64,000 bases of DNA from Ascidia mentula (taxonomy: Eukaryota; Chordata; Ascidiacea; Phlebobranchia; Ascidiidae). Shown here in pieces: positions 1 through 64,000 of the stretch. Position numbers and translations under genes: made by a program. The DNA lies in contig OX387200.1 of assembly GCA_947561715.1 (NCBI GenBank), positions 5,086,501-5,150,500 on the forward strand, read 5' to 3'. Below the pieces are notes generated by a model. It was not told the DNA's origin. It made no database searches and saw only the letters and a list, made by a program, of their open reading frames with translations. How positions within the stretch are numbered: the stretch's first letter is position 1; each line of letters starts with the position of its first letter.

Positions 1-111
1 TTTGCCAATTTCATTCGACTCAGCATAGCCTATTATGAAACCCAAGAGCTAGTGAAAGGTGTTCAAGGTCTCTGTAGATCTATTGAAAAGATCATCAAAA
101 GCAAGAAGTAA
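1..111 (+). CDS. C-terminal end of a probable fold-type I PLP aminotransferase (partial)
   Basis: The window opens inside an exon that reads 36 codons in frame 1 and stops with TAA at 109-111. The peptide contains FIRLSIAYYETQELVKGV, which resembles the end of class I/II aminotransferases (a pattern like RLSFAYY...ELxEGxRRL, where the Arg binds the substrate carboxylate). Only this tail is visible, so the substrate and subfamily cannot be told. A poly(A) signal AATAAA at 467-472 gives a 3' UTR of about 370 bases. The call rests on one short motif and could be wrong. Confidence 0.45.
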   Translation, partial: FANFIRLSIAYYETQELVKGVQGLCRSIEKIIKSKK

Positions 112-466
112 CATACTTATACGTTGACAAAACTCTATAATTTTTTCGTGATTTTCATTTAAAATTTTTTTAAATATCATGGTTTCATTGGCATTTTAGT
201 TTTTTCAACACCCAAATTACTATTGAAGCTTTCCTGAATTTGTTTTCATTTGTGAGTGGGTTGGAGATTTCATTAATTCTTTGTTCCAGTTACAGTCGTC
301 TGTAATATTGAGTGACCATCATTGCAAGTTCATCCTGTATGTTGCCAAGATTATGTACAACATGTAAACGCAACATGCCTGCATCTAATAACATTTACTG
401 ATAAAATGTGGTTCTTTCCCGAATTTGAGATTTACCACTGTAGTTCTCGTTGCAATTTATTGATAA

Positions 467-472
467 AATAAA
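467..472 (+). terminator. Poly(A) signal of the aminotransferase-like gene
   Basis: AATAAA followed by a T-rich stretch, about 355 bases after the stop codon at 109-111. It is the first canonical signal downstream of that stop. Confidence 0.6.
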
Positions 473-2976
473 GATTTTTTGCAGAAATAAACGAATAATG
501 TGAATTTGGTTGTTTACTTGTTCAACTTATACAGTTTAATCCATATTTGGTGAGTTGCACGCGTCAAATAACGTTGTGGCGTTTGTATGTTGTGGCAACA
601 CGCATGTTTTCCCTGTCGGCTTGCTGCTATGACTGAAGCTAAAGACCGCATATCAGTAATTCTATAAAAATAGTTTTGCCCGCGGGGAATGCCCGTCTTG
701 TACCCCTGCGTCGTAGAGAGTCTCAGTTTCGTCACAAGGCAACCGGTGATGCATTGGGGTCAATTTTCTGGTTGAATAAGCAAGAAGTCACGTGGTTTAG
801 CCAGGACGATTTTCGTCGTGTTTGGTGCAGTTTCAGTGCATTTTTTGCTCTTCTCAGTCAGTCAGACGTTTGGTGCAGGGTGCTGTGAAAAGTTTAGTTG
901 AAAAACCATCAAAATGATCAAGGGGATGTAGCTCAAAATTGAATTACAGAAGTATACCTTAATTTGTGATTTTATGTTAGGCCCGCCTCTTGGCTACGCA
1001 GTAAGGTGAAAATTAGTTGCAAGATAGTTGCTTAAATCACCCCCTAGGGGTCATTTCGGCCCCCGAACAGTCATTATTTTAGCTAAATGGGCTGCAAAAA
1101 AATGTAAGATGGTTTTGCGAAAAAATGAATCACAAAAACCTCATCCAATTTGCAATTTAATGTTGGCCTGACCCTTTTCCACGCAACGGCAAAAAAAATG
1201 GTCACAGGAAAGTAGCTTAGGTTGCCCCCTGGGACTGTTTTTGCTATCCTATAGGACAAAAGATCCTCCTGGAGGCTTCTCAGATCCTTGCTGTGTTTTG
1301 GCGGATGCAGCTGCAATCAATTTTTTTTTCTCTATGAGTAGTACCAGTAGATCTTCATGGGTCACTGACCACAGCAATTGTTGTTGGCAAATCACTCAGT
1401 ATGGGTATTAATGATGATAGCCTTCAAAACTAGATTTTTGGGATTTAATACTGATATGCGGCCTAAAGTCTGCTTGCGTGTTCTTGCTGTTCATACTAAA
1501 TTCGACTCCGATAGCAGACTTATTTATTTTATTGAAAGACACGTTTGCAATGCCAGGCGGCGTAAAGTTAATTTGTTCCAAGCGCGTTTAACTAGAGTTT
1601 ATAACGTGACTGAATTGCAGCGAATTAACTATCAAAAGAACGTGCGAACGTCACAGCGCGATGGCGACAAGAATTATGGCAGGCCGAGAGTCTGTAGAAG
1701 GATTACGAAATGGGCGTTTTATAACGAAGTGTCAGGAAAAATGTGTTGTCCAGCAGATGTCAGAAAGCGTCGAAGCTCTTGCTTGACCCCGCCTGTATCC
1801 TTTCCGCCTGGTGTTCCAGTGTTGAGTTTCAGGAAACATGCGGAGTGGCCAGGGAAAACATGCGTGTTGCCACAATGTGTAGCGCATATAGCTGGTTATT
1901 TCACTTCATCTCTCCTTTGTTTAATGAGTGCCCACAAAACGCGAAAAAGCGTGGAGCGTTCACCGTCACAACAGCCTACTCTAAAAATCAACAAATTTCA
2001 CACCGTTATATCAGCCGAAAACTGGTGTTTATAACAGGGTTGCTAGTACGCGGATGTTTTTACGGGTCTTAAATCTCCACGAATCAAACATCGCATAGGC
2101 TATTAGTCTGTGTGATCCATGGGCACAGTCTATTTGTGGGTATCTTGTTCCGAAACGAGACCCCCAGGTTGATTGTTCTCAGAACCGAGGCCTAAGCTTG
2201 ATTACGATGTCCAAGTGCGGACCATGATTGATCTCAGTTCAAAATTTAAACCTGTGTTCTTCGGTCTTGGTCTGAGATCCCCCATATCGAGTCCGATAGG
2301 GTCTGTGTTCAAAACTCTCAGACTGATCTGAGACCGAAAATATGACGTATTTATTTGTGGAAAGTGGCAATACAGGGCGACGTTGAACACGAAAGGCGAA
2401 AACAGATAGGAAATTGCTGGGAATTACATATCAAACAAGCATGGTTGAAAGTAAAATAAAATTCTGTAGAATTTACACGACAAATATGTACGTAACGGCG
2501 ACAATTGCTCTTCTCTCAGCTTAACTTTAGCACGCAAGTCAACAAGGTGAAAGGTGGACGTCGTGTAAAAATGCATTATCACACAAAAATTACGTGCTCA
2601 AGTTTTTTTGTTTACATATAGCTTATTTTTCAAAATGCTCCGCGGCACAACTACGTCATACTTGTGTACGTAAAGGTGTTCCCCCAGCCGCAAGTGGTGG
2701 GGAAAAGGTGCCATGGAGTTTGCGCCGCAACTATTTGCGTTGTCAACTGTTCTACCTGCTAATGTAGTGGGTAAATTATTGCAGGTAGAAATATACGTGA
2801 TAAGCAATGTTAAGCCAATAATATGAATTGTGTATAAGAAATATATGTGTTTGGTAGCTGTTTTCGTGTGGGTGTAGTTCTTTGTGTTTGCTGTCTAATT
2901 AAAGTTTTGCATGTGCAACTTAATTGCCAACCTTACATGTATATTCAGGGTTGGTTGCAAGCGGCGGTAAGCTAGA
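473..2976. other. Intergenic region and MGAT1 5' flank
   Basis: No exon with recognisable protein similarity was found. An open frame at 1378-2034 (+, 218 codons counted from a TTG) has no recognisable domain and no supporting splice structure, so I do not call it a gene. Bases 960-1255 hold two diverged copies of one sequence (listed separately). A splice-acceptor-like site (TATATTCAG, ending at 2948) lies 28 bases before the MGAT1 ATG, so the MGAT1 mRNA may begin with a spliced leader or a 5' UTR intron. Confidence 0.5.
960..1255. repeat. Diverged tandem repeat, two copies about 190 bp apart
   Basis: Two blocks share the order TTTATGTT or TTAATGTT, then GGCC, ACGCA, an A-rich stretch, AGTxGCTTA and CCCCCTxGG. 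The first is near 970-1053 and the second near 1160-1243. Spacing and order are kept but many bases differ, which suggests an old duplication of a noncoding unit. Confidence 0.45.
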
Positions 2977-4416
2977 ATGAGCATGGGAAAACAAAAATAC
3001 AAAAACTTACTTATTTTAAGTTTGGGTATATCAGTTCTGTTTTTGTATTTTAAATTTGTGTGGGGCATTAATGGATACAAGAAAGGCCAATCAATTAAAA
3101 ACCAGTTTCCAGACCAAATGAAGAATCATGTTGATAAGATTTCCAAAGCAATTGCGGACAATCGGTCATTGTTGAACCAACTAAGAAGCCATGTTGCTGA
3201 GTTAAAACAAGAATACAAGAATAGAAAAACAGTTACACTTCCTCCTCCAGCTGTACAGCCACGGACACAGCCAAAACTTAATATTCAACCCAAAGAAACA
3301 ATCATAAAGTCAGCTGTAAAGAAGCCAGACCAAAAGATAATCAAAAAGCCTGCAATTGAGTCACCACGTAAAGACAAAACCAACAGACCACCCATTATTC
3401 CAGTACTTGTTATGGCTTGTAATCGCCCATCTGTTACCAGGTCTTTGGATTTGTTACTAAAGTACAAGGAGAGCTTTGATTCTGATTTATTTCCCATTAT
3501 TGTGAGCCAAGATGGAGGCCACCAAGAGACAAAGGATGCCATTTTGGGCTACGGTGATAAAATTATGTACATGCAGCATACCATGTTGAATGACAATATA
3601 CCACAGAAGCACTTTAACTTGAAGGGTTACTACAAGTTGGCAGCACACTACAAATGGGCATTAAATGAAATATTTTCAAAGGTCCCAGGTGCTGATGCTG
3701 TAATTATTGTGGAAGACGATCTTGAAATTGCACCAGATTTTTTCTCGTACTTTCAAGCACTACATCCTTTGCTAGAGGACCCAACCCTTATGTGTGTTTC
3801 TGCGTGGAACGATAATGGAAAAACAAACTTAATAGATATATCGAATGGGGAAACTACCCTTTATCGCTCGGACTTTTTCCCTGGTCTTGGCTGGATGCTC
3901 AGCAAAAAGTTTTGGAATGAACTGGAACCCAAGTGGCCTGCTGCATTTTGGGACGACTGGCTTCGGGAGCCAAGTCAAAGGTTGCAAAGGTCATGCATTA
4001 GACCTGAAATCAGCAGAACCAAAACCTTTGGCCGGGTTGGAGTGAGCAATGGACAGTTTTATGATAAGCACTTGAAGTTTATACAATTAAATGACAAACC
4101 TGTGGATTGGTCCAAACTTGACCTTTCCTATTTACACAAGGATAACTATGACAAAAACTTTTTTAACAAAATCAGTCAGCTGCCCGCAGTTAGTGTGGAC
4201 GAACTGCAGTCGACAACATCTAAGGAGGTAAAAGTGCAGTATTCATCGGCTGCCACGTTTAAAGCAATTGCAAGAGTGCTTGGTATTATGGATGACTTTA
4301 AATCTGGTGTGCCAAGGACTGCATACCATGGGGTTGTTACCACCCTATTTAATGGTATACATGTCTATGTTGTTCCTGGCCAAACATGGAAAGGCTATGA
4401 TTCTAGCTGGAGCTAA
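2977..4416 (+). CDS. MGAT1: Alpha-1,3-mannosyl-glycoprotein 2-beta-N-acetylglucosaminyltransferase (GnT-I)
   Basis: A single uninterrupted reading frame of 479 codons; human MGAT1 is also encoded by one coding exon and has 445 residues. The protein is a type II Golgi membrane enzyme that moves GlcNAc from UDP-GlcNAc to the alpha-1,3 mannose of Man5GlcNAc2, which starts hybrid and complex N-glycans. Visible parts: a short basic cytosolic end, a membrane anchor at about residues 9-30, a charged coiled stem to about 135, then the GT13 catalytic domain beginning IPVLVMACNRPS. The metal- and UDP-binding EDD is at 246-248, preceded by VIIV. SAWNDNG, FPGLGWML and FWDDWLREP follow, all typical of GnT-I. 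Another ATG sits two codons downstream (MSMGK), so either could start translation. The long stem explains the extra length. Confidence 0.95.
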   Translation: MSMGKQKYKNLLILSLGISVLFLYFKFVWGINGYKKGQSIKNQFPDQMKNHVDKISKAIADNRSLLNQLRSHVAELKQEYKNRKTVTLPPPAVQPRTQPKLNIQPKETIIKSAVKKPDQKIIKKPAIESPRKDKTNRPPIIPVLVMACNRPSVTRSLDLLLKYKESFDSDLFPIIVSQDGGHQETKDAILGYGDKIMYMQHTMLNDNIPQKHFNLKGYYKLAAHYKWALNEIFSKVPGADAVIIVEDDLEIAPDFFSYFQALHPLLEDPTLMCVSAWNDNGKTNLIDISNGETTLYRSDFFPGLGWMLSKKFWNELEPKWPAAFWDDWLREPSQRLQRSCIRPEISRTKTFGRVGVSNGQFYDKHLKFIQLNDKPVDWSKLDLSYLHKDNYDKNFFNKISQLPAVSVDELQSTTSKEVKVQYSSAATFKAIARVLGIMDDFKSGVPRTAYHGVVTTLFNGIHVYVVPGQTWKGYDSSWS

Positions 4417-5288
4417 TAGTCAATCGTTCCTCACAAGATAACGATGGTGCCAATTTGGTGAATTTATATTGCTGGTGAAGACACATTGGAGGATATTTTC
4501 TAACTTTCGGTGATTATCTACATTTGCCAACACTCAACCCTGGTTTAATGTTTATAAATTTTTAATGTTATATATGTTTTCTGGCATTTCTTTGAGATTT
4601 TGTTTGGATGTGAGGGTGAGCAATTGCACAAACACTTTAGGGATGTTTGAAACAAAGTGTTTCTGATTACCGTCAGTTGGTTTATTTTTTAAAATGATGC
4701 CTATGTAGGCGAAGTTGATTTTTCGCTATTTTAAAAAATAAACCAACTGACGGTAATCAGAAACACTTTGTTTTAAACATTTCCTATTGGGTAATTGCTG
4801 TTGTTGGTTTAAGGACAGTGCTGCATCAGGGCCTACATTCTGTCCACTTAAGAGATCCACTTTAGGGATTTGTATATTTGTAACGTTTTGGAAGTGCATG
4901 AAAACAAACTATTTTGTGTGAAATATTCTGTGTCAAAAGTTTGCTGTGCAATAAATTCGCGTCGTTTTAGAATGTATCACCTTGTTTGAAAAACAAACCA
5001 ATTGATGTAGAGTGTGTATGAAACAAATTGATGACTTTTGCTGATTGGTATATGTTGAAATCGATATGTAGTCGCAACAAATTGATGTTATTTTATTGTA
5101 TAGTACTATGTTTTCATCTTCTTAGGATATATGCGATTTCCTACCTGTATGGTTGAAATTAGTATTGTCCTTAATGTATGGTTTTGCACTTGATTCAAAC
5201 AGCCTCTAGTGCTCTATGGTAATGCTCTAAATTATTTTTTTCTATAGTGGTTTATAGTTTTAGTATTAAAAGCTAGCACAATGCTGCG
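4417..5288 (+). other. MGAT1 3' UTR and spacer to ZSWIM7
   Basis: No coding signal. A canonical AATAAA at 4950-4955 is the best poly(A) signal for MGAT1. An earlier AATAAA near 4736 falls inside a palindromic repeat (4644-4779). The remainder to 5288 would be the ZSWIM7 5' flank. Confidence 0.6.
4644..4779. mobile_element. Near-perfect palindromic miniature element (MITE-like) in the MGAT1 3' UTR
   Basis: About 50 bases (roughly 4644-4695) recur as the inverse complement at roughly 4728-4779; both arms contain GTTTCTGATTACCGTCAGTT or its complement. The short loop holds GATGCCTATGTAGGCGAA, which resembles cores near 9484 and 11955. The arms would fold into a long hairpin in the MGAT1 transcript. 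The family is not identified. Confidence 0.7.
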
Positions 5289-6428
5289 ATGAGCTCAGTA
5301 CTGGAATTGGTGTCCTCTGAGCTTTTCCAGGAAGTTAAACAAGAATATTTACTACATGGACAATGTATGTTAAATAAAGTCATTTTTTATGATTAATGTA
5401 AATGTGTTTTACTATAATACAATATTGATTGAAAGTAGATTTGCCAGAATTACAGTGGATGTGATTGTGATGTAACCATTGAGATCTTTCTTTGAAAATA
5501 TAAATTTAATCTTTTTCAGTGTCGGACAGCATCTTATCTGCGTGAGTGTTTCAAAAATACTTGATATAAATTCAGTCATTCAATCTTAAACTGCATTAAT
5601 GTTCTAGCAAAAAGTTACCATTCCTGACATTATGTCTTTCCTTACGGAGGCTAGTGTAACTATCTAATCGTGCATTGAATTCAGATTAAGTTGTGTTTTT
5701 GGTCAACCCCTTCTGTCTGCATTAGACTTGGTTGATAAAAGAGCAGTGACACACCTTTACTCTGCAAGTGGAAAAGAGATTTTTCAGGTAAAAACAGATA
5801 ACATATCAAATTTTTTTAGTATAAACCATCTGCATCAAAACACATGTGTAAATGTTTGAAAGGTTTGTGGCTCTTCTGGTAGAACATATGTTTGTCCAGA
5901 CTCCCTACAATTTTGTCCTTGTATGTCATTTTCGTTTGGTGTGATGAAGAGGGGAGAGCTGCTTTTGGTGAGCAGGTGTTCTGCTTTTTGTAATATATTT
6001 CTATGCAGTTGCACTGTGTATTTTTGCCGTGACCTCCAGGCAATTATACTCATTTGTTTTGGTTGTTAAGTAAAGACTGAAATACAGACAGGTGGAAGCA
6101 AAAATAATTGGTTGATACTTAAATGTTGAAAATATATGAGAACAGCTTGCCCAGTTCAGTTCCAACTAACATAAGCTGCATTTTTTTTGAAAACATTCAA
6201 TTTTTTTTGAAAACATCACTCAACACATACTTACTTCGCTTATAGAATGTAGACTTAAGACTTCCAAATTACCACCTGTTGTTGTGGTGAGTTACTATTT
6301 ATGTTCTTGTCTGTTTACAGTGTAAGCACCTTCTTGCCATCCATCTTTGCAAGGCATTGGGCATTTGTGCTGAATTGGAGAAAACTGACCAAGAGATTTC
6401 AACAATTTTGTTTCAGCAAGAATATTGA
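5289..6428 (+). CDS. ZSWIM7: Zinc finger SWIM domain protein 7 (SWS1 homologue)
   Basis: Five exons: 5289-5364, 5520-5541, 5685-5787, 5863-5967, 6321-6428. They join in frame to 137 codons plus stop; the human protein has 140 residues. SWS1 with SWSAP1 promotes RAD51-dependent homologous recombination and meiotic repair. Evidence: ALDLVDKRAVTHLYS in exon 3 matches the family's ALDLVDR segment. The SWIM zinc-binding pattern CxC...CxH is formed by FCPCMSF in exon 4 and CKHLLAIHL at the start of exon 5. The 22-nt second exon was found because phase 1 to phase 2 is needed to join the ATG exon to exon 3. It ends only 216 bases before the SNX19 ATG, and I see no canonical poly(A) signal between them. 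Confidence 0.88.
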
Positions 6429-6623
6429 AAATTTTGAAGCAGGTTGTCACAACGTGTTTTGTTATTTTTTACAGTTTGGTGTATGTACAATGAGGCAGTG
6501 TTGCTTATGCTACTATTGTGCATGTTTTCTTTTTATTTATATTTGTTTGTTAATATCACATTACATAATATTGATACTTGTAAAAAGCCTCTTTTGTAAG
6601 AAAAGTATATATGCTAGGTAATT

Positions 6624-6643
6624 CTTGTTTTTTTCTCTCACAG
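6624..6643 (+). promoter_or_regulatory. Splice acceptor one base upstream of the SNX19 start codon
   Basis: A T/C-rich run (TTTTTTTCTCTCACAG) ends with AG at 6642-6643 and the ATG follows at 6645 after a single A. Such a site is expected either for spliced-leader trans-splicing, common in tunicates, or for a 5' UTR intron. The closeness of ZSWIM7 upstream makes trans-splicing of a polycistronic transcript plausible, but this is inference. Confidence 0.5.
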
Positions 6644-6644
6644 A

Positions 6645-9600
6645 ATGGAAACATCTCCAATGTTATTCTTTGTTTGTTTGTCCTTGCTTGTGGTTGTTCA
6701 AATGACCATTTGGCCCTTTCTCCTCAATTTGTTTTTGTCTTCCTTCATCACTGTGATGCTCTTGTACTTTGCAATGCTGACCACTACTCTGCTGCCCATC
6801 GAAAGCTTTCTCCTTCAGCTTTATGATAAGAAAGGTGAGCGGGAACTCAAAAAACCTCCCCTAAGGCACAAAACTTTTTGTTGCATTCAAAATTTGAGGT
6901 GTAGTATGTTTTATGTAGCTAATGGTAGTTGTGTTTGTGTATGGTAGTTTTTTACCAATTTAAGCTAAAAAATTTTGAACCTTTGCATTTCTTGACACCT
7001 ATCACACTGTTTGAGATGTTTTTTCAGTTCAACCATATGAAGAACAAGCAGCAAAGGCCTATGTAATTAAGAACTATTTCTGTTCTGAGCTGGACTAACC
7101 AGTCAGGCCACTGGAGTATAAAGCGCAAAGTGGAAGCTGCTGCACTAGAACTAACACGCTTATTAATGTCACAAGCTGAAACAGCTGAAATTGGAAGAAG
7201 CCAAGTTGATGAACTGGCCAATGCTGCAGAGGCTGATGCCATGAACACATTCGATGATGAAATCACTCGCAAGCTAAGGGAGCTTATTGGACACATTGTT
7301 CGTGACTTTATACTGGATTGGTAAACCTTTGTTTTTGTGGTTTTGTTAATTTAAGCCAAATACATGCTAGAAATTATCATTCCCCAACATTCTTACCAGA
7401 CTTTTTTTGCCATCACTGGGAATGTGTAAGATGCCCTTACAGCCACCCACATATGTGTACAGAAAAATAATTATGTTATGGTATGAATGGTTGGTGTTGT
7501 TGTTTTAACCCTGCAAGACTGCGACCACATCACTATTTAAGAATGTTGGGCCACCTTATGCATTTCTAGTATATATATCAAAAACAACAGACGTAAAAGT
7601 TGCTGCGATCCCAACTTTCGTCTATTGTTCTGTAACAAATCCGTTTACATATTTTCAGGTACAACACTGTTAGCGACGATGTAGAGTTCGTGCAGCAAGC
7701 ATTTGAAATCTTCGAGCATATTTTCACCGATTTTCGAACGCGCGTTTCGCAAGTAGATGCGGAGAAACTGTCGAGGATTTTACTAAACCACCTGACCCGA
7801 CATTATCGCTGCTACAAGCGGGCAATGTTCTACGCAAAATCACAAAGTGGAAAAGATGGCGACCGGTAAACTAACGTGTCTTTTTCAAGTGTCGTTTCCT
7901 TTGAAAAAGTTCCTCACGGTAAAGGATTGAGCAAAGCAAAGTAAACCGCACTGGGCAAGGTAGAAACATTTTAGGTGCAAAATATGTAAGGGTATTGTCC
8001 TAATATTAACGCCTTATCATACAGGATTACCATTGATCGCATGACTTGATAAGTTTGGAGGCAATAAAAGCACGAATAAAAGTTGCGCATATACCGACCA
8101 ACATGTCCTATACGCACTGAATGGTTTTGGAACAGCAACTGAAACATAACAAATCCTTATTTTCGATGCGTTTTTCAGAGCGCAACAGCTAATGGTTGTA
8201 ACGTATGAGAAGCTGAACGGTCACCTCGCCCTCTCGAACCTCCCAGATACAGAAGCGGATCATCTCCGTTCTCTCGTGGCCATCCTGCTCAAAGCCCTCC
8301 TGCCTAGAGATTACTCGCTTTCTGGGACTTCCACATACTTGGTTCGGGAGCTCATCTCGCGAAATGTCCTATTTCCATTCGTTGACATGCTCAGTCGGCC
8401 GACGTGGATCTACGGAGCAGTGGTAAAGGTGTTGGACAAGGAAGCGGCGGAAGAGAGCGACACGGACAGCAGCACCTCATTAAGGGAAATTTTAAACGAG
8501 GAAGAGATCGACACAGAAACAGTTGAGGCAGAAATTGGAGGAGAAAGATCGGACGCTCTTCTAAACAATTACCGCACCGCAGTGTACGAACCTGAAGAGA
8601 ATGCAGCTGACAAACGCATGTCGGCGAGGTATTCGTCATCACAAGGCAGCGAAACAATTCAATTGGATATTCCGGCTCGGGTTAGTGGCGATTACACAGA
8701 CAGTGCGGAAAGCTTGTCCCCGACCCCGTTACCTTCCGACATGGAGTTTAGTTTCAATTCTAACAGCGGCTCCGCAGGCCCATCGACGAGTAGCGTGACG
8801 TCATTGCCTCTTTTGGCCGAAGCCCAATTGTCCCATTTCGCCGAGCCGAGGGTCGAAGATGTGCTAACGTCATCGGAAGGTTCTCTTACTAAAATGAAGC
8901 ATATGGAGCAGAAGCATGGGGTGGTTAGAGGTGGCTTTGTCAGTCCAAGAATTGGTGAAAAACCAGCGGATAGCAGAAACAGGTACATGCGTTTGTGCAA
9001 TATATGTAAATTACCGTAAAAGCATTTTATTTTTTTTGGTAAAAAAAGGCGCGTTTTTCGTTTCTAAAGAACCTGCCGTAAGCCACGACTTCTTCAAAAG
9101 CTCAAACCTACCTTTTTTCGCAGTATACAGGAGCAGAGGATATTCCAACACGTCAGAATCCCGGAAACTATCATCTTCAAAGAGGCTTTGGATATAGGCA
9201 GCAAGTACACTATGTACAAGGTCACCTACACCGCGCCTGTCCCACAAGCACCCACAAAGAAACTATTCAAGTCACCTTTCACAAAAGTGGTTGAGAATCC
9301 TCAAGCAGATCCAAACTCAAAAACGTTGAAGAGTTTTCAGGTAAAATCGGGTTTGACGAATGTCAAGTTGCTTGCAACATCACTTGTTTAACCTTTGGCG
9401 AAGCTCGAACACTTGCGTAGATTATCTGTTTATCTAAGGGTCAGGAGATGTTGAAAATTCTATTTGTATAAGAAACTGAGGATGCCCGTCCAGGCAAAAC
9501 CGATTTTTCAATATTGTTAATAAATCAGCTGACTTCAATTTGAAATTTCTGTTAGTTTCACAATATTGACTTAATACTTTTTGGTGTCGCTGATAGAATG

Positions 9601-12600
9601 CAATGCCAACCAGAGGGCTAGATTCTGAAAAAACTAAGGAAACAGAGATGTTGAAAATGTTTTAAGTTGAAATAGTGGCATTTATTTGCAATGCGATGTT
9701 AATTATCTGAAAATGTTATGCAAAAAACTTCCGCTATAGTTTATGTACTGCTTTCATAATGTGGCAACCTCTGTCATGTTGACAAACAGGTTTGCCGACG
9801 CTTCCGGGAGTTCCTAACGTTGCAAGATCGATTGAACGAGAACAATTTAATTCGGAAACTGATACAAGGCGTTCGCGCACCCTCGCGCATGTTTCCAATG
9901 CCAATCGGTAATATGGACAAGGAGTACATCGAGAAAAGGAGGCTTTTTCTACAAGCGTATCTCAGAGAGGTATATACGATATACGATATACGAACATATT
10001 TGTGTTTTTTGTGAAAGGCAAATAGAATGGATGAACTTGGCCGAATGTAAGGTTGTGTCAATACTTCCGGCTTTGAACTTATTTACTCACACAGGATGCG
10101 GTGCTCACATCAACTATATATTAAACTTTGATTAAATCGTAAATCATGCACTATTCAAATGTGCACTCCCGTCCAAAACGCACGTTTAGCTGTCATTTAT
10201 TCAGTTTTTTAACCTTGTGTTTTTTTCTGATCTCTTGGACAGCTTTGCTCGTACAGTTTGGTGTGCCAGAGTACGGAAATGAAGGAATTTCTTGCCTACG
10301 GTTCCGATCCCCGTCTGGCTTACGTCCGGCGACCGTCCGACTTTATACCGAGGTAATGGACAAAGCTACCTGGCTGTATTCCTTATAGTTTTAGTGAATT
10401 AGACAAAATACTATAACGTATTTTCGAAATTTAAAGTGAACACAACCTTGTATGCGTTCCAAAAATATACCGCTCTTTGTCACTTCAATTGCGTTATACG
10501 AATATGTTGACTCATCAGCTTCCGATTTCATTGCAGTGATGTAGGAAATAATGATCGCCAAAGTGAATGCAAATATATTTTTCTCGGTATACAATAAACA
10601 GCAGGCCATTGTATATTCATCCGCTAGGTTTGACAAAATGATAAAGAACGCGGTCCAGGATTTACTCGGGTCGGCGAGCCTTAAGATCGCGGACACTTTT
10701 GCACCAGATGACGGCAGCGACTTTTACGTTCCTACTCCACCACGCGGTGTCGCCATAAGATCTGCCCAATCTTTTCCTCAGCTGGCACCGGATCCCGACC
10801 CGTGCGTCGACGACTCCAGTGGGCGCCTCACCCGCGCCGTAACGCAACAGAATCTTGCGCAGTCGCAGCAAAAATTCGGAGCAGTTACCAAGTTCAAGAA
10901 CATGGTTTTGGGGCGTCCGAACACGCCCGACGTGCTTAAGGAAAGTTATCGTGAATTTGCGCCATTCGCCGGCCCCAGGAACTCCAATCGCACGGCCAGG
11001 GGACGAGGCTGGCGAACCCCCGAAAACCTGCTGGAGAACCGGAACCGGTTTGGACTGGATTTTACTGACAGCAGCAGGAGGACGCAGGGCGACGGTTGTG
11101 ACGTCATGGATAGCGAGCGGGATGGCGACGCGAAGTATTTGGGGGAATATTTAATATCAGGTGAGAAAGGCAAACCTCTCGCGTTATCCCACTGTTTCCG
11201 ATTTTAATAAAACTTGTAACGCTTGAAACAGATCGAAAGAAATGCTCACCACGAGCATAAGAAGTTTAATGCTTTTAATTTTGAGATCACGAATTTTCAT
11301 TTCTAGAAGTGGTCGTCTTTTAAGATAAATAGAAGCATACGAAAACATTCGGCCTTTTGTGAAACCTTTTTGTGTCTCACTGGGACACAAAGTAAAATAT
11401 AAGTGTTTATCAAAAAAATACACCTTGAATTGCAACTCTTTCGTTTAGGTCAAATATTTCGACTCACGAGAGCAATCTGGAACATCGGGCTTGGCGTGAA
11501 TTCCTTGTCCTTCCTCGCGGTCGGACGGTTTGTAACCGAGTTTATAAACCGTGAAGTAAAAAGTCTAACAGTCAAAGACAAATGGTTGCAGTATCTTTCG
11601 GTGAGTCGCCACCTGTCAAACCGCACTGCAGCTGTATATATGGTTCATACAATCCTATATAGTATTTATTGTGTAAAGTGATAACTAGGACTGGCCTAGA
11701 TTCTAATTAATCATCCAACCAAGATGTTTTTTTGAACTGGTTTGGTGCCTGCAAATGTTATCTGCACACCCGCGAGCAAACCGCTGACGCAACAACGTTT
11801 TTCGTTGCTACCGTTCAACTGCTGCTGTGCTTGTGTGTTTTTATTTGGTTTGGTACAGAATGTCGGTCTGGAGGTTAAATGTGTACATGTTAGTCTTGAT
11901 GTGTGCTATTGATGCTAATTACTACGATTACTCTTGTTGCTTTTAGAATACTGAGGATGCTGCATAGGCGAAATATATATATTAAAAAAAAACATCTTGG
12001 TTGGCTGATTAAGTAGCCAACTAGGCCAGGCCAGTCCTAGTTATCACTTTTTGAAAGAATTTAAACGCTTTGATCCCAAAACCAATCCAAGTCATCAATG
12101 GGAGATCTACGCTTTTTTATAAACGTTTTTATATTGTGTAAAGAGTTTTCAGTTCTGGACACAAGCATCTGTTCCATTGTGCATTTGTTTAAGATCGTTT
12201 CGAAGATTTAGGTGAAAGGCTTGTGCACTTTGGCTTTGTCCCGGACAGGATTGTGATTTTTACGAGTTGGAAATGCGTAATATTGTGTTGAGTGGCAATA
12301 AATGGACGAAGCACTCGCCAAGAACGCTGAATGTTTTGTTTAGTTTTTTTTACGAACCTGATATCTTTATAACTATTGCACTTAGATGCTGCAAGACACA
12401 CTTTGGCCAAAGGGCGAGTGGAAAAACGACGATTTCGAAAACCAAAAAACAGAGGAGCAGGTTTTCAACGACGCAGCGAGGGCGCTCGAAGCCGCTCTTC
12501 CCGACGTCCTACCCATAATAGTGGGGCATTCCCGTTACAGCGAAGGGGTTCGCGAGTTGCTGGAGTCTTTCCAGAACCAAACTATCAACCGACATCTTGC

Positions 12601-12685
12601 TTACCACCTCCTGGACACTACTGTGCGAGTACTTTTCCCAGACTTGCAAACTGTGCTCGCTGGACGGAGGAACGTAGTGCTGTGA
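6645..12685 (+). CDS. SNX19: Sorting nexin 19 homologue (PXA, PX and Nexin_C domains)
   Basis: Ten exons: 6645-6834, 7107-7320, 7659-7865, 8179-8982, 9124-9340, 9790-9969, 10243-10352, 10628-11160, 11449-11600, 12386-12685. Total 968 codons; human SNX19 has 992. Order: two hydrophobic segments at about residues 3-55, PXA domain at about 100-290 (ending near LFPFVDMLSRPTWI), an acidic Ser-rich linker, PX domain at about 480-650 with the phosphoinositide-site pattern RRFREF (547-552) and FPMPIGNMDKEYIEKRR, a low-complexity linker, and Nexin_C at about 818-968 (MLQDTLWPKGEW). The absence of an RGS domain separates it from SNX13, SNX14 and SNX25. SNX19 tethers endolysosomes to the ER through its membrane anchor and PX domain. 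The exon 2 acceptor at 7107 is preferred over a better-looking one at 7028 because the latter reads into a stop. Confidence 0.88.
11675..12050. mobile_element. MITE with long terminal inverted repeats in SNX19 intron 9
   Basis: The left end AAAGTGATAACTAGGACTGG is matched by the inverse complement at the right end (CCAGTCCTAGTTATCACTTT). Inversely repeated similarity extends about 60 bases inward, through CCAACCAAGATGTTTTTT. The element is 376 bp, has no coding capacity and carries the core GAGGATGCTGCATAGGCGAA. It lies wholly inside the 785-bp intron. The transposase family is not identified. Confidence 0.8.
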
Positions 12686-13356
12686 TGCTGTGTGTTCAAA
12701 TAACTTGACAATTTGCACCTTTTTATGTTGCGCAAAGGTGTAAAAATATGTTGTTGAAAAGTTCGTACAATACAGCACGTTTTTGATTTGTTTGGTCACA
12801 AAACATTTTTGCGAATTGATATCATAGAATTAAGGAGGTATGTCTGTAGCTTCTAGCATTGTTTAACCAATATTGTATTGGTGTGACATTCCTCAATTTG
12901 AGTGCTCGTATATTCTCACTTAACTTAATTCCGATATACACAAGAGTATTTATTTATTTTGTATTCACAAGGTCGAATTTTGCGTTATTGGTGTCTTGTT
13001 TTTCTCGAACTCCTTGAGGTGCAGGCCGCTGTTTTTACATTCCGTAGTCACAATTTCAACGAATACAACTGATCACTGAAACATCTCTGATTTTCACTTG
13101 ACTTTAAAGTGCATACTGTCCCTATATCCCTGATGGCATTTTGCCCTCGGTGCGCATTCCTTCAGTCTCACGACGACATGTTGGTCGTTCTACATTCATT
13201 CCTCCACTTTGCAATCGTCCACACTCTTGTTGGATGGATAGTAGACTCCGAAGGAGAAATCACCGCATGCAAATGATCCCTGCCATGTTACAGGTGTATT
13301 TATTTTCATAAAACTGCTTATTCTCTGTTCTGTTCGTTTATTCTTTGGGCGTTTGC

Positions 13357-13362
13357 AATAAA
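13357..13362 (+). terminator. SNX19 poly(A) signal, 7 bases from the POLE2 stop codon
   Basis: AATAAA is the only canonical signal I see on the + strand between the SNX19 stop (12685) and the POLE2 coding end (13370). If used, cleavage would lie within the POLE2 last coding exon, so the two mRNAs would overlap antisense. On the - strand, AATAAA at 13342-13337 and 13304-13299 can serve POLE2. The rest of 12686-13356 shows nothing coding. Confidence 0.5.
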
Positions 13363-13369
13363 ATAGTTA

Positions 13370-16298
13370 CTACTTACTAGTATGCCACAAAATGAACTTG
13401 AAGTTAGTGAGGCGCAAGTCACGTCTCAAAATATATCCCAAAATGAGAAAATATGGTGCAAAAGGTAAACCAGCAGCGTACATTTCACCTACCGGGTTAA
13501 TACAAAGACAATCAACTTGGTTAACTTGGTATGGCTCAGCCAGTTGATCAGCAAAAACGACAAGGTCTGGCACTGGGTACAGTCTTAACGCATGGTCATG
13601 CGGCCAATATACTGGACTGACAGCTAATGGAAGTGGAGAAAGATTGCCTTGGGCTAGAATACTTTTTACAAACTGGAAATTAAAAATACAAGGTTTAAGA
13701 CAACTTTGTGAGTATGTTTCTTTGGAAATTTCCAGCTGAGAGATGTGTTTTATGTTCAAAGCTTTCATTATCAGTCACAGGTATTTAACACTTGTCTGTA
13801 CCGCTTCAAACAGATCTAATGTTTTTGAAGTCACATGCAGTTGTAGCAATTGAGATATATTTTCCCACAGCCATTGGGGTCACGGTTCCATACCTGTGTA
13901 GGGATGTCAGTGGCAGGGCACCTTAGGGAATTCCTGCACATTTTCTTAATAATGTCTTCTCGAAACACAACAATTTCTTGAGTGCAATACTGAATTCTGT
14001 AAGTTAATATTTTCAGTAAAAACATGTATCACAGAACTTAGATGCACATTACCTGCAAGGATTAGAAGCAAATAGGGCATTTGGAATTTTACGAACAAAG
14101 TCTTCAGTAATTATTGAAGGTAAGGCTGGTCTGGGAAGGATTTTACCGAATCCAATGTCATTTGAAGATGGCACAAATACCAACTTTGTTCTACAAATGA
14201 ATATTGTTGCAATTTAGGGTGGGGCAATTCAAACTTTTAAAAGTTATTTTTACATGACCACTTCAACAAAAGTCAATATGTTTTATGAATTTAAATAGGG
14301 TTGGACTCATAGACCAAAAAGTCAAAGTTAGTTGAGGACCAATTGATTCTTACTGTCCCTAAAAGTGAAAAAGGACTGATTGATTCTTACTGCTTGTGAA
14401 TATTTGGAAAACGCAAGATCATCCTGGCAAGATTACCAAGTCCCTGTTTGACCAGACTTGTATGAGAGAGCCCATATGGCTTGGAGCAAAACGTCCCGCA
14501 TAACACAATACAGGTTGGTGGGTTTTCCTGATAGCCGATAAATAATGTTTCAAGCTTTTGCAGAACCTTATCCTGTGAAGAATGTGGTTGTATTGAAAGC
14601 AATACGTCACCCATTAAATAAACATATGTTTTTTATATTACTTGATCCAACCACACATCAGAAAGAAATACAAATGTTGCATCCTCATTTTTTTGCTCAA
14701 GATCTTGCAATTTGGATGATGCCTTCGCACAGAGAGGCGACGGACCCCCAAAGAAGTTGATATTTCCATAGTATGCCCTGAAATCAGTTAATATCTTCAT
14801 ATTGTTTTCTAATATAACACCTAACCCTGGACCATATTATTACATAACGCACACAGTCAAAATAACAACAACCATAGTGATAATAATGCATAGCACTTTT
14901 GAAAAAAATGACCACATAATAAACTCCGGTTCAACCTATGTTGCTTTTTAATCCAAAGATGCAGTTAAAAAAATAAAACAAGTCATGAACCTGGTCGTTT
15001 TGGCTGCTTCCAAAGGGGGAAATCCAAAAGCAGTGATGTGGAAAACCTCATCCTCGTACCAGCCCTCAGCCAACACAAAGCTGTTCTCAGTGAACAAACC
15101 TGTGTGAAATTTCTGAAAAAAAGCAGCCATGTTGAATAAAAATTCAAGGAACTCGTAAACATTAAAAACATACTGCCTCTGACAGATCCAATTCCACAGC
15201 TCCTGTCAAGTCTTCCAGGAAATACTTAGCCTGCAAAAAAAATGTACATGTGTTTATTAAACCTATAAAAACAATGCTTTTGCATGAAAAATTTGATAAA
15301 CCTCTTTGAGTTGGGTGATCATTCCCAGGACAATAATCTCTTTTAGCTTGGCAGTGCAACCGAGAAGGTACTCAACATTTCTCAGTCGAAACTTTTTGGC
15401 ATTAGCCTCATCCAAACCTAATTTGCAGAAAAGCAATAAACCGTTTTTGTTCTATTTAAAAAACGCCTGTGAGCAATGTGCGGAAAGGTAACCAAAAATA
15501 CATTATATTCACAATATTTAAAGCACATATTTTTGTTTAATATGGTGATGCACATTGTTTGTTATATTTATATATACTATGATAGTTCCATAGAAAAAAT
15601 CTTTTGAAGTTTTCACTGACCAGGTATTGGTGGGGTAAAGAGCTTATGTCTGGATGTTCGTTGATACAGAACTTTGTACCTCTCACGAAATAACTCTGCT
15701 TTGTCATCAGCAGAACCCAAAAGTGTTGGCTGGGGGAGTCCTAATTCTTCAGCCCTTTAAAATTTAATGAAACAGGACATAACGAAAGCTATTTAAGTAA
15801 CCTGGCAAATTCTTTCCATACTTGATAAACTTTTTCCTTTCAGAATTGTACACATATTTTGGAACACTGAATGCATCAATCACAGACAAGACTTGATCTC
15901 CTTCCTCATCACCAGTGTCACATTCTTTTACAGCTTCTTCCACGGTATCCGCATCAATAATATTACTATTTACTGCAAAAGTATTATGGTTTATTGAACT
16001 ACAACACACAGATATAATAAGTTGCAAAAAACTTACAATTTTGTTTTTGCACTGCCTCCAGAATCCGATCTATCCAGTCTTCTCGTTCAACCTCATTTAC
16101 AGGATCCAGTATTTCAGTAAGATATGCACTGGCATCACTGTCGAAACAACAACATCGGGTTGATCATTACTTATTGCGTGTCTGTTTTGGGATTTCAGCA
16201 TCAACTTTCGCATTTACAATACTGTACCTTCTTAGGGTGTAACCATGCATCTTAAACGCCGAAACAATAGTCGACTTAACACGGAGTGAAGTTGCCAT
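13370..16298 (-). CDS. POLE2: DNA polymerase epsilon subunit 2 (B subunit)
   Basis: Twelve exons in transcript order: 16298-16228, 16137-16037, 15972-15822, 15754-15621, 15417-15302, 15230-15174, 15112-14991, 14777-14642, 14572-14391, 14190-14053, 13996-13894, 13672-13370. They give 537 codons; human POLE2 has 527. It is the non-catalytic scaffold of the leading-strand polymerase and links it to the CMG helicase. Family landmarks: start [20 protein letters not shown], then [97 protein letters not shown] and CLCINP. The phosphoesterase-like fold is expected to be inactive, as in the family. The last about 43 residues after CLCINP diverge from the usual GxFxxxGFxFKVxxP ending, and one more intron or a changed frame there cannot be excluded. 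Confidence 0.93.
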
Positions 16299-16682
16299 AT
16301 CCCAACGTTTCTTGGACAATTTAAATGGTTAACATACAAATACAAGAAGATACCAAGCTCAGCTGCCAGAGTTTTTGACAATCGGGTATTTTGAGAATTT
16401 CCCGCGAGATGGTTATGCTTCATTGCTTCGACGGTATCACGTGCTGCAAAGTGTCTGTCATTTGGTTTGTCAATAAACTGCAAAGCTTGCTTACTGTTTG
16501 TTTTGGATACATTTGCTATCATTTCGTTGAACGTTCATGTGGCTCAAAATCAGGCGCATTTATCTACTATTTCGTTGTTGATTTTGTGTTGCACTAAAAT
16601 TGCTGTGTGTATGCTTAGTACGAAAACGTAGACTAGCCAACGACACGTTAACCCCCCAAAAATTGTACGAATTCACCATCAA
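16299..16682. promoter_or_regulatory. Shared 384-bp upstream region of POLE2 and GALK2
   Basis: POLE2 starts leftward at 16298 and GALK2 rightward at 16683, so one short segment must hold both promoters. I see no clear TATA box or spliced-leader acceptor just before either ATG. The arrangement suggests a bidirectional promoter of two broadly expressed genes. Confidence 0.55.
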
Positions 16683-19600
16683 ATGGCGATTGTAGGTGTT
16701 AGCTTATCGTCTTTGAAAGATGCTGATGCGTCGAAACTTACCAGGTGAGGTTGTTGGAAAAGCAATTTACTATGTTTTGTGTATATATTTTTGAACATTT
16801 TCTTAGATATGAGAGATTGGCCAGGAATTTCCAAGACAAGTATGGAAAATCTCCAGACTTCATATGTTGTGCTCCAGGAAGGGTAAAGTGTTTTGCAAGG
16901 ATTTGCCTTTTGATGCAACATTATCAACAAACTTTTGCAGGTTAACTTGATTGGAGAACACATTGATTATTGTGGTTACTCTGTGCTTCCGATGGCTGTA
17001 AGCCAGGACATCAGTGTTGCAGTTGCTGCCACTGGAGATGGGACGTTAGACTTTGCAAACATGGAAAGCGGTTTTCAGTGGGTGAATCTGTTCTTTAAAC
17101 TCAATAGTTTGGTCTTACTTGTGCTATATTGACTAAAATACAAAGAATATAAACATGTTGATGATTTAATAATTGTGTAATTGTATCCTTTCCTTACATT
17201 TGGTCACTTTATAAAGATTTGGCATTTCTGTTTCTGCAGAGATTACAAGAGCAGCGTTTCATCATATGAAATTGACAGCTCCAAGCCACAATGGTATCAT
17301 TATATTCTGTGTGGTTTTAAAGGTGTATGCGAGTTTGCATCACTTGAAAAGCCATTAGGTGAGAACTGTTCAATTTTGCATATATTACAGCTTTCTTACC
17401 AATAGCATTTTTTGTATCTAGGAATGCAAGTTATGGTGCATGGGACAGTTCCAAAGGCAGCTGGTATGTCAAGTTCAAGTGCATTGGTTTGTGCTGCTGG
17501 ACTTGCTGCTGCCTACACTAACAAATGTCAATTATCTAGGGTATGATATTCTGTTAACCTGTGTTCAATGTAAATGCATTATGTTTATTGCATGACAGCA
17601 TGAAATGGCCGACCTCTGTGCCAAGTGTGAGCGGTATATTGGAACCCAGGGTGGTGGAATGGATCAGTCAATCTCGTTTCTGGCGGAGAAGGGAACGGTA
17701 TGTATGTTTAAGCAGTATCACAATCATGTAACTCACCCTTTATCTGCAGATTCAACCTTTTTCTGAGAACAAAGATAAGCTTTGTATTTTTGTAATTCTT
17801 ACCACAAGTTATCAATAAGTAATTTGAATAGTAGAAGAACTTTTTTCCATTCGTAATTAGACTAATGGGTGTGTATTATTATTGTGTGCCTGTCTAGGCC
17901 AAGTTGATTTCATTCAACCCGTTGAAAGCAGAAGATGTCATTCTTCCATCGGGTGCTGTTTTTGTGATCACAAACAGCTGTGTGAAGATGGAAAAAGCTG
18001 CCACCTCACATTTTAACACAAGAGTGGCTGAATGCAGAATTGCAACACACGTATTTACTCACTTTCTTGACTGCGGATTAAAACATTTACTGATGCAATT
18101 TTAGTAGCTCTTTTGTGCACTAACTTGATGAATATAGCTGCTGGCCTGGGATCTACCATTTTTACATATATTTTGTATTTTCTTTGCTTATTATTATTAA
18201 TATTGTTTGGTTTTACTTTGGAAATTGTCAATAATTTACAGATATGAAAGTATTTAAATTATTGTTCAAGTATAAACCAAAGCATTATCACGTCTTGTCG
18301 TTCAATTTTTCAACAAACCGTTCACTACAGATTCTTGCCAAACACAATTCAATTGAAAGGTCCTCGGTGAAAAAGTTTCTGGATGTTCAGAAAGCTTTAA
18401 ATGCATCCTTCGATGAAATGTTGATACAAGTGGAAAAGGTTTTTCACAAAGAACCCTATAACCTTGATGAAATTTGCAGCATACTTGATATTACCAAGGA
18501 TGAACTTAAAACAAATCTGCTCAGCAAAAATACCCAGGACGGTAAGATACTTAAATACGTTTTTTTTTTAATTTTGTAATATTTGATCTAAAATGTAATG
18601 AAATTAACGTATTGATAAAAACAAGAACTTAGTATTGTCAAATTATGTCCTTTAGGAACACTATTAACGGATTTGCTCATAATTCTGAAAATAAAAAGAC
18701 TGGCCCATGCTGTTAACATTGCCATATATCATACGAAAAACGTTTCGGCAAGAACTTACCATCATCAGTTTGAATGACGCGGTTGGTGTAGCTTCATCAT
18801 CATTTGAGCTGAAGCGTCATTCAAATTGATGATGGCATAAGTTCTTGCCGAAACGTTTTTCGTACATGAAACATGACAATGTTAACAGCAGTATGGGCCA
18901 GTCTTTTTATTCTTAGAATTATGTGCTTTACATCTGGAAAAACAGTATATTGGGATTGGCAAAATCTTCACGCGATTTAGAAACATGGCTGTAATACCTG
19001 TTTCCTTTGGCTTGAAAGACACTAGTCTTTATAATATGAAACAGAAAACACTTTTAAGATGCCCACATGCCTCACCGTCTATCCAAAATCATAACGCACT
19101 TCTCATACATGTGCAAAACCCACAAAACCGGTCTGGGTGCAACCGTTGAGTTTTAAACTTAAGCCGGGCAAGCGGTATATAAACATACATGTAAATTGAT
19201 GCAAAGGCGCGTGTATACATTTCCCTCTGGTTGAAGCAAACCAGTCTTAGTCGTCCTTGATAAACAAGGACAATCGTTGACATTGTTATATGAAGAAACA
19301 CTATTGGCGTATTTTGGTGAACCCGACGCGATATATACACATCGCTACAATGAACTAATATTGACAGTGCTGTCTGTGAGGAAATCACATGTGGTTCCGA
19401 AAAAGTCGTCATTTTGCAAATGAGCAAAAGTTTACTTTATAAACTAAAATCCGCAGTTGAAAGCTTCAAACTTTACCAACGATCCAAGCACGTATTTGGC
19501 GAAGCACAACACGTTCACCAGTTCAGAGACGCATGCAGAGACGCATCGGGGAAGGATTTGGCGGCTAGACTTGGGACGCTAATGGACAAGAGTCATGCTA

Positions 19601-20092
19601 GCTGCAGCAACTTGTACGAATGCAGTTGTCCTCAGTTGGATTCCTTGACTCAGCTCTGTCGGTATGTGCAAGAATATTTTAGACTTGCGACGCCTTTATA
19701 TTGCCCTCAAGCTAATATTGAACCTTTTTCTTTGTTTTATGTTATGGGGTAACTTGTCGTATGTATCTTTTTCCATAAATTTCACCGACCCGAAAGAATT
19801 CACGTTTAAATTGGTTATGTGCAAAAGTGTTCATGCTTTTGACAAGACTCACAATTCCTTTCAAAATTTAGTCCTAAAAGTTGCATTGAACAGAGAATCC
19901 GGAGCACTAGGGTCGCGACTGACGGGAGCTGGCTGGGGTGGCTGCGCAGTTTCTATTGTTCCGGAAACTTTGCTGTCCGATTTTCTGGACAGCGTTAAGA
20001 AAGGTTACTACGATAAAATGGCCGACGTGGATGTCGAGAACGTCATGTTTGCGAGTCAACCAGGGGATGGCGCCCAAGTGTATGTGGTATAA
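16683..20092 (+). CDS. GALK2: N-acetylgalactosamine kinase (GHMP kinase, galactokinase 2 type)
   Basis: Ten exons: 16683-16744, 16807-16882, 16941-17077, 17240-17358, 17422-17540, 17599-17697, 17898-18050, 18331-18541, 19457-19661, 19894-20092. They give 459 codons; human GALK2 has 458. It phosphorylates GalNAc at the 1-position in amino-sugar salvage, in the cytosol. Motifs: galactokinase signature [20 protein letters not shown] from about residue 43 (exon junction between R and V), ATP-binding GMSSSSAL at about 146-153, [16 protein letters not shown] with the Asp expected to be the catalytic base, and the C-terminal LTGAGWGGC. The GGGMDQ and DYCGYSVLP wording is typical of GALK2 rather than GALK1. 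The exon 3 end at 17077 (donor GTGGGT) is set by phase. The 915-bp intron 8 contains a palindromic MITE. A poly(A) signal lies at 20409-20414. Confidence 0.94.
18678..18923. mobile_element. Palindromic MITE in GALK2 intron 8
   Basis: The left end begins CATAATTCTGAAAATAAAAA and continues GACTGGCCCATGCTG. The right end is the inverse complement with a few differences (CATAATTCTAAGAATAAAAA when read inward). Inner parts are also inverted: CATCATCAGTTTGAATGACG against CGTCATTCAAATTGATGATG. The whole 246-bp unit is thus a hairpin-forming inverted repeat without coding capacity. About half of a related copy lies at 27399-27540. Confidence 0.82.
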
Positions 20093-22014
20093 GCAGTTGG
20101 TTCGCATTTTAAATTCATCGACTCATTAGTCTTTTGTTGAAAGTTTACACAATCAAAGTAGCAAGATACAAGAGATTTGTCACATGATTATTGCTATCGT
20201 GATGGAACTGAAATGGACCGATTTTGAATTACTGTTTGTAATGGTTTCATAATATTTAATTGTTAATTTAAATTTATTACTGAACTTTCTACAAATTTTA
20301 TTTGCTGAAAATGTATCAACAAACGTGTTAAAATATTCTGGCCTTCCCACAACAGGCCTAACCCATGTTGATCTGCGTCACACTGTATTGATTCACTTCC
20401 TTCTGTGCAATAAACCACAATCAACAAACCAGTTTTTTTTTACACAGTATTTTTAATTATGGCCAAATAGAGAAACCAAAACGGGTCGAAAAGTTTAACG
20501 ACTCCATGTACAAATTGGCGCCAAAACGCCTCCGGAACAATCGTAGTAGAAAACGTTATGGTACAAAACGGGCGGGGATCGTGGGGACCCGCAGCGGTGC
20601 AAAATTACTGTCCTTCACCCCTAATGGTGACGGCGTTGCAAAATAGGCCGCATGCGGTAATACTGTGGACCGGACACATAATCTCCTCTGGTATGTCGAA
20701 CAAGGTTACAAAAAGTTTAACTGTGGTCCAGTGGCCGTTAGGTGGCGCTCTGGAGTTTTTCGCCCAAAATAGGAAAATTGTCACGAACGAAGTGCCACAA
20801 ATTACCGGCGGAAATGTCGTCAAAGAAGAACTCACTGGCAGTGCGAATTAAAAGTGCAGACAGCACGCGCCTTTCGACTACAGAAGGTTGTGCGAAATGT
20901 TGAATACAAAGTTGCTGCTTTGGTTGTCGATTAAATGTGAAGAGCCACCCGTGCGTTTAGCAAACAAATGCACGTCCCGAGGATATTACTCCGTTAATGT
21001 GTCGTTAAAGGGGGATGATAAGCTGAACATGGCACTGTTGGTTGCGAACCGAGCGGGATTACCAATCACGCGGCGCCGCGCGGTATAAACAATAAAAAGC
21101 GTAACTCTGGGAAAATAAATCTTTGCGCTGGGGAAACCGATGCGTTTCGTCTTGCAGGCGATTCCGAATTTGTACTATGATACTGACGGCACACGAAGGG
21201 TCCACATGCAAAAACCCAGTGGTAGAGCATAGAAAATAATCGCCCGAGTTGCGAACGTAAACCTGCGGCCTTAAAAAAGGAATAAACTATACAAGGGACA
21301 CACCAGAGTTAAGAACACAGAGCGTTAAAAATAGATTTGCGGTTTTTGGAACGCCGGTGTTACTATAAAATCACGCTACAAAAGGCCACTGAAACTGTTT
21401 AAAAAGGCCAACAGGGCCAAAGGCGCAGTTGTTAAAGAGTGCAAAAAGGAAACTGAGGAAAAATAATTTATATGGGTATTAATGTGGGTTAGTTAGCCAT
21501 TGGTAATAACATCACACTTTTATTACGTGGTTGAGTTTTAAGGAGACGTGCATTTTCCGTTAGGTGGAGTATTGCGTTGCTGGGAAAACAAGTTCGTCGC
21601 GGGGGTTGGGACACACGGATAGAAACGAGAGAAATACAAAAAAACAACGCACGGAAACAACGGGCGCCGGGCGAAAGCAGATGATGATGATTTGTCGTCG
21701 GGAGCGAAACGCGGAAATGTGACACCTCTGTACAACGCACACTTAAACGAGGAAACAAACGAACGGCCACGAAAATAAGCGGGGAAAAAGTCAAAAAATC
21801 AATAAAACCTATTTGCTAACGCGCACTGGGGGTCGCTCGCGAGCACGACAGTATTTGGTGGAGCAGCGGAGCAAACTATTTGCAATGCGTCATGGATGAT
21901 GTTGTTACGGTCCCTCCCTCCGCCGCCACGTCAAGCCCGCCACCGGCATTCCGCCTCGGCGCGTCGCGGGGCCGGCACAACGTCACGCGCCGTCGGCTTC
22001 ATTAGTGCGTCACA
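20093..22014. other. Convergent 3' flanks of GALK2 and CRTC
   Basis: GALK2 probably ends after AATAAA at 20409-20414. For CRTC on the opposite strand, AATAAA at 21523-21518 is a good signal and would give a 3' UTR of about 500 bases; another lies at 20278-20273. Open frames on both strands here are short and show no family similarity. Bases 20500-21480 between the signals show nothing I can name. Confidence 0.5.
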
Positions 22015-25000
22015 TCATAAGCTCAAATGATCCTCCATAACTGGGTCCGTGACGATATGTGAGGCTTCCAGCATCTGGAGTTCCTCTAGACCCAGGTTGG
22101 CCTTGAGGTCATCGCCCGGAAAGTAATCCGATGAGAGGTCAGCGCTCATGTAACCGTGTGACGAAAGGTCTCCCCCGACAAGCAGGTCGCTTTTTCCCGC
22201 GTGAGTTTCGTCCACACCTGTTGGGTGACAAACGGGGTGTTTGTAATTATATGCGTTTTAGAGTCGCGTTAATTCTGTTCGCAATATAGGAATTTTCTGT
22301 TGGGCTTTCGGCGTCCCGAAACTATTGATAAATTCCGAAATTTGAAATCCAGAAATTCGAACGTTTTTCGAGGCGATTTGCGCCAATTTAACAGAAAATT
22401 AACGTTAATGGCGTTAAAAGGTATGAAGAATTATACGACATTTCACAATGCCAAATCACCTACCTAGGTAAGGCACCAAAACTATTACAGATTTACTCGT
22501 TCTGCCAATATAGGCCGATTTACAGCAAGGTGGGCAAGGTACTCAGGCAATGTTTGTTATACCTGTGAAAACGATGTCGGGAATCCGGTTAATATTGTTA
22601 GGCAGATGTCCGTGTTTCTGTCCATCAGAACGATGTCCGAGCAAGCCGCTTACCCCTGTACGTTAAAACAAAAGTTGGTTAAAACGGGGAACTCGGATTG
22701 GGATTAAACCCCAATCAACCCATTACAGTAAAAACTCGTCGATGTCGTAAGTATATTCATATATTGTTTTTTCCCCAAAATAGCAAATTTAATTGCCCGT
22801 TTACAAAGGCCGCATGAACTATGTTTAAACTCTATATCTCAGCTCGCACAAAACTTTGGTGAGTAAAGCTACGTGCTAACAAACATAAAATTATCAACAA
22901 CCAACCGTCCGTTGCTTCTGAAAGTGCGGCGAGGCAGCTGTACATAGGTGGCGCTGAGGAGTGGTGTGGCGATGACGTAGTATCGTTGACCACGTGAATT
23001 TGTTCAAACTGTAAAAATAGCGGATTTATAGTAACGATTTGCCGGGAGGTGGAAAGATCCAAAATAGCAGATTTGTAGTATGCTAACCTGGTGCTGTAGA
23101 GGCTGTAGGGCACTGGCAGACATTTCTGAGCGATAGTAGGCTTCAGACAGCGCCGGGTTGCTGCCGGTCGTGAACTCATGCTGCAACGAAGGTTGGATTT
23201 ATTAAAAGGGTTCAACACACAAACTCAGTAATTGTGATTTTTTTGCGTGACGTACAAGTTTTAAGTTGCTACGTAATCCACAATGAGGTCGCACACAATT
23301 CGTTGCAAATGTTTTTTGACGTTTCAAGTTCCGAAACAGTTATAAATCAAAACAGAGCAAGTCACTCGGATTAAACAAGTTTACTCAAACGGGCAATATG
23401 TGTTCAAATGCTGATAAGAAGAACGCAGTAATTCAGTGGTTTCGATTCTGTTTGGAGATTGCAACACGTTTTTATTTGGGGAAAAAACATAATGACGAAA
23501 ACACATTTTCCGGACTTTCCTGAAAATTTAAGTAAGTTGACCGAAAGTTTAATGAATTTGCTGATCCAATTTCAAACAACAATTTACACGACAAAAGTTA
23601 GTTACAATATTGGTGTAGCATACTACGGGACCCATCAAAATTTCGTAAAACATTGTTAAGTTTGTGATTTAACATCTAAGAAAAACATGCCTTGTCGCTT
23701 TGTGGAGCGATGTTTTTAACCGAAAAGTTTGCACACTTAAACCTACAAGTTATTTGGCCCTGACATCGATATCCGGCAACGCTGTTGACTTCGATTAAAA
23801 ACAATCATGTGCGGGACAATTTAATACGTGTCAAAAAAAAACCAAAAATGTGTGAACGGGACTAGCAGTACACATCATCACATTACGCTACATATAGAAC
23901 AATTCGGGTTAAGTTGGGATTTCACTGGGCTGTACATACCCGCGGAGAGGTGACCGGTGAGAAGTTGGACTGGCTGTGGGCAGTTGGGGAAGTGGGAGAA
24001 GTGAGAGGACTCGTTAGTGATCCCTGAGTTGTTCGGCTTTGCTGGTACTGCTGGTGGCCCACTTTCGAGGCCGCGTTGACGTCCACGCGCAACGGGTGAC
24101 CGGCTGCAATTCAATAAAAGTTTCAGCGTACTTTTAGACGCCATGAGTAACGATGGTTTTTAGGTTGTTTTATCACCGGTTTTTGGAAGTTAACGATTAA
24201 CTTGGCGATAATACGGCTGCCAAGATAAGGGTCACTTCGACGTGCTTTTTCCTGACAAAGGATCGGCTTCTTCTATTTTATCGGTGACGTTTAGAGGGTT
24301 TGAGTTTTCCCAAAAGACATTAAACATTAACACGGGCAGCAAAGAAGGGAAGGAAAAACAGGACAGGTTTTGATGACGTCATGTAGCTTATCAACATTGA
24401 GGTAAACTTTTTAAAAATATTAGTAAGTGAAGCAATCGGGGTCGACGTATATAAAGGACGTCAAGCGATATACAAATGTTTTGGATTAAAATTACAAAAC
24501 AAGTGTGTTTACCTGTGGAGTCAACATTTTGCTGAGGCATATGTCTTTGCATTGCTCCCTGCTGACCCTGAAAATAGTGTAAACGCATTGGATCAGCCAA
24601 CTGACAAAGTTTATTTAGGTGTTTACTGTTTCAATCCTTTCTTGACCACAGTTGTGTCGTAATGCAACATTGGTTAAATAAAAAAACACGTTTACTCTTT
24701 GCCGGAAGGTAATAGAAATTTGAGAGCTCTTCATACATTTCTGTGCACCCCAACATGATACAAATCAATATACCTGCATGTTTCTTGCATTCTGCGCATG
24801 TTGAGGGCTGCCTGAATGATCTTGATTTTGTAAATTCCAACCCTACAAGCAAACATATCCAATTATCAGATAGCCCTACATCCCATTGTATTATGTCTCA
24901 CCCTGCAATTAGGTCCATGCAAAAATTTTAGGAATGACTTCAATTTATTTGTATAAAAAAATCACAATATTACAATGTATAAAAAATAACTACATTTGAT

Positions 25001-28000
25001 GTAAAAAAAACCTTGCATATACACTCATTCTAAATGCAATTGATCAAACCTTTACAAGCGTTCACGAGTGCAAAACCTTTGTATAGCCTGTGTACCTTCC
25101 ACAAATTTTGACATGAAACACAATGCAACTTACCCTTCCATCCATTCCCTGTTGCATGGAAGCCTGATTGTGATGAGAAGAATGCATGTTTGTTTGCTGG
25201 GGGTAGGGGTAAATATAACTGCCCCCGATTGGGGGACTCTTCATCTCTGTTTTGACCCCAGACATTTTGGGTGATGTTACATTGGGGTTTCTTATTCTTT
25301 TAGTGTGTTCTGGTGACCCCAGACTTAGGGGACTCGGGCCGGGACCGTTGTGGGTGTGCCTGCGGGCCCGGTTGGGACTGACTGGGGTCCTCATGCCACT
25401 TCCTGCAAAGCATATTGGAATAAATCCACATGGACTTATAATCAACTGCATACTTTCATGTTTGGTAAGATAATACACTGGAGATCTTAAAGTAGTAACA
25501 AAATTAATCAGAAGATTATCAAATTGAGAAAAAAAATTTATAAACCATAATTTGGTGTTTTAAATTAAGACATGTAAAGGTAAGGGACTCAAAGCAATAA
25601 CGTTACTAAATTTTCAAAATTTGAATGTAAGCAACAAATTTTTTCATATTTGGCTCAATGACCCTTCTGTATTTTACTACATTACACCTAGTATAAAAAG
25701 ATTGTTGTAATAAAAACAGTCCAGCCATAAGCCTAACACAGCACATCTAAACCAAAACCACTTTATATTAATATTTCATTGACAAGTACCTGTGCTCGCC
25801 AAAACAACATCCTTTAGTTTCCCAACAACTGCCAACAATAGACTTCCACTGCCGTCATATAAGGCCCCATGATCATCTAAACTTCTACTGACTACCGTAC
25901 ACAAATCAACAAAAGCTGCCTGGCTATGCTTTATGGCCTCGTCATTAGCTAAAGCATCTGTAAACTGAATTGCGTGGCCACTGGGACTGATGCGAATATC
26001 TGACCTTTTTGGTTTGTAGGCTTTAGCAATCATCTGTAACTCTTGCAAAATCTTGGCAAGTTTAACCTGGGGTAACTGTGTTGTATCTGAACAAAGATAC
26101 AAGTACATAAATTTGACACTGCCGCCTGCCAAGAATTTGAAGTGAAAAATATATATATATTATAAGTTAAAATAGTTAACATACCCTTTTCGTAATTCAA
26201 AGAACTTTTTTTACATGCATCAACCCATAGGTTGTAACAGTTTCAAAGCTGCTTGGGGCTTTTTTAACATGCTATTATGGCTACATAGAAACAGCAAGCC
26301 CAAAGAAAAACAAAAATTACTATAAACAGTCAAAGCATCTTACTTTGGACGCACAAACACATTCTGTAAAACTGTTTTATTATTTCAGTGCTGAATAGTA
26401 TTTCTTTCATGTGCATTAAAGGATCAAAAAGTTTTGTTCTACCACTGCTAACTTGACATAACTTTGGCTGCAAGTATGATTTGCTTCAGTGATAATAGGT
26501 GTAACTGGCCACTAAACCATATTTATCACGACCACTAAACCTAAATGTTGATCTACCTTTTCTTGACTAAACAAACATCAATAGTACTGGTACAATGTAA
26601 TCATGGATTGGAAAAAATGTACAAACCTCCCATATGCGGTATTGCAGATGCCGCAGGCAAATTTCCAGTGCTCCGTGCGGCCTGGTTGTACATTGAGTGG
26701 CTGTTGTTTTGTGCTTGTTGCTGTTGTTGCCCATCATCATAATCAATAGGGTTTGAAAGGGGTGAAGGAATATGGAGGTTGGTAAGATCTAGTTCAATAG
26801 AATTTTGTTAGTAACAAAATAATCCATCATATTCGGTAAGTCAAGATTAGAAGCGTACAAATTATGAAAGGTGAAATTTTACCATTAAGTGGAAATGTAA
26901 CACGTGGCTAAATATGTAAAATGTGTGTTTAAAACATATTCAAATTGTTGGCATTTTGTGCAAAATAAAAATCGAGATTAAAAAGAGTGTAAAATAAGTA
27001 AAGAGCATTTGGAGAATTAGTTTTCCACTTTATGCATGGATAAAAGGCAGACAATTTTACATCATGATATAAAATGTTGTCATTATCAGCACTGTGGGGT
27101 ATTAAAAAACAATTTATATAACTTTTATCAATATTCTGCATTACCCAATATTTACTGGCAGATATTGAGGTTAGTTTGACTGATAGTGCAATCTATCACT
27201 ATCATAATGTTACATAATTGCCGCAATATCCTTTTTCACTGTAGACCAAATGAAGGTATATAGCAACATGTCTGTAATTGCCACGATATTAAATGGTTTA
27301 AGATTTTGTTTCCTAGGAAATCACGTCTAAAGACAAATGACCATTTGGAAAATTTGTCTAGTTGGAAAATCTTTTACTTTGGAACACAAATCACAGATTT
27401 CCTCATAATTCTGAGTATAAAGAGACTGGCCCATATTGTTATTAACATTGTCATGTTTAAAAGAAAACATTTCGGCAAAAACTTATGCCATCATCAGTTT
27501 TAATGACGCGGTCGGTGTAGCTCCATCATTATAAGGTGCTGACCTTTTACTTGAAAAATGCTTCATATCCTTTATCAAAACTGTTTTTTTTCTTCCACAA
27601 CAAAAAAAATGGCCTAATACTCTACTTGACACTTTACACCATGTGACACTGTGACCAGGAATATTTTTTTTAAATGCTAACATATTCACAATACTTTTCA
27701 AGTTGGTTTTGGTTCCAATGTGTTATAAAACGTAAAATGCACCTGGTAATGATCCTGTGTTGTTGCCAATCTGAGTGACATGTGACAGAGAGGGACTCAT
27801 TGACACAGGATTGTGGGATGGGACCCCATTGCCACTCAGGGGCATTGTGGATCCATCTCCTCTTAACACGCTATGAACATCTCCTTGGACAACACTAGAC
27901 AAAATACAAAGTTACATGGCCAGTTAACTTTGAAACACTAATACTTTTAACAAAAAAAAGTTTTGACCACCGTAGTATGTTTATGACAGTAAAATTTATA

Positions 28001-31000
28001 ATTGTCAAACTACCCACTCTAATAGACAGTCATTCAAAAAGCCACAAACTATTTGTAACAACAAAAACAACATATTAACTTACTTAATGGTTGGTGTTGC
28101 TTCACAAGACTTGGGTCGATTACCAGACTGCAGATCATGCTGCAATTTTTGTTTGTCAAAGACAGTCTTGTAGGGGGGGACATTGCCAAAGTTGCTGTCC
28201 ACAAGATCTATGAAGGAATAAACACTTTTAGTTTGAAGCAGTTTTTCACAAACAGTGGATTAGTTAAGTGGACAACATTAGTAACACATTAGTTTTCACA
28301 GTAGGAGGCTAATTTTTGTCAATGGAAATAAATTACCGTGCTTGGCCAAGACCATTATTATGGGCTAATTAATTACAAGTCATAGGTGTCCTTTGGGCAT
28401 TTATACAGTTGCAATATACAATATACAGTGTAAAAATGGGGGAAGTGGCTTTATCTGTTTCTGTTATCTGTCTGATTAAATACATTATTTTGAAAAAAAC
28501 TCACTTAAAATTAGGATTTATATTGTATATAGATATACATACATTGTGAAAACAAACACTAAGAAAATATTATTTGTAGAACACAGGACAATGTAATGGT
28601 TGGTTTCAATCATTCAGGAAACCACAACTTATTGAAACAAAAGGATGTTGCCATTGGATGGTTTATTGTTTGGAAAACACATAACAGGTGAAGAAAATTT
28701 GGATGGTATACATTTTACTTGGCAGACCAGCCCTCATTGGTCATTATAACTTATGGCTGTAACTTACTGGGATATTTATTGTTGAAATAAAAGAGCAAGG
28801 GTGTCTTTTTATGTGTTTGCCAGGAGCGATCTATGTGAATTTTAACAACTAAATTAATCTCCGACTTTAACAACCTATCAAAAAAGAGGAAACAATTTTT
28901 GATTGTTATTAGTAAGTGCACATTCTTAGGCGTTCATCATGCACATGTGTAGACACCCCCATAAGCCAGCAGCTTGCATTTGTGAATAATTTAACATCCG
29001 AGTACAGTGCTAGCCAGATTGGTGGTAAGGTCTCAAAATCATTATATTGACACCATGTCAATTCAATTTCACATGTGCAAGATGAAACCAAGTTGGTCCC
29101 AAGGCCTTCCAAGGATTCAACAAAAGTAACACATGAAATTTGATAATTATTCAAATGAAAACATGTCGATAAAATGTTTTCAAATATTGAAATTCAGACA
29201 AAAATATGTATCTACCAAAAATGTCATTGCAAGGACAAGGTGTTTGAATTGGGGTCACACTTTTCAGTAGCAATTATATACATAGACACAAAACATAATG
29301 GTCTACTAGTCTTACCTCGCCGAACTTGATGGTGCATTGGCATGTTGCCAGGGTTAAAGGGATCCTGTTGGTTTGGATTCATGGCGCTTTGGTGCAGCGC
29401 AGAATCTGAGTTGGTTCTGGACAGAGGGAAACTGTGTGGTGTGAACCGTGTATGGCACCGCATGGTGAGTAGCAGGGGTAGTAGTAGTAGTGCAGGCAAC
29501 AGGCAAGACACCACAAATCAATGCATTGAAGCAGGAACCACAAACAAACAAACAAGCAAAATGAAAGGTGATTATCTAGGATAGAGAATTCACACACTAT
29601 CACAGGGGTGTCCACAGGGTAGCCAACGACAGCATTTCAAATGGCCCTTGGGTTTAGTTATTAGGTTATGTTGTCTGGATTAAGCTTTTGGGTGAAAGCA
29701 ACTTTACGCAAAAGCTTTCCATCGAACTTTGTGTACCACCAAAGAAGAGTTTATACACTGGCATAACTCAAGTCCCATTAGGTCTTGGCACTTAATAACT
29801 TTAATAGAAAATAAACGTATTTATATTATATTTGTTACCGTTAAAAACTGTAGGAGAAACGCTGGCATGCAGAACTGATTAAAATTGGCCTTTATTACAA
29901 AAAAGTTGGACACCCCTGCACTACAGGCTACAATGTAAACAAGGCGGTCTACTACATACGATCAGGGTTTTGAGAACAGACAAAATCATTTGAGATAATT
30001 GCAATACCCATCAGACACTTGGGGATTAGAATTATGAAACCAAAGGTTTAAGATATAGATGTTCAAAAGCATGAAACAATTATGTACTACCTGTGTGTAT
30101 AAAATATATCTGAGCTAAAATCAACAACAAAAAATGAGAACTTTGTCCTTCATAGTAAACAACCATTTCAAAACTAATTCGCTAAAGAGCAAAAACCAAT
30201 TTATGTAATCACGTAAAACAAAATCAAACACCACTGTTAACACAACTTTTCACTTTCAGTTCAGCGATTTCAGCTAAACATATTTTAGCACACATGCAAA
30301 ATGATGTCACATCTGGAAAATCAAAATCATTAAAAAATGATTTGTGCAATACATGCATTTGACGCTAACATACAACTACCTACAAAGCATGTTGAAATAA
30401 GAACAAAAAACTTATACATATGTATACAGTATACATGTATATATGTAAAAATGTTTGTGACTTCCAAGTGATACTTGATATTAGGGATTCCTTAATAATA
30501 ACAAAATACACACAATTCAAATGTAATTTAGGTCCGCACAATTACAAATGCAAACAAATTGCAATTCATGTTCACCTTGGATGCATAATTGAAAAATTAG
30601 TGTTTTTTACCAATTTTGGGTAAATATTTAAAAAATGTTCAAAAGTATTATATATATAACATGAAAGCACGAATGTTCGAAAATTGTGTTTTGTATAAAC
30701 CATAATGCACATGTTTACCAAAGCAACCTTACTGAGTATTTACACTTGTTTTTTTGCGTACCTTCTCCAGTTTGACTCTGGTGGTGGGGACAAGTACGGG
30801 TTTGTATATTGGCCTGGCATAGGGTCGAAGTAACCTGGCCTATGGCGGTCAAATGGCATTACCCGCCGATGAGTGTAGGGACGCATTCTACTGTCAATTC
30901 GAACTGGGTGTCTCATTGGATGTTTCATGTCATCAAATCCCCCAGGATGCTAGAAACATCACTCACAGTTTATTTAACAGTATAATAAACATAAAAACAT

Positions 31001-31914
31001 ATCTCAGCAGTGTGTAAAGACTTTGGCTGGGTGAGCAAGCATTCCAACAAATTTGCACCCACACAAAAACCCTAACCCACACAAAATAATCCCCCGAAAC
31101 AATGTTCACACAGTAAACTAGATTAAACAATTCCTGTGGAAAAGAACAAAGCTTTACCTGTAACTCCATTTGAGGGTTACTTGCAATTTGATTGACATTT
31201 GGTAATGATCCACCCAAGTAGGGTCGTAAATAGGATGGTGGATGGGGGTTCAAGTGGGTTTGCGGGGCTCTCGGAGGCTGCAGAACACAAATTTATTTGA
31301 GTTTAAAAGCACTGATATTGATAAAACATTTACATATTATTATGATGTGCAATTTTGCTGCATAATTACTAAAAAAAAGGTGAGGTAATGGAAATTGGGT
31401 CAGTGTACACCCTAAAAAGTAATCTTTTTATTTTATTTGAAACCAAGCAAACTTGTAAGGCACAGTGAAATAACTAAAACGCAAAAAAAACACTATTTTT
31501 ATGTTAAAGTCCTATTATTTCTATTTCATGATAATGAATTAGTTTTAAACACAAGATTTGCTTTAAACTTCATTTATGCTGGCAAATTTTTTGTGGTTAG
31601 CATCAATCCAAACTTAAATAAGACAAATGTAGCCTATGTTCAATGTTATTTTATATTGATAAATTCAGCTGAATACAACTGCATTTAAACGTTCGAAAAT
31701 CGGTAACGACCAGACTTAATAGTTTCCTTTTTTTGCTTAACACCACCACTACAAGAGAAATCGGCAAAACGGTATTGTGTAAACACTGCTGCTAACGCAC
31801 CATAACCCTCGTAACTGACACTTCTTGCATAATCCGTTCAAAGGCCGCTGTTTCTTCTGCTTGCTTCTGATTGTGCAGAGCAATCTTCTCCGAAAATTTC
31901 CGTGGATTCGCCAT
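22015..31914 (-). CDS. CRTC: CREB-regulated transcription coactivator (CRTC/TORC)
   Basis: Sixteen exons in transcript order: 31914-31807, 31277-31158, 30949-30762, 29416-29316, 28207-28084, 27894-27743, 26788-26627, 26086-25790, 25402-25134, 24842-24774, 24567-24513 (or from 24600), 24103-23940, 23180-23088, 23008-22906 (end uncertain, weak donor), 22655-22563, 22217-22015. Total 766 codons, or 667 without the 297-nt exon. CRTCs move to the nucleus when dephosphorylated and bind the CREB bZIP. Evidence: CREB-binding start [33 protein letters not shown] site [11 protein letters not shown] with the target Ser near residue 142; [14 protein letters not shown], which may include a calcineurin-docking PxIx pattern; [26 protein letters not shown]; and a C-terminal activation domain ending [20 protein letters not shown]. 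It stands for CRTC1-3 together. Confidence 0.9.
25790..26086 (-). other. 297-nt phase 1-1 exon of CRTC encoding an unrecognised 99-residue segment
   Basis: The exon has an acceptor (CTTTGTTCAG) and a donor (CACAG|GTACTT) and is open throughout. Both junctions are phase 1, and the flanking exons also join in phase 1 without it, so it can be included or skipped without shifting frame. The peptide runs from [16 protein letters not shown] to [17 protein letters not shown]. It looks like several amphipathic helices, unlike the low-complexity Ser/Pro/Gln sequence on either side. I know of no such segment in vertebrate CRTC1-3 at this place. It could be an inserted domain, a regulated cassette exon, or an exon of a nested gene. 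Confidence 0.6.
27399..27540. mobile_element. Half copy of the palindromic MITE in CRTC intron 6
   Basis: The sequence starts CATAATTCTGAGTATAAAGA, then has GACTGGCCCAT, TTTCGGCAAAAACTTATGCC, CATCATCAGTTTTAATGACG and GGTCGGTGTAGC. This follows the left half of the element at 18678-18923 in the same order, about 85 percent alike by eye. The right arm is missing, and similarity is lost after about 27540. Confidence 0.7.
29603..29918. mobile_element. hAT-like MITE in CRTC intron 3
   Basis: Terminal inverted repeats are CAGGGGTGTCCA at the left and TGGACACCCCTG at the right. It is flanked by imperfect 8-bp direct repeats CACTATCA (29595-29602) and CACTACAG (29919-29926). Ends beginning CAGGGGTG with 8-bp duplications are typical of hAT transposons. 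The 316-bp unit has no coding capacity. Confidence 0.75.
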
Positions 31915-33136
31915 TTCGGCCGTCTCCAGAACGGACGTAATATTCCGTAAAACCTGACAGCTAGTATTCTCTGTTTTCGGCTGAGCTGTTCACTATTCCG
32001 TCAGAAAGTATCCGAGCCAAGAGGCGCCTAGACCAGCCAATTATCGCCCTCCTATTGATCACATGACCTGACGTGATAGTATGTAAGTGCGATTAACACC
32101 AGAAAATTACGCGCGGTGTCGCCCTTGCGGTAAAAATTCGTGATTTTCGTGAACACGAACACGTCTGCATAACGAATGTAGTTGCTGGAAATTGTTTGTA
32201 ACAAGCTCTTTACAGAAAGTCGCATGTCCAAAAAAACACTTCTACTTGACATGAGGTTTAATTTGCAAAATAGTTTGTCATGTTTGGCTTGGGTCGTTTG
32301 GAGATTTGTTTGTAAACAGACATCGATCGAACAAGCACTTGTTTTCGTTTTAAAGCCGAGGAGTTGCAGAATTTGTTTTGTGACGTTACCACCGATAAGG
32401 TAATTAATCGCTGTCAACTTGTGTATAAATTCGGAATTTGTACCAGTTTTTTTATTTTTGATATTTGGCAGTAGCAGAAACTTATCGGATTCGCTATTTT
32501 AGTGAAGCGTCTTCAAACCAGCTGCGATGTTTAGAATATCCTTGTCCTTGTTGATTTGCTTGTTTCAGTAGTGAATTCATGTACATAATTTTATGTGTAC
32601 GCTTTCGGTTATTTGTTTGTTGCATGGAAAACGTAACGCCTGTCATAAAAACAAACGGTTAGCGACATTATACCGACAGCGGCGCAATAAGATTGATCTT
32701 GGAGCTCGCCATCATGAGCAATGATCTTTCGCGGGGTAGATAACCAGAAATGTGTATAACCTGACTGATGTGTTGGGTGTTCGCCGCTCGTGGGTGCTAA
32801 GGCAACGGGCAGAATAGCTTAGTCCATGCGTCACTTCAGACTGATTTTTTGCGTGTCGTTCATGTTTGAATACATGTACAATTGTGATGTTATGGTTTCT
32901 TTGGTGCTCTAGGTTGGAAGTTATTTCTCTTGTTTATGTGGATACTAGCATGTATAACCTTACAAACGTAATATATTCGCGTTTTATTGTTTGACGTATT
33001 TTGTGTTATGTTTTTTTCATACATCCTCTTTTGTATTACTTTGTTTAGGCTGTGGTAAACGTCAAGAAACATGTAATGTAGCTGTTGTTAATTAAAAACA
33101 AAAAAAGGGAAACAAAATTCTGCATAGTCTTTTCAA
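31915..33136. promoter_or_regulatory. Divergent upstream region of CRTC and ATP8B copy A
   Basis: The 1222 bases between the CRTC ATG (reading left from 31914) and the ATP8B copy A ATG (33137) must hold both 5' ends. No protein-coding exon is recognisable. An acceptor-like TTCTGCATAG ends 9 bases before the copy A ATG, which could be used for a leader splice. I see no confident TATA box. Confidence 0.45.
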
Positions 33137-36100
33137 ATGGACAAACTGTTTTGCTTCAAAGCAAAGGAAAGAGGTAATATATCATAGCTTACACGACAGA
33201 CATGTTAAAAAAGTAACTAACATGGTTTTGTTATTACAGAGGAACAAAGAGATCTCATTGCAAATGATGTGGAATACAATGCGAAGTTTGAATATGCGGT
33301 ATGATCACCTTCTTATAAACTTGTTAGATTTATTCTTTCTTGTGAAGTTATTTAAAAAAAACACACATTAAATAATTGTATGGCATTAGGTAAACATTCC
33401 ATAGCCTTCCGCCCTGAAAAGCATTTTGTTTCCGAGTAAAATTTGTTTGTACGAATTATAGTAATAAACTCAGTCATCTGAACAGTTCTCAATTAAGCCA
33501 TTGTATTATTGCAGAACAATGAGATCAAGACATCCAGATACACCTGGTATAACTTCCTTATCATTAACTTGTGGGAGCAAATGCACCGTGTTGTGAATAT
33601 ATATTTTATTGTTCTTCTTGTACTTCAGGTAAGTTTTTGTCAGCAAGTGTTATAATTATAATTTGCCCAGAAGTTAATTGCATAACATGCTAGAAATAAA
33701 ATTAATTTATATTTAATTTGTTTTAGTACATACCACAAATTTCTTCATTGAACCCGACCACTACATTGATTCCTATTGTGATCGTACTTGCCATCACAGC
33801 TGTAAAGGATGCTGTTGACGATATTGTAAGTTTTATTCCACTTTATTAGCAAACTGATTATTTTTGGATTCATTCAGCTTTTCGTATCCTAATTTTGGTT
33901 TGTTCCTATTCTTTGCAGAATCGCCACAAAAGCGATCATTCTGTCAATACACGAAAATCAAGAATCCTCAAGGATGGAGAGTAAGAATTTTTTTTTTTAT
34001 TTTTAACTTGTTTTCGTTTATACTACATTAAACAGCCTATGTTTTATATTAATACAGTGATAAATTGCTCAAGGTATTAAAAGTATTTTAGTATTATTGA
34101 AACTTTTATCAAAAGACAAAACCTTTTATTATTTAAACATTTTATACTCAGACTGACCAGAGAACAATGGAAACACATCAATGTTGGGAATGTGATTAAA
34201 CTGCGCAACAATGAACATGTTACAGTAAGTGTTGCTTGCGTTAGTGCTTGTTGAACACATTCAAAACCCCCATTGCATCCCACTGTTCTGCAGCTTCCTG
34301 TGATGGCTGCGTATTTGTCATTTTTCCTATTAATCTTTTTTCATGACCGAGTGGACATTTTCTGCGTATGTTTCTTATGTGTCAAGTTATATTTTATGTT
34401 ATTTCATTATTTTGCACTTACATTAATAGATAATTGTAGACATTTATCTTTGAGCTGTAGTTTCCATGCACCTATGTACAACTTCCCAACTGGTTGTGTT
34501 TTTTCAAATCATTCCAGATTCTCTTCTTTATCATTGATAGTTTTATGGGTTGTACACTTTTCACTCATGTTGTTTCACTCGACAGGCTGACATGCTGCTT
34601 CTTTCATCAAGTGAGGAGAACCACTTGGCTTATGTGGAAACTGCTGAACTTGATGGGTTAGAGTTTTGTGAATAAATATGTTGTACAATTTCCATTAGCT
34701 TGTAATTTGTTTAGTTCTACCTTTTGCTACCTGCAATAAGTATAAAATTTGCAACTAAACTGCCAACTAATGATTTTAACCTTGGGTGTGAAATACAAGT
34801 GAGAGTGTGTATTGTTGCTTTGCAGTGAAACCAACTTGAAAGTGAGACAAGCATTGCCAGATACAGGAGAAATGGAGGAAGATATCCATAAACTCTGTCA
34901 GTTTAACGGTAAGTGTTACACAGTACAGAAATGTGCGTAGGCTTCACAATGTGCCACTCACAGTACAGGAGTCAGGATGTTCGTCTTTTCTAGACATATA
35001 TATTTTTGATGTATCTTGTATCTGGTGGTTGTCCATTGTGTATGTACAATTAGTACTTCATGTAAAACTGCACATAGGTTTTTACCCATTTTCTCTTTTG
35101 GAAAATACAAGTTGTTTTTTGTTAAGTTGTGATTTTCAAAAATCAAATCCGTGGTTGTAAAAAGTGTTTAGTTGGTAAACTATTTTACAGACTGAATACC
35201 ATAACTGCAATTTCGAGTTTGAAAGATTAAGTGACCAAAGCTAGGTTTTCCCCCTAGGAAATTATGGCCTTGGGCAATATAATGCATTTATAGATTACAG
35301 AGAAAACCGACTTGCCTTTAGGGCAATTTCCTGTCACATTTTTAATAACAATTGTTTAAATTGATTGATAAGTGTTTTTTTCTTTATCTTTAAATAAACC
35401 AAAAAAAACTTGAATGTTTCCAAGAAAGGTGACATTGGTATGTCAAGCAAGCACAAATGGGTGACCAAACGTAGACCAGTAGCTCAGCGGCTGTAAAATT
35501 GTCATGAAATATTTATGTCTTTGGTTGTTAAAAGGTATTTTATTATTTCCAGGTGCTGTAAAATGTGAAGCACCAAACAATCACTTGCATAAATTCACTG
35601 GGAACTTGTACTGGAACAACGAAACCTTTCCAATCGACAACCAAAACATTCTACTCCGTGGGTGTATCCTGCGCAACACACAATGGTGTTACGGTCTGGT
35701 TATTTTTGCTGGACCAGAAACGAAACTTATGCAAAACACAGGCATGTGACTACATAATAACAATCAGTGACAAATTGTGTAAATTAAGTATGTTATGTTA
35801 GTGTTTTCAGCACCGTGGACCAGTTTCTTTCTTTCAGATGTATGTTATCAATTTGAATATTTTTATTTATCACTTTTTCTCATAATGTTTGTGTATTTAC
35901 TCCAGATGTTACATAAGCAATTTTAGGCTGTTTATCGATGGCTTTTGCTTGTTAATACATCAAAGGCACTGTCCGCATCTAATTTTCTGCTTGGTTACCA
36001 AGTGTTTGTTGTTTCCAGGCAAGACGATATTGAAGAGGACAAGTATTGAACGATTAATGAACAAACTTGTGTGGCTGGTAAGTACCAGACCAAGTCATTT

Positions 36101-39100
36101 AAACTGTCATCCATATTCATGCCTTGAGCGTTAACTTAATGTGCTTTTGCCACAGCAGTGTGTCACATTCTGCTAAAACAGTCTAAATAAATTTTAGATT
36201 TTTGGTTTCTTGCTGTTGATGGCCATGATCGCAGCGATTGGAAATAGTGTGTGGGAAGCAAATACTGGAGTTGTAAGTGCTTTTGTAACCGAGAAACTTC
36301 ATAAAATGATCCACAGTAAACATCAGTGTCTCGATTCCTGTATGAGTCACTGTTTAAATATTAGCCAGCCTGGTTATGCTTGGTCTGTAATAGCTACATT
36401 GACAAACCTATACAAGCATTTTCAACATTGGCAATAAATTCATCCCCGAAGTTGACCTTGTTAACATTCTGGCTTCTCGACAAATTTTTAGTGAGTTGGT
36501 GATATAGTTTCCCAAAAGTTTGTTTTGTTGCATTGGAATTTTATTAAACATCACAGCTTTTACAAGGCCACCTTGAAACATCCTAAAATAGTACAAATTT
36601 ACAAAAACGTTTCTCTGATGCCATGATAACCTGTCCCTTTTTGTGTGTTATTAAATGTGGACAAAATCACATTTCTAACATATTCTTTACCATCATTGTG
36701 ACCCTAATCTATCAACTTTTAACAATTTGTTCTCACTCTCATGTTGTGCTTTTTAGAACTTTCAGCTTTTCATGCCATGGGAAAGTTACTCAACAAACCC
36801 ACAGATGTCAGGGTTTCTTATGTTCTGGTCGTACATCATCATCCTAAATACTGTTGTGCCCATCTCCTTATATGTGAGGTAACTCATATTGTACCACTTA
36901 GTTTTATATTTCACTTAAACGTAATTTTCGTTGGGCTTCTTGACAGTTGGTCATTTGTAATCTGACCCTGTAACCTATATGTACTTAGTGCTTCCGCCCA
37001 CACTCTGCTAGTCCAAATGACTGACAGTAAAAGCTGCATTTCACAATATGATTGTCTAATGGAGCAAGATCTGTTATTCACTTAAAATCCTCCAAATTTT
37101 ACTGCACATTTTTACATTATTTGTTGTACTGTTGTGATGTTCAATTAATCCATATTATTTGCTTTTTTTTATCTTAACAAATGACATTGAAACCTCACCC
37201 TGATGTCATTGTATCTTTTGTGCTTGCCAATTATTATTACACAGCGTAAATGCTTATCTTATGTGTTATGAAGCCTATCAAAACTTTTATTTAATTTTTT
37301 TATAGTGTTGAGTTTATTCGACTTGGCCAAAGTTTGTTCATTAACTGGGACAGACTCATGTATTACGATAAGAAAAATCTGCCTGCAGTGTCCAGAACAA
37401 CAACTCTCAATGAGGTTGGTATAAACCAAATTGCCATATCATACTTGTACCACATGCCATAAAGTGGTGGGGAGCATTTAATTAATTTATGTACATTAGC
37501 TTAAATTTAGTAACTGTGTTTCCGATTAATGACTGCGCATTGTATATGATAATGTAAAATAGTGGTGGCGTGTCTGTTATGATTTGTATGATGATTTCCT
37601 TATACACGATGCCAGTCAAATCACTTAACATGAACTATTGTTTAAATATAATATCAGTTGCATATTATGCCACAATATAGTTTCCTTACCCATTTAAACC
37701 AGTGCACATTCTCGACAGGAATTGGGCCAAATTGAGTACGTGTTTTCGGATAAAACAGGCACTCTAACACAGAACATTATGGAGTTCAACAAATGTACCA
37801 TAGCAGGTCACAGTTATGGGGAACCAAGGTCTAAGGATGGGAAAATGGTATATCCCGAAGAGGTGCATGGTTCATTTCATTCGATTTCATTCCATTCACA
37901 ATCATGTCCTTGTTGCATTTTCTAAAATATTTGATATCGTACATTTGATTTGGCATGCTCATTGCAGTTAGATTCTCATTTCCATTACAACACATAAGTT
38001 TGGATCAGTTTTCATTCATGAGCATTGTCATAGTTTGTAACCACAGCAAGGCCTTTCTTAGCTACAACTCTTACAAAATTCAAATAGCCGACTTTCTGTC
38101 AAAAAACATTAACGTATTGTTTATTCCACCAACTGATCACATGTCATATGTCCACACTTTGTTAGGTTTATTTTGACAGCAGCGACTGTAACACAATATC
38201 TTACAAAATTGTAATAATCATGTGGTGCTTGCAACTCCTATGATATTTTATTATTTAGTTTATTCACTTGACAAAATTATTTTGTGTTTATGTTGTTAAA
38301 AGTGAATGTATTAGAAAGGGATTAATGTGGAAATCAAACTACTAATGTCATGCCCACAACGTGTCACTGACTGTGGCTTCATGCACGACTGCATTTGTTT
38401 TAAATTCTAACACGCCCTTTGCTTGTTTTAGGAAAATGTGGTTGACCTCACATACAACGACTTTGCTGAGCCCAACTTCGAATTCTACGACAATAAGTTG
38501 GTTGAAGTAATTACATCTGGGGATGATGACTGTGCATTATTTTTCCGCTTACTCGCCATTTGCCATACAGTGATGCCTGACGAGTCACCTGATGGTAAAT
38601 ATCACGGCCCATTGACTAACTTGTTCCACTCTTAACCTTTCCCTTTGTTATTCGATGACCCAAACCCAACCCATGTTACCAAAATGAATCAGATATGGTT
38701 AACTAGGTGCTGTGTTTGTATATCAGTATTTTAATGAACATATTTGCTGAAGACTCTTATCACAGTTCAAAAATAATGTAGTATCAGACAAAAATTTAAA
38801 AGGTTTGGACAGTTAAAATACATTGTCTTAGTATTAACACCATTACAGCACCTTCTTACAATAGACCCAATATCACACTAGCAGTGGATAATTACTCATA
38901 TCTTCCTGTTAACCTTTTTCTTTGGAACTTTTCACAGGAAAACTTGTATACCAAGCCCAATCACCGGATGAAGGTGCCCTTGTGAATGCGGCACGAAACT
39001 TTGGTTTTGTGTTCAAGTCAAGAACGTATGACACAGTCACTGTGCTGGAACAAGGTTAGATTTAAGCATTCAAATTAATGATCGATCTTGTTTCCAAAGT

Positions 39101-42100
39101 GATATTTTGTTTTGTGTTTAATGAATAAAATAAATTTGTTTTGAAATATTCGACATACACTCATAAGTCATGTAAAAGGCATTAAAAGTGAATATTTGCT
39201 TCTGTAAACGCAACGTTAAGCTTTTGTCAAACCATATTTTTTTACCAGACTTCAAAGTTATCATTTCTAAATGTTTAAATATGATTTCAAAATTACTTGT
39301 TTTTCCTTTTCTGTTCAGTACCCACCACAAAAGCTAAATAAATTTATGGTTTAGACTAAAAACGGATTTTGTAAAGTATTTTGTCATGTTAGTTTTCCAA
39401 AACCATGAAGCATAGCAGCAAAACTGCCATTAACCTTACAGCATCTCAATATATTTTTAGGGAAACCTGTAGAATATAAGGTGTTAGCAATCTTGGATTT
39501 TGACAACGTCAGGAAGCGAATGTCAGTGATCGTGCGAGATCCACAAGGTAACAGTGGATTTAAGGAATGTAAGATGTTAAATTTTTAACCAGGGGTGAAT
39601 TTATCTCCAGGGAAAATTTCGTTAATGTGCAAAGGAGCGGATACAGTGATTTATGAGCGATTGAAACAGGACACAAATGTAGAACTCAAGAAAATAACTA
39701 CAGAACATTTGGACGTAAGAATTTATATTTATCAAAACGTTGGATTGGTTGCAGAGTTTTGTTGTAAAATGAACATTATTTTTGCAGGATTTTGCTGGTT
39801 CTGGTTTGCGAACTCTTTGTTTGGCGGTTAAAGATCTGGATGAAGAAGTTTTCAATGGTAAATTATTTGTTTTGATTAGTAATAAATCGTCAAATCATTT
39901 CATTTGTTATTTACATTTTCTAATTGATGTCATTGTAGAACACTAAAAAGTAGGCAAATCCGAGAACTTTTCCAAGTTCAAACCAACAAACAAAATGTGC
40001 CACTTTTGTTTATGCCACTACTGTTTTTTATTAGTTTGGAAACGAGCACATGACGAAGCCAGCACAGCACTAGAAGACCGCGAAGATAAGTTGAACGCAG
40101 TGTATGAGGAGATAGAGCGAGACCTCACACTGATTGGTGCAACTGCCATTGAAGATAAGCTTCAAGTAACTTCTGTTTCTTGTATCAGAAAATCTGTCTT
40201 AAATTTTTTGACTAATTGACGTAATGTCCATCTTTGTGGTGTGTTCAGGGTATTCTGTTTTTGTAATTTTTTAGCAAACAGTTCATGAAAACCTTGCAAA
40301 ACAAACGACTTAGGACTTAATTAAGGAAGTTGTTGTACAGTTTATAGTTGAAAATAAGTATTTTTATGTGTGTTTTTATTGGTCAAATTGAAGGGCCATA
40401 ATAGGTTAGTGCAGTAAAAAACATTGGCGGTGAATTTTACTACATTTGCACTAGGATGGAGTGCCAGAGACAATAGCAAACCTTGCAAAAGCAAACATCA
40501 AGATTTGGGTTTTGACTGGCGACAAACAGGAAACTGCCATCAACATCGGTTACTCCTGTAACATGCTCACGGAAAGCATGAAAAACGTCTTTGTGTTATC
40601 TGGATATGACTTAGAAGAGGTAAACTCATCTAACCGCATTTATAACCAAGTGTCACTTTTGTAAAAATCAGGGGTGGATCCAATAATTTTTTGAAGGGGC
40701 AAAACTAATTATGACGTAATAGCAAAAGACAAAGCATGCTGGTAGAAAAGTAAAAGAAAACTGTTTTATCTGCCACTGCAGCCGATTTTTTTCTGGGGAG
40801 TTGATGACCCCTATTCCTTCCTCCTGAGTCTGTCACTTATAACATGCATTACATTTTTTGTGTGTGTTCTCAAGTATGATTTTATGTTTAGCTTGAAAAG
40901 AGCATTCAGGATGCTTTGGACGATATCGACCAACCGGTAGTGCCGAAAAATGAAAATGTAAACCAGCCAGGTCAAAGGAGTCCAGTAAGCAATCCCCTCA
41001 TAGCTAGATACTTTTTGCCTTAAGTTGCTTTTTAGAAATAGTATTTCTGGCAGAGTGCTTGCACCCCTCTCACTTATTCACCGTTCTGTACAATCAGCAA
41101 CCATATACAATGACTCAAACTTCTTTTTATAAGATTGTTAACACTTCAAAAGTTTCCAACGGACAGGCCGAGATCTACCCCAACCCAGACAATGAACCAG
41201 ACACATACGGCCTGGTGATTGGAGGACACAGTTTAGTAAGTCTGCATTATTGGTCAACGCCACTGATAATATTGTTAATACTCATTTGGAAAACATGCAA
41301 AAGATGCTGGCATTACTTAAATTGAGTATTGCACTAAATATTTTTTTTCAGGTGTATGCGTTAGATGGAAAACTAGAATTAAAGTTTTTGGAACTTGCCT
41401 CGCACTGCTCTGCTGTTATATGTTGTCGAGTCACACCACTCCAAAAAGCCAAGGTAGTTGACCTGGTTAAAAGAAACAAAAATGCGGTGACCCTTGCTAT
41501 TGGCGATGGGGCTAATGATGTGAGCATGATCAAAGGTAAGCCTGTGGAAATGTTCACATAAATACCATTTTGAAAACCTTGATTTGTGCAATTTATGATG
41601 ACCTTGTACATGGTTTATATTTTCAAAACAATAACTCTCGAAATTATGGTTTATGTTCCATTAAGTTTTGCATTAGACAAGTTTTGGATTTTCGGTACCA
41701 TTGTAACTTTACTACACTTTTTGCCTTCAAGTTATTAATGTAGCACTCATACATCACACCACATTCAGGTGCAGCATTAATACTTGACATTTTTTCAGCT
41801 GCTCACATTGGTGTTGGAATCAGCGGAGAAGAAGGCACACAAGCTGTGCTCTCATCTGATTTTGCTCTGGGGCAGTTTAGGTACTTGTACTCTACTGTAT
41901 TGTTTATCATGCTCAGCATGGTAAATACTTTGTTTTTGTTTAGGTATTTGGAGCGATTACTGCTGGTGCATGGCCGGTGGTCTTATGTGCGCATGTGCAA
42001 GTTTTTAGGTTATTTCTTCTACAAGAACTTTGCATTTACCCTGGTGCAGTTTTGGTATGGCATCTTCAACGGTTTCACTGCTCAGGTATAATCTTAAAAC

Positions 42101-45100
42101 ACGAATTAGAAAAGATGTGTATGTTTTCCAATTGTCGAAATCCACTTACTCAAATAACTACCAAACAAATATATATACTTTTTCCTTTGTGAATATCAGG
42201 GCTTTTAGGTGTAACTATTGCCCAGGACATCTGTTAATTGGAAATCTTTAAAAATTTTCTGTATCAGTTGCTGTTACCCACCTGGTTTGTTCATTTGAAA
42301 CAAGTGTTTTATTAGCACGAGTCTGTTTTGTTAAAATGGTTGTGGACAACCTGAATGTAAACATTCTGTTGCTAACGGACTGAATGTAAACTTTTACCCA
42401 GCTAAAAAAGGCCTACATGTTTATGTTCATTTTAGGGACTTCTGCTGTAACTGATATATATTTGAAAGCTGCCTTTTACTCTACAGAGCATACATGAACC
42501 CTGGTTTGTTGCATTATATAATGTTGCCTACACCTCATTCCCAGTGCTCTGTGTCTCATTGTTTAATCAGGTAGTCAGGTCACCATTTGTACCACACCGT
42601 ATGCGTGAAACAGTCATTTTTACTCATCACACTAACCCCGTACCACATCCGTAACCGACGTACTTCTGTTTTCTGTGCTGTCTCCACAAATGTGTTTTGA
42701 AGTTGAGCACCATATGTGTTGGGTGTTTTATGAGTTTCTTTAGAAGTGATATTGGTTGTACAAATTGAAGCAAAATAATTAGGTCAAAACCTATACTTAT
42801 TTTAGGTGAACGATGGCGTATAAATGCTTACTACCCCTTGCTACATGTTTAGAGGTTAAAATAGGATTAGTAGTAAGTAATTCTTACTCCAATTTTCTCT
42901 TGTACACAGTCGACCTATGATGATTGGTTCGTCACACTGTACAATATTGTGTACACGTCAACACCCATTTTTATCCTAGGTCTTCTTGAGCAGGTAACAC
43001 TGCCAAATGCAGTGGCATAATTTTGCAAGGATTGGTGGTAGAATGCCTTGGTGACTGACAGCTTAATGAAATTCTTTTTCCTTGAGGGAATGCAAAACCC
43101 TAAATTGCTTTTTCTGGCATGCAGTGGCATTTGATGAATAATAGGAATGCTCTAGAATATTATTCACAATTGATTTCATTGTAATTTGGTTGTTGTTTGG
43201 TCTGACTGAGAAATGTCAATTGCTGATGTTGTGCGCAAATACTATTTTACTTGACAGACGCAATTAATAACTTGGTGATTTGAGCTTTTGTTTTAATACT
43301 TCATAACTGATGAATATCCGTGAGTAAAAACAATACGGTTTGGTGTTGTAATTTTCTGCATGCTTGCATTTTGTGACAATTTTCTGATTTTGATCCTTTC
43401 TTTGCTTATTTTCATCACATCACTACCTTCATGTAGCTTTGCATGCATTACATAGTTTGTAAAAGTAGCAAGCATACCAATGCCTTTTTTTAAATGTTTT
43501 CTGTTGAAACTTTAGGATTTGGATGATGAGTATTCGATCCGCTATCCAAAACTCTACCTTCCTGGTCAGAAAAATGAGTTGTTTAATATTCCAATATTTC
43601 TGAAAAGGTAATTTGGAATATATTAATGTTTAAAGTTGTATGTTTATTTTTTCAAGCTTTATGTCTGATTAAATTTGCCTGTACACAATTCTTCCACATT
43701 GCTTTGACCGAATTACTAATAATTGGAACTGAAAATTGTACTTTCAACTTGGGTCCGGTTAGTCCAGGGTCGTGAGTTCAAACCTCACCGGGTGCTTGAA
43801 TTCGCAAATCTCGCTCCGACTTGACGCAAAAATTAATATGCCAACATTAATATAATTTTATTTATGACTTCTATGCAGCATCCTTTGGGGCATCATCACC
43901 AGCGTCATCCTGTTTTTTATTCCGTACGGTGCGTATGCTGAAGGATTGGCAGCTTCTGGTCTTGACATGACTGATCGCCAAACTGTATCCACTGTCATTT
44001 CTACTTGTCTCATACTGGTGGTCACTCTACAGGTATAAATAACACCATAATTTGGTCCCCAGTTGTATTTGTGGCTTTTTCATAAATACTATATGTATAT
44101 TTTTTTTTGCATAATTTCATAAATTAGTTTGATTACAAACTGAGAAATGTTGATAATTGTATGAAAATTTTGCCTTCAAGTGCTATGTGCTGCATGCAGT
44201 TGTGTTTCTTTTTGTCCGTTTAACTTCTGTGACCGTATTTTAATATCTATTTCTTTTTAAACATACTAGGTTGCACTTGATACTTCATTTTGGACACCGG
44301 TAAACCACTTCTTCATCTGGGGAAGCATCGTCATTTTCTTCATCTTCACATTTGCCCTGCACAGCGATGGGCTGTACAACCTTCTCACAGACCAATTCCC
44401 ATTTGTTGGTAAGTGCTTATTTTGATGTGTTAGTTCTATTAGCAAATGCTTGCATTGTTAATTTCTGAGACAGCTCAGAACTGTATATGTGTAAAATTAA
44501 CAAAAAAGGTTTTTCTATATTAGTTCAAAAACAAAGAGACAGCTCATTTGTTATTTATTCAAAAAAAGATATTTCACCGAATAATAAGTCATCATCAGTT
44601 TCAGCAAGTTGTTCAATTGGTATCTTGCAATATGGCACATTAAGACAACATGCCAAATACTACAAGATCCAGTGTGTTTTTAAACTGCAACACATTTAAT
44701 ATTGTATACGCATTTCTCTACAGTGATCGTGTTACATTCAAATCACACAATGTTCAAAAAGTTTTTTTGTATTACAAGGTGTTGCAAGCAATGCTTACAG
44801 CTTCTGGTCCACATGGTTCACCTTATTTCTGGTTGTTGCCATGTGTATTCTTCCCATAGTTGCTATCAGGTTTATTCGAAGCCAGATGCGTCCAACATAC
44901 ACTGAAAAGGTACCAGTACTTTGCCTTTTTCTGCACGAGCTAGGGACTTTGTTGGACTTTTTCTTATTAACAAATTCCAAATTAAGTAGTTTCAGAGTAT
45001 GTGATTTACCTTTCGAACACGTTTTAAACAGGCACTTTTGCATAAAAATATATGGCGTTGTCATTTAATAGCACAAAACTGTCTTTTGGCTTTCAGTTTT

Positions 45101-45482
45101 AATTTATATGTCCTTCAGTTATTTCATCTGTGTCATTTGAAGCCATTAACTGTTCGCCTCCTATCAGATTCGAAAACTTCAGATCAAGGAAAAGAAAGAG
45201 GCGAAGTTAAAATCAGGTGTAAGCATTTCGACCCTGGATCGATTCCGCACCAAATTCCACATCAACCGTCGCAATTCCCGCCCGAAATCGGGTTATGCGT
45301 TCTCCCATGAGCGTGGCTTCGGAAATCTCATCACCACTGGGCGAATGAGCATGAGACGACGACAAGGTTCTACCAACGAAAACTCGCCGCAGAAGGTTGT
45401 CGGGGAAAGGCACTCCTCGCAATCCCACAGCAGGGACGAAGGTGTGGTCGTCACAGAGTCTTACAAAGAGCTGCCTGTTTGA
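33137..45482 (+). CDS. ATP8B: P4-ATPase, ATP8B-type phospholipid flippase, copy A
   Basis: Exons: 33137-33173, 33240-33298, 33515-33628, 33727-33825, 33919-33980, 34152-34224, 34586-34656, 34826-34908, 35553-35741, 36019-36077, 36198-36272, 36757-36878, 37306-37414, 37719-37862, 38432-38594, 38938-39054, 39461-39547, 39611-39714, 39788-39857, 40035-40165, 40455-40619, 40892-40984, 41134-41235, 41352-41535, 41799-41880, 41944-42085, 42487-42570 or 42910-42993, 43516-43607, 43879-44032, 44270-44408, 44779-44909, 45168-45482. This gives 1216 codons. Flips phospholipid to the cytosolic leaflet, normally with a CDC50 subunit. Motifs: DGET (A domain), PISLYV (M4), phosphorylated Asp about 395 in [26 protein letters not shown] and [11 protein letters not shown]. 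The C-tail keeps [12 protein letters not shown], the autoinhibitory GYAFS type. Intron 9 (35742-36018) has a GC donor. Closest by memory to ATP8B2 and ATP8B4. Confidence 0.93.
42487..42570 (+). other. Alternative exon version 1 for M6 of ATP8B copy A
   Basis: An 84-nt phase 0-0 exon with acceptor CCTTTTACTCTACAG and donor CAG|GTAGTC. It encodes [17 protein letters not shown] followed by [11 protein letters not shown]. It is collinear with the next 84-nt exon (13 of 28 residues identical), so the two look mutually exclusive. Using both would add a second M6-like segment and break the membrane topology. Confidence 0.8.
42910..42993 (+). other. Alternative exon version 2 for M6 of ATP8B copy A
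   Basis: An 84-nt phase 0-0 exon with acceptor TTTTCTCTTGTACACAG and donor CAG|GTAACA. It encodes [17 protein letters not shown] followed by [11 protein letters not shown]. It is closer to the single M6 exon of copy B (56924-57007, [17 protein letters not shown]) than version 1 is, which suggests version 2 is the ancestral form. Confidence 0.85.
43751..43795 (+). repeat. tRNA-like fragment, possible SINE remnant, in ATP8B copy A
   Basis: GTGAGTTCAAACCTCAC forms a T-arm-like hairpin and fits an RNA polymerase III B box, preceded by GGTTAGTCCAGGGTC. No complete tRNA cloverleaf could be drawn, so I call it a tRNA-derived repeat and not a tRNA gene. Confidence 0.4.
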
Positions 45483-47511
45483 TATCGACAGGGCATAAAG
45501 TACGTGAATTCCCTTGAAATTTTGAGAAAATTCACATAACTTTGCCACGAAAAACGTGAAATTAGGATTTATCTAAGTTAATAATGTTACATTTTAAAGT
45601 AGTGCAACAGCAAATATTACCAATACGTACTAACGAATACGTTGTAAAAAGTGTAATACATACGATTGTGTCATGCCATGCACAACACTTGTATGACGGT
45701 TCCAACTCCTGCCATTTACTATTCAGGAAAGACAAGACCTATTGTGTAGTATAAGTATGTTTACCTACCTCTTGATATGTCGTTCAACTGTGTTGCCTTA
45801 TCACTGAAAAACTATCACAAACATTTACGAAATACGGTTTTCACGCACAGTATGCCTTGACCGTGTAACAAGAATATTTTTATTTGTTAATGTCACTAAA
45901 CGACATTTCTTGACACAATCTTGAGTTGTTTTTATTTTAACGTACTAATAGTATCACGTTATTACTATGCTTCAACTATTACTCTTTCAGAATATTTGTA
46001 TGTATGCTTTGTCCGTGTAACAAGAATATTTTGATTTGTTAATGTCACTAAACGACATTTCTTGACACAATCTTGAGTTGTTTTTATTTTAACGTACTAA
46101 TAGTATCACGTTATCACTATGCTTCAACTATTACTCTTTCAGAATATTTGTATATTAGCACTTTAATTTACGTACTAATCTCTTATTTTACTTCTTGTGT
46201 TTTATCATGTAAATATGTGGCTATTTCTCCGCCAGATGATATATTCTTTCGTGCTTTTACGCCTATCTAGGTCGCCCAACAGCTACAAATTCAAATATTG
46301 TTGTGTTAGCGAAGCAACTAACGGTTTGATGACTTAATTTAACTTCAAAATTGTCGATCGTTGCTTTGATTGCACTACGTCAGGTGCTGACAACAGTATC
46401 CTTGAAAAATACGCCCGATACCAAATTCCTTCTTGTTGAACTAACTCTAAATGACCGCAAAATTCTCATTGTGTGAATCGTAGAAAATACGTTGAGATAA
46501 GTTACATAAGTTTTACTGTTGTGTGATTATCGGTGTTGCCCTGTACGTGGTTGGGACACAATTCCACGTTAAAACATCAACTTTTATAAGCAGTTGATGT
46601 CCCATGGTTTCATGGGTTGGGTTGGGTGTTTACTCTCATAGGTCCGTCATGCTCTTCAAACAAACACGTGTTTGCATTTATGTGTAAGGCTTGTTTGCGC
46701 TATGTGGCAGGGCATTGGTACTGTTTAATTTTTAACCTTTCTTCCTTGGGCTCCATACATGTATCGGTGATTGAGACATAGTTGTGAGAGGTACTGGTTA
46801 TAAACTTGTCATCGGCTTTCAGGGTGTTTTCGTCATGCGTTTAGAACTAAAAGATTTAGTTTTCAAGTTGCGACTCATAAGGTGATATATACAGCAACAT
46901 GTGAATTCGGTTTTAATGGTAACGCGCTCCGTTATGGTGTTACAATAATTCATTGAATGTTTTTCTCTTTTCACGAACACTCGCCCTCACCCGAAGTTTG
47001 CTTAAGTTTCTGTTGCAAGTTGGATTTTTTTGTTTACGTTGGGGTCGTTAGTGCGTAGCCTATGCCTATAACTTCCTGTATTCTGTGAAGTTGTGTTCCC
47101 CTGCGTTGCTTTTATAGACGAGCCCTAAACTGTATAGATTACCAGCTTGATGCAATTGCACTTTTTGTGCACTGTCGGTTCTGCTCTTGCACTAAACTGT
47201 TCGCCTTTTTCACGTTACCGCTGTTTTTTATCAATTATCGCCATGCAAATGGCTGTTTAATAAATGCTTTTCATCCATAAGTTACTTCACGAGGACAAAA
47301 GTTGTTAGACAGGCAAGGGTAGATGGTAAGAGTGGATATGTAAGTGGCTGAGGGTTAAGAACATTCAGTGGAAGAATAGGTGATGTAATAAATAGATTAA
47401 AATAAGTGGAACGCATGTTAAGTACAGAATTTTTTCCTGTTTTGTTTGTAATCCCGTTCATATATTTTCTCTTATTAGGCAATATTGCATTACATGTAGG
47501 TTTCTGGTAAA
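45483..47511 (+). other. 3' UTR of ATP8B copy A and spacer to copy B
   Basis: The only canonical poly(A) signal I see is AATAAA at 47259-47264, which would give a 3' UTR of about 1.8 kb. A 152-bp tandem duplication sits at 45851-46152. A splice-acceptor-like TTTTCTCTTATTAG ends at 47478, 33 bases before the copy B ATG, so the copy B mRNA may be trans-spliced or have a 5' UTR intron. No protein-coding segment was recognised. Confidence 0.55.
45851..46152. repeat. 152-bp direct tandem duplication
   Basis: Two copies, 45851-46002 and 46003-46152, differ at only a few positions near the start and middle (for example CCTTGACC against CTTTGTCC). High identity implies a recent duplication. It lies in the presumed 3' UTR of ATP8B copy A. 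Confidence 0.85.
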
Positions 47512-50500
47512 ATGGGAGCATGTTTAAGCAGAGCTCCCCCTGGTAAGTTGTCGTATAATTCCCGAAAAACCTCGTTAAATAACGTGATTTTTTTAGAGCA
47601 ACAACGTGACCTAGTAGCAAACAACGTTGATTACAATTCTCAGTTTCGTTATTGCGTAAGTACAATTTCCTGTGAGCTTGTTCGTTCAAAGACAAACATT
47701 GCTTTGAAGCTACAAAGTTGTGTAACGGACTGTATGCTGATTACAAACGATTTTTTTCACTTCAAATATATGACGTAGAAAAAGCATCAACAGTATTTCG
47801 CAACTCAAGAAAAACTAACAGCTGTTATTGTTAGGCAGCTTTTAGGCAGAATTGGAGTTTAACTAAAATCTTTTGTTGGCAGGACAATGAAATCAAAACA
47901 TCGCACTACACGGCGTACAACTTTATATTCCTAAACCTCTTTGAACAGTTTCATCGCGTTGTAAATATTTATTTTGTTGTTCTTTTGTTACTGCAAGTAA
48001 GTGAATGTGACTAGATTTAGTTTTTTTTAGTAAATATTATAACTTCTATTTTCAGTTTATTCCATATATCACGTCGTTAAACCCAATTACAACGCTTATT
48101 CCGATACTGATCGTTCTTTCAATCACCGCAATCAAAGATGCTGTCGACGACGTGGTAAGAGAACTTTTGTGAAACCTATGGCCTTATGATCCAAGAATGA
48201 CTATGCAAATGAAAACCGCTGTCGGTATACAGCAGGGTCGTTTTGTATGATAAAAATTTAGCCCAAACAATTTTCCCTGTACCTATCCTAGCACTCATTT
48301 TAACCATGCAAGTGTTTGCCCCTGTCATGACATCAGCGAAACAATTCCCATGTTGTATTTCCTGCCTTTTCAAAATGATTAACATGACGTAACAGTGATA
48401 ATGCTTTTGTACACAGCACAGGCACAAAAGTGACAAAGAAGTTAACAACAGGAAATCACTTAAGGTTCAATCCGATAAGTAAGTGAGGTAGTTGTACATG
48501 TAGCTGTCTTGGAGTACGTAGACTTTATCATGTGATCAATACATTTTGAGTAAATATTTGACCCAACAACGCTTAAAGGTCGGTACGAAGCGATCGGCTA
48601 AACAGGCTCTGCCAAGAAATCATTAACCGACATGGGCAAAAACTACTTTCTCCAGGCTGCTATATTTAGCAAATATATAAGAATCGCATTTTACGTAATG
48701 AGCTAATAGCCGTTATTTTCACAGATTGGTGAAAGTGAAATGGATGGATCTCGAAGTTGGTGACGTAGTGAAGATTAACAACAACCAACACATCCCAGTA
48801 TTATTGCTTGATACATGCAGTTGCTCTCAGTAACTTAACAAATTTATTGCAGGCTGATTTGCTTTTGCTGTCAAGTAGCGAGGAACACAACGTTGTTTAC
48901 ATTGAAACTGCTGACCTTGACGGGTAAGCAATCAATTGTTGTTTTGTCATAACGGCGTGCGTAATGCATTGTGTTGGTAAATATAGCGAGACGAACCTGA
49001 AAGTGAGGCAAGCTCTACCTGTTACTGGTGATTTGGGCGACGACATCCAGCTCCTTAATTCATTCAATGGTAATTTATATGACTTATAGGCTATAATTGG
49101 TAGTAATTCTTGTTTTTGTCATGTAATGTGCTATAACAGTGTCTCTTAATCGGGTGAATGATTTTTTTTCGGTGGTGAATAAAAAACGTTGCACAGGAAG
49201 AGGTCGCACGATTTCTCATGAAATAAAAGGCAGTTTTTGATATTGAACGAAATGCCACAAACCTTAGTAAGGGGCAAAAAACGTTAAAAACACTGCGTGT
49301 CGTTCAGCTTTTGCCTTTGCTTAATATACCGCTTATCTAAAACTGCTTATTCCTATCCAGGCAAAGTTCTGTGCGAGGCACCCAACAATCTATTGCACAA
49401 ATTCACCGGTAACTTGGAGTGGAAAGGCGATACGACATCCATTGACAACGAGAAGATTTTACTGAGAGGTTGCAATCTCAGGAACACGTCCTGGTGCTTC
49501 GGTGTCGTTATTTTTGCCGGACCCGACACTAAACTCATGCAGAATTCCGGTGAGCTAATATTTTCAGTATGTACCACACGCATAAACTTGATTTAATAAA
49601 CATCACATTTTTGTGGTGAAAAACGATAATAATAACCTTTGCAATACATGTTTGAGTGGAAAATAAAATAAACGTTAACAGTATTATTATTGATTTCTGT
49701 TTTTTTATATCATTCTACAGGCCGAAGAATGTTGAAAAGAACACGCATCGAACGGTTTATGAACACACTAGTTTGGGGGGTAAGACTACTTGATCACCTT
49801 TCTTCAAACCATATAGTGTAAAACGCAGGTAGATTTATTGCGATTATTCAATTGTTTTTAGATTTTTCTAACTCTCATCTTATTCTCGACTTTCGCTGCC
49901 ATCTGGAACAGCGTCTGGGAACGGGTCGAAGGTTACGTAAGTTGTGACCGATAGTCGGTGTTACCTCGAATTTACGCCTATTTGCTCTGGACAGAAATTT
50001 CAGCTCTACCTACCATGGGAGAGTTACGCACCCAACCCGAACATGTCGGGATTCTTGATGTTCTGGTCCAATCTAATTCTACTCAACACGCTTGTGCCTA
50101 TATCTCTATACGTGAGGTTGGTGTTTTATGTAAAGCAGTTTCAACAGCATGACAAATCGTCGGTATTTTTAACTTCAGTATGGAGTTCATTCGACTTGGC
50201 CAGAGCTTCTTCATTGACTGGGATAGGCAGCTTTATTACGCGAAGAAAAATCTTCCAGCTGTTGCTCGAACTACAACACTTAACGAAGTAGGCAAAAATA
50301 TTACCCTTTCATAAACGTCCTTATGTGTTCCATATGCTCTCGCATGACGCGGCGCAATAGCACCAATGCCTGTAGGCCCTTACTTGGCGAACACTGCCAT
50401 CGTATATTAATCATCAGGTTCACTGGCATCGCAGCCAAGGATGGTAGTCAACCTATTAAATCCTAAATACCCTTTTGAATTTCATGCCAAACGTTGGTGC

Positions 50501-53500
50501 AAAAGTGTATATTGTTCATTCAAGAGAGATGGATATACTCGCGTGGTTGCATTATTATGTTTTTTTAAAGGAACTCGGTCAAGTGAGTTACATATTTTCG
50601 GACAAAACTGGCACCCTGACGCAGAACGTGATGAAGTTCGACAAATGCTCAATTGGCGGCAAAAGATATGGTGATTCATCTGAGGTACTAAACATGTCAT
50701 CTCTTGCTAAACAAACCTAAGTTGTTGGTGGAAGCTATATGGCTATTTTAGGATTTTGTGAACTAACGCTATCAAAGTTATTTAATGCTTTAAAGACTAC
50801 AACCATCCAGTAAGTAGATGCAAAACTTCCCATGTGAATACGTTGATCGATTCCCCATACTTCCGCTGTACTAACGGTGCCGACGTTCAAGCAAATTTCA
50901 CCAGTGGATGTCGGCTAGCTTCCATTATTTATTGTAGTTACAGAAAAATATCCTGGCACAAAATCGTACAAACAATTTCCTCACATAAGATTTCCAATAC
51001 TTGTACAGGAAGCGGTTCCAGTCGATCTAACAAACAATAAATATGCGGAACGATCGTTCAAATTCTACGACCAACGTCTCGTCGATGACATCAACAGTGG
51101 TGACATCACTTGCGAGAAGTTTTTACGGCTCTTAGCCCTGTGTCATACGGTTATGATCGAACAAACCGACAACGGTGAGCAAATAGGACCCTAAGTTTTT
51201 TGTGTAGTAAAGCAGTTGGGTTGAAAAGACTTGACAATCTATATTGGGGCCGAAGGCTGAAACGTATTGCTTTTATTCACATTGTGCACATAAGCTGTGT
51301 TTTTTGTGAATTTTCTAACGTCATTTAGTGTGTAAATATATCATGCTCGTTTTAGCTGTCTTAATTTATTTCAGACACACTTATCTACCGCGCCCAGTCG
51401 CCCGACGAGGCTGCGTTGGTTTCTGCTGCAAGAAATTTCGGATTTGTTTTCAAGTCGAGAACGTTCGATACCATAACTGTTATCGAACAAGGTAACACTA
51501 TTTCCTGTGTTTTAGGAAGAACGAATCAATAAATCATGTTTTCTGGTGATGCTGATAGTATACGACAAACGGTTGTGATGTGGTGTTGTGTCTTTAGGGG
51601 AAACGAAACATTTCGAATCTTTACTAAAAGATAATAAAGATACTTAATGTTTTTTTGATAAATAGGTTCCAATGTTTTTTGAAAGAAATTGCGAAACCAA
51701 CGTAACATTATAGCCCCAAACACTCAACAAAGTAATTGTAAGCCAATATTGAATAATTTTCACAAATATTTGGCATAAAATTGTATCATACTCAGCCTGC
51801 ATGGGATTTAATTCCAGATTTTCCATCATAACACAGATATGTTGTAACGCATTCCCCACTTCCTTTCAGACAAGCCAGTGACGTACAAAGTATTGGCAGT
51901 TCTGGAATTCAACAATGTTAGGAAGAGAATGTCAGTGATCGTACGCGACCAAAATGGTACGAAACAGTCACTTTCAATTTATTGTTTTCCGCCCAGCACC
52001 TTACACCTTGCATGTTTTTTTTTTTGTTTTTTTTTTATTATTATTGCAACAACTACAACAACGACAGAGAAAAGAGAAACAAAACACGAGCTCAAGAAAC
52101 ATACGCTAATACACACATCAACATTAAATTACAAAGTATTCCATTTCATTTTAAATTCATTCACTTTATTAGTTCTTAAAGCAGTTTTTTTTTCTGCTGC
52201 TCTAACTTGCTGTACTTGCCGTCGAAACATAGTAAAACAGGGTTGCACTTTGGCCACTTTACATTTGTAAATACAAAATCTTGCTATTAATAAAATTAAA
52301 TTGATTAGTTTTTCCCGGTTCGTACTTCCATTTTCTGTACCAAAAAGTTTGAGTTGATCGGTGATAACAATTTTTTCCATTAATTTGGCATCTAGCCAAT
52401 TACACCTTGCATGTTGCTGTGTTGTCCACAAGGCGTATAGCACACAACGACACCAACACGACAAGGAATATACGAAAATTAGTATTGACCGATATTTGTG
52501 GGGTTTACAAAAACAAACCTTTTAGATGATGTTATAATGCCATCTTTTTTACCACACCGGGGTTCGAACCGGTGTTATCCTGGTCACGACTACCGATGAG
52601 TTGCAGCTACAAACCATTAGTCATTCATATAGCATTAATGGGGAAGGTTTTTACGAAAGTCATTTTGCGCAAGAATATTTATGCGTTGTTTTAGTCTTCA
52701 AACATCCACCTTATTGTTATTTTGTCAACACGCACCCCAGATAAACGGATTTTAAATTTCGAGATCTTGATTTTCTGGAAAGGTCTCTCACCATAATATT
52801 TTGCGAATTGCACATCTATGCTGTGTTTTTTTTTATCGTTTTGGTTGGCAAAGTAGTGTTCCTAATGTATACAAGTTATAAACAAATGCTTTGTGGTGTT
52901 TGACTTTCTCAGGCAAATTGTTACTTCTGTGCAAGGGAGCTGATTCGGTAATTTACGAACGACTTGCCACCGAGACTGAAACGAAAGTAAAATTGAAAAC
53001 CAGCAAACATCTGAACGTGAGTACAACGATAAACTTCTGCGGTTTTAAACCCCTGTAGTTCTCAACCTTTTTGTACTTCCGGTCAAGTTTAAAAAAACTT
53101 TTACGAGCCGGTGAATTAGTATTATTTAAAAATGTGATCAAATTACCATGTTAACAAAAATTTTATATTGAAAAATTATGCACTTCGCGCCAAATCCATT
53201 TAATATGAAAATGACATTTATTGGGAAGTGGTAAAAAAACCCGGCGGTTCAAAAACACTGCTTTAATCGTAACTTAAAAGTTTCTTAACTTGTTACTGTC
53301 AGAGTTTCGCGGGCGAAGGATTGCGGACGCTTTGTCTGGCGATGAAGGAGTTGAACGAGGAGGACTTTAAGGTTTGGAACGAGGCGTATCAGGTGGCGCG
53401 AACCTCCCTGGAGGACAGAGAAGACAAACTGGACGCAGTTTACGAAGAAATCGAGAGAGACATGGAATTGCTCGGTGCAACCGCCATTGAGGATAAACTT

Positions 53501-56500
53501 CAGGTTTGTTTATTATAATGGAACACTTTTTGTGTCTTTTAGTTCACATGGTTGTTGTGCATTATCTACGACTATGCATAATGCATAGAACACACGTGAC
53601 AATGATTTTATACCAAATAACAGTAACCGGTTCCCAAACTCTTAAAATTCACCGTACTTGCCACGTAGCGTAGATCTATTCAGAGAGATCTTGTTCCAAA
53701 TTCTGACTTTTAAAGTGAAATAATACCGAGTAGGATTTCAGGTAATTTACAGTCTTCAGTAGAATAAGACAGACTCTTTGCTTCCATTGTGAAACTCTTA
53801 CGCGACAACTGTAACGGTGCATCAGGACGCACAGATTTGGAAACCACTATATACAAACTTTGTGTTAAAACATTACTTTTTAGGATGGAGTCCCGGAGAC
53901 GATAGCGAACTTAAAGAGGGCCAATATCAAGATTTGGGTTTTGACTGGCGATAAACAAGAAACCGCGATCAACATCGGTTACTCGTGTAACATGCTCAAC
54001 GACAGCATGAAGAGGATATTCACAATAACGGGATACAGTGCAGAGGAGGTAGATACAAGAAAAAAATTTCATTGTTGTACTTCTAAAACAAAATGGATGC
54101 GAATACCATAAAAACAAACAATTTGTTTCGATACTTTATTATAGACATGTGGTGGTTGTAAGGTAATTCAAACTTATATTATCCTAAATACCATTTTCAT
54201 GCCCTTCTTTGAAGGACGACAGGCGCAGTTTTACTGATCAGTAACACAAAGAGAGCCAAAAAGATTATCTTGCTGTATCATAATATTTCTATTATGTTTA
54301 GTTTCAGAAAAACCGTTCTTCTTGCGATAAAATCTTCGTTAATTTACATGCAAATAGGACGAAATGATATCAACACTGAAATTTGTTTTTTACCAGGTGG
54401 AAGATGAAATCGACAAAGCACTCCAAGCTATTGACGACCAATGGAAACAAGGAGAGGGCAATGTAAATAATGCCTTTCTGGATGACAATCAACTAGTAAG
54501 CGACAGCGGTGCACGAATGCCGTTGTTCAGAAATGATCTCAAATCGAATGAAATCAATTCGTCTAATTTGCGTGACCATCAACGGTTTTAATATTTCAAT
54601 TAATTTTTCTAGCACAATTGCATGTTGGAACTGGAGTGATTGTAGTACGTTCAACATCGTATACCGTCCTCCCTTTGAGCTTAATTGCGTTTTATTGTCG
54701 TACTGAAACATTTAACTCAGTACAAACACGACTTAACATTTTTATGACGTTATAAATCCATTCAATTGCCTGTTGAAATAGAACTCCAATAACTCTCGAA
54801 AATATTTCGAGCAAAATCAAAAACCATTTTGATATTATTGTTTTATTTGGATGGTACGAAACAGTCACTTTTAATTCATATTATTGTTTTATTTGGGTAT
54901 TGACCTGCTTTTATGCTCTGCAAAAGAAATTATGATAATTCACCAAAGACCAAAAGTGGATGTGTCGCATTTCAATCATGACCGCCCAAGCATGGTTATG
55001 TTCATTGATTTGTTCTAATTGCATGTCAATACACGTTTTTAGCAGCCGATTATACCACAGAACAACAAAGTGGGAACGGAACGACCGCCAACAAGAAGTC
55101 AACGCGGAAACCATCAGAGCTTTGGCCTTGTTATCAATGGCCACAGTCTTGTAAGTCTTTGACATGTAGAATAGGAAAAAAATAAGATCTGTTTGGAATC
55201 AATTTAATCTACTACTACCGAACGACCAACGACAGGGGTGTCGAAACTCATTGAGTGCGGTTCGTCTTATTTGCCAAAATAGATTTTTTGTGCATCGTGC
55301 AACACTACATTACAACAGTAGTGCAATCGATATTATCATTTGTATTTTATTTCCCATCACCGCGATTTTTAAGTCACGTTAGGACGTAATAGCATTCACA
55401 ACTTGTTAAACCTCTAGATCAGTGTTTCTTAACCTTTTTTGGATCACGAACCCCTACAACATTCTTCAAAAAGCTATGGACCCCTTTGCAAGGAACACAT
55501 TGCAAATGTCGAAATTAGGTTTTAATCAAAGGCGGTTTTGCAATTGCTCAAACTATTCGAGGTGCATGTTAGGCTGCCGTTGTGGCCTGATCAAGTGGAA
55601 ACGTGACCAGCGAAACCTTATGGACAGAGGAAAATACGTGGATTTTGGGGATAATTGTATTTCGTTTCATGCACCCCTTAATGTATCTTCTCGGACCTCT
55701 TGGGGGTTCATGGACCCCAGGTTAAGAACCCCTGCTCTAGATGGTTGCTTTGAAAAATTATTTTCCATTCATAATGCAAGGGTAGAACTATCAAGCAAGC
55801 TAGCATGGCGCGGACCACAAAAACAGAGCATCCGGGCCGCCAGATTTGGCACCTCTGTCTTATGATATTTGCCTAAACTCTTATTGTGTGGATGCAGCTA
55901 TTTGCATAAGCTACGATATTTGTACATCGTTTTTGAAATAAAGCCTTAATCAACATAAATCAGACACGACTACGTTTGCAATTGTACGACGCGTGAAACG
56001 GAATGAATTAGTATCGCAAGCGGATGAATACTTTTTTCATCCCCGATTTTTATTCTTGCCGTAACGCATGTCCAATTGGTACAGGTTTATGCATTGGACA
56101 AAGATCTCCAGTTGCAGTTTCTTGATCTTGCTTCGCGATGCTCCGCAGTGATTTGCTGCAGGGCCACGCCGTTACAGAAAGCAAAGGTTGTTGAACTTGT
56201 GAAAGAAAACAAGAAAGCAATCACCCTTGCTATTGGGGACGGCGCCAATGACGTCAGCATGATTAAAGGTTCGTCACAAATATATACACTGGGAGGTGGT
56301 AAAATTGGCTTAAAAGTGTCCAAACTTCAAAGCATATGATTTCTATTACAGCGGCGCATATCGGGGTTGGAATAAGTGGGGAAGAAGGTACTCAGGCGGT
56401 GCTCTCATCCGATTTCTCGTTTGGTCAGTTCCGGTAAGTTTTTCGGGCGTTGTCATCTTTGTGCTTGTCCTGGATGTGTGAAAAACATTTGGACTTCATT

Positions 56501-58617
56501 GTATCGGAGATAATTTAATTTACACCGTTAAATAACGCCTAAAAAGGAGTCATTTTCATACATGTAAGTTATGTATTGTCTTTTAAATGCTGTGTGTTTT
56601 GCTTTAGGTTTCTGGAGCGGCTGCTTTTGGTGCACGGGAGATGGTCGTACATGAGGATGGCAAAGTTCCTCGGCTACTTTTTCTACAAAAACTTCGCCTT
56701 TACCCTGGTTCACTTTTGGTACGGTTTCTTCAATGGCTTCACAGGCCAGGTATAATCTTAAAAAATTGCCTGTTAAAATCATTGCCAAACACAATAAACC
56801 TTGATTGTTCAACGAAAAGAGGGCTATTTGTGGTATGAAAAGAGAGTCTTCGCGAAATTTTAATCGTGTTGCTTTTTCTTGATTTCCGAAATATTTCCAT
56901 TAAATTATTTTGTATTTTCGTAGTCGGCCTACGATGATTGGTTCGTAGCATGTTACAACACTATATATACGGCAACCCCGGTCCTTGTGCTTGCCATCAT
57001 TGATCAGGTTGGTCACAACTTTAGGACCATGATTTGGAATAACTATGTTGTATTACGATAGAGAAATCTACTATAGGTATATTACTAAAGAAAACTTGCG
57101 TATTCGTTTGTCGTTCGATTTCAAACTTTGGGCAAGATTCGTTTGTACCACTATAGGAGGTGTAGGGTAATTCCAATGGTTTTGACGAAATCCCTTCTTA
57201 TGTTTTACAGGACGTGGACGAACAAACGTGCATTGAGCTGCCTGAACTCTACACGCCGGGACAACGGAACGAGCTTTTTAATAAAAAGATTCTGTTCGCT
57301 AGGTATTAGCCTGAAATTATTCTTACTAACTTCTATAGTTGTATACTAATTTGGTATCAGACACTGGCAGGCAAATATATGTAAAATAAACTCCATGGAC
57401 AAAGAAACCTGCTTATGCCCACTGCTCTTTCAAGTGTGCTGATGCGGGCACAAAAAAACGCACTGTTGTAAACATATATTTTTGTGATGACGTTGAATAT
57501 AGTATAGGGCCTATAAAAATAAAAAACCCATCATTCAGGCATTAAAATATGTACTTTCAAAAGCTCTCAGCACTCTCATCTACATGCGTTGGGCTAAATA
57601 TTTTACTTCAATTTTCTACAGTTTGTTTCGTGGATTTCTCACAAGCTTGGTTCTATTTTTCATCCCATACGGAGCGTTAATGGACACAGGTGGCAGCTTT
57701 GGTCTGGGTATGAATGACCAGCAGACCATGGCCACCACCATCGGAACATTCACAATCTTCGTCGTCACTTTACAGGTCAGAAAATATTGCCGAGTTTACG
57801 ATGTTTGTTGTATATTACAGTTTTCGATCAATATTTTGGTATTTTTTGTCACGAGTGAACAATAATCCCAAGGCAAAATGTATTTGGCAACAAAATGTCG
57901 TTACAGATTGCACTGGACACATCCTACTGGACTGGATTAAACCACTTCTTCACTTGGGGCAGCATCGCTGTCGTGTTTCCCTTTACCTTTGCCTTCTGCA
58001 GTGACGGATTGTACAATCTTATCACGTCTCAATTTCCTTTTGTTGGTAAAATATCTGAAATGATTTCGGCAGAATTTGGCCTCATTTCATGTTGGGTTGA
58101 ACATTTAAGACAATTTGGTCCTGTCAATAGCGTGTGTTCTGTTTGTCATATTGAACGAATTCCATGCTCACTTTACAGTGAATCCTGTAATCAGAATATT
58201 TTCTGTAATATTCGCTTTTGTGGTTAATCATTATAATAGAAATGCGTGCCACTACAAAGTGTTACCATCTACAGGTTCGGCGGTCAATGCGTATTTGCAA
58301 CCGACGGTGTGGTTCGCCCTTGTGTTGACCTGTGCCATCTGCCTTCTCCCGGTTGTTTTCATGCGCTATGTGCGTTCCTTGCTGTGGCCCAGCACCGTAG
58401 ACACAGTAAGGTGTATTCTGGCTTTTTGCTTTCGCCTGTGATTGGCTTGGCTTTTTGGCGCACCAGCGCATCAATATGTAAGAATTTCTTCACATTTTGC
58501 TTTACACAGATTATCAGCGAACAGGAAAAACTAAACCGCGTAAAACGGCAAAATTCGAAAGGCTCAAGTTATGGTACAACATCAACACCGTTGACAAACA
58601 AGACGACCGGTTTATGA
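47512..58617 (+). CDS. ATP8B: P4-ATPase, ATP8B-type phospholipid flippase, copy B
   Basis: Exons: 47512-47542, 47597-47655, 47883-47996, 48056-48154, 48417-48478, 48725-48797, 48853-48923, 48987-49069, 49361-49549, 49721-49779, 49862-49936, 49995-50116, 50179-50287, 50571-50684, 51009-51174, 51375-51491, 51870-51956, 52913-53016, 53303-53503, 53884-54048, 54397-54495, 55061-55150, 56085-56268, 56352-56433, 56608-56749, 56924-57007, 57211-57302, 57622-57775, 57907-58045, 58275-58405, 58510-58617. Total 1134 codons. Nearly all exon lengths and phases match copy A, so the pair arose by tandem duplication. All core motifs are present: [19 protein letters not shown] with Asp about 393, [28 protein letters not shown]. 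Differences: it starts [10 protein letters not shown] (predicted myristoylation), has one M6 exon, one 201-nt exon where A has two, and a short tail without GYAFS. A poly(A) signal lies at 59080-59085. Confidence 0.92.
52551..52610 (-). repeat. tRNA-derived SINE-like fragment in intron 17 of ATP8B copy B
   Basis: On the minus strand, ACACCGGTTCGAACCCCGGTGT forms a perfect T-arm-like stem-loop with a B box GGTTCGAACC. Upstream, AACTCATCGGTAGT resembles a D arm and A box. The anticodon arm is not convincing, so this is a tRNA-like repeat rather than a tRNA gene. Confidence 0.5.
53052..53260. mobile_element. Degraded hAT-like MITE in intron 18 of ATP8B copy B
   Basis: The left end CCTGTAGTTCTCAACC and the right end GGTTCAAAAACACTG are imperfect inverted repeats of the hAT kind. 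Flanks TTTTAAAC and CTTTAATC may be a decayed 8-bp duplication. No coding capacity. Older than the elements at 29603 and 55420, judging by its poor ends. Confidence 0.45.
55233..55857. mobile_element. Outer hAT-like MITE, interrupted by a second element, in intron 22 of ATP8B copy B
   Basis: The left end CAGGGGTGTCGAAACTC and the right end GATTTGGCACCTCTG are inverted repeats of the hAT kind. Without the insert and its duplication, the element is about 295 bp. No convincing 8-bp target duplication remains at its outer borders. It is the older member of the nested pair. Confidence 0.6.
55420..55734. mobile_element. Inner hAT-like MITE with perfect 8-bp target duplication
   Basis: Left end CAGTGTTTCTTAACCT, right end AGGTTAAGAACCCCTG, flanked on both sides by CTCTAGAT (55412-55419 and 55735-55742). 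The 315-bp unit has no complete transposase. The open frame across it (55422-55865) is chance reading through repeat sequence. The intact duplication implies a fairly recent insertion. Confidence 0.85.
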
Positions 58618-59729
58618 CGCAACAATTGCTGCTACGCCGGCTGATTCGAGAACTTATGACGCTGGATTTTTTCTTTTGCATTAGTTGCTGCACCAATGGC
58701 CTCTTTAAATGCATTGTTGTTTCACGCCAAGAGAATGTATAAATTATAATTTCCGACATTTGGCTGCAGTTTGTAATGGATAAATGTCACATAAAATTCG
58801 ATACTATAACATTGTTTAATTTTGTTCGTGTTGTGTTTAAAAGCCACCTCTTACTGCGTTTCCTTGTGAAGCGGTTGTTTGTCGATAATCCTATGCAATA
58901 GGTGGAACATATCCTACGTAGATTGCAATTCAACTGACCGAAAATAGTTGTATGTATTCAATGTACACTGTAGCATCTTGCGTCCGTCAGATGCTTCGCC
59001 GTGCTCTTGTTGTGTGCAGCATTCATTGCACTTAAGGCGAATCTTTATTCTTGTCGTCACTTAATTTCGAAAAAGTATTAATAAACCCATGTGTTTAATT
59101 TCCGCTGTTATAAAATCAAGTGGCAAGTCATAAGTAGGGTTACCAGATTACAATGAAAGTTCAACTCTTTATATTCATGATGTAAACTGTGTTCACAATA
59201 AGTTTATTACTTTCCTGCATTTCCCACTATCCACACAGTGCGTTTCGACCACATATTGCAGAAATTACACACTTATTTTTTCAAATCATGAAAATGGAAA
59301 GTTGCAACAACCGATGACAGTACAAAAAATGACACGTAGAATTGACAAGAAAAAAAAACCCTTCATATTGTCATATATACGTTTATTATTTAAAAAAAGC
59401 CAGAATAATGCTAAATTTAAAAGAATTGAGGCCAATCTGGCAACACCGGCTCACAAGTAATTCGTTGCATTCCATTTCAGCAATAACAGCAGAAATTTTG
59501 TCAATGGCCTCCCAAACGCAACCTCAAAATAGCCGTGGTTTATAGAGGAGTTACCCAACACACAAAAACAACAATTTGGTGTCCTGAAACTGTCCGTACA
59601 GAAGGCATTTTACTCGAACACAAATGTTTATTGTAATAACAAAAGCACAGGAAAAACCACAAAATACTCCTCCGCAAGTCTGGTCACGCCTTACTCAGCT
59701 GTTCGACCAATCAGAGCTCCGATCCTCCA
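58618..59729. other. Convergent 3' flanks of ATP8B copy B and NAA35
   Basis: AATAAA at 59080-59085 serves ATP8B copy B. On the minus strand, AATAAA at 59632-59627 is the nearest signal after the NAA35 stop and would give a 3' UTR of about 100 bases. No coding similarity was seen in either strand. Confidence 0.6.
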
Positions 59730-62700
59730 TCACGTGACGCGCACAATCGGAAACACGGGATGTGCACCGAAGTCAAATCCTGGCTTGCTGGTGGACTTTT
59801 GCTTGTGTCCACCAGCAAGCAACTTTGTCACAACTATGTTCGTCTTTGCGACGAGCAATAATTGTTGAACCTGCAAATGGTTGAACTACTTTTGTAGGTT
59901 GTTCTGATACAGGTATAGCAGAAACTGTCCAAATTAATGTCCGAAAATATATCCCAAATCTTTGACCCTCTCAAGCTAACTGTGTTACGACTTCTAGTCA
60001 ATCAATTATTAAATATATGGGTTGCCCCTTTTTAAAAGCAAACTGATATTAGGACCTAAAAAACTATTACTTACTGTACATCTTATTACTGAAGTCGTTT
60101 ACTATACTAAGCAAAAGTACCTCGTCGCACGGCGTCATTTTTTCATACAGCACCTTGGCTTGTTCAAAATGCTTCGAGGAAGACATGTACAGGTCACGTG
60201 ACGATGGTGGCGGATAATACTGCGTGACATCGGTCATTTCCTGCGAAAACCACTTTTTATTGAAAAAACAACTACACTTGTGCATTTTACGAACCCTGAA
60301 CTGCTTGTAAGGCATGAACGGAGGCGTGGAGATGGCGAGAAAGGGTTGGAAGCGATGTTCGTATCGCGTCGCTTCGTTGTCGAATTCGCAGTCGGGTGTC
60401 TTCAGTTTACCATCGAGGAAAAAGCCGAGTGTGACCTTGAATGACCCTGCCGCCATCATCTGCATGCCCTGGGGTCAAACATTTTGGACTGGGGTTACGG
60501 GAGTGCAGGTAAATTGTGAGGATATAACATAACTAAACTTTATCACAGTGCTTTTTTAGGTCAGAACATATGCTGTGCTTTAGCAAACTGAACACAATGT
60601 ATGAACATTTTAGCCAACAATGTTTTAGTCTCGCTCACCAAGGAACACATAGTTTTGCAGCAAATAGAAAATTTGCCTCGGTTTTATACACGGAATGTGA
60701 GTAAAACATCATTTCATGTTGGTAATAAATGAAAAAAAACAGCACAACCGTGATACCGACCTGCACCATGGCAAGCTCTCTGGCGTGGGGACGACTTTTC
60801 TTTTTGTTCTTTTTCGCTTTTTTGTTGCTGCGCGACTTCCCGGCTTGCTGTTGTTCGTTGAGAGCATCGTCCCTTTGCAGTTGGCTCTCGGCGCGATTCA
60901 GGGTAGTGATCTGCCAGCTGAGTAAGACTTCGGCAAGATACCTGCCAAAGTGAATGCAAGTACATGCACAAAACTGTATGAAACAGTGATTAGTTTGTGT
61001 TTTGTAGAGAAATCAATGTTTCATATATTTTTTGTAAAGTAAAATATTCCCCCCAAAGATTTGGTTATAGCGTCGGTTTGTAAAGTGGTTTATTACTATG
61101 TTTTTCCCCCTCAGTAGAGAAAAAGGTAAATAACCAGGAAACACATGTCAAAAATGCTTACCAGTACACGTAGTGATACTCGTGTTCGCTGTACAATTCC
61201 AATTTAAAGCCGCTCAGGGCGTATTGCGTCATCACCTAAACAACCACAAACCACATTCGTGCATGTATTTGAGATGCACGAAACTTTACCTGTATTTTTT
61301 TTGAGAAAAACGATTGAGGATATTACTTAAAGCCAAATTGAATAGCTCCATGAAAAAAAAATTAAACTCAAATACTTTTCCTCAGCTATCAATTTATTTA
61401 TCGTTTAATTTATCACTACATATTCAGCTCGACCCTGGCGTGAATAGGAATGCAACTTTACCCTTAGCGTATGGTGAAGTGTCCAACTCCCCAGCACAGT
61501 GAGATGTGATCTACCGCCGTTCGGGTCGACCGCCTGTATAATAGTTTGCAGGTCGGTGTCGCAACGGTCCGCATCGTCCTGCAAGACTTCAAAGGTTCAG
61601 ACCTTAGAACATTCAATTTTTAACAGAAAGTCTGGCACAGTATTTAACCTGCAGCATTGCAAGGTCTTCCAGGATTGCGGCAAGTTTTTCTCTCTGGCGT
61701 GCGTAGTTGTGACCGTAAGCTTGCACAAGTTTGTTCATGGTCTGCATTCAATACAAGATATTTAACACACAGCTCATGGATGTCGTTAGGTGAACAATAA
61801 ACACCACTGCCCCAATTGTACCAGAACTGAAAGTAAGCGAGAACGGTCTAGAAAGCCGCTCTGAAATAATTTTTGCCGTACAGCCATGGAGCAGGGCTGT
61901 TCAAACATTTTCTTTTTCTTTACGACCAGCAATAAAAAGTTAATTAATAAAATTAACACAGAAGTTGAGCCCTACAAAGAGTCAAAAATAGTGAAAGAAT
62001 TCAAACTAAAGCGCACCCTTGTCGCCCTGGTAACGAAGCATTCCACCATATCTTTCGCCTTGGCGTTGTTATATAGCGCGTGGTAACGGGGTGAAAGTGA
62101 GGGAGGGGCGTTGAACACGCGCATGGACTCCTTGATGACGTCAGCAAGCACCTGGGTACCGAACACTTTGCGATTGTCGGCAATAAAAACGATTTGCAGC
62201 ACCGATCGAGTAAACACGCAGGGGTTTGTTTGCGATGAGGTCACGATGAAGTCCTGTAAAGGTTGATTAAAAATTAGTTTTTATTACAGGGTATTCAATT
62301 TATATGCTTGCTTACAGCACTTTAGTTATAGAAGTAAATTTATTGAAGCCTTTAGCTATAAAAAAATTAATGTCATTTTCAATTAATGTGAAGGTATTTG
62401 TAAAGTCCATTATTTTGTAAATTTATACAGTCTTTAAATGTAAACAATCCCTAACAATGGCAAATATAAAGGTACCAGAATGGGTTGGAATGAAGTTTGT
62501 GTGGCCATGTCGATAATAGCAAGCAGCTTCTTTATGATTGCACTGTAAGATGGGAGAAGATCAGAACGACTTTTTAATTTTGTGTATCTGTAAAATAAAA
62601 GAAACAATCAACAAAGCACAGTAATTGACTTGGCAAATCGGTGTAAAAATTAGTAGGCAAACACCTTTATTACATTACATTTGCTGGGATAAGTTTTTAT

Positions 62701-64000
62701 TTCACTGTTTTTTCGATCATGCATCTGCAATTGCCAGTAAGTTCACAAATTAAGTGGCAAAATGGACATTAGGCATTTTAACCAAAACAAATCTTTAACA
62801 TAGGTATATTTGGTAGGGGACTGTGGTCACTTTCCTGTGTATACCAATGCAAATTACTGCTGCATTTGTGTGTGACATTCCACTATTACATAAATAAAAA
62901 TTATTGCCACAAATAATGGATCAAATGTGCCTGAGATTTTAGAGGCTATGAAACATAGAACAATATATTTGTAGCAGAACAGAAAACGAACCTGGGAAAG
63001 GTTGGAGGTAGAAGACGTTGATTGACGAGAGGTTCAAAACCAATGCAGACTTCATGGCCATCTTCTGTTATGACTGGTGGCAAACCCAATTCAATGGTTC
63101 TATACAAAATCAAAGTTTGTTTCTATTGCTCCAAAACACAAAATTCTACATTCGCATAACTTGGAGACGTTTTAGTTTAAATTTGTCAACATAAAAGTAG
63201 CAATAAAATATTGGGAATAGAGCATCAAAATACAACTGTGCGTCAAATCGGTAATATGTACATAAGGTTAGAAATAAAAACAACTACAACAGTTCACAAA
63301 CCAAACTTACTTGTTTACAAATATTAGCTGTTCTGACATTTGATGGAGCACCTTTCTTGAACTATGCACTGCATCCATCTGCACATATGACCAAAACCAT
63401 CAATAATTTATACAAAGTAACATTAAACTAATAGAGGATTTGAAGTTGAACATTGTGAGGTTTACAACACTGACCTCCTTCTTGCCAAATGGTATGATTG
63501 AGTGAAGAAACAATCTGAGAAATTTAAGCCTTGCCAAAACTGCTTGCAAAGGCAACAATTTATTTGTTTTGCAATCATCATTTTGTTCCTTGGATTTTGC
63601 CAACTGAAAATGACAAGATTAGCCCCAAATCATTCTATAATTGATCAGGGAAAATAGTAACAGATACACACCCGTATTGAGCGATTGACATCATCTTCTG
63701 CCTCTTTGAGCATGCCAATGACTCTCATCTCTGTGATGTTTGTGGCAAACCTGAATCCATATGTCAGGGTCTGAAAATCCTCCTCTTCAAACACATTTGC
63801 CTAAAAGGTGAATTAGTTGATTATGTTATGGCTGTTGTGCAGGCGAAGCGTTGTGTTATGTCTATACAAGGGTGGTTCTCATTAGTTTATTAACCAGGAG
63901 AATAGATGAGATGGATGTTGACATATTGAAAAGTGGAATCAAACTGAAAAAATTCCTTATATACCTTGTAGATTTTCTCCTTGATCATGTCGCAAGTTTT
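59730..64000 (-). CDS. NAA35: N-alpha-acetyltransferase 35, NatC auxiliary subunit (5' part outside window)
   Basis: Exons in transcript order: 64000-63965 (entered from outside), 63800-63672, 63603-63475, 63378-63311, 63099-62992, 62587-62476, 62253-62017, 61741-61649, 61578-61462, 61235-61162, 60941-60761, 60468-60295, 60240-60121, 59870-59730. They give 572 visible codons; human NAA35 has about 725, so roughly the first 150 are missing. NAA35 (yeast Mak10) anchors NAA30 and NAA38 in the NatC complex, which acetylates Met-Leu, Met-Ile and similar N-termini co-translationally. Landmarks: [72 protein letters not shown], a Lys-rich run after [20 protein letters not shown] and the end [13 protein letters not shown] to FPIVRVT. 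The exon at 60121 must use the donor GAG|GTACTT; reading on would end early at a stop in the intron. Confidence 0.93.

Follow-up and report, generated by a model that had tools for sequence, protein, structure and literature searches.

Two tandem M6 exons in an ATP8B-type lipid flippase gene, probably spliced as alternatives

Can a lipid flippase exchange one of its transport helices by splicing? The question is raised by a 64-kb window, the whole stretch of DNA that was analysed, from the genome (196 Mb, 79 contigs) of what is probably a sea squirt. The window holds two ATP8B-type P4-ATPase genes, head to tail, here called copy A and copy B, and an earlier note on this DNA had reported that copy A carries two 84-nt exons of phase 0-0 between the exon for M5 and the next common exon, where copy B has a single version of M6. 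The coordinates and translations given for both exons proved exact, and their arrangement was confirmed by spliced alignment and by the exon borders, as was the single M6 version of copy B (Table 1). The two exons are designated E1 and E2. The explanation that the analysis favours, with fair confidence, is that the M6 exon of copy A was duplicated in tandem and that its copies are probably spliced as alternatives, each transcript taking E1 or E2, which would yield two pumps that differ at 15 of the 28 positions spanning M6 and its immediate surroundings.

Table 1. Positions in the window of the two ATP8B genes and of the exons and introns around M6
Feature	Positions	Strand	Remarks
ATP8B copy A	33230-45482 (about 33.2-45.5 kb)		End read by eye
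Common upstream exon, M5 of copy A (RYLERLLL...FTAQ)	41944..42085	+	Ends in phase 0; spliced alignment to human ATP8B1, PF16212
Exon E1, divergent M6 version	42487..42570	+	84 nt, phase 0-0; PF16212 match, coding constraint, splice scores
Intron separating E1 and E2	42571..42909	+	339 nt; without U12-type branch motif
Exon E2, canonical-like M6 version	42910..42993	+	84 nt, phase 0-0; PF16212 match; picked by spliced alignment
Intron 3' of E2	42994..43515	+	522 nt; three GCATG
Common downstream exon, copy A	43516..43607	+	Spliced alignment to human ATP8B1
ATP8B copy B	47587-58402 (about 47.6 to at least 58.4 kb)
Sole M6 exon of copy B	56924-57007	+	Comparison exon

Copy A was found to belong to the ATP8B (class IC) type of P4-ATPases. 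The DKTGT phosphorylation motif and GDGAND are present in its open stretches 37698-37922 and 41196-41558, and the best relative in the PDB is ATP8B1, both for the C-terminal domain, which in the E2 form gave E about 7e-85, and for the rest of the protein. Copies A and B are tandem duplicates with many exon lengths and intron phases in common; their DNA identity is 48 to 75% over 16 exon pairs of equal length (E1 excluded). The gene models comprise 54 exons and are incomplete: at the 5' end, in the P-domain loop and in the C-terminal tail, exons are missing or uncertain. About 370 nt 3' of the copy A stop codon, which was read by eye, a 152-nt unit is repeated in two tandem copies with 97% matches (45850-46153). 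In the genome, two matches to Glycosyl hydrolase 6 (GH6) were recorded (L023 and L024), scoring 32.0 and 27.8 bits where the Pfam cut-off is 27; GH6 in an animal genome presumably marks tunicates, and these matches fit a tunicate.

Each of the two exons is bordered by AG on its 5' side and GT on its 3' side and is translated without stops. The spliced alignment to human ATP8B1 placed E2 in phase 0-0 and skipped E1, a choice to be expected because E2 is more like human ATP8B1; phase 0-0 is assigned to E1 from the same borders. Equal in length and phase, each exon can join the common exons in frame. In a Pfam-A scan E1 alone matched positions 60-87 of PF16212 (PhoLip_ATPase_C) with E=8e-6 and E2 alone the same positions with E=3.8e-7, the M6 exon of copy B reaching E=6.9e-7 against this model, so that the assignment of both exons to M6 of P4-ATPases in the earlier note is upheld. 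The exons are neighbouring homologues (13 of 28 residues identical, tblastn E=1.1e-7) and were the only strong duplicate pair when the 54 modelled exons were searched against both genes; the next match within a gene had E=0.027 and lay in a non-coding frame. Among the 25 best matches of exons to non-exon sequence (E up to 0.17), no remnant of E1 was seen in the copy B introns flanking the M6 exon, and the best of the 25, on the minus strand with E=0.002, looks like chance, which shows the E-values of this exon search to be lenient. Since each exon alone matches positions 60-87 of the model and the pair is the sole strong cross-exon match, a chance resemblance is excluded.

The domain model also bears on how the exons would be combined. 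The C-terminal domain scored 264.7 bits against PF16212 in the E1 form and 269.5 bits in the E2 form, each as a single stretch; with both exons it scored 281.7 bits and with neither 201.8 bits, in each case split into two stretches. It might be supposed that E1 and E2 do not exclude each other, both being present in some transcripts and adding a membrane span, or that one of them is an added cassette. Joint inclusion of two 84-nt exons of phase 0-0 would preserve the frame and gives the highest summed Pfam score, but the match is then broken in two, and a protein with both exons would have eleven spans with M7-M10 turned round, which makes this explanation quite improbable.

A different possibility is that E2 is constitutive and E1 a decaying or unused duplicate. 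Base identity is 51% between E1 and E2, 68% between E2 and the copy B exon (15 of 28 residues) and 50% between E1 and the copy B exon (13 of 28 residues), so that E2 is the nearer of the two to copy B; it is also slightly nearer to the Pfam model and to human ATP8B1, with 16 of the 28 M6 residues identical against 15 for E1 (14 for copy B). E1 is unlike E2, copy B and the human protein alike at 10 positions, two of which (Y980 and D982) are otherwise invariant, and given these private differences E1 could be weakly constrained. Against decay, E1 is open, its splice scores are near the median of the introns of both genes, and it retains eight of the ten invariant residues, those on which E2, copy B and human ATP8B1 all agree.

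The differences between E1 and E2 fall 15, 7 and 19 on the first, second and third codon positions. When 41 random changes were placed on E2, 6.4 +/- 1.7 identical residues were expected, compared with the 13 observed, and copies that were open with at least 13 identities made up a fraction of 5e-5 of the 20000 simulated. Further simulations placed 0, 8, 14 or 20 silent changes first on the E2 branch, and in each setting none of 4000 simulated copies was at once open, as similar as E1 and equal to it in invariant residues. Across these settings the probability of 13 identities by themselves rose from 0.00025 to 0.09, so that with 20 silent changes identity on its own is not significant (P=0.09). 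These simulations, made within one genome and with silent changes but no amino-acid changes on the E2 branch, indicate coding constraint on both exons, with the protein identity of E1 above neutral expectation in most settings. Judged from these patterns, E1 is very probably a selected coding exon, and its being a decaying or unused duplicate is unlikely.

The scored matches of E1 across the genome number at least three, namely its own locus, E2 and the M6 exon of copy B. When the genome was searched with Pfam, five loci gave 22 stretches; C67 carries two of these loci (copies A and B), C72 another two and C1 the fifth. In copy A the M6 model positions are covered by two separate Pfam stretches. 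The locus on C1 also has two stretches that overlap on the model (2-96 and 34-118), yet a single M6 was seen there by eye. A coarse scan of about 2 kb per locus found one M6 candidate each at C1 and at the first C72 locus, and one candidate plus a stop-containing stretch at the second C72 locus; the candidates scored 29-33 and stretches outside M6 equally high (30-33), so this comparison is a weak control. A further locus, on C71, looks like a chance match, and no relatives were confirmed in a scan of viral_contigs. That E1 arose by gene conversion or by an assembly error, instead of exon duplication, is very improbable. The flanks of E1 and E2 show no residual duplication, as such an origin would have it, and little else speaks for it; E1 is neither an allele nor a collapsed repeat of E2, their DNA being 51% identical, and no further donor locus appeared among the genome matches scored.

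The flanks themselves were compared directly. An identical 11-mer, CTACATGTTTA, occurs at 42413-42423, where it starts 74 nt upstream of E1, and at 42841-42851, where it starts 69 nt upstream of E2, but as a shared flank element it is within chance (P=0.118). The remaining five flank comparisons between E1 and E2 gave P values of 0.18 to 0.95, with no homology beyond shuffles.

Trees for the age of the duplication were built from 28 columns containing E1, E2 and copy B together with human ATP8B1 and ATP8A1, and four of the possible topologies were compared. The topology uniting E1 and E2 was the worst of the four, with p-AU 0.13 (0.41, 0.26 and 0.77 for the others); its bootstrap share of 0.045 was marked as excluded, while the KH, SH and AU tests do not reject it. 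In the M6 alignment, no columns support E1 and E2 together against copy B and human. A duplication before the split of the A and B genes, followed by loss in B, fits the trees at least as well as a recent duplication would, and fast change of E1 would produce the same picture; 28 columns are too few for the duplication to be dated from these trees. A more far-reaching proposal, that the pair is old, predating the A/B split and perhaps the tunicate radiation, that B lost E1, and that a regulated choice gives the flippase, according to tissue or stage, one or the other of two lipid preferences or of two regulatory states, is speculative and, on present data, rather doubtful.

One-or-the-other splicing requires usable splice sites at both exons. 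The score matrices were derived from 41 of the 53 introns (19 of 27 in copy A and 22 of 26 in copy B), leaving out the two introns around E2 in copy A and those beside uncertain joins. Relative to the 41 introns, the donor and acceptor of E1 are at the 46th and 49th percentiles, those of E2 at the 73rd and 20th, and the acceptor of the next common exon (43516) is at the 22nd. Scores equal to or above those of E1 are reached by 3.8% of the GT and 3.9% of the AG in the window, and the corresponding values for E2 are 1.3% and 12.9%. The splice sites described earlier as good therefore appear plausible but ordinary, from the 20th to the 73rd percentile, and are not striking.

Several ways in which joint use of E1 and E2 might be prevented can be considered. 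Neighbouring splice sites block each other only within a few tens of bases, and steric exclusion is unlikely because the 339-nt spacer is far above this distance. Nonsense-mediated decay cannot enforce the choice, since the reading frame is preserved whether both exons are included or neither. U12 branch motifs were not seen, and whole-intron duplexes among the three introns were equal to those of 100 dinucleotide shuffles each, a result that leaves room for short local pairing. Exclusion by intron base-pairing, by a U12/U2 mismatch or by a short spacer was thus not found here, and none of them is required of a mutually exclusive pair. As decay, steric spacing, U12 sites and whole-intron pairing do not account for exclusion, a regulated choice between E1 and E2 by RNA-binding proteins is the most likely mechanism.

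A hint as to such regulators may be contained in the intron following E2, where GCATG occurs at 43117, 43358 and 43441, the last two within TGCATG (43357 and 43440); neither motif was found in the two preceding introns. The density is three in 522 nt, compared with five in the 9116 nt that the 41 other introns comprise, and the whole window has 67 GCATG on the plus strand and 72 on the minus strand. GCATG/TGCATG, the RBFOX motif, was one among several motifs counted, and was singled out post hoc; its position after E2 is a weak hint of possible RBFOX-type control.

The consequences of the exchange for the pump can be considered residue by residue, in the numbering of ATP8B1. Both exons encode W983, F984, V985, L987, Y988, N989, Y992, T993, S994 and P996, which is the W-F-V-x-L-Y-N-x-x-Y-T-S-x-P core recognised in the earlier note; also as noted there, they diverge elsewhere, namely in the lead-in at 979-982, at 986, 990, 991 and 995, and over 997-1004, where seven of eight residues differ. 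E1 has one acidic residue, against three in E2, copy B and the human protein, with D982 replaced by P in the exoplasmic lead-in and the acidic residue 1004 replaced by N at the cytosolic end. Mean hydropathy is similar among the M6 versions (1.59 to 1.73), and the differences between E1 and E2 show no bias towards a helix face (P=0.69).

What M6 does in P4-ATPases has been learnt from point mutations and structures. For ATP8B1, a water in the transport site is described that has the TM6 backbone carbonyls of N989 and T993 beside it (PMC10657443). The conserved TM6 Asn is reported to help bind the lipid phosphate in ATP8A1 and to be crucial in ATP8A2, where its mutation blocks substrate-stimulated dephosphorylation (PMC12424579). 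Since Asn989 and Thr993 are kept in both exons, it is likelier that the swap tunes rate, packing or regulation than that it replaces the substrate class. Both pump versions would be expected to work, as these two residues and the whole core are identical.

Taken together, mutually exclusive splicing of E1 and E2 is the best reading of the locus and is well supported by inference from its sequence features. Copy A would then offer a single pump with a choice of two full M6 helices, a ready-made natural experiment on M6, and would carry regulation by exon swap beyond ion channels and ion pumps to lipid flippases. Among the open-licence papers searched by their titles and abstract openings, no case of exclusive or alternative splicing of the M6 type in a P4-ATPase was found. 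If the more doubtful proposal of an old, regulated M6 switch were true, this would be, within the literature searched, the first case of a P4-ATPase whose transport helix is switched by splicing.

The pattern of E1 and E2 is that of tandem duplicated exon substitution, already familiar from channels and transporters and described in PMC9741552. CACNA1C, SLC25A3 and SLC39A14 are named as genes with mutually exclusive exons in PMC5740500; in this class, as in ATP8B copy A, neighbouring homologous exons serve as alternatives, with transcript proof according to the papers, whereas in copy A the splicing is inferred and the gene encodes a lipid flippase. Closer in protein family is the plasma membrane Ca2+-ATPase (PMCA), for which tandem exon duplication substitution is reported in vertebrates, arthropods and nematodes (PMC9741552). 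Like ATP8B copy A, it is a P-type ATPase with tandem duplicated exons, but it is a calcium pump of another P-type subfamily. Human ATP8B1 (PDB 7vgh, 8ox4, 8ox7 and 7py4) has the same M6 core and transport-site residues as copy A; its solved chains contain one M6 sequence, whereas copy A has two M6 exons.
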